NCBI GenBank assembly: GCA_016281405.1
Contig: JAEEIO010000136.1
Coordinates: forward strand, 1-33,747
DNA length: 33,747 nt
DNA from: Clostridiales bacterium
GTDB lineage: Bacteria; Bacillota; Clostridia; Oscillospirales; RGIG5299
Direction: 5' to 3'
Both the position numbers and the translations under genes were made by a program. Below, one piece after another: positions 1-33,747 of this stretch. Numbering within the stretch: position 1 is the stretch's first letter; every line of letters starts with the position of its first letter. The notes below the pieces were generated by a model. It saw only the letters and a list, made by a program, of their open reading frames with translations, was not told where the DNA came from and did no database searches.

Positions 1-30
1 AGCGAAGAACTGAAAGAACTTGAAGACTGA
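1..30 (+). CDS. C-terminal end of an upstream CDS (SEELKELED*), partial
   Basis: Frame 1 reads AGC GAA GAA CTG AAA GAA CTT GAA GAC TGA and is followed by a strong terminator hairpin; the rest lies outside the window. Confidence 0.5.
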   Translation, partial: SEELKELED

Positions 31-43
31 AAATTATAAATAA

Positions 44-78
44 CGCCCCCGCCTCTTTCGAGGCGGGGGCGATTTTTA
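44..78. terminator. Intrinsic terminator between convergent genes
   Basis: CGCCCCCGCCTC-TTTC-GAGGCGGGGGCG followed by ATTTTTATT; 12-bp perfect stem. Confidence 0.85.
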
Positions 79-3000
79 TTCTTTATTCTCTTTTTTCTTC
101 TTTTCGTCTTCCGCGAACTTGCGTCTGAGGTTGTCGATGTCCTCGGTCGTGCCGCCGCCCACGTCGTCGGGCGCGCGCATCTCGCCCTTGTCGACAAGCC
201 TTAAGAAGGCGTCGACGACGTCGGCCGTCAGCTGGGTCCCCTTGACCTCTTTCATTATCGAAACGACCTTGTCGAAGTTCATGCGTTTTCTGTAGGGACG
301 GTCGGAATACATGGCGTCGAAGGTGTCTGCCACTGCTATTATCTGCGCCACGCGCGGTATCTCGCCCTGCTTCAGACCCTGGGGATAGCCCTTGCCGTCG
401 GGACGTTCGTGGTGAGACTGGGCGCCGATGGCGAGCTCGGGCATTATGGTTATCTCGCGAAGCGTTTCGCCTCCGAGCTCGGGGTGAGACTTGATTATGC
501 GGAATTCCTCGTCGTCGAGCTTGCCGTTTTTATTCAAGACTTCCTCGGGGACGCTTATCTTGCCTATATCGTGCAAAAGCGCGATGTTGTAATACTTTTC
601 GACCGTTTCGTCGTCGTAGCCGAGCTCCTTGGCGAGCATGGCGGTATATTTCGCCACGCGGGCCGAGTGGCCGTTGGTGTATTTGTCCTTCATATCTATC
701 GTCTTCGCCAAAACCTCGGTTATCTCCTTGATGATAACGCGCTGTTCGGCCTCTTTTTTGAGAAGCTTCTGTGTCTTGCGGCGCATGATGAGGAAGACGG
801 CGAGAGCGACGAGCAGCACGCCGAGAATTATGGCGGCCACTATGAACCACGTCTGCTCGTAGATGGCTTTTTCCTTTATTATCGTGACCGTGATCTCGTT
901 TTCGACCTCGCCGTGCGAGTCTAAGAGGCTCATCCTGAAATGATATTTGCCGCCGCGCAGGTTGGTGTAGTTGACGGGAAGAAGGTCGCTTCTTCTCTTT
1001 TCCGTCGGCTCGTTTTCAAAACCCTCGAGGATATAGGAGACCTGGGGGTCTATAAGCGAATATGTGAAGACGAATTCGCATATCGTAAGCCTTTGGGTGG
1101 CGGCGGGGACGGTGAAGACGCCGTTTTCGTCGGGGAACGTTATCTCGCCGTCGACCTCGATGTAGGGGACGGCGGTCTTTATATTGCCGAGGTCCTCGAA
1201 CGGCTTTTCGATGTTGACGCGGACGACGCCCGAAGTGCCCGCGACGTAGAGGTCGCCGTCGGGCGTGACGGCGCTGTAGGAGTTTGCCGTCGCGACGCAG
1301 GGAAGACCGTTATGTCTGTTGTAAAGAAGGGCAGAGACGTCTCCGTTTTCGAGCATCTCCGAAACGGTGACGACGTATATGCCGGCGCTCGAGAGCACCC
1401 ACATATTATCGCCCGCGGCGTTTTCGTAGAGGTCGAAGTTGTTGGAGTAGGGGAAATTGGTGACGTTTGTGACGTTGTAGTCGGCGTCGAGATATGAGAT
1501 CGAGTTGCTTGTGACGAGCCAGTAGATATCGCGCGTTATGTCCTTTTTAACGCGCATGACGACCTCGGACATAAGACCCGAATCTGTGCCTATGTGGGTC
1601 ACCTTGTCGTCCGAGACTATATAAACGCCGTTTCCGTTGGTGCCCGCGATTATGTCGCCGTTTGCGGCTTCGGCGGCGGTCAAAAGGTCGGTGTTTTCAA
1701 TGCCGTCGCTTTCGGTATAGACCTTTTCGACCTTGCCGTTTCTTATTCTCGCAAGTCCGCCCGTTAAGACGGCGACGGCGCTCCCGTCCTTACATTCGAC
1801 GACGGCGCGGGCGCGCTCGGACGGCAGTCCGTCGGCGCCCGTGTAGCAGGTCGCCACGCCGTTTTCGTAGCAGATTATCGGTATCTCGCCGTACATGGTC
1901 GAGAACCATATACGGTTGCCGTTGCTTATTATCGAACGTATCTGGCTTCCTTCCATAAGCTTGACGAGGTCTTTTTCGGATATCTCGCCGCCCGAGGCGT
2001 AGACCGCTTTTTTGACGGGGAAGGAGGTGCGGGCGCCCGACTCGTCGAGCACAACGAGACCGTTGGTTTTGCAGGCTATGAAAAGTTTGCCCTCGAACCA
2101 GCAGGTCGCGTTGACGACGTTGGTCTCGATGCCGTATTTCGAGAAGACGTCCTCGAAACGGTTGGGGACTATCTTCATAACGCCCTGCTTGGACGAGGCG
2201 AACCAGACGTTGCCCTGATAGTCGGTCATCATTGTCTCGAGAGAGCTTACCATCGGAAGGTCTTCAAAAGCGGTGAAAACGCCGTTCTGATAAAGGCCTA
2301 TGCCGTTGTCGGCGCAGATCCAGACCCTGCCGCCCTCCTGGCAGATATCGTTGACGTATTTCAAGGGCGCGATGCTTATTTTCTTAAAGGAGTCGAAATT
2401 GCCGTCAAAGAGGCCGTAATAAAGCTCGTCGCCCGTGGTTCCCACGTAGACGTAGCCGGGATTTTCAAGGTCGGGCGCGAAACTGTAAATGGTCTCGCCG
2501 CCGAAACGGAGACCCGCGTAGAACTTATCGGGCTCGCCGTCTTTTATTGTCAGTATCGCGCCGTCGGTGGTGCTTCCGTAGATCAGGCCGTCGGCGCCGG
2601 GACGAAGGTCTCTGACGCGCTCGTATTCGGCGTTATCGAGAAGGCGAAGCTCCATATTTTCGTTGATAATCGCGACGCCCAGCTCGGTGCCTATGTAAAT
2701 ATTCCCGTTTTTGTCCTCTGCGACGGTGTGGACGTAGAGCGAACGCAGACCGTCGGCTTTGTTGAAGACGCGCGTGTCGCCCTTGTTCATGCAGGCGACG
2801 CCCGAGTCGTTGGTGCCTATCCACAGTCTGTCTTTGCTGTCGACGAAGAGGTCGACGACGCTCGAGACGCCCGCCGCCGGCTGTATGCGCTCGAAGGCGC
2901 TGCCGTCGTATTTGATAAGGCCGCCGTAGCTGCCTATCCATATAAAGCCGTCGCCCGTTTCGGCGATGGCGTTGGCCTCGGAGGTCGGGAGGCCGTTGGT

Positions 3001-3198
3001 GTTGTCGTAGAGGACGGCGGAATAGCCCGTGCCGTTTACAAGCTCGGTGACGACGTCGGTCTCCTCGGCGCCCGCGAACAGCGAGCCGACAGGGGAGACG
3101 GTAAGCAAAGCCGCAAGCAAAGCGCAGACGGCCCCTTTGAAAAATATGTTATAAAAATGATTTGATTTCATGATTACGCCTCTTTTCATTACAGGCAA
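76..3198 (-). CDS. Exported/membrane two-component-regulator-type beta-propeller + Y_Y_Y-like domain + TM + HD-GYP phosphodiesterase-like protein
   Basis: N-terminal signal/TM segment; repeated propeller motifs (GDGFIWIGSYGGLIKYDG, KDRLWIGTNDSGV, QGNVWFASSKQGV); TM at VAAIILGVLLVALAVFLIM; HD-GYP motifs ALLHDIGKISVPEEVL and HHERPDGKGYP. Confidence 0.9.
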   Translation of the reverse strand: MPVMKRGVIMKSNHFYNIFFKGAVCALLAALLTVSPVGSLFAGAEETDVVTELVNGTGYSAVLYDNTNGLPTSEANAIAETGDGFIWIGSYGGLIKYDGSAFERIQPAAGVSSVVDLFVDSKDRLWIGTNDSGVACMNKGDTRVFNKADGLRSLYVHTVAEDKNGNIYIGTELGVAIINENMELRLLDNAEYERVRDLRPGADGLIYGSTTDGAILTIKDGEPDKFYAGLRFGGETIYSFAPDLENPGYVYVGTTGDELYYGLFDGNFDSFKKISIAPLKYVNDICQEGGRVWICADNGIGLYQNGVFTAFEDLPMVSSLETMMTDYQGNVWFASSKQGVMKIVPNRFEDVFSKYGIETNVVNATCWFEGKLFIACKTNGLVVLDESGARTSFPVKKAVYASGGEISEKDLVKLMEGSQIRSIISNGNRIWFSTMYGEIPIICYENGVATCYTGADGLPSERARAVVECKDGSAVAVLTGGLARIRNGKVEKVYTESDGIENTDLLTAAEAANGDIIAGTNGNGVYIVSDDKVTHIGTDSGLMSEVVMRVKKDITRDIYWLVTSNSISYLDADYNVTNVTNFPYSNNFDLYENAAGDNMWVLSSAGIYVVTVSEMLENGDVSALLYNRHNGLPCVATANSYSAVTPDGDLYVAGTSGVVRVNIEKPFEDLGNIKTAVPYIEVDGEITFPDENGVFTVPAATQRLTICEFVFTYSLIDPQVSYILEGFENEPTEKRRSDLLPVNYTNLRGGKYHFRMSLLDSHGEVENEITVTIIKEKAIYEQTWFIVAAIILGVLLVALAVFLIMRRKTQKLLKKEAEQRVIIKEITEVLAKTIDMKDKYTNGHSARVAKYTAMLAKELGYDDETVEKYYNIALLHDIGKISVPEEVLNKNGKLDDEEFRIIKSHPELGGETLREITIMPELAIGAQSHHERPDGKGYPQGLKQGEIPRVAQIIAVADTFDAMYSDRPYRKRMNFDKVVSIMKEVKGTQLTADVVDAFLRLVDKGEMRAPDDVGGGTTEDIDNLRRKFAEDEKKKKENKE

Positions 3199-3261
3199 TA
3201 AATAATCGAAATGAAATACAATAAATAATTATATCATATTTTTCAAAAAATGCAAGAATGC

Positions 3262-3291
3262 AAAAAAGCGTCGGAGCAAAGCGGACTTTGC
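3262..3291. repeat. Direct repeat copy 1 (30 bp) of the tRNA-Gln terminator half
   Basis: AAAAAAGCGTCGGAGCAAAGCGGACTTTGC, identical to 3524-3553. Confidence 0.9.
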
Positions 3292-3294
3292 GGT

Positions 3295-3361
3295 TTCCTC
3301 GGGGGCCCCCGAAAACGGCGAGGCCTCCTCGAGCCGTTTTTGGGGAAAAGGAGGAGCAGCG
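3295..3361 (-). repeat. GC-rich tRNA-associated repeat module, copy A
   Basis: Minus-strand GCTGCTCCTCCTTTTCCCCAAAAACGGCTCGAGGAGGCCTCGCCGTTTTCGGGGGCCCCCGAGGAA; similar to 3430-3495 and 25861-25925. Confidence 0.75.
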
Positions 3362-3429
3362 GAACGAGCCAAGCGGTGATTTTTAATGCGAAGCATAAAA
3401 AATCGCCGCAAGCGATGTGGAGCTTGTGT

Positions 3430-3495
3430 GTTTCTCGGGGGCCCCCGAAAAGGCGAGGCCCTCCGCCGAGGTTTTTTGGGGAAAGGAGGAGCAAG
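3430..3495 (-). repeat. GC-rich tRNA-associated repeat module, copy B
   Basis: Minus-strand GCTCCTCCTTTCCCCAAAAAACCTCGGCGGAGGGCCTCGCCTTTTCGGGGGCCCCCGAGAAA; differs at only a few positions from 25861-25925. Confidence 0.85.
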
Positions 3496-3509
3496 GGAGC
3501 GGGCGTATG

Positions 3510-3560
3510 GCGCTTTTTTGAATAAAAAAGCGTCGGAGCAAAGCGGACTTTGCTCCGACG
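3510..3560 (-). terminator. Terminator of tRNA-Gln (contains direct repeat copy 2, 3524-3553)
   Basis: Reading minus strand directly after tRNA CCA: CGTCGGAGCAAAG-TCCG-CTTTGCTCCGACG followed by CTTTTTT. Confidence 0.9.
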
Positions 3561-3634
3561 TGGCTGGGGTGGCAGGAATCGAACCTGCGCGAACAGAGTC
3601 AAAGTCTGTTGTCCTGCCATTAGACTACACCCCA
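3561..3634 (-). tRNA. tRNA-Gln (anticodon TTG)
   Basis: Minus-strand TGGGGTGTAGTCTAATGGCAGGACAACAGACTTTGACTCTGTTCGCGCAGGTTCGATTCCTGCCACCCCAGCCA; acceptor TGGGGTG/CACCCCA, T-loop GGTTCGATTCC, encoded CCA. Confidence 0.97.
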
Positions 3635-3700
3635 ATTAACTAACATATAATACCAAAAAAACGCCGCGTTGTCAATAAAAAATCGGCGCGCGAGTTGAAA
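3635..3700 (-). promoter_or_regulatory. Promoter of tRNA-Gln
   Basis: Minus strand TTGACA-N17-TATTAT upstream of the tRNA 5' end. Confidence 0.75.
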
Positions 3701-3739
3701 GAAGGCGGCCTTTTTGATATAATAATCTCGGTGACCGAA

Positions 3740-4321
3740 ATGAAAAGAACGGTGGGAGACGGCAAAAACGCCGTCGAATACGAGCTTACGCGAAAGCGCG
3801 TAAAGAATATAAACCTTCGGATAGCGCGGGACGGCGCCGTAAAAGTCTCCGCGCCGCCTTTTTCGCCCCTTCCGCTCATCGACGCCTTCGTTTTGAAGCA
3901 CGCCGACTTTATAAAAAAGGGAAGGGAAAGGGCGGCGTCTTCGCCATCCGCCGCGCCGAAGCTTGACGCCGAAAGCCGCGCGGAGCTCCTTCTTGCCATG
4001 ACCCGCCATTGCAAAGAGATATATCCCCTTGTCAAAGGCGTGAAAAAGCTTTTTCCCGAGATAAAAGTCCGCGCCATGCGCTCAAGGTGGGGAAGCTGCG
4101 CCGTTAAAAAAGGGACGGTCACCTTCAGCACCATGCTTTACGGCAAAGACGAGCGGCTGCGTCGCTACGTGGCGGCCCACGAACTTTGCCATCTCGCCGT
4201 CCCCAACCACTCGCGAGCTTTCTGGGCGCTCCTTCTTGAGATAGTCCCCGACGCCAAGGAACTGCGGCGCAAGCTCAATGAAAAAAGCGAGTTACCTATT
4301 GACAACTCATCCGAACGGTAA
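3740..4321 (+). CDS. M48/YgjP-like (DUF45) zinc metallopeptidase family protein
   Basis: RSRWGSCAVKKGTVTFS followed by HELCHL zinc-binding motif and VPNHSRAFWALL. ORF extends to 3695, but the ATG at 3740 (MKRTVGDGK) is a plausible start. Confidence 0.85.
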   Translation: MKRTVGDGKNAVEYELTRKRVKNINLRIARDGAVKVSAPPFSPLPLIDAFVLKHADFIKKGRERAASSPSAAPKLDAESRAELLLAMTRHCKEIYPLVKGVKKLFPEIKVRAMRSRWGSCAVKKGTVTFSTMLYGKDERLRRYVAAHELCHLAVPNHSRAFWALLLEIVPDAKELRRKLNEKSELPIDNSSER

Positions 4322-4327
4322 TATAAT
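4299..4327 (+). promoter_or_regulatory. Sigma70-type promoter for the metal ATPase
   Basis: TTGACA (4299-4304) - 17 bp - TATAAT (4322-4327), overlapping the 3' end of the preceding gene. Confidence 0.8.
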
Positions 4328-4362
4328 AAAAGTGAAAACAGACAGCCGAAAAGGGTGAAAGC

Positions 4363-6237
4363 ATGGAAACGAAAAAAACGGTAATAAAGATTATAGCCTC
4401 GGCCATACTTCTGGCGGCGGCGTTTATAACCGACCGCCTTACGTCGTTTCCCGTGTGGGCCGACCTGCTTTTATATCTGCCCGCTTACCTCGTCGTCGGC
4501 TTCGGGGTTTTGAAGGAGTGCGCCGAAAACATCGTCCACGGCGAGCTTTTGGACGAGGCGTTTTTGATGACCGTCGCCACCGTCGGCGCCCTTTGCATCG
4601 GCTTTTTACCCGGCGCCGAGCCGCAGTTTGCCGAGGCGGTCTTCGTAATGCTTCTTTTCAACGTCGGCGAACTGTTTGAAGAAATAGCCGAGGGACGCAG
4701 CCGCCGCTCCGTTATGGCGATAATGGAGCTTCGCCCCGACGTCTGCGACGTTTTACGGGACGGCAAAACCGTCTCCGTCCCCTGCGAGGAGATAGCCGTC
4801 GGCGAGACCGTCTTAGTCAAGCCCGGCGAGCGTATAGCCATAGACGGCCTCGTGCTCGAGGGCGCGTCAACGTTGGACGCCGCCGCCCTCACGGGAGAAA
4901 GTCTCCCTAAAAGCGTCTCGGAGGGCGACTCCGTCGCCTCGGGATGCCTTAATCTCTCAGGCGTTCTGAAACTGAAAACGACTAAACCTTTCGGCGAGTC
5001 GACCGCCTCGAAGATAATCGAACTCGTTGAAAACGCCTCTGAAAAGAAGTCAAAAAGCGAAACGATGGTAAAGCGGTTCGCCCGCGTCTACACACCCGCC
5101 GTCGTGGCGCTTGCCGTCCTTGCGGCGGTTGTTCCGCCCTTAATTTCGGGCGACTTTGCCGCCGCTTTCCCCGAGTGGCTCAAAAGAGCGCTCACGTTCC
5201 TTATAGTCTCCTGCCCCTGCGCTCTCGTTATCTCGGTGCCGCTCACTTTCTTTTCGGGCATCGGCGCGGCCGCGAAAAAGGGCATACTCATAAAGGGGTC
5301 GGAATACGTCGACGCCTTATCCCGCGCCGAAACGGTGGTTTTCGATAAGACCGGCACCCTCACCAAAGGCGTTTTCGAGGTGACGGCCGTTCACCCCGAG
5401 GTCTGCGACGAAAAAAGTCTGCTCCATCTCGCCGTCCACGTCGAAAGCTTTTCGACCCATCCCATAGCCCTTTCGCTCCGTCAGGCCTACCCCGAGTCGG
5501 ATGACGGATGCGAAGTCGCCGACGTCGAAGAGACGGTCGGAAGGGGCGTAAAGGCAAAGGTAAACGGCGAAACGGTGCTTGTCGGAAACGACGCGTTTAT
5601 GGACCTTTACGGCGTCAAATGGTCTAAGTGTCATAAGACGGGCACGATAATTCACGTCGCCAAAGACGGCGAATATTTGGGGCATATAGTCATCTCCGAC
5701 GTCACTAAGGAAGACTCGGCCGCGGCCGTTTCGGGCTTGAAGTCGGCTGGCGTTTTGAAAACTGTTATGCTTACGGGCGACCGCAAAGAGGTCGCCGAGG
5801 CCGTCGCTAAAGAGGTCGGCGTCGACGAGAGCCGCGCCGAACTGATGCCCGGCGGCAAGGTCGACGAGATCGAAAAACTGCTTGCGGAAAAAGAAAAAGG
5901 CTCCGTCGTTTTCGTCGGCGACGGCATAAACGACGCGCCCGTTCTGGCGCGCGCGGACGTGGGCGTCGCGATGGGCGCCATGGGCTCCGACGCCGCCGTC
6001 GAGGCGGCCGACGTCGTGCTGATGGACGATAAGCCCTCGGGCGTCGGGCTTGCCGTAAAGCTCTCGAAACGGGTAATAAAGATAGCGACCGAAAATATTG
6101 TCTTTTCAATAGCCGTAAAGGTCGCTGTGCTCCTCCTTGCCGCTTTCGGTTTCGCGCCGATGTGGCTCGCGGTCTTTGCCGACGTCGGCGTCACGGTGCT
6201 TGCGATTTTGAACGCCATGAGGGCGTTAAAGGCTTGA
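4363..6237 (+). CDS. P1B-type heavy-metal-translocating ATPase, probable Zn/Cd/Pb (ZntA/CadA-like), no N-terminal HMA domain
   Basis: SCPCALVISVP (CPC), DKTGTLTKG, VGDGINDAPVLA; TM8-region ADVGVTVLAILNAMR (DxG) and AVKVAVLLLAAFG fit P1B-2; protein starts directly at TM1. Confidence 0.9.
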   Translation: METKKTVIKIIASAILLAAAFITDRLTSFPVWADLLLYLPAYLVVGFGVLKECAENIVHGELLDEAFLMTVATVGALCIGFLPGAEPQFAEAVFVMLLFNVGELFEEIAEGRSRRSVMAIMELRPDVCDVLRDGKTVSVPCEEIAVGETVLVKPGERIAIDGLVLEGASTLDAAALTGESLPKSVSEGDSVASGCLNLSGVLKLKTTKPFGESTASKIIELVENASEKKSKSETMVKRFARVYTPAVVALAVLAAVVPPLISGDFAAAFPEWLKRALTFLIVSCPCALVISVPLTFFSGIGAAAKKGILIKGSEYVDALSRAETVVFDKTGTLTKGVFEVTAVHPEVCDEKSLLHLAVHVESFSTHPIALSLRQAYPESDDGCEVADVEETVGRGVKAKVNGETVLVGNDAFMDLYGVKWSKCHKTGTIIHVAKDGEYLGHIVISDVTKEDSAAAVSGLKSAGVLKTVMLTGDRKEVAEAVAKEVGVDESRAELMPGGKVDEIEKLLAEKEKGSVVFVGDGINDAPVLARADVGVAMGAMGSDAAVEAADVVLMDDKPSGVGLAVKLSKRVIKIATENIVFSIAVKVAVLLLAAFGFAPMWLAVFADVGVTVLAILNAMRALKA

Positions 6238-6262
6238 CATAATCTTTATAATATGATATTAT
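6234..6262 (+). promoter_or_regulatory. Candidate promoter for sufCB, overlapping the ATPase stop codon
   Basis: TTGACA (6234-6239) - 17 bp - TATTAT (6257-6262); leader hairpin GGGCGGTCGGATTTCGGCCGCCC follows. Confidence 0.6.
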
Positions 6263-6311
6263 CATTGGGCGGTCGGATTTCGGCCGCCCTCTTTCAAGGT
6301 ACGAAAAGGAC

Positions 6312-7079
6312 GTGAAAGATTATATGCTCCGGATCAAAAACCTTTCCTTCGGCGTCGCCGTCGAAGGGGAGCAAAAGGAGATAGTGAGGGACGTCTCTCT
6401 GGACGTCGCCGAAAACAGTCTCGTCGTCATAACGGGACCCAACGGCGGCGGCAAATCGACCCTCGCGAGGCTTATTGCCGGCATTGAAAAACCAACCGCG
6501 GGAAAAATATTTTTCCGCGGCGAAGATATTACCGAAAAGTCGGTCACCGAGCGCGCGAATCTGGGCATAGCGTTTGCCTTTCAGCAGCCCGTGCGCTTTA
6601 AGGGACTTGACGTGCTCGACCTCATCCGCATAGCCTCGGGTAAAAAAATATCCATGGCCGAGGCCTGCGACTACCTCTCGGCGGTCGGACTTTGCGCGAG
6701 GGACTATATCGGCCGCGAGGTAAACGCCAGCCTTTCGGGCGGCGAGCTCAAGCGCATCGAGATCGCCACCGTCCTCGCGAGAAAGGCCGCGCTTTCGGTC
6801 TTCGACGAGCCCGAGGCGGGCATAGACCTCTGGAGCTTCAAAAACCTCATAGACGTCTTCAAGAATATGCGGGGCGACTCTGACGGACGCTCGATAATCA
6901 TTATTTCGCATCAGGAGCGTATACTTAACATCGCCGACGAAATAGTCGTTCTGAAAAACGGCTCTGTCGAAAAACGCGGCAAAAGGGAAGAGATACTCCC
7001 GACCATTTTGGGGACCTCTTCGGCCGTCGGCGAATGCCGTAGAATAGAAAACGCGAAGGGAGACGGTCCGAAATGCTGA
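6312..7079 (+). CDS. sufC: SufC-type Fe-S cluster assembly ATPase (GTG start)
   Basis: Walker A GPNGGGKSTL, SGGELKRIEIATVLAR, FDEPEAGIDLWSF, IIIISHQERIL typical of SufC. Confidence 0.92.
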   Translation: MKDYMLRIKNLSFGVAVEGEQKEIVRDVSLDVAENSLVVITGPNGGGKSTLARLIAGIEKPTAGKIFFRGEDITEKSVTERANLGIAFAFQQPVRFKGLDVLDLIRIASGKKISMAEACDYLSAVGLCARDYIGREVNASLSGGELKRIEIATVLARKAALSVFDEPEAGIDLWSFKNLIDVFKNMRGDSDGRSIIIISHQERILNIADEIVVLKNGSVEKRGKREEILPTILGTSSAVGECRRIENAKGDGPKC

Positions 7080-7999
7080 ATCTCGACGCCATAGGAGAAA
7101 GAATCCTTTCGGAGGTCGCCGACCTCCACACCGTCCCCGAGGGCGCCTACAACATCCGCGTAAACGGCGCGTCCGCGGGCAGACGTTCTTCGGCAAACGT
7201 TGAAATAATCCCAAAAACCGACGTCAGCGGACTCGATATTTACGTAAAGCCCGGGACGAAAAACGAAAGCGTCCACATCCCCGTCGTGTTGACCGAAAGC
7301 GGTCTCGAGGAGGTCGTATACAACGACTTTCACATCGGCGAGGGCGCCGACGTCCTTATCGTCGCGGGGTGCGGCATAGATAACTGCGGAAAGCAAGACT
7401 CCCGCCACGACGGCGTTCACCGCTTTTTCGTCGGCAAAAACGCGAAAATAAAATACGTCGAAAAGCATTACGGCTCGGGCTCGGGCGAGGGAAAGAGAAT
7501 ACTTAACCCCGTCACCGAGGTCTACCAGGAAGAGGGAAGCGCCGTCGAGATGGAGATGGTGCAGATAAAGGGCGTCGACGACACCGAACGCTCGACCGTC
7601 GCCGAGCTTAAGGACGGCGCGACGCTCGTAGTCAGAGAGCGGCTCATGACCCACGGCGATCAGCGGGCGGTAAGCAAATACGCCGTTTCCTTAAACGGCA
7701 GGGACTCGACCGCCGACGTCGTTTCGCGCTCCGTCGCGAAGGATAACTCCTTCCAGAAGTTCGACGCCAAGATAGCGGGCAACGCCCCGTGCCGAGGCCA
7801 CACCGAGTGCGACTCGATTATTATGGATAACGGCAGGATACTCGCGGTCCCCGGCCTTGAAGCCAACGACCTCGACGCCTCCCTCGTTCACGAGGCGGCG
7901 ATAGGCAAAATAGCGGGCGATCAGATAATAAAGCTCATGACCCTGGGCCTTACCGAAGCCGAGGCGGAAGAGCAGATTATAAACGGATTTCTCAAATAA
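7073..7999 (+). CDS. sufB: SufB/SufD family Fe-S scaffold protein
   Basis: DSIIMDNGRILAVPGLEANDLDASLVHEAAIGKIAGDQIIKLMTLGLTEAEAEEQIINGF; overlaps sufC by 7 bp. Confidence 0.88.
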   Translation: MLNLDAIGERILSEVADLHTVPEGAYNIRVNGASAGRRSSANVEIIPKTDVSGLDIYVKPGTKNESVHIPVVLTESGLEEVVYNDFHIGEGADVLIVAGCGIDNCGKQDSRHDGVHRFFVGKNAKIKYVEKHYGSGSGEGKRILNPVTEVYQEEGSAVEMEMVQIKGVDDTERSTVAELKDGATLVVRERLMTHGDQRAVSKYAVSLNGRDSTADVVSRSVAKDNSFQKFDAKIAGNAPCRGHTECDSIIMDNGRILAVPGLEANDLDASLVHEAAIGKIAGDQIIKLMTLGLTEAEAEEQIINGFLK

Positions 8000-8000
8000 G

Positions 8001-8038
8001 AAAAGGACGGCAAAGAAATATCTTCGCCGTCCTTTTTA
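8001..8038 (+). terminator. Intrinsic terminator after sufB
   Basis: AAAAGGACGGC-AAAGAAATATCTTC-GCCGTCCTTTTT. Confidence 0.8.
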
Positions 8039-8051
8039 TTTCGCCGTTTTG

Positions 8052-8092
8052 TTGACAAACCGGCACAAAAATGCTATAATGAACATGTTCAT
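8052..8092 (+). promoter_or_regulatory. Promoter with 14-bp perfect palindromic operator candidate
   Basis: TTGACA (8052-8057) - N17 - TATAAT (8075-8080); palindrome ATGAACATGTTCAT at 8079-8092. Confidence 0.8.
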
Positions 8093-8101
8093 AAAAAATA
8101 T

Positions 8102-8647
8102 ATGAAAGGGAAGATACTTTTGCCGAAGACACTCGGTAACGTAAGAGAGAGAATAACGTCCGCGGCTAAAGAAGAACTGCTTGCGAAAAACGGTTTTTCC
8201 CTGCGCGCCGTTGCCGAAAAATGCGGTATCGCCACGGGAACGGTCTATAACTATTTCCCCGACAAAGAGACGATAACCGCGAGCGTTATGGCCGAGGACT
8301 GGAAAGTCGCCCTTTCGGAGATGGACGCGGCCGCCGCGCGCGCCGCGGGCTTCAAAGAGGGCGCCGCCGCCGTTTACGCCGCGCTCGAAGGCTACGTCTT
8401 ACGCTACGAGGCGGTCTGGCGTTCTTACAAAGGCGGCTCCTACAACAAGTCCCGCCGCAAATACCACGGGATGCTCCGTAAAAGCATAACCGACCGCATA
8501 CTGTCGCTTGCAAATCGCTTTTCGGTCGAGATAGGCGAAAAGCTTTTACCCGTCGTAGGGGAGACGATGCTCTCCTGCGCGCTCGAGGACGATATCGGCG
8601 CCGAAAACTTCGCGGCTTTTATTGAAATGATTTTTAATAAAAAATAA
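8102..8647 (+). CDS. TetR/AcrR family transcriptional regulator
   Basis: N-terminal HTH ITSAAKEELLAKNGFSLRAVAEKCGIATGTVYNYFPDKETI. Confidence 0.92.
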   Translation: MKGKILLPKTLGNVRERITSAAKEELLAKNGFSLRAVAEKCGIATGTVYNYFPDKETITASVMAEDWKVALSEMDAAAARAAGFKEGAAAVYAALEGYVLRYEAVWRSYKGGSYNKSRRKYHGMLRKSITDRILSLANRFSVEIGEKLLPVVGETMLSCALEDDIGAENFAAFIEMIFNKK

Positions 8648-8671
8648 TATATATTTCAAGGAGGACTTTTT

Positions 8672-9607
8672 ATGTCGGATTTCAAGGATCTCAGAATTGT
8701 GGACAACTTTTACCAGACCTCGCTCTTCTTCCCGATGCCCGCCGTGCTGGTGAGCACTATAGCGGATGACGGCGAGACAAACTGCGGCGCCTACTCGCTC
8801 GTCCAGCCCTACTACGTCGCGGGCAAGGACTATTACGCGATGCTGCTTTGCTGCCGCAATTCGTCCAACACCGCGCAAAACATCATCAAGAGAAAGAAGT
8901 GCGCCATCAACTTCATCCCCGACGACCGCAAATACTTCAAAGAGGCCGTCCGCCTCGGTTGGCCGGGCGACACCACCGCCGAGAAGATGAAGAACTTTTC
9001 GATGACGCTCGAAGACGGACTTCGCGCCAAGGCCGACCCCGCGGGCAAATACCCGAAGATAGTCGCCGAGTCGATAGAGGTTATAGAATGCACCTGGATG
9101 GATACCTTGGACGGCGCCGAAAACGACGGGCCGATGCCCGAGGGCGACGACCACTACACCCTCCCGAAATATCACGATTTCAACGGCATCACGAGCCCCT
9201 ACGGCGCGCATTTCATCCTTCGCGTAGATAAGATAATGATGAAGGAAAAGTATTACAACGCCATAGTAAACGGTGTAAAGACCGGCGACTTTCCGCCTCT
9301 CCCCGTCGACTACGGCTACAGAGATTCCAAAAACTTCTGGTATCATAAGCACCGCCGCATGATCGCCGAGCTTCTCCCCGTCCGTCAGACGACGCTCGCC
9401 TCCGTCCGCTACGCGGCCGACCGCATAGACGACAAGGTGCATTTCTCGGACGACGCCCTTCAGATGATCGTCAACGTCCCGCGTATCTTCCTTCCCACCG
9501 TCCTTCGCGGATGCGTCTCGTGGGCGAAGGAAAACGGCGTCACCGAGATAACGGCCGCCGAAATGAAGATAATAAACGACAAACGCAGTAAAGAAAAGAA
9601 TAAATAA
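8672..9607 (+). CDS. Flavin reductase-like domain protein
   Basis: PMPAVLVSTIADDGETNCGAYSLVQPYYV...LCCRNSSNTAQNIIKRKKCAINF resembles the FMN-binding flavin reductase-like fold. Confidence 0.65.
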   Translation: MSDFKDLRIVDNFYQTSLFFPMPAVLVSTIADDGETNCGAYSLVQPYYVAGKDYYAMLLCCRNSSNTAQNIIKRKKCAINFIPDDRKYFKEAVRLGWPGDTTAEKMKNFSMTLEDGLRAKADPAGKYPKIVAESIEVIECTWMDTLDGAENDGPMPEGDDHYTLPKYHDFNGITSPYGAHFILRVDKIMMKEKYYNAIVNGVKTGDFPPLPVDYGYRDSKNFWYHKHRRMIAELLPVRQTTLASVRYAADRIDDKVHFSDDALQMIVNVPRIFLPTVLRGCVSWAKENGVTEITAAEMKIINDKRSKEKNK

Positions 9608-9619
9608 GGAGATATTGCC

Positions 9620-10462
9620 ATGAAAGTATTACTTGCAGGCGCGTTCGGACACCTCGGCGCAGACGTTTTGAAGGCCCTTGTCGACGCGGGACACGACGTC
9701 GTCGCCGCCGATCTGGTCATAAAGGAAGTCGGCTTCGGCGGCTTCACCCCCTTGAAGCTTGACATGACCGATAAAGAAAAACTGAGGGGCGTTTGCGACG
9801 GCGTCGACGTCGTCATAACCACCGTCGGTCTCACCAAGGCGAGCGAGACAATCACCGCCTACGATATCGACTACGGCGCAAACAAAAACCTTCTCGAAGA
9901 GGCAAAGCGCGCGGGCGTCAAAAACTTCGCCTTCGTCTCGGTCTTGAAGGCCGACAAGGGCAGAAAGGTCCCGATGCTCGACGCCAAAGCGATGTTCGAG
10001 GACGAGCTTAAAAAGTCGAGCCTCACATGGGTCATTTTCCGCCCGACGGGCTATTTCTACGACACCGCCCACATCTTCGCGCCCAAAGTAAGAGACGGCA
10101 AGGTAAGCCTTCTCAAGACCAAGGAACCCGTCCGCTGCAACGTTATAGACACCCGCGATTTCGCCGATTTCATAGTAAATCACATGACCGACGATAACAA
10201 GTCCTACAACGTAGGCGGCAACGAGACTTACACCTACGAGGAGATCGCCGAAATGTTCTTCGAGGCGGCGGGCAAGGAACCGAAAATCTCCTTCGTGCCT
10301 CCCTTTATGTTCGATATGATCATCGCCATGGCTCCCAAGTGGAAGAAGGGCGTCATCCGCTTCGGCAAATGGACCATGACCGAGGATATGGTCGCCGACG
10401 TCCACTACGGCAAATACAGCTTCAAAGAGTATATAAAAGAAAGCGGATGGAAGGTGGAATAA
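9620..10462 (+). CDS. NAD(P)H-binding NmrA/SDR-like protein
   Basis: MKVLLAGAFGHLGADVLKALVDAGHDVVAADL Rossmann GxxGxxG-like motif; FAFVSVLKAD, YNVGGNETYTYEEIAEMF. Confidence 0.88.
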   Translation: MKVLLAGAFGHLGADVLKALVDAGHDVVAADLVIKEVGFGGFTPLKLDMTDKEKLRGVCDGVDVVITTVGLTKASETITAYDIDYGANKNLLEEAKRAGVKNFAFVSVLKADKGRKVPMLDAKAMFEDELKKSSLTWVIFRPTGYFYDTAHIFAPKVRDGKVSLLKTKEPVRCNVIDTRDFADFIVNHMTDDNKSYNVGGNETYTYEEIAEMFFEAAGKEPKISFVPPFMFDMIIAMAPKWKKGVIRFGKWTMTEDMVADVHYGKYSFKEYIKESGWKVE

Positions 10463-10463
10463 A

Positions 10464-11258
10464 ATGGATATGTGGCTTTTATTGCTTATCCTCTTTGGCA
10501 TCGCGCTCGTCGCGACGCTTGTCGGCTTTAAGAAATACGTCTGGTTCTTATCCGTCGGCTACGGTCTCGCGATAGCGGCTCTCGGCATAGCGCTTATCGT
10601 TATGTTCTGGCCTAAACTTTCGCTCGTCACGGTGCTCGGATGCGCGGCGTTCATACTCTACGGATGCCGACTCGCAGGCTTTTTGCTCTACCGCGAATTC
10701 AAGAGCGGAAGCTACAAGAAGGGCATGGAAGGCGAATACGCCAAAAAGCTCCCGTTTTTCGTCATGATAACCATGTGGATAGCCGTCGCGGCCCTCTATG
10801 TCATGCAGGTAAGCCCCGTCTTCTCGCGCCTCTATAACGGCTCGGCCGACTTTGTTTTACCGCTTATCGGCGTGATCGTTTCGTTTGTCGGTCTGTTCAT
10901 CGAGACGCTTGCCGACTGGCAGAAATCCGAGCAGAAAAAGACGGCGCCCGATATGGTCGCCACCAAGGGACTTTACAAAATCGTCCGCTGCCCCAACTAT
11001 TTCGGCGAGATTCTTATGTGGACGGGCGTCTTCATAGGCGGCATAACCGCTTATCAGGGCTTCTGGCAGTGGGCTTTCGCGGTTTTCGCCTATATCTCGA
11101 TAGTCTATATTATGTTAGACGGCGCCAAGAGACTTGAAAAACGTCAGAACAAGCGCTACGGCGACAAACCCGAGTATCAGGCCTACGTCAAGAAGACGCC
11201 TATAATTCTCCCCCTTATTCCTCTTTATCACCTCGTCAAAAAGGAGGAAGAAAAATGA
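10464..11258 (+). CDS. DUF1295 / steroid 5-alpha-reductase-like membrane protein
   Basis: Multiple TM segments; KGLYKIVRCPNYFGEILMWTGVFIGG characteristic C-terminal motif. Confidence 0.85.
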   Translation: MDMWLLLLILFGIALVATLVGFKKYVWFLSVGYGLAIAALGIALIVMFWPKLSLVTVLGCAAFILYGCRLAGFLLYREFKSGSYKKGMEGEYAKKLPFFVMITMWIAVAALYVMQVSPVFSRLYNGSADFVLPLIGVIVSFVGLFIETLADWQKSEQKKTAPDMVATKGLYKIVRCPNYFGEILMWTGVFIGGITAYQGFWQWAFAVFAYISIVYIMLDGAKRLEKRQNKRYGDKPEYQAYVKKTPIILPLIPLYHLVKKEEEK

Positions 11259-11860
11259 GCGTTCCGATGGCTTTGGTCGATTACGTCCCCGTCGTTCTCT
11301 TCTTCCTCGCCTCTCTTATTCTGATGCGCGACCTCTATCACATGATGTCCAAAGGCGCCTTCGCGCTAATGGCCGGCGGATTTATAATGATATTCGTCGC
11401 GGGACTTTTCAAGGCTACGTGGAAACTTCTTTACGCCCTTGAAATATGCGACTATCAGGCCTTAAACAACGCCTTTTTCCCGATGCAGTCGACGGGCTTT
11501 CTGCTCGCGGCAATAGGACTTATAGCCCTTCTCGTCTGGCGTCAGAGCGAAAAGGCGGCGGCCGTCGTCCCCTTTACGAGCAATATGCCGCTTGTAGGCG
11601 TGCTGATAATCGGCACCGCGGGACTCGCGACGTCGCTCGTCGTTCTTTCGGCCAAAATGAAAAAGGTGATCCCCACCGTCCTTTTCATAGTCTATTTCGT
11701 CCTGATGCTCGCGATGGGCTACCTCTCCTCGCGCGATTTCAGCGAACCCGCGATGAACTGGATAGGCGAAGGCGTAAACGTCGTCGGACAACTTATCTTC
11801 CTCGCCGCCGTTTGGCTTCTTGACAAGGCCGGATTAAAGACCTTCGAACTGAAGAAATAA
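11255..11860 (+). CDS. Hypothetical polytopic membrane protein
   Basis: About 6 predicted TM segments; ATGA overlap with the upstream ORF. Confidence 0.75.
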   Translation: MSVPMALVDYVPVVLFFLASLILMRDLYHMMSKGAFALMAGGFIMIFVAGLFKATWKLLYALEICDYQALNNAFFPMQSTGFLLAAIGLIALLVWRQSEKAAAVVPFTSNMPLVGVLIIGTAGLATSLVVLSAKMKKVIPTVLFIVYFVLMLAMGYLSSRDFSEPAMNWIGEGVNVVGQLIFLAAVWLLDKAGLKTFELKK

Positions 11861-11875
11861 TGTGAATACCAAATC

Positions 11876-11902
11876 AAAAAACCGCCGTAAGGCGGTTTTT
11901 TT
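11876..11902. terminator. Terminator after the TetR operon
   Basis: AAAAAACCGCC-GTAA-GGCGGTTTTTTT. Confidence 0.9.
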
Positions 11903-11950
11903 GTCGGAAAGGGAAGTGAGCGGGTTGTTTTTTTGATTGATAAAGGGCGT

Positions 11951-14476
11951 TTAATACTTTATCAGCGGGTTTTTGAAAATGCCGCTTGCTGTATCCTGCT
12001 TTTCAAATTCTTTCGCGATGGCGTGGTAGGGGCCTATACCCTCGGTGTAGCCGTCGAGCGCCCTCGTGGTAACGTATTGATTTGCGAGGGTGTTGGTGAC
12101 GTAAGCCTCGAAAATATTACGGCCGACCTTCAGCTTGCCTTCGATATCGAACGTGAAAGGCGCCCACGCCTTTTCGGAAATATATTCGCCGTTAAGGTAG
12201 AGTTTGCAGTGGTTTGCGAGGCTTTGAAGGTCGATGGCCTTGGCCTTGGCGGCGGCGTCTTCCGTCGCGTTATAGACGAAACTGTATTTTGCGGTGCCGC
12301 TGAAATCCGCGCCCAGATATTTTTGCCAGTCGCCGAACGCCGCGGGGACGGGGCTTTCTTTTACTGCCTTTCTGACGATCGTCTTTTCGGTGATGACGTA
12401 ACTCTCGACCTTTTCGAGCGCGCATTCTTTGATCTCGACTAAAACCTTGTTCTCAAAGCGGGATTCTTCGGTAAAGACGACGGGCTCCTTCGTGAACAAA
12501 ACGACGAGTGACTCCCAATCGTCAAAGTTATGGGAAAGAGCGGTCTTGCCGCCGCTTACGGTCACGTCAAGCTTCTTGAAGGCGCAGTCCTCGGCGCTGA
12601 AAGAATAGCAGGGCAGGGCAGTTTTGAAAACTATCTTTTCCTCCGACCTCCTGCCTTCGTTTACTATAAAGTAAAGCTCGGAGTCGCCGATAACGCGCTT
12701 CAGGACTTTGATATTGCCGTTTTGCGAGGCGACCTCGCAGCAGGCAAGCGAGCCGTCGACGGCGTAGTCTTTGCCGCACTTTATTATTTCGCCGCCCGCC
12801 TTTTCAAATTCGCGCAGCTTTTGCCCGGAGGCTTCGCTCATATAGGCGTTAAGGGTTATGAAGACGCGCTTATACTTCATTTCGCCGACGACAAGGAGGC
12901 CGTCCTTCACGGTCGCGTTTTCTATCGCGCCGTCGTCGACGAAATCGAACTCCACTCTGCTTGCGATAAGCTTTTGGGCAAGACCGTCGTTTTCCTCGAT
13001 TACCTTGTCGTAATCGTCGCTCTTTGCCCAAAGGTCTCTTATCGGGAAATACAGGCAGCTTTCGGCGACGGGCTTTCCGCGGCTTAGTAAATATGAGAGC
13101 CTTGCCGTATACTCCATAAACGGTCTCATTTTGTTAAAGGTCGGGTTACCGGGGTGGAAATTGGGTCTCGCGTTTACTATCGATTTGCCCGTTTTGTCAA
13201 GAAAACTGCAGCTCATCGTGAGTAGGTTTATGCCTCTTACGTATTGATAGTCAACGAGCTTTTTCATAAGGGTAAAGGTTATGCCGCTTCCGTAAATCGC
13301 GAACGACTCGGTGAGGGCGTAGGGGTATTTGCCCTGATGGGCGACGGAAGAGGCGAATTTCGGAAAATGATGGTCCTTGTCGGGCATATTGTCGGGATAT
13401 ACTATTTTGACGCCGTTTCCGAAATCGGCGGTTATATGGCGGTTCCCGTCGGGGTATAGCTGACGCCAGATGACGTCGACGCCGGGGATGTCGAACTTTC
13501 TCATGCACTTGAAGGTGCTTCCCATGCCGTAGACGGCGGAGGCGTTCGACTGATGGTCGCCGTTCAGGTGTCCGATAAACATAAGGCCGTTATCGTTGCA
13601 CCATTTTCGGAGCCTTCCGAAATAGTTTTCGGAGATTATGTCAGACCACAGATCGGCAACGTCGACCCGCACCCTGCATTCGGCGTCGCTTCCGCCGCGC
13701 CTGAAAAGCGCGAGGACGTTTTCGGTTAGAGAATAGCCGTATCTATCGAAAAATCTCGATTCGAGTTCGTCGTTCCACGGGGGGAGGATTATATAGTTCG
13801 CCTCGTCGTCGAATACCGCTATGACGGACTTACCGAAGCGGTCGCCGATGTGTTTCTTATACTTCTCATAGCATTCTTTTATGTAGAGGTCGACCGTTTT
13901 TTTATTGAGTATATCGGGATAGGGCTTAAGCCAGGCGTCCTTCGGGAATTCGCCGATAATCACGAGCGAGATCTTGCCAGCGGGGACGGTCTCGCCTTTT
14001 TTATAGCTTTTGCCGTCTGAAAAGGCGATAAGCGCGTTATCGGGAACGGCGTAGGGCGTCTCCGAGTCGAACTCGGAAAGCCTAAGGTAATGAAGCGAAA
14101 TATCGGGGTGCTCGGCCACGAGCTTGCCGCAAAGGCTTCCGGAGGGATAGGCGGGCTCGTCGGTTATCCAGTTGACGAGACCTAAGTCCTCGGTGTCGTC
14201 GAGGAACTTTTCGAATATCTCGAAAAAGCCGTCGCTCAAAAATTCCCTGTCGAGCGTCGTGGGGACCTCTTTCGCAAAGTCGAGGCTTATCGGAAGCGTC
14301 CAAATCGTTTTCGAGCCGATTTCTTTGAACTCCTCGAGGCTTTTGCGGAGTTCGGCGTTATCGAGCTTTTTGTTCCATATCCACATAAAGCTCGGCCAAA
14401 AAAAGGACGGCGGATCCTTGAGAACGTCGTAATTGATGCTGTCGTTATTATATATTTCGTTTTTCATGCCGTTCAC
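11951..14476 (-). CDS. GH106-like (alpha-L-rhamnosidase-type) glycoside hydrolase, no signal peptide
   Basis: 841 aa; PPSFFWPSFMWIWNKKLDNAELRKSLEEFKEIGSKTIW N-terminus and C-terminal galactose-binding-like region (LYLNGEYISEKAWAPFTFDIEGKLKVGRNIFEAYVTNTLANQY). Family assignment by recognition only. Confidence 0.65.
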   Translation of the reverse strand: MNGMKNEIYNNDSINYDVLKDPPSFFWPSFMWIWNKKLDNAELRKSLEEFKEIGSKTIWTLPISLDFAKEVPTTLDREFLSDGFFEIFEKFLDDTEDLGLVNWITDEPAYPSGSLCGKLVAEHPDISLHYLRLSEFDSETPYAVPDNALIAFSDGKSYKKGETVPAGKISLVIIGEFPKDAWLKPYPDILNKKTVDLYIKECYEKYKKHIGDRFGKSVIAVFDDEANYIILPPWNDELESRFFDRYGYSLTENVLALFRRGGSDAECRVRVDVADLWSDIISENYFGRLRKWCNDNGLMFIGHLNGDHQSNASAVYGMGSTFKCMRKFDIPGVDVIWRQLYPDGNRHITADFGNGVKIVYPDNMPDKDHHFPKFASSVAHQGKYPYALTESFAIYGSGITFTLMKKLVDYQYVRGINLLTMSCSFLDKTGKSIVNARPNFHPGNPTFNKMRPFMEYTARLSYLLSRGKPVAESCLYFPIRDLWAKSDDYDKVIEENDGLAQKLIASRVEFDFVDDGAIENATVKDGLLVVGEMKYKRVFITLNAYMSEASGQKLREFEKAGGEIIKCGKDYAVDGSLACCEVASQNGNIKVLKRVIGDSELYFIVNEGRRSEEKIVFKTALPCYSFSAEDCAFKKLDVTVSGGKTALSHNFDDWESLVVLFTKEPVVFTEESRFENKVLVEIKECALEKVESYVITEKTIVRKAVKESPVPAAFGDWQKYLGADFSGTAKYSFVYNATEDAAAKAKAIDLQSLANHCKLYLNGEYISEKAWAPFTFDIEGKLKVGRNIFEAYVTNTLANQYVTTRALDGYTEGIGPYHAIAKEFEKQDTASGIFKNPLIKY

Positions 14477-14632
14477 CTCAAAATATTTCTACTTAATAAT
14501 AGTTTAGCACAACCGAAATGATAAATAAATAGAAAAAAAGGACAAATCATTTTAAAAAAAGACTTTTTTTAGCCGGCAGCGGGTTTTTCCGCCCGAAAGC
14601 AGGGAAGAGCGGCGTGGTAAATATGTAGCCAT

Positions 14633-14744
14633 CGCCGACGACACTCCCGCTCACGGTTCAAATCCTTCTTGCGAACGTAAAACGCCGCCATAAGGCGGCG
14701 CTTTGCGTTTGGCAGGGGCAGAAGGATTATATCGCCCTCGCTTC
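14633..14744 (-). repeat. Orphan tRNA-Trp-derived inverted repeat fragment
   Basis: 27-bp exact inverted match 14646-14672 to 25773-25799; minus-strand 14712-14744 matches 25983-26015 with 2 mismatches in 33; hairpin ACGCCGCC-ATAA-GGCGGCG between. Confidence 0.9.
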
Positions 14745-14787
14745 GCCGCCGCGCTGGCACAATTATCAAATAATAATCTGATAATGC

Positions 14788-14812
14788 GGGGCGGGGAGTA
14801 TCTCCCCGCCCA
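14788..14812. other. GC-rich stem-loop
   Basis: GGGCGGGGAGTATCTCCCCGCCC; intergenic, between divergent genes, no clean T-tract. Confidence 0.5.
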
Positions 14813-14866
14813 CCTTACGTTTTTACAAATCGGCGCAAACGAAAGCGGCCGCGGTTCGTTTTGCTG

Positions 14867-14895
14867 TTGACATAAAATTATGAAACATATATAAT
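14867..14895 (+). promoter_or_regulatory. Sigma70-type promoter of the RpiR regulator gene
   Basis: TTGACA (14867-14872) - N17 - TATAAT (14890-14895). Confidence 0.85.
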
Positions 14896-14928
14896 AAATT
14901 TATACCAAAATATTACGGAGGGACGTCT

Positions 14929-15777
14929 ATGGAAAACTGCATTGACAAATGGCAAAGGATCAAAGAAAGCGCGACGACAACGGAGAAGAAAATCATCGAG
15001 TATCTGCTCGAAAACCCTCTCGCCCTGCAGTCGCTCTCAATCGAAAAACTCGCCGAAAAAAGCGGGACAAGCTACGCGTCCGTAGAGAGATTTTGCCGCA
15101 AAATGAAGTTTTCGGGCTTCAAGGAAATGAAAAAAGTTTTCGCCCGCGAACTCGAAAGCGACTACTACAAATCGAGCCAAAGCGACGCGTCGCCCGAAAA
15201 AGGTTTTGATATAATCATCGACGACGTCTGCAGTTTTTACGGCAGGATCCTCGAGGACTTCCGAATAAGCCAGACCGAGGAAAAGTTAAAGGCCGCGAGC
15301 CTTTCGGTGGTAAGAGCTAAAAGCATATTCTTTATCGGGCAGGGCACCTCGTCGATTTCGGCAAAATACGGATATATCAAGTTCCTGCGCCTCGGAATAA
15401 GCTGCTCGGTCGACAGCGACAGCACCACCCTGAAAGCCCGCGCGACCGTCCTTTCGCCGGGCGACTTACTGTTCGCGGTCTCCTCGTCGGGCAGGACCAA
15501 ACCCGTTGTCGACGCCGCCGTCGCCGCCAAAAAATCGGGCGCGAAGGTGATCTGCCTCTGCGACTACGCCGAGTCGCCGCTCGCCGCCAAATCGGATATC
15601 GTTCTTTCAACGACGATGCGAAACGTCGCCAATCACTTGCAGGAGGATATGCCGCTTACAGTCGGCCAGATCGCCATAATCGATACGCTCTGGACCGCTT
15701 GCTTAAGCGAACTTCGTCTGAAAGCGAAAGAGTCTTTGTCAAAGACTCAGAGCCAGGTTTCGAGCGAAAAAGTATAA
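14929..15777 (+). CDS. MurR/RpiR family transcriptional regulator with SIS domain
   Basis: N-terminal HTH (SIEKLAEKSGTSYASVERFCRKMKFSGFKEMKKVFARE) and SIS sugar-phosphate domain (FFIGQGTSSISAKYGYIKFLRLG, AVSSSGRTKPVVDAAVAAKKSGAKVICLCDY). Confidence 0.93.
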   Translation: MENCIDKWQRIKESATTTEKKIIEYLLENPLALQSLSIEKLAEKSGTSYASVERFCRKMKFSGFKEMKKVFARELESDYYKSSQSDASPEKGFDIIIDDVCSFYGRILEDFRISQTEEKLKAASLSVVRAKSIFFIGQGTSSISAKYGYIKFLRLGISCSVDSDSTTLKARATVLSPGDLLFAVSSSGRTKPVVDAAVAAKKSGAKVICLCDYAESPLAAKSDIVLSTTMRNVANHLQEDMPLTVGQIAIIDTLWTACLSELRLKAKESLSKTQSQVSSEKV

Positions 15778-15907
15778 ATGATACAATTATTAAATAAATA
15801 TATCAAAATCGCCGTTTTTGACAGAAATTATTTCATAAAGTGATATAGAATTCATTCATTCCGATTTGTTAAAATAAAACTGACAAAAAAACTACGGAGA
15901 ATGAAAA

Positions 15908-16726
15908 ATGGCCAACATATTAAAGACGGATTTTATGAAAGAGATAATGGAGACGTCGTATACGATGTACCGTCACGGCTGGAACGAGTATAACGGCGGC
16001 AATCTGAGCTATCTCCTGACCGAAAAAGAGGCAAAACCGTTTGCGAAAAAGATAATACGGTATTTACCGCTCCCCGAACCCATGCCCTGCATGGCCGGCA
16101 GATATCTTGTCATCACCGGCACCGGAAAGTTTTTCGCGAACGTAATGAAGAAACCTGATGACTGCCTCGGACTCATCCGCATAGTTGAAGACGGCGGCAA
16201 GGCGGAACTCTATTGGGGCTTTTCTGGCGGCGGGACCTTTACGTCCGAGATCACCCTTCATCTCGGCGCGCACGCGGAAAGGCTTAAAATTACGCCCGAT
16301 CAGCGGGTAATAATGCACGCCCACCCCGCCAACGTAATAACCCTCACCCACTTAAGAGGCAACGACGGCGACGAGCTCACGAAGGAACTCTGGCGGACCT
16401 GCACCGAGGTCGTCGCGCTCGTCCCGCGAGGGGTCGCGCTGATACCGTGGATGGTAAGCTCGTCTGTAAATTTGGGGCTTATTACGGCAAAGTCTTTTTC
16501 GGAGACCAACGTCGTTATCTGGCAGCTTCACGGCATGACTGTCGCCGCCGAATCGCTTGAAAACGCGCTCGGTCTTTTCGAACTTATCGAAAAAATGGCG
16601 GGCATCTGTCTTGCCATGGACGGCAAGAAAGAACTGAGCCCTATGAGAGACGATATGCTTTTGGACATAGTAAACGCCCTTAAAGTCAATGCAAAAACGG
16701 AGATACTTAACACCTCCGACAAATAA
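15908..16726 (+). CDS. rhaD: Class II aldolase/adducin family, rhamnulose-1-phosphate aldolase-like
   Basis: YRHGWNEYNGGNLSYLL, YLVITGTGKFFANV, MHAHPANVITLTHLRG, VIWQLHGMTVAAESLENALGLFELIEKMAGI. Confidence 0.85.
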   Translation: MANILKTDFMKEIMETSYTMYRHGWNEYNGGNLSYLLTEKEAKPFAKKIIRYLPLPEPMPCMAGRYLVITGTGKFFANVMKKPDDCLGLIRIVEDGGKAELYWGFSGGGTFTSEITLHLGAHAERLKITPDQRVIMHAHPANVITLTHLRGNDGDELTKELWRTCTEVVALVPRGVALIPWMVSSSVNLGLITAKSFSETNVVIWQLHGMTVAAESLENALGLFELIEKMAGICLAMDGKKELSPMRDDMLLDIVNALKVNAKTEILNTSDK

Positions 16727-16739
16727 GGATGTGAACACC

Positions 16740-18815
16740 GTGGATAACCCCTTCAAATATTTACTGCGGTTTACTTTAGCGCCCGGCGTCGAGGAAGACG
16801 CCCGTCTCGAGGCGCTTTTGCGGTTTTCGGAAAAGGCGAAAATCGACAACGTAATGTTCTTTATCCGCGGCGAGGAACTAAGCTGCGGGCACACCCCCTT
16901 AAGCGAAGTCGACAGATGGCTCGAGACCATACAAAGGGCAGGAGAGAAACTTGCCGATATCGGCGTCACCTTCTCCGTAAACCCCTGGGAAACCGTCCTT
17001 CATGCCGATGAGGGCGGAAGCCTCGACCCGACGCAGAACTTCACGCGGATGGTCGACAGAAACGGAAGGCAGGCCCGTCAAGTCGCCTGCCCGTCCGACC
17101 CTGCTTTCCGCGAATACGTGCTTGAAAAATACAGAAGAATAGCGTCGATTCACCCCGACAGAATATGGCTTGACGACGACTGCCGCCTTCATAATCATAA
17201 ACCGCTCGAATGGGGCGGCGGCTGTTTCTGCGACCGCCACATGAATATAATTTCCGAACGCGTCGGGAAGAAAGTGACGAGGGAGGAGTTCTGCGGCGCC
17301 GTGACCGCATTCGGCGACGTTCACCCATACAGAAAAATATGGCTCGACCTCGCCCGCGAAGAGATAAACGGCCTCGTAAAAGCGATTACCGATGCCGTCG
17401 TCGGCGTCGACGATAATATAGGTATGGGTCTTATGGTCTCATATCCCGAATGGCATATGGCCGAAGGCAGGGACTGGGCTGAATATTGCGCAAGCGGAAC
17501 GACCCCGAAACGCCGTCCCGCGATACGCATACCGATCCCCGGCTACGGCGAAATGGCTCCCACAGACTACTCCCGTATGTTTATGACCGTCTCCCATTTG
17601 ATTAAAGCCATGCTCCCCGACGACGTCGAGGCATATACCGAAGTTGAGAATTATCCCATGACCCGCTACAACAAAAGCGACAGCTTTACCCGCCATCAGA
17701 CAGAAGACGCGCTTATGCTCTCGGCAGACGGCGCCACCCTCGACCTTTACGCATTCTCGGGTAACGGCGTTTTGCCGACCGAGCGAAACGAAATATGGCT
17801 TTCCGAGGCCAAGCCGTTTATGTCAAAGGTAAGCTCTCTCGGCTTCGATACCAAAAAAGCGAAAGGCGTCAAAGTCATGTACGACCCGAACGCCTGCTAC
17901 AATATCTGCTCAGGCGACGACTCCTCTGTCAGAGGTCTCTATCCCCGCGAAAGCAAATGGGCGGAGCTTTTCACAATGTATGGCATTTCTTTCAGCTACT
18001 GCTCCGATAAAAACGTAAAAGGCGAGACCGTCGCCGTAAGCGGACAGTATTTCCGAAACCTCGGCAAAGAGGGCACGAAGCGCTTGCTGAAAGATAACTT
18101 CTGCCTTCTTGAAGGCGAGGCGGTAATGACTCTCGACAGCATGGGTTTGCTCGATGAGATCGACGCGGTTTCGGCAAAATACCTGAACGCCGCCACAAAC
18201 GACAGCGTCGTTAAAACCGCGGGAGAGGAAGACCCGCCCGGAGCCCCCGTCGGTCCCGACGTAACTCCCGCGCAATATGAAGAAATCGCCGACGGCGTCA
18301 CGTTATGCGGCATAAAGCGGTGTCGCTTCAACACTCCGCACGCCATGGGCATACTCAGAATCGACTATAAAGACGGCGGCGACGTAAAGGTCGTTTCCGA
18401 CCTTCGCACGGCCGACGAAAAGCATTTTTGCGACGGCATGACGGTAGTTCGCGGCAATATTTTTATTCTTCCCTATATTCACGGCTCACTATGGCAAAAC
18501 AGCACCGAGAGGGCCGAAGCCGTGCAGATGATAATCGGTAATAAGGCCCCGTTTACCGTAAACCGCCCCTACCTCACGCTCTTATGGTGCGAGGACGACG
18601 GCCGCGCGGCGCTATATCTTAACAACAATTCCGCCGACGACTACGACTCCGTCCTGATATCCTGCGGTCCCGAAAGGCTCGCCGATTTCCGCCTTTATAA
18701 CCGCATATTCCCTGGCGGTAAGATCGCAAGGACGAAGATCATCGACGGCAGACTGTTTTTGAACGAGATTTTGCCGCACGGCGAGATGACGGTAGTAACC
18801 GCGAAGAGGAAATGA
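16740..18815 (+). CDS. Uncharacterised 692-aa (ORF 708-aa) protein, possible TIM-barrel/GH42-like architecture; GTG start
   Basis: HPDRIWLDDDCRLHNHKPLEWGGGCFCDRHM and MMLPDD/VEAYTEVENYP segments suggest an (alpha/beta)8 hydrolase-like protein; tight spacing to rhaD. ORF track starts at 16689 inside rhaD; GTG at 16740 has AAGGA about 10 nt upstream. Confidence 0.6.
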   Translation: MDNPFKYLLRFTLAPGVEEDARLEALLRFSEKAKIDNVMFFIRGEELSCGHTPLSEVDRWLETIQRAGEKLADIGVTFSVNPWETVLHADEGGSLDPTQNFTRMVDRNGRQARQVACPSDPAFREYVLEKYRRIASIHPDRIWLDDDCRLHNHKPLEWGGGCFCDRHMNIISERVGKKVTREEFCGAVTAFGDVHPYRKIWLDLAREEINGLVKAITDAVVGVDDNIGMGLMVSYPEWHMAEGRDWAEYCASGTTPKRRPAIRIPIPGYGEMAPTDYSRMFMTVSHLIKAMLPDDVEAYTEVENYPMTRYNKSDSFTRHQTEDALMLSADGATLDLYAFSGNGVLPTERNEIWLSEAKPFMSKVSSLGFDTKKAKGVKVMYDPNACYNICSGDDSSVRGLYPRESKWAELFTMYGISFSYCSDKNVKGETVAVSGQYFRNLGKEGTKRLLKDNFCLLEGEAVMTLDSMGLLDEIDAVSAKYLNAATNDSVVKTAGEEDPPGAPVGPDVTPAQYEEIADGVTLCGIKRCRFNTPHAMGILRIDYKDGGDVKVVSDLRTADEKHFCDGMTVVRGNIFILPYIHGSLWQNSTERAEAVQMIIGNKAPFTVNRPYLTLLWCEDDGRAALYLNNNSADDYDSVLISCGPERLADFRLYNRIFPGGKIARTKIIDGRLFLNEILPHGEMTVVTAKRK

Positions 18816-18816
18816 T

Positions 18817-21800
18817 ATGAAGAAAAGGTTTTACGCGCTTTTAGCCGCTATGGCTATACTGATTTCGATACTGTCATCCTGCGGGGTTGTAAGAATGTCT
18901 CTTAAAAGTGTAGCTCTGATAAAAGCTGTCGGAAACTCCGACGCGTCCGATATTATAAAAGACGCCATGTTCGAAGCGGGCTTCGGAGCGGAGCTTATCT
19001 TTCCCAAAGGCGAGTACCGTATCGAAAAAAGCGTTGCGTTCCGGAAAGACGTTTCCGTCGTCATCGAAGAGGGCGCGGTTTTCAACATCGCGAAAAGCGG
19101 CTCGGTAACCTTTAACACCTGCTCCGTCGACGCCGGCGGCTATCAGATTTTCAAGGGAGACGGCGACGTCGTTTTCGATCCCCTTATGACCGAAATAAGG
19201 GCCGAATGGTTCGGAGCCGTTCCGAACGACGGCGCCGACGATTCGGAAGCGATATTGAAAGCCTTTTCAAAGTCGAATCGCGTCGTATTCGGCGAAGGCC
19301 GCTTCACCGTATCGAAGCCGATAAACCTAAAAGACGCCTATAAAACCGCAGTCAACGAGGTCATTTTCGTCGGCGCGGGAAAAGACAAAACCGTTTTCGA
19401 AGTCGCTCCGAATATAACCGCCATAGACAGCTGCACCGACACCGAGTCGACCTTCCTTGATATCTACGATATAGGTTTTACGGAGAAAGGCGGCGGCAAA
19501 ACGTCGTGCGCCGTCAAGGTCAAAGGACCTTTTTCAAAGATACACGGCTGCGACTTTTCGGGCTTTGACGTCGGCGTATTCCACACCAACGCCTACTGCT
19601 GCTATATGACCGGCAACACCGCCGAAAACTGCGGCACCGCATTTGAAATATCCGAGCTTTCGCTCTATTTATACTTCGACAGCTGCGAGGCCGACTCCTG
19701 CGGGACCTTTATTAAATGCGAGGTGCCTCCGTCGGGTGGCATTTCTAACGCAATACTCGTCACCGACTGTAAATCGACAAACGCCTACGGCCGCGATATA
19801 TCGATAACCTATAACCAGGCGGTCTGGCTCACCAACTGCGAGTTTACGGGCGGCACTGGCGGCGACGCCGCTGTATGGTTCTACGGCTGCGCCGATTCGG
19901 ACGTCGGAAACTGCGTAATCTCCTCCGCGAATGCCGAAAGAAACGGCATAATCTATCAGACCACAAACTATTGCAGCGTCACGGACAGCGTTATAGAAAA
20001 CAACAGAATCGGCGTCGACCTTCAGGGCTGCAATTATTCCTCGATAACGGGCAATTATTTTGCCGATAATTCCGAGGCCGATTTGCAGTCGGCGATCGCA
20101 AACGGCCTCACCGTGAAAGAGAACGAATTCACGTCTAACGTTAATTTCAAAAGCGGCGACAGGAATAAACACACGACCGTTTACGAAAACACCTTTTCAA
20201 ACGCCGAATACGACTTTTCACAAAGTAAGGAAACGATTATTTCCGAAAACAACTCCTTCGGCGTGTCCGACATTATAAGACCCGAGGCGGGCGCCAAAAG
20301 CACGTCTCTTGACGTCTTGCCCCGCGTCTTCGACGCCGTCGATCTTATAGACGGAACGGAACCCTACGTCTTTTCCGTGACCGATTACGGCGCCGACAGC
20401 GACGGCAAGACCGACTGCACCGCGGCCGTCCTCGAAGCGATGGAGAAAGCCTCCGAAAGCTCCGGCGTCCTCTTCTTCCCGAGCGGCAATTATCTTATAG
20501 GCGACGTCACCGTCCCCGAGAACGTTACGGTCGCTGTAAACGGGTTAATAACCGTCAAAGACGGCGCTACCCTCGATATTCGGAGCAAATCAGTCAAATT
20601 CCCGAAGAAACAAATATTCGAACTCACGGGTAACGTTCTTCTCTCGGGCATAGACTACTGCTACCCCGAATGGTTCGGCGCGACTCCGAAAAGAGAAACC
20701 GATTCGACCGACGCTCTTCGGATGGCGATAAACGCCGCCTCGCATATCTATCTGTCGCAGGGTTATTACGGCATTTATTCGACCGTAGTCATTCCGCAGA
20801 ATAAAAATATCGTAATAAGCGGCATGGGGCAAAACGCGACGTTTATAGGCCTTGACAATATAAATAAAGATTTCAAAGCGTTTGAATACGACTATCAGAG
20901 CGGCTCCGCCTCTACCGTCGCCTTCGAGTTCTTATACGTCAACGCCTCGCCGAGACGAAACGCCGCCCTGATAAGTTATAACGGTGCGGAAGACCACCGC
21001 GAAGGCAACGTAAAAATCAGGGGGATACTTTGCAACACCGTCAGAAACCTCGTTGAAGCGAAATTCGTGACCGGCTGTTTCTTTGAAGAGATACGCTCCG
21101 ACGACGCAGCAAGTCTTTTCGAACTCACCTCGGCCGACGACGTGACCTTCTCTAAGGTAATCGCCTCCGACAACACCGTCGGAATGGTCCGCGCCTACGG
21201 CAAAAATCCCGACGGAAGACCGTCGCACGGCCTCAGATTTTTAATAACGAGTTCTGTCGGCGCGGGCGGAACGGACTTCATAATAAAAGACTATCAGGAC
21301 GTCTTTTTCGACCACTCGAGCGGCGACCTCGGCTACGGCTCCGACGTCGAAGCCGCGCTCTTAATGGAAAACGTCGGCGATTTCAAACTGGTCAGATGCT
21401 GGTGGGCGTCTAATGCGGGACTTTCCGTTATAGAGTCGTCCCCTTACGCCGAGGTAAAGGCGGGTATATGGCTTATAAACTGCGGAAACGGCAGGATTAC
21501 GAATAATTCCGTTGTCAATCAGCGCGACGGCATAAGAATAACCGGCTTCAAGGAAGACGAAACCGAAGGGATCACGATTGACGGCAATACCTTCCTCGGA
21601 AACGGCAGAAGCGAAATATGGCTTGAAAGCACTAAAAACGTTTCGATCGAGGGCAACTTCTTCGTTTCCACGACCGATTACAACTTCCTAAACGAAAAAT
21701 ACCGCGCGAAAGACCATAACCTGAACCTGCTTTTGACCGGCGAATATGAAAATGTCTATATAAAATACAATTTCGGAAGAATATACCTTGAAAGCGACGG

Positions 21801-21855
21801 CTTTAACGAACAAAAAGCCGACGGAATAACCTACCGTGAAAACTATTACAAATAA
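18817..21855 (+). CDS. Lipoprotein with tandem pectate-lyase-like right-handed beta-helix units
   Basis: Lipobox ILSSCG; motifs RAEWFGAVPNDGADDSEAILKAF, VTDYGADSDGKTDCTAAVLEAM, YPEWFGATPKRETDSTDALRMAI; repetitive N/G/I-rich helix rungs. Confidence 0.85.
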   Translation: MKKRFYALLAAMAILISILSSCGVVRMSLKSVALIKAVGNSDASDIIKDAMFEAGFGAELIFPKGEYRIEKSVAFRKDVSVVIEEGAVFNIAKSGSVTFNTCSVDAGGYQIFKGDGDVVFDPLMTEIRAEWFGAVPNDGADDSEAILKAFSKSNRVVFGEGRFTVSKPINLKDAYKTAVNEVIFVGAGKDKTVFEVAPNITAIDSCTDTESTFLDIYDIGFTEKGGGKTSCAVKVKGPFSKIHGCDFSGFDVGVFHTNAYCCYMTGNTAENCGTAFEISELSLYLYFDSCEADSCGTFIKCEVPPSGGISNAILVTDCKSTNAYGRDISITYNQAVWLTNCEFTGGTGGDAAVWFYGCADSDVGNCVISSANAERNGIIYQTTNYCSVTDSVIENNRIGVDLQGCNYSSITGNYFADNSEADLQSAIANGLTVKENEFTSNVNFKSGDRNKHTTVYENTFSNAEYDFSQSKETIISENNSFGVSDIIRPEAGAKSTSLDVLPRVFDAVDLIDGTEPYVFSVTDYGADSDGKTDCTAAVLEAMEKASESSGVLFFPSGNYLIGDVTVPENVTVAVNGLITVKDGATLDIRSKSVKFPKKQIFELTGNVLLSGIDYCYPEWFGATPKRETDSTDALRMAINAASHIYLSQGYYGIYSTVVIPQNKNIVISGMGQNATFIGLDNINKDFKAFEYDYQSGSASTVAFEFLYVNASPRRNAALISYNGAEDHREGNVKIRGILCNTVRNLVEAKFVTGCFFEEIRSDDAASLFELTSADDVTFSKVIASDNTVGMVRAYGKNPDGRPSHGLRFLITSSVGAGGTDFIIKDYQDVFFDHSSGDLGYGSDVEAALLMENVGDFKLVRCWWASNAGLSVIESSPYAEVKAGIWLINCGNGRITNNSVVNQRDGIRITGFKEDETEGITIDGNTFLGNGRSEIWLESTKNVSIEGNFFVSTTDYNFLNEKYRAKDHNLNLLLTGEYENVYIKYNFGRIYLESDGFNEQKADGITYRENYYK

Positions 21856-21867
21856 GGAGGAAAACTT

Positions 21868-23523
21868 ATGAAAAAAGCGCTATCGGTTATTCTCGCATTA
21901 CTCCTCTTGGCGTCGGTTCTCTGTGTGGTCGGGTGCACTCCCGAGCAGCCGAGCACGACCGACAAAACCCCTCTCGGCCCCTATGAGCCGACCTTGAAGC
22001 TCACCTTTGCCTTCCCCTATCACGGTTGCAACGCCGAAACCTTCTCGAAATACGATTGGACCGAGGAGGACAACGGCTGGACGCGTCTCATAAGGAGAAA
22101 GCTCAACATCAAGCTTGAACTCAAATGGAACATTTTCGATCCCGCCGCTTATTTTGAAAAACTCGATTCGTCCATTTTCGTAAACGATCTCCCCGAGATA
22201 ATAAACTGCAATATCGGCGAGAACTGGGCCTATGACTACCTAAAAAGGCTCAATCAGCAGGATCTGCTCGCAGACCTGACCGAAGCCTACGACTATCTCG
22301 ACGACTCCGTAAAAGCGTCTTATCAGGTCGCGGGTAAAGAGGTCTTCTATCCCTGCACCTTCGACGGGGTCTTAAAGGGTCTCCCGCAGGTCTATTATTC
22401 GCCCGAGACCGCGAATAACGTCTACTGGATAAGGCAGGACTGGCTTGACAACGTCGGCCTGAAGGCGCCGACCAACTACGAGGAACTGAAGGCCGTCATA
22501 AAGGCCTTTTCCGTCGCCGACCCCGATATGGACGGCGAGCAGAACACATACGGATTCGCGCTCTGCGTGACCCCCGATAACTACGACAGACTTTTATTCG
22601 CGGGCTATAACGCCTACCCCTATATCTGGATCGAAAACGATGACGGCGAGCTTGTCTACGGCTCCGTTCAGCCCGAAATGAAGACCGCCCTCGCCGAGCT
22701 TTCCGATATGTATAAGAGCGGCTATATCGATCCCTATCTCGACGGCAACAGATATACCGACTGCATAAACGGCACCTGCGGCATGCTCAGCGAATGGTTC
22801 GGCTATATTCTCAACCTCGACGACCGTATGAAATACAACGCCTCTATGGACTGGACGGCCATCCGCGGTTTCGGTTTCGGCTACGACGACGATTTCAGAA
22901 CCCTCGTCGGCCAGTTCGGCTACAGATATTACGCCGTCAACAAGTCTTGCAAATACCCCGAGGCTCTTTGCAAGATGATGAATCTCTACGCGGCCACCCT
23001 CGCGGAGTCTAAAAGCGACAAGGAACTTTTCGAGACCCTCTTTGAAGATCCCGACGGCGTCCACCACATAAGGAACACCGCTCCCGTAATGGCGGGCGTT
23101 TTAACGGAAAAAACCGAACTTCTCTGCGTCAGAATCATCGAAGCTCTCGAAACGGGCGACATCTCGTCTCTTACCGATACGACCGCGAAGATGACCTACG
23201 ATAAATGCCTCGATTATCAGCAAAACGGGACGCTCGAGAACTATCCCTACTATAAGATGTACGGCCCGGGCGGTTCGCTTGCGGAGATAGCAAAATACGA
23301 CGCCTCGGAATACATCACCAACCTCTTCGCCACCGCGCAGACCGAAACCATGGCAAAGAGCTGGAACGAGCTTTTACAACTCGAGTTTTCGACTTACAGC
23401 GGAATTATAAACGGAACGATGACTATAGACGAATTCGATATGTTCGTAACCACCTGGAAAGAAATGGGCGGCGAAGAGATAACGAAAGAAGTCAACGAAT
23501 GGTATAAGTCGGTACAGCAGTAA
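21868..23523 (+). CDS. Extracellular solute-binding lipoprotein (family 1, LipO/YtcQ-like)
   Basis: Signal peptide and lipobox VVGCTPEQPS; YWIRQDWLDNVGLKAPTNYEELKAVIKAFSVADPDMDGEQNTYGFAL typical of sugar-binding SBPs. Confidence 0.92.
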   Translation: MKKALSVILALLLLASVLCVVGCTPEQPSTTDKTPLGPYEPTLKLTFAFPYHGCNAETFSKYDWTEEDNGWTRLIRRKLNIKLELKWNIFDPAAYFEKLDSSIFVNDLPEIINCNIGENWAYDYLKRLNQQDLLADLTEAYDYLDDSVKASYQVAGKEVFYPCTFDGVLKGLPQVYYSPETANNVYWIRQDWLDNVGLKAPTNYEELKAVIKAFSVADPDMDGEQNTYGFALCVTPDNYDRLLFAGYNAYPYIWIENDDGELVYGSVQPEMKTALAELSDMYKSGYIDPYLDGNRYTDCINGTCGMLSEWFGYILNLDDRMKYNASMDWTAIRGFGFGYDDDFRTLVGQFGYRYYAVNKSCKYPEALCKMMNLYAATLAESKSDKELFETLFEDPDGVHHIRNTAPVMAGVLTEKTELLCVRIIEALETGDISSLTDTTAKMTYDKCLDYQQNGTLENYPYYKMYGPGGSLAEIAKYDASEYITNLFATAQTETMAKSWNELLQLEFSTYSGIINGTMTIDEFDMFVTTWKEMGGEEITKEVNEWYKSVQQ

Positions 23524-23538
23524 TAAAAAAACAAAAAC

Positions 23539-23575
23539 GCCCCGCGGCGCGTCCGTAAGCGGACGGTCGCGGGGC
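23539..23575. other. Strong intercistronic stem-loop
   Basis: GCCCCGCG-gcg-CGTCCG-taag-CGGACG-gt-CGCGGGGC between SBP and PHP genes, no T-tract. Confidence 0.75.
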
Positions 23576-23588
23576 CGAGGTAAACTTT

Positions 23589-24695
23589 ATGAAAGAGCAT
23601 TTTGGAGTAAGCTTTGAGGACGATCCGCACGCCGTAAGGAAAAACGCCGATTTTTCGGCTCTCGAAGCGCTTTACGCGGGCAAAAAAGCCTACTACGGCG
23701 ATTACCACTGCCACTCGAACAGCGGCGGCTCGAGCGACGGAAAAACCACTCTCGAAAACTGGCTTCACGGCATGAAGGAACTGAAACTTGACTTTGTGGG
23801 GATTATGGACCACCGTCAGGTAAGGCACATGTATCTTGACGCCTTTGATCCCGAGTATTTCCTTTACGGTTCCGAGCCTCTTGCCGATTGCACGGTAAGC
23901 GCCCCTCATCTCATAAGCCATTATATTATGATATTCCCGAAGAGAGACTCGCTCGAAAAGGTGCTTTCGGCCTTTCCCGACGTTTTCAGATTTACGGGCG
24001 ACAGAGAGGCGGGACCGTCCTTTGAGTATCTTCCTATGACAAGGGAACGCTTTGAGGAAGTTCTTGCCGCCGTCAAGGATGAGGGCGGCGCGGTCGTTCA
24101 CGCTCACCCCAAACAGGTAATGCAAAGCGAAAACCTCGCGGATTACTATTACGGCGAGGGAAGCGTGATCGAAACGGGATACTGCTATATCTATCCCTAT
24201 ATAAACAACCCCGAGACTCTTGCCAACTACCGCCTTTTTACCGATATGCTGAACGCGGGCTATAAAATATATAACGCCGCGACCAACGACTCCCATACCA
24301 TGCCGATGAGCTTTGCGCTCAACACCGTTTATTCCGATAAAAAATGGGGCCCGTCATACGTTGAATGCTTAAAACGCGGCGACGTCACCGCGGGATATAT
24401 CGGAATAAAAATGGAAGCGGGCGGCAAAGCGGTCGGTTCCACGGTAAAATACCGGGACGGAATGACGCTTTGCATTTCCGCAGGCGATTGCCACCCCTGC
24501 CGCTTCGACGCAAGCGACAGCTACCGCCTTGAGGTAGTGACCGATAAAGGCATAGCATACAGCGAAAGAATAACCTTCCCATTCAAACTTGCGTTAGAGG
24601 TAAAGAAGGACAGAAAGTTCTATCGCGCGGTGATTATAAGAGAATCAGACGGCGCCCCCGCCGCGATAGGAAACCCCATTTGGATAGAAAACTGA
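23589..24695 (+). CDS. PHP-domain metal-dependent phosphoesterase-like protein
   Basis: YYGDYHCHSNSGGSSDGKTTLENWLHGMKELKLDFVGIMDHRQV; VVHAHPKQV; NDSHTMP. Confidence 0.85.
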   Translation: MKEHFGVSFEDDPHAVRKNADFSALEALYAGKKAYYGDYHCHSNSGGSSDGKTTLENWLHGMKELKLDFVGIMDHRQVRHMYLDAFDPEYFLYGSEPLADCTVSAPHLISHYIMIFPKRDSLEKVLSAFPDVFRFTGDREAGPSFEYLPMTRERFEEVLAAVKDEGGAVVHAHPKQVMQSENLADYYYGEGSVIETGYCYIYPYINNPETLANYRLFTDMLNAGYKIYNAATNDSHTMPMSFALNTVYSDKKWGPSYVECLKRGDVTAGYIGIKMEAGGKAVGSTVKYRDGMTLCISAGDCHPCRFDASDSYRLEVVTDKGIAYSERITFPFKLALEVKKDRKFYRAVIIRESDGAPAAIGNPIWIEN

Positions 24696-24748
24696 CGTAA
24701 CCGTCGCCCGCGGCAAGCGGGCAAAAAAAAAAGAATAGGAGAGCAAAT

Positions 24749-25327
24749 ATGAAAACCGTCAAGGATAAATACTTGGTAGTCGGCGCGGATTTCGCGGGCT
24801 ACCCCTTAAAAGAGGTCGTCGTCGAGCACCTCGAGAAGAAGGGGTGGAAGATCCTCGACCTCGGCGTAAAGAAAGACAGCGACCCCAAAGACACCGATCT
24901 TATGTTTCACCGCGTCGGACTTCGCGTCGGCGCCGAGATAGCGGAGCGCAACTACGAGAGAGCGCTTCTGTTTTGCGGCACGGGTATGGGCATACATATC
25001 GCCGCGAGTAAGTGCCCCCACGTTCACGCGGGCGTTGTCGAGAGTCTTCCTACGGCAGTTCGTGCCATTACCGGCAACGGCGTAAACGTTCTTGCAATGG
25101 GCGCGTTTTACGTAGCGCCTCAATCTGCCTGCGATATTGCGGACGCATATCTTGCCAACTCTCTCGGCTCGGGCTGGGAATGGTGGCACAACTTCTACGA
25201 GTTCCATAAACTGGCGATTGACGAGCTTGAAGCGTTCGACTACGAGACCTATAAGAAAAACGGTTTCAAAGTCAATAAGCTCGGAGATTACGAACTGACG
25301 CTTGATTTTGATAAAAAACCCGAATAA
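24749..25327 (+). CDS. RpiB/LacA/LacB family sugar-phosphate isomerase, divergent
   Basis: VVGADFAGYPLKEVVVEHLEKKGWKILDLGV, LLFCGTGMGIHIAASKCPHVHAGVVES, GNGVNVLAMGAF. Confidence 0.88.
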   Translation: MKTVKDKYLVVGADFAGYPLKEVVVEHLEKKGWKILDLGVKKDSDPKDTDLMFHRVGLRVGAEIAERNYERALLFCGTGMGIHIAASKCPHVHAGVVESLPTAVRAITGNGVNVLAMGAFYVAPQSACDIADAYLANSLGSGWEWWHNFYEFHKLAIDELEAFDYETYKKNGFKVNKLGDYELTLDFDKKPE

Positions 25328-25377
25328 AGAACGGACAAGTGTTTGAAATCGAAATTCAAATCGCCGAAATAAACGAC

Positions 25378-25417
25378 AAATCCGAACCCAACGCCTATCG
25401 GCTTAGGGTTCGGATTT
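25378..25417. terminator. Hairpin between the RpiB-like gene and tRNA-Leu
   Basis: AAATCCGAACCC-AACGCCTATCGGCTTA-GGGTTCGGATTT, 12-bp perfect stem. Confidence 0.7.
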
Positions 25418-25425
25418 GAACTGTA

Positions 25426-25512
25426 TGGTGCGGGTAACAGGACTTGAACCTGCACGAAGTCGCCCCCACTAGAACCTGAATCTAGCGCGTCTGCCAATTC
25501 CGCCATACCCGC
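25426..25512 (-). tRNA. tRNA-Leu (anticodon CAG)
   Basis: Minus-strand GCGGGTATGGCGGAATTGGCAGACGCGCTAGATTCAGGTTCTAGTGGGGGCGACTTCGTGCAGGTTCAAGTCCTGTTACCCGCACCA; long variable arm, encoded CCA. Confidence 0.97.
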
Positions 25513-25519
25513 GTATTTC

Positions 25520-25560
25520 GTTACTGCAAAATATTAGCACAAATCGCGTGGTTTGTCAAC
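25520..25560 (-). promoter_or_regulatory. Promoter of tRNA-Leu
   Basis: Minus strand TTGACA-N17-TAATAT. Confidence 0.7.
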
Positions 25561-25612
25561 AGCATTATTCCCGATAAAAAATAAAAAATCAAACTATTTT
25601 TCGCCTTTACTC

Positions 25613-25642
25613 TTGACAAAACCGTGGGACGGTAGGTATAAT
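25613..25642 (+). promoter_or_regulatory. Promoter of tRNA-Trp
   Basis: TTGACA (25613-25618) - N18 - TATAAT (25637-25642). Confidence 0.85.
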
Positions 25643-25660
25643 ATACGTTGTCGATAATAA

Positions 25661-25736
25661 AGGGGTATAGCTCAGCTGGTAGAGCAGCGGTCTCCAAAAC
25701 CGCGTGCCGAGGGTTCAAATCCTTCTGCCCCTGCCA
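25661..25736 (+). tRNA. tRNA-Trp (anticodon CCA)
   Basis: AGGGGTATAGCTCAGCTGGTAGAGCAGCGGTCTCCAAAACCGCGTGCCGAGGGTTCAAATCCTTCTGCCCCTGCCA; encoded CCA. Confidence 0.97.
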
Positions 25737-25740
25737 AAGC

Positions 25741-25765
25741 AAAAAGTCACCTTCGGGTGACTTTT
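25741..25765 (+). terminator. Terminator directly after tRNA-Trp
   Basis: AAAAGTCACC-TTCG-GGTGACTTTT. Confidence 0.85.
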
Positions 25766-25860
25766 ATGTTTTGCAAGAAGGATTTGAACCGTGAGCGGGT
25801 CGTCGGCGTAAGCTCCATATCCTTCGCGGCGGCGTAAAACGCCGCCTCTCACTCATTCCG

Positions 25861-25925
25861 CCGCGCCTCCTCTCCCCAAAAAACCTCGGCGGAGGGCCTC
25901 GGTTTTTCGGGGGCCCCTGAAAAAG
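25861..25925 (+). repeat. GC-rich tRNA-associated repeat module, copy C
   Basis: CCGCGCCTCCTCTCCCCAAAAAACCTCGGCGGAGGGCCTCGGTTTTTCGGGGGCCCCTGAAAAA; near-identical to the minus strand of 3430-3495. Confidence 0.85.
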
Positions 25926-26017
25926 CGGCTTGCGACAGAGAAACAGTCCGGGGGACTGTTTCGACGCTCACCCAACCGAGCAAAGCGAGGGCGAGAAAAT
26001 CCTTCTGCCCCTGCCAG

Positions 26018-26062
26018 AATAGGATTGCTGTTTTAACAAATATAGCAGTCCTATTTTTATTT
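26018..26062 (+). terminator. Second terminator hairpin following the duplicated tRNA 3' end
   Basis: AATAGGATTGCT...AGCAGTCCTATTTTTATTT (one G.U pair in stem). Confidence 0.75.
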
Positions 26063-26208
26063 AGTAGCCTAAATATTCCCTCTCCCTGCTATTGCAACCC
26101 CGACAAATCTTATTGCAGCTCGTGCAAATTTAGAAAAATCGGTTGCCTCTCCGCGCGTAATGTGCTAAAATTATGCCGTAAAACATACCGTGAAAGAAGG
26201 TAAACGAC

Positions 26209-27237
26209 TTGACAGACAAAGAAAGAGTTTTGAAGACCCTTCGTTTCGAAAAAACCGACAGAGCGCCCTTCGCCGTTTTGAACGGGCAGATGTGGATCGC
26301 CGCGAGGCACGGCCATACCATGGCAAGCCTTCTCGACCTCGAGGACGCGGGAGCGTCACTCTTGGTCGACGCCTACCGCGAGATAGGCACCGAGATAATG
26401 ACCTCGGGCTGCGGAGCGGCGTGGCCGATGATCGAGGTCATGGGCGGAAAGATAGATATGAACGGCCTCTCGGCCGAGATACTCTCGCGCCCGCTTTCGT
26501 CGCTTGAAGATATAAATAATTTCGACGTCCGGAAGGTCATCGCCGATATGCGCGCCGAGCATTACTATAGGCGCACCCTCGTTCAGATGAAAGAGATGCG
26601 CCGCATCGTCGGCGACGAGTGCATGATAGGCGGCGGCTTCTTCGGCCCCTTCACCATGGCGGCGCAGATGCTCGGCGTCGAGGACTTTATGGTCGAGCTT
26701 CTCACGGGCGGGGAAGAGGACGTCAAAAAAGTCATAGACTTCGCGTCCGAGATAGTCATAGCCTACCTCGAAGACCTGATTGAAAACGGTCTCGACCTCA
26801 TCACCGTCCCCGAGCCGGTCGCCTCGGGCGACCTTATCCGTCCGGACGATTTCGAGAGGTTCGTCCTTCCCGCCGACCTCAAGGTGAGAGACAGACTTAA
26901 AGACAAATGCCGGAATTATCTTATTCATATTTGCGGCAAGACCGATAAGCTCGTTTCGACAATAGCCGAGGCGGGTCTCAGCGTTTTTTCGGTAGACTCT
27001 ATCGACATGGTCGCGGCGCAAAAGGATTCGGGAGGGCGTTGCGCCCTTTTCGGAAACCTGAGTCCCGCTCACGTGCTCGCCTCCAAGAGTGCCGACGAGG
27101 TCTATAATATCGGTTTGGCGCTTTGTAAAGCTATGAAGCCTTACGGCGGATTTATCCTCGCGCCCGGCTGCGACCTCGCGCCGACCATCCCGCTCGAAAA
27201 TCTCAAAGCCATGGCTCGCGCCGTTCGCGACGCGTGA
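26209..27237 (+). CDS. Uroporphyrinogen decarboxylase/MtaA-family methyltransferase-like protein (TTG start)
   Basis: ERVLKTLRFEKTDRAPF N-terminus; putative Zn-ligand motif H-I-C-G (YLIHICGKTDKL) and APGCDLAPTIPLENLKAMARAVRD. Confidence 0.85.
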   Translation: MTDKERVLKTLRFEKTDRAPFAVLNGQMWIAARHGHTMASLLDLEDAGASLLVDAYREIGTEIMTSGCGAAWPMIEVMGGKIDMNGLSAEILSRPLSSLEDINNFDVRKVIADMRAEHYYRRTLVQMKEMRRIVGDECMIGGGFFGPFTMAAQMLGVEDFMVELLTGGEEDVKKVIDFASEIVIAYLEDLIENGLDLITVPEPVASGDLIRPDDFERFVLPADLKVRDRLKDKCRNYLIHICGKTDKLVSTIAEAGLSVFSVDSIDMVAAQKDSGGRCALFGNLSPAHVLASKSADEVYNIGLALCKAMKPYGGFILAPGCDLAPTIPLENLKAMARAVRDA

Positions 27238-27252
27238 CGCGTTTTCGCCAAG

Positions 27253-27285
27253 AAAAAAAGCACCCCATCGGGGTGCTTTTTCGAT
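27253..27285. terminator. Bidirectional terminator between convergent genes
   Basis: AAAAAAAGCACCCC-ATC-GGGGTGCTTTTT. Confidence 0.9.
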
Positions 27286-27291
27286 TTTTTA

Positions 27292-28590
27292 TCAATAAAA
27301 CTCGTCTTTGTGCTTTAAGAAAACGGCTACGAGGTTGGGATCGAAATGCGTGCCCGACTCTTCCTCGATTATCCTGAAGGCGTCTTCTCTCGAAACTGCC
27401 TCTTTATAGCAACGCTTCGAGATGAGCGCGTCGAATACGTCGGCTATAGCCATTATGCGGGCCGACATAGGTATTTCCTCGCCGCTAAATCCCATCGGAT
27501 AGCCCTTGCCGTCCCACCTCTCGTGGTGGTAGGTGGCAATATCGGAGGCGAACGAAATATACTCGTCGTCGGCCACGCCGTCAAGCACCTTTCTGACGAT
27601 CCTGCCGCCCGACACGGCGTGCTTTTTCATCTCCTCGAATTCCTCGAAGGTGAGCTTACCCGGCTTGCAAAGTATCTTGTCGGAGACGACGACCTTGCCG
27701 ATGTCGTGCATAGGCGCGAGGGTCTGCATCATAAAGGCGAAACGCTCGTCTATTCTGTCTTTATAGACGCCCTCTTTAATGGCGTCCTCGGAAAGCGTCC
27801 TGACGCAGGACGCGGTGCGCGAGACGTGCTCGCCAGTGTCGAGGTCGCGGCTTTCAATTAGGCTCGCGAGACCGGTGATTATATGGCTTTGCATACTCGA
27901 AATCTTTTGCTGATTTGCCGTAAGCTCGGCCTGAATATCCTGCTGGACGAGATCGTTATAGTAGATATAGCAAAGGCACGCCGCGATGGCTATCGCTATG
28001 TAGGTGACGTGGAGCTGATAAAGCGTCATCGGAATTATGCCTGCGACAAGCACCACGAGCACCATGATTATCGTGCGGGCGTCACGGTTCCGGAACTTTT
28101 TGCCGACTACTATCATACCGACGGCAAGATAGAAAAGGCTTACGAAATAGAAGATTTCGTAAACTATAAAGAGCGGGCCTCTCGAATAGCCTTCGTCATT
28201 AAAGAAAAATACGAGACCGAAGGGCGCGGCGACTATCTCGGTTATAAGATTGACCGCGTAATAAATAATCGCTGTTTTGCTTTGCCCGTCGACGCCGAGG
28301 GCGCCAATGAAGAGCATACCCAAAAGCGGCGCCGAAGCGAACTGTATAACCGTGAGGATAGTCAGCGGCACGGCCATCGACGGCGTGTAATAGCCGCAAT
28401 GGACGGCGAACTCGGCGGCGGAGCAGAGCATGACGTCGGCGAACGTGAGCACGAACCACGTTTTCTGCTTCTTGTTGAAGCCCTTGTAGTGGAGAACGTG
28501 GAGCATCATCGCGAGCATCATTATGACCGTCAGGATGAAAATGCCGAGATAATAGTCAAACGTCATTTTTCGGTCGTCGCCTGCTTTCAA
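27292..28590 (-). CDS. Membrane-anchored HD-GYP domain protein
   Basis: Multiple N-terminal TMs; SRDLDTGEHVSRTASCVRTL, APMHDIGKVVVSDKILCKPGKLT, YHHERWDGKGYPMGFSGEEIPMSARIMAIADVFDAL. Start may be TTG 28590 or ATG 28566. Confidence 0.9.
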   Translation of the reverse strand: MKAGDDRKMTFDYYLGIFILTVIMMLAMMLHVLHYKGFNKKQKTWFVLTFADVMLCSAAEFAVHCGYYTPSMAVPLTILTVIQFASAPLLGMLFIGALGVDGQSKTAIIYYAVNLITEIVAAPFGLVFFFNDEGYSRGPLFIVYEIFYFVSLFYLAVGMIVVGKKFRNRDARTIIMVLVVLVAGIIPMTLYQLHVTYIAIAIAACLCYIYYNDLVQQDIQAELTANQQKISSMQSHIITGLASLIESRDLDTGEHVSRTASCVRTLSEDAIKEGVYKDRIDERFAFMMQTLAPMHDIGKVVVSDKILCKPGKLTFEEFEEMKKHAVSGGRIVRKVLDGVADDEYISFASDIATYHHERWDGKGYPMGFSGEEIPMSARIMAIADVFDALISKRCYKEAVSREDAFRIIEEESGTHFDPNLVAVFLKHKDEFY

Positions 28591-28707
28591 AGTAATATGA
28601 AGCCTGCATAATTATAAATAAACTGAATATTTCTCGCCTTAATACAAAATTATAACATAAATATATCGCCGCCGCAACATTTTTTTGCGGCGGCGCGGCA
28701 TGTTTTA

Positions 28708-29826
28708 TCAAAGCGTTTTGACGTAGGAACGGCGGCGCTTGTGGCGCACCGACCTGAATCTTTTCCATTGATTGAGGATCGCGAGATTGTCTTCGAGGTT
28801 CAGATTTGTCTCGGCGTATTCAACGCCGTCGTTACGGAGCATATTCATAAGCCCCGCCGTAATGACGGTTGCCACGCCCTTGTGCATATACTCGGGCGAA
28901 ACGGCGATAAGTCCCAGATCGAGGACTTTCGGCTTTTTAACGGCTTTCAGAAGCCTTACGAGCGCGGCGGGCGTTAGGTGCCCGCCGGATTTCTGCACCG
29001 CCTTCGCGATGGAAGGGAAGCATATCCCGAGGCAGACGACCCTGTCGCTTTCGTCGAGTATGACGGCGACGTATTTCAAGTCAATAATCAGCCTGAAATT
29101 GTCGATCATCATCTTTTTCATACCGTCGGTGAATGGGACGGTGCCGTAAAGCTCGGCGTAGCTCGAGTCAAGGAGCTCGAAGAAGGGGTCGGCGTATTAT
29201 TTTAGAAAGTCGTTAACGTTTTTCGCCTCGCCTATGTGAAGCTTATAACGCTTCATGATCTCGTCGGTCACGCGGAAAAGCTTTTCGTCGGGCTCGTCGG
29301 GAAGGTAGACCTTGCTCTCTATCCAGTCGACCTCTTTTTTGTATCCGTGATTTTCAATCAGTTTACCGTAATATTCGGCGTTATACTGCTCCTCGAAGGT
29401 CGAAAGCTGGTCGAAGCCCTCTACGAGCAGTCCTTCTCTTTCGAGGTCGGAATACCCTAAGGGGCCGCAGACGGTGTCCATGCCTAAACTTTTGGCCCAC
29501 GCCTCGACGGCGTCGAAAAGAGCGTCGGCGACCTCCTGGTCGTCGACGCTGTCGAACCGTGTAAAGCGGATCCGCTTTTCATTTCTTTTTTCGTTGCTCG
29601 CCTTTTGGAGTATGCCTGAAATACGACCGACCATAAGGCCGTCCTTATAGGCGTTATAAAAGACCGATTCGCAGGTGTCGTTATAGATAAAACCGGGCTT
29701 GAACATCTTAAGCTCGTCGACGTAAAGCGGCGGGACGAAATAAGGGTTGCCCTTGTAAAGTTTAAGCGGGAAATCAAGAAAATCCTTTTGAAGCTTCTTG
29801 GTCGTAGCTTCTTTGATTTCTACCAA
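28708..29826 (-). pseudogene. GNAT-like acetyltransferase family protein interrupted by one in-frame TAA
   Basis: ORFs 29197-29826 and 28708-29121 share a frame. Translation across the stop: ...EAKNVNDFLK-*-YADPFFELLDSSYAELYGTVPFTDGMKKMMIDNFRLIIDLKYVAVILDESDR... Confidence 0.8.
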
Positions 29827-29839
29827 TGTCTTATACCCG

Positions 29840-30709
29840 TTATCTGTGAATGGCGTGGAAGCAGACGCCTACGCCGTTGGGACCGCAATGGCTGCCCGCG
29901 GTCGGGTTGACGACGGAGAACTCTATCGGAAGGTCGTCGCCGAACTTCTTTTTGAGAAGCTCCGCGACCTCGGCGGCTATCTCGGGGGCGTCGGTGTGGC
30001 CTATAATGACGCGGTGGCTCTTTATGTCGTCTCCGAGCTCTTCAACGTAGCTCACGAGTCTGTCCATAGCCTTGGCGCGGCCCTTTTCCTTGCCGACGCT
30101 TACCATCTTGCCCTCGGCGTTCATATAGATTATCGGACGGATGCCGAGCAGCGTGCCCATGGTGCCCGCGATACCCGAAACGCGGCCGCTGTGCTTGAAG
30201 AACTTGAGGTCGTCGGCGAAGAAATACTGGGCGAAATGGTCGACCTCGGTCTCGGCCCATTTGAGTATCTCTTCGGCGGTCTTGCCCGCTTTGTAGAGGT
30301 CGCCGACCTCTTTTACTATATTGAGGCTCACTATCGTGATGCCCTTGGTGTCTATGTCGTAGAACTTTCTTTCGGGGAACTCCTCTTTAAGCTCGGCGAC
30401 GGCTTTATCCATGGCGTCGAAGGTGGCGGTCATGGCGCGGGAGAAGTGGACGTAAAGAATATCGTTGCCCTCGGCGAAAACGGGTTTGAAGTAGTTTTTA
30501 TACTGCTCCACGCTTATCGCACTGGTGTTGGGGAGGGCGCCGTTACGGAGAGAATCGTAGAACTCGTGCGACTTGAATTCGTCGAAATCGACGTAGGGAT
30601 AGGTGGTCTTACCCTCTACGCTGTAGGGCATGCTGATAAGCTTGTAGCCGTATTCGGCGGCTTCCTTCGGGGTTATGTCTGTGTCGGTGTCGGTGAAAAG
30701 AACTAACAT
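29840..30709 (-). CDS. DegV family protein (fatty-acid-binding, FakB-like)
   Basis: MLVLFTDTDTDITPKEAAEYGYKLISMPYSVEG, PNTSAISVEQYKNYF, YVHFSRAMTATFDAM; next to a FakA-like gene. Confidence 0.92.
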   Translation of the reverse strand: MLVLFTDTDTDITPKEAAEYGYKLISMPYSVEGKTTYPYVDFDEFKSHEFYDSLRNGALPNTSAISVEQYKNYFKPVFAEGNDILYVHFSRAMTATFDAMDKAVAELKEEFPERKFYDIDTKGITIVSLNIVKEVGDLYKAGKTAEEILKWAETEVDHFAQYFFADDLKFFKHSGRVSGIAGTMGTLLGIRPIIYMNAEGKMVSVGKEKGRAKAMDRLVSYVEELGDDIKSHRVIIGHTDAPEIAAEVAELLKKKFGDDLPIEFSVVNPTAGSHCGPNGVGVCFHAIHR

Positions 30710-30721
30710 TGCTTTTTTCTC

Positions 30722-32377
30722 CTATTCAAGAATCATAATATAATCGTAAACGGGCTGACCGCCGTTTATCGTGATTATTTCCGTCCTGCCGTATTCGGCC
30801 GAAAGACGGTCGGTAAGCGCCTTGCACTCCTCTTCCGAAACGCCCTCGCCGTGGATGATGAGCGCGATATCGTAGTCCCCGATACCGAGCGATTCGGCAA
30901 GCGCCGCCGCAGCGTCGTTCCTGTCCGGCGCGTCTATGTAAACGCGGCCGTTCGCAAAGCCTAAGTAATCGTCTTTTTTAACGGTCACGCCGTCTTTTTG
31001 GGCGTCTCTCGAGGCTATGGAGACCATGCCCGTGACGACGTTCGAAATGACCTCGTTTATCTCTTCGACAATGGCGTCGGTGTCGCCCGACGAGGTGTCG
31101 AGCATAGAAACGGCGGCGTAGCCCTCGCCGATGGTTTTGGTCTCTATGACGCGCACCTCGGCCTCGTCGAAGAGGGAAGCGGCCTGCTTGGCGGTCAAAA
31201 TGACGTTCCCGTTATTCGGAAAGACCAAAATGGTGTCGGCGTTGCACTCGCGGAAGGCGGTTATGAAGTCCTCGGCCGACGGATTCATCGACTGTCCGCC
31301 GTTTACGACGGCGTCGCATCCGAGCGACGTAAAGGTCTCGATAATGCCCTTGCCGGTGGCTACGCTGACGATGCCGTAAGCCTTGCGCGGCTTTTTGGCC
31401 GTGGGCGAAAACCTGTTTTCGACCTTCGCCTCGTTATGCTGAAGCGTCATATTCTCGATTTTGAGAGTGAGATATTCGCCGTATTTCTGGCAGTTGTTGA
31501 GTATATCGCCCGGTCTTTTGGTGTGGACGTGGACTTTTACAATCGAGCCGTCCTTGAAGGCGACGACAGAATCGCCCTCGCTTTCGAGGTAGTCGATAAG
31601 CTCTTTGAGGTCGAAATTATCGATGTCGCATTTCGCGCGCTGAAGCCTTAAAAGGAACTCGGTGCAGTAGCCGAATTCAAGGACGCTGTCCTCGGTGAAT
31701 TTGGAGATATCGGCCGCGGGCGCCGCTTTCTTGTCGAAGGAGGGCGAATAATCCGCGCCGTTTTCGTCGAAGGCGTCCTGCATGCCCTCGACTATGTAGA
31801 CCATGCCCGCGCCGCCGCTGTCGACGACGCCCGACTCTTTCAGCACCGCCAAAAGATCGGGGGTGCGGTCGAGGGAGAGACGGAGTTCTTTGGTGAAATC
31901 GTTGAAATAGCTTTCAATGGTGGTGTTTTCGTCCATACGCGAGGCGGCGTAGGTGACGGCGTCGCGGTAGACGGTGAGAATAGTCCCCTCAACGGGCGTC
32001 GTGACGGCCCTGTAGGCCTCTTCAACGCCGCACTCGAAGGCTTTGTTGATAGCCGCCGCGTCGGCAGTTTCGAGTCCTTTGAGACCCTTAGAGATGCCCG
32101 AAAAGATCCTTGAAAGAATAACGCCGGAATTGCCGCGGGCGCCGAGGAGCATACCTCTCGCCACGGCGTCGGCCGCCGTCGAAACGGAACCGTTTTTACC
32201 GGACATTACCTCGGCGGCGCCCGAATTCATGGTCATCAGCATATTGTCGCCGGTGTCGCCGTCGGGGATGGGGAATACGTTCAGGTCGTTAACTATCTGT
32301 CGGTTTTCCTCGAGATTTGCGGCGCCGCATTTCACCATATCGGCAAACAAAACGCCGTCTATCGTTCGGATATCCAT
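30722..32377 (-). CDS. fakA: DAK2/DhaL-domain fatty acid kinase catalytic subunit FakA-like (YloV)
   Basis: NVFPIPDGDTGDNMLMTMNSG, LLGARGNSGVILSRIFSGISKGL, VDSGGAGMVYIVEGM, LVFPNNGNVILTAKQAA. Confidence 0.93.
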   Translation of the reverse strand: MDIRTIDGVLFADMVKCGAANLEENRQIVNDLNVFPIPDGDTGDNMLMTMNSGAAEVMSGKNGSVSTAADAVARGMLLGARGNSGVILSRIFSGISKGLKGLETADAAAINKAFECGVEEAYRAVTTPVEGTILTVYRDAVTYAASRMDENTTIESYFNDFTKELRLSLDRTPDLLAVLKESGVVDSGGAGMVYIVEGMQDAFDENGADYSPSFDKKAAPAADISKFTEDSVLEFGYCTEFLLRLQRAKCDIDNFDLKELIDYLESEGDSVVAFKDGSIVKVHVHTKRPGDILNNCQKYGEYLTLKIENMTLQHNEAKVENRFSPTAKKPRKAYGIVSVATGKGIIETFTSLGCDAVVNGGQSMNPSAEDFITAFRECNADTILVFPNNGNVILTAKQAASLFDEAEVRVIETKTIGEGYAAVSMLDTSSGDTDAIVEEINEVISNVVTGMVSIASRDAQKDGVTVKKDDYLGFANGRVYIDAPDRNDAAAALAESLGIGDYDIALIIHGEGVSEEECKALTDRLSAEYGRTEIITINGGQPVYDYIMILE

Positions 32378-32421
32378 ACTGCTTTGTCAAACTCCCGTCT
32401 TTAAGGGTCGGGGCATAGGCC

Positions 32422-33015
32422 TCAACCGCATATTTTTTTGATTATTTCGTATATCCACGAGGAGGCGCACTTCGCCTCCGAAAGCAACGTTTTACGCTCG
32501 TCCGCGCTGAGACCGTCTTTAATGGCTTCGATCTCCGAGGTCTTGACCTTGCCCTTGCCGAGCGATTTGAGTGCCTGTATGACGAGCGCCGTTTTATAAG
32601 ATATATCAGAGAGTATGCGGCTCGTTGTTTTTTTAAACTCGACCGTCACGTCTCCGTAGGAATACTTTCTGTAAAGGCCGTCGCTCGCGTAGGCCCACTT
32701 TCTCGGGGCATACTTTGTAAGCCCCAGAAGATTTAAGGCGCCGTCGCCCTTCGGGACTATGGTCCAGCCGTTATTCCTCGCTATGGCATTCGCGACCGCG
32801 TCGGGACGGGGTTCGACCGCCTTGCCGTCGAAAACTCTGACGTAAACGCCTCTTAAAAGCGGCTTTACGAGACCCTCTTCCTTGAGGCGCTGGACCGACT
32901 TGCGGACGGTGTCGGCGCCCGCGACTGACGCGAAATCCGACAGTACGAAAACGCTGTCGCCCGAAGACGAAACTATCATATTTTTGATCTGTCTGAAATA
33001 GTTGACCGCTTTCAT
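32422..33015 (-). CDS. AbiEi-like / DUF6088 family antitoxin-type protein
   Basis: VFVLSDFASVAGADTVRKSVQRLKEEGLVKPLLRGVYVRV (winged HTH) followed by RPDAVANAIARNNGWTIVPKGDGALNLLGLT. Confidence 0.75.
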   Translation of the reverse strand: MKAVNYFRQIKNMIVSSSGDSVFVLSDFASVAGADTVRKSVQRLKEEGLVKPLLRGVYVRVFDGKAVEPRPDAVANAIARNNGWTIVPKGDGALNLLGLTKYAPRKWAYASDGLYRKYSYGDVTVEFKKTTSRILSDISYKTALVIQALKSLGKGKVKTSEIEAIKDGLSADERKTLLSEAKCASSWIYEIIKKICG

Positions 33016-33040
33016 ATGCTTCGCCCCCTTCTCTAATTAT

Positions 33041-33085
33041 ATACTTTTTGTGACAAAATGCAAGTTTATTTGACAAAAATATGAA
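33041..33085 (-). promoter_or_regulatory. Promoter and inverted-repeat operator candidate of the AbiEi-like gene
   Basis: Minus strand TTGCAT-N16-TATAAT; TTTTGT-G-ACAAAA palindrome at 33046-33058 inside the promoter, second TTTGACAAAAA half-site nearby. Confidence 0.5.
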
Positions 33086-33089
33086 AAAG

Positions 33090-33115
33090 AAAGCGGCCGG
33101 TTTTTTCCGTGGCCG
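33090..33115 (-). terminator. Terminator of the CopA-like gene
   Basis: Minus strand GCGGCC-ACGGAAAAAACC-GGCCGC followed by TTTCTTTTTC. Confidence 0.6.
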
Positions 33116-33132
33116 CCGAAAACGATTATTCT

Positions 33133-33747
33133 TTAATTCTTTTTCTTACTTTTAGCCGCCCTGTCGCGCTTTGAATCGTAGGGTTTAATGAGGTTCAACC
33201 TGAGGGCGTTAAGGCAGACGCAGACGCTGGATAAACTCATCGCCGCAGCGGCGTAAACGGGATTCAGCTCAAGCCCGAAAAGCCCCATAGCGAGCGGGAT
33301 GCAGACGGCGTTATAGATAAACGCCCAGAAGAAGTTTTCCTTTATGTTTCTTATAGCGGCGCGGCTTATCCTGACGGCCGCCGCGGCGTCGCGCAGACTG
33401 CTTTTGACGAGCACCACGTCGGCGGCGTCGACGGCTATATCCGCTCCCGCGCCTATGGCTACGCCTATGTCGGCGGCGGCGAGCGCGGGCGCGTCGTTTA
33501 TGCCGTCGCCCGTCATGGCGGTCACGCCGCTTTCTTTTAACTTTTTGATGACCTCGGCCTTACCCTCGGGCAAAACGCCCGCCTCGATATTTTCGATACC
33601 CGCGGCGCGTCCGACCGCTTTGGCGGTGCGCTCGTTGTCGCCCGTTATCATAGTGACGTCGATCCCCATGCCGCGAAGCTCCGAAACGGCTTTTTCGGAG
33701 TCGGCTCTCACGGTGTCGGCGACGGCTATGACGCCCTCGAAACGTCC
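33133..33747 (-). CDS. Copper-type (CopA-like) P-type ATPase, C-terminal part; truncated by window edge
   Basis: FEGVIAVADTVRADSEKAVSELRGMGIDVTMITGDNERTAKAVG, MTGDGINDAPALAAADIGVAIGAG, NPVYAAAAMSLSSVCVCLNALRL; frame stays open to 33747. Confidence 0.92.
   Translation of the reverse strand, partial: GRFEGVIAVADTVRADSEKAVSELRGMGIDVTMITGDNERTAKAVGRAAGIENIEAGVLPEGKAEVIKKLKESGVTAMTGDGINDAPALAAADIGVAIGAGADIAVDAADVVLVKSSLRDAAAAVRISRAAIRNIKENFFWAFIYNAVCIPLAMGLFGLELNPVYAAAAMSLSSVCVCLNALRLNLIKPYDSKRDRAAKSKKKN

Follow-up and report, generated by a model that had tools for sequence, protein, structure and literature searches.

Many families of the bacterial order that includes the host carry short non-coding cassettes (~140–280 bp) behind tRNA or tmRNA genes. 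We consider it probable that these are mobile, though non-autonomous, members of one family that target the T-loop of tRNA and tmRNA genes for insertion, with arms rewritten for each target. This reading rests on the architecture of the cassettes, the tailoring of their arms, one empty site, tandem arrays, a footprint and compensatory change in the helices of the body, all of which were observed.

A composite cassette behind tRNA-Trp

The window analyzed here is the whole stretch of 33,747 nucleotides. As the preliminary description had stated, the 20-nt tail of its tRNA-Trp (25661–25736, called by ARAGORN) is repeated 280 bp downstream, AAATCCTTCTGCCCCTGCCA being identical at 25717–25736, the 3′ end of the gene, and at 25997–26016. 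By our own estimate, the chance of an exact 20-mer recurring within 2 kb is ~1e-9. The claim that a different terminator follows each tail copy was likewise upheld: the hairpin at 25742–25765 behind the first copy scores as an intrinsic terminator, and that at ~26019–26060 behind the second folds as a strong stem. What had been overlooked are, first, 15 nt at 25776–25790 (AGAAGGATTTGAACC) that repeat the T-arm of tRNA-Trp perfectly in inverted orientation, can pair with either direct tail copy and are the diagnostic feature of the cassettes, and, second, another genomic repeat (~25800–25920) that is nested in the body and makes the segment composite. The layout reads tRNA-CCA, terminator, inverted T-arm, structured non-coding body, direct copy of nt 57–76 and second terminator, with the following features:

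14621–14746, − strand: orphan fragment without an adjoining tRNA, its parts permuted to body right end, Trp tail, hairpin, inverted T-arm, body left end
25613–25642, + strand: tRNA-Trp promoter, consensus TTGACA-18-TATAAT
25661–25736, + strand: tRNA-Trp (CCA), the target gene
25717–25736, + strand: direct repeat copy 1, tRNA nt 57–76
25742–25765, + strand: inner intrinsic terminator; stem arms reach 25732–25751 and 25756–25775
25776–25790, − strand: T-loop and T-stem 3′ strand of tRNA-Trp in inverted copy, forming the left strand of helix P1
25791–25799, + strand: body type A, left piece, GTGAGCGGG
25800–25920, + strand: nested second repeat family, elsewhere found straight after the CCA of other tRNAs
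25934–25996, + strand: body type A, right part, with hairpin P3 (25940–25962), the right strand of P2 (CGCTCACCC) and a CGAG-rich end
25997–26016, + strand: direct repeat copy 2, the right strand of P1 followed by the acceptor strand and CCA
26019–26060, + strand: outer terminator-like hairpin, probably the ancestral tRNA-Trp terminator (from the fold and by analogy with the tRNA-Arg empty site)

No open reading frame of at least 80 aa was found across 25328–26189, and thus none in 25737–26016, in agreement with the earlier remark that the segment is too short to encode a recombinase. No promoter was found inside the Trp cassette, and Rfam 15 at gathering score returned only tRNA matches in the window. 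The orphan fragment at 14621–14746, in which the Trp tail stands between two body ends, resembles the junction of two tandem units. As tRNA-Trp was not found in the sister assembly (G001), the Trp locus is without a comparison. No empty site is known for the Trp copy.

Two repeat families in the host and sister genomes

A search of the host genome (G000) with the Trp locus returned 32 places, most of them just downstream of tRNA genes, among which two repeat families were distinguished. Family 1 has the layout tRNA-CCA, terminator, inverted T-arm, body, direct copy of the tRNA 3′ end and second terminator, and lies behind 9 of the 32 tRNAs of the genome (Trp, Glu, Ser-GCT, Arg-ACG, Arg-CCG, Gly-CCC, Gly-TCC, Pro-CGG and Leu-GAG). 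Family 2 consists of a CGTCGGAGCAAAG hairpin, TTTTTT and then CTCCTCC...CCCCAAAAAACC...GGTTTTTCGGGG, and stands straight after the CCA of Gln, Lys, Leu-TAA, Leu-TAG, Pro-TGG, Thr-CGT, Val-GAC and Ala-CGC. The 280-bp spacing at Trp arises because family 2 is nested inside a family-1 body. At Ser-GCT, Gly-CCC and Gly-TCC, family 2 likewise begins where the second tail copy ends, and the outer junctions at these loci therefore resemble the plain junctions of cassette-free tRNAs. A further family-2 copy was noted in the window at 3264–3560 (− strand), and beyond family 2 at tRNA-Gln one half of the terminator hairpin is found again.

In the sister genome, the family-1 layout was seen at about 8 of 27 tRNAs: at Arg-CCG, Arg-ACG, Ala-GGC, Ala-CGC, Met and Glu, the last with two identical tandem units, and in incomplete form at Gly-TCC and Gln-CTG. 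The body types at tRNA-Arg-CCG, where orthology is backed by a homologous neighbor gene, differ between the two genomes. In a comparison of the two genomes for an empty site at Ala-CGC, the host contig stops 117 bp past the tRNA. A search for an empty site at Ser-GCT met contig breaks. Other arrangements were noted in G001 as well. A third kind of multi-hairpin repeat (GATATCC..TGATATC) lies behind the terminators of many of its tRNAs (L120–L135), and at its tRNA-Gly-TCC (L129:500–2450) a cassette's left half continues directly into genes for an XRE regulator and two lipoproteins, possibly a cargo-bearing version or a deletion.

Lipoprotein-gene cargo with GCACCCCCT direct repeats was seen between the tail and the downstream terminator of tRNA-Ser-GGA in G142 (L302) and of the tmRNA in G001 (L136); loci with this cargo also carry cassettes. 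The GCACCCCCT motif was discarded as a lead to an integrase-bearing relative, since it was present in only two genomes and one viral contig, the examined stretch of which was without a recombinase.

Arms match the local tRNA while bodies are shared

The arms are specific to the tRNA beside which they lie. Of 68 inverted arms, 55 had a 10-mer (nt 54–63) in perfect agreement with that of their own tRNA, compared to 1 perfect match in 3,904 comparisons with tRNAs that have another 10-mer. At the variable positions nt 57, 59, 60 and 63, own-tRNA matches were 0.99, 1.00, 0.99 and 0.91, against 0.59, 0.38, 0.70 and 0.54 for other tRNAs. The inverted arm tracks its tRNA up to nt 63, with about half matching at nt 64–65. 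The direct copy matched its own tRNA at 0.83–1.00 over nt 57–76 and at 0.73 at nt 56, and helix P1 was complementary in nearly all copies.

Bodies are shared between different tRNAs of the same genome. Identical bodies were found at Arg-ACG and Met in G181 and at Ser-GGA and Ser-GCT in G102. Mean body identity was 0.80 between different tRNAs of one genome versus 0.68 for the same tRNA between genomes, and none of 2,000 label shuffles reached 0.80. Since the arms track the tRNA and the bodies cluster by genome, we infer that the body spreads within a genome with its arms fitted to each target. Gene conversion between bodies could contribute to the similarity within genomes, but would not account for cassettes at new tRNAs.

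Several other derivations of the parts were rejected. The inverted arm is not a direct copy of the T-stem 5′ strand, as at wobble positions (n = 36) the complement of the 3′ strand was favored 21 to 6. The terminator is not part of the target duplication, only 9 of 35 pairs being >90% identical and the inner terminator being new relative to the empty site. A reading of the spacer as a decayed acceptor-strand copy was too weakly supported (5.5 of 13 matches to the own tRNA versus 4.9 to others).

An empty site at tRNA-Arg-ACG

The tRNA-Arg-ACG locus was compared in G142, G196, G102 and G165, all of one genus and with an identical tRNA. In G196 the site is empty, reading CCA/CCAAAAACCCAAGTC(T)ATTTGACTTGGG, with a terminator straight after CCA. 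In G142 it is filled and reads CCA/AAATAACGG..terminator/AAGGGATTCGAAC body GAGAA/TTCGAATCCCTTATGGCGTGCCA/ACAAAAACCCAAGTC(A)ATTTGACTTGGG. The outer terminator is therefore that of the empty site, and the inner terminator arrived with the cassette. In G102 a body-less footprint is left, made up of the new terminator and AAGGGATTCGAACCCCTAATGG, a fused palindrome such as deletion between the two TTCGAA copies would produce; G165 retains a left-end remnant with the new terminator only. Whether these remnants are excision footprints or plain deletions is undecided, and the polarity rests on four genomes only.

That cassettes insert is thus demonstrated by the empty site of a sister cassette at tRNA-Arg, not at Trp. 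The initial proposal that an insertion rebuilt the tRNA 3′ end and displaced the ancestral terminator was borne out at this orthologous tRNA-Arg, and the predicted empty site, with the outer terminator straight after CCA, was met in a relative there, although neither was seen at Trp itself.

Distribution and body fold

Covariance models were used to follow body type B (model R1) and body type A (model R2) across genomes, nearly all of which are multi-contig drafts. R1 matched 44 of 197 genomes of the order, in 28 of 110 genera, and R2 matched 19 of the 197. In the wider class R1 matches were rare (9 of 291 genomes, two of these 9 in the order itself). Among 104 unique R1 matches, 69 lay within 900 bp of a tRNA on the same strand, and for 55 of these the distance was 38–63 nt; the remainder adjoin tmRNA, run off contigs or sit in dispersed repeats with CTTGGCTCCCC-like ends. 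The expectation that copies elsewhere would adjoin tRNAs was therefore met by these 69 and not by some of the others. ARAGORN calls the tmRNA in G102 and G001, and tandem arrays comprise 2–4 units. The exact body-A pattern was present only in the host among 295 genomes of the order, because bodies diverge fast; viral contigs with this pattern were dismissed as chance matches. The folded body module was also observed away from tRNAs, inside dispersed repeats with CTTGGCTCCCC-like ends (L196–L204 in G110, L229, L239 and L243).

To characterize the fold, 32 bodies were aligned by MAFFT and helices P2 and P3 were scored against shuffles. In P2 and P3 together, 93% of cells were paired, and pairing was lost on sliding. 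Two-sided changed cells numbered 96, compared to a shuffled mean of 26, a count reached by 0 of 500 shuffles. These cells count related sequences, and the shuffle controls overstate independence. G-T cells outnumbered A-C cells 7 to 2 in these helices, which hints only weakly, if at all, that it is the tRNA-sense strand that folds. No credible Rfam family was found for the body, even in permissive searches.

Alternative explanations

The cassettes could be remnants of ordinary tRNA-targeted islands, in which class II (T-loop) integrase islands with their own tRNA tail underwent internal deletion and left fused ends. The tandem arrays and the cargo genes at the same place in some loci are consistent with such an origin, as is a direct copy that begins in the T-loop at nt 56, like the sites of T-loop integrases (Ms6, PMC1762012); similar tandem 20-bp ssrA repeats occur in Dehalococcoides islands (PMC3146451). 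We regard this origin as unlikely. Within one genome, unrelated tRNAs carry identical bodies together with tails and inverted arms that differ and match each target; the body is conserved and folded as a module, unlike random island ends; and no recombinase gene was found in any cassette examined. An RNA function under selection, as a tRNA-linked 3′ trailer or a decoy RNA whose arms pair with the tRNA tail or with each other, would account for the compensatory changes in P2 and P3, the complementarity of P1 in nearly all copies and the weak G-T over A-C excess (7 versus 2) on the tRNA-sense strand. It is nevertheless very unlikely to explain the cassettes: the Trp cassette has no internal promoter and has a terminator ahead of it, presence is patchy with body types swapped at the same tRNA between sister genomes, and an empty site and a footprint exist.

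It is also conceivable that no dedicated enzyme is involved, and that tandem duplication together with replication template switching at tRNA hairpins makes the direct and inverted copies. Template switching is an established source of inverted repeats and can perfect imperfect ones (PMC8794818, PMC7202029); the inverted-arm match, moreover, drops sharply past nt 63–65. Alone, these processes cannot bring the same conserved body to dozens of tRNAs, and we give this possibility very little weight.

Proposed mechanism and relation to known systems

In the mobile-cassette mechanism that we favor, position at the T-loop boundary, tailoring, insertion, arrays and loss are observed, and both the enzyme and the copying of the arms are inferences. 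A recombinase or some other enzyme acting in trans would recognize the folded body and the T-loop, and insertion in the T-loop would yield the 3′ tail copy. The product is an intact tRNA followed by the cassette's own terminator, the inverted T-arm, the body, the direct copy of nt 56–76 and the ancestral terminator. The inverted arm may be rewritten to the new target by copying, for example by template-switch repair of an imperfect palindrome, and arrays may grow later through recombination between repeats. A circle with its own tail would give the new tRNA a wrong 3′ end, so the tail copy at least must be target-derived; a preformed circle of this kind also does not explain identical bodies with different target-matched arms. 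Neither an enzyme nor an excised form of the cassette came to light. The Y1 transposase (PF01797) was rejected as the mobilizer, being present in 16 of 44 carriers versus 72 of 197 genomes overall and not found in the G000 and G001 assemblies. Of the original suggestion of a tRNA-targeted element, the insertion is supported, while a role for a tyrosine recombinase has not been demonstrated.

That islands and phages integrate at tRNA ends is textbook knowledge; their integrases are fixed on one or few tRNAs. Islander-type islands, which use a tyrosine integrase (PMC4383910), resemble the cassettes in keeping the whole tRNA, with a displaced 3′ fragment at the far end and a displaced ancestral flank, whereas the cassettes are 140–280 bp, gene-free, carry an inverted T-arm copy and have flanks tailored to many tRNAs. 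Judged as Islander elements, they satisfy the intact tRNA with displaced 3′ fragment and, at tRNA-Arg only, the empty site, but not the integrase within the element. The Dehalococcoides ssrA islands of the serine recombinase DsiB share 20-bp direct repeats starting in the T-loop and tandem arrays downstream of the gene (PMC3146451); these islands, for which a crossover in the T-loop has been proposed, are kilobases long, carry an integration module and use tmRNA only, in contrast to non-coding cassettes at many tRNAs. Phage Ms6 likewise uses a T-loop site, with a 7-bp probable crossover region and an altered attP core that retargets it to another tRNA-Ala (PMC1762012), but it is a full phage with an integrase, and its core was changed by hand rather than naturally tailored. 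MITEs, REP/RAYT and IS200/IS605-derived repeats are also short, palindromic, non-coding and present in many copies. The cassettes lack the fixed terminal inverted repeats of MITEs, their arms being copies of the target tRNA, and show no association with the Y1 transposase expected in carriers of REP/RAYT and IS200/IS605-derived repeats. With regard to integron cassettes, which IntI recombines at attC ends, the ends here are without a constant core. A separate observation concerns G010:C6 (L137), where the tRNA-Trp 3′ half, from anticodon loop to CCA, lies with a terminator away from the gene and resembles an attR-type scar of an anticodon-loop island.

The cassettes were not described in the literature searched, which comprised open-licence papers only, and a prior description elsewhere is possible. 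Only tentatively do we put forward the fuller proposition that, as a new kind of mobile element, a folded non-coding body spreads among the tRNA and tmRNA genes of a genome with no terminal sequence of its own, both arms being rewritten from the target and the tRNA left intact. That sub-300-bp non-coding cassettes occupy many different tRNAs of a single genome, each with fitting arms, and recur across many families of the order poses a testable question of how a mobile element copies its target. The cassettes also offer a structured nucleic-acid substrate, and it should be possible to find the recombinase that acts on it. Duplicated tRNA tails in such genomes need not signal large islands.
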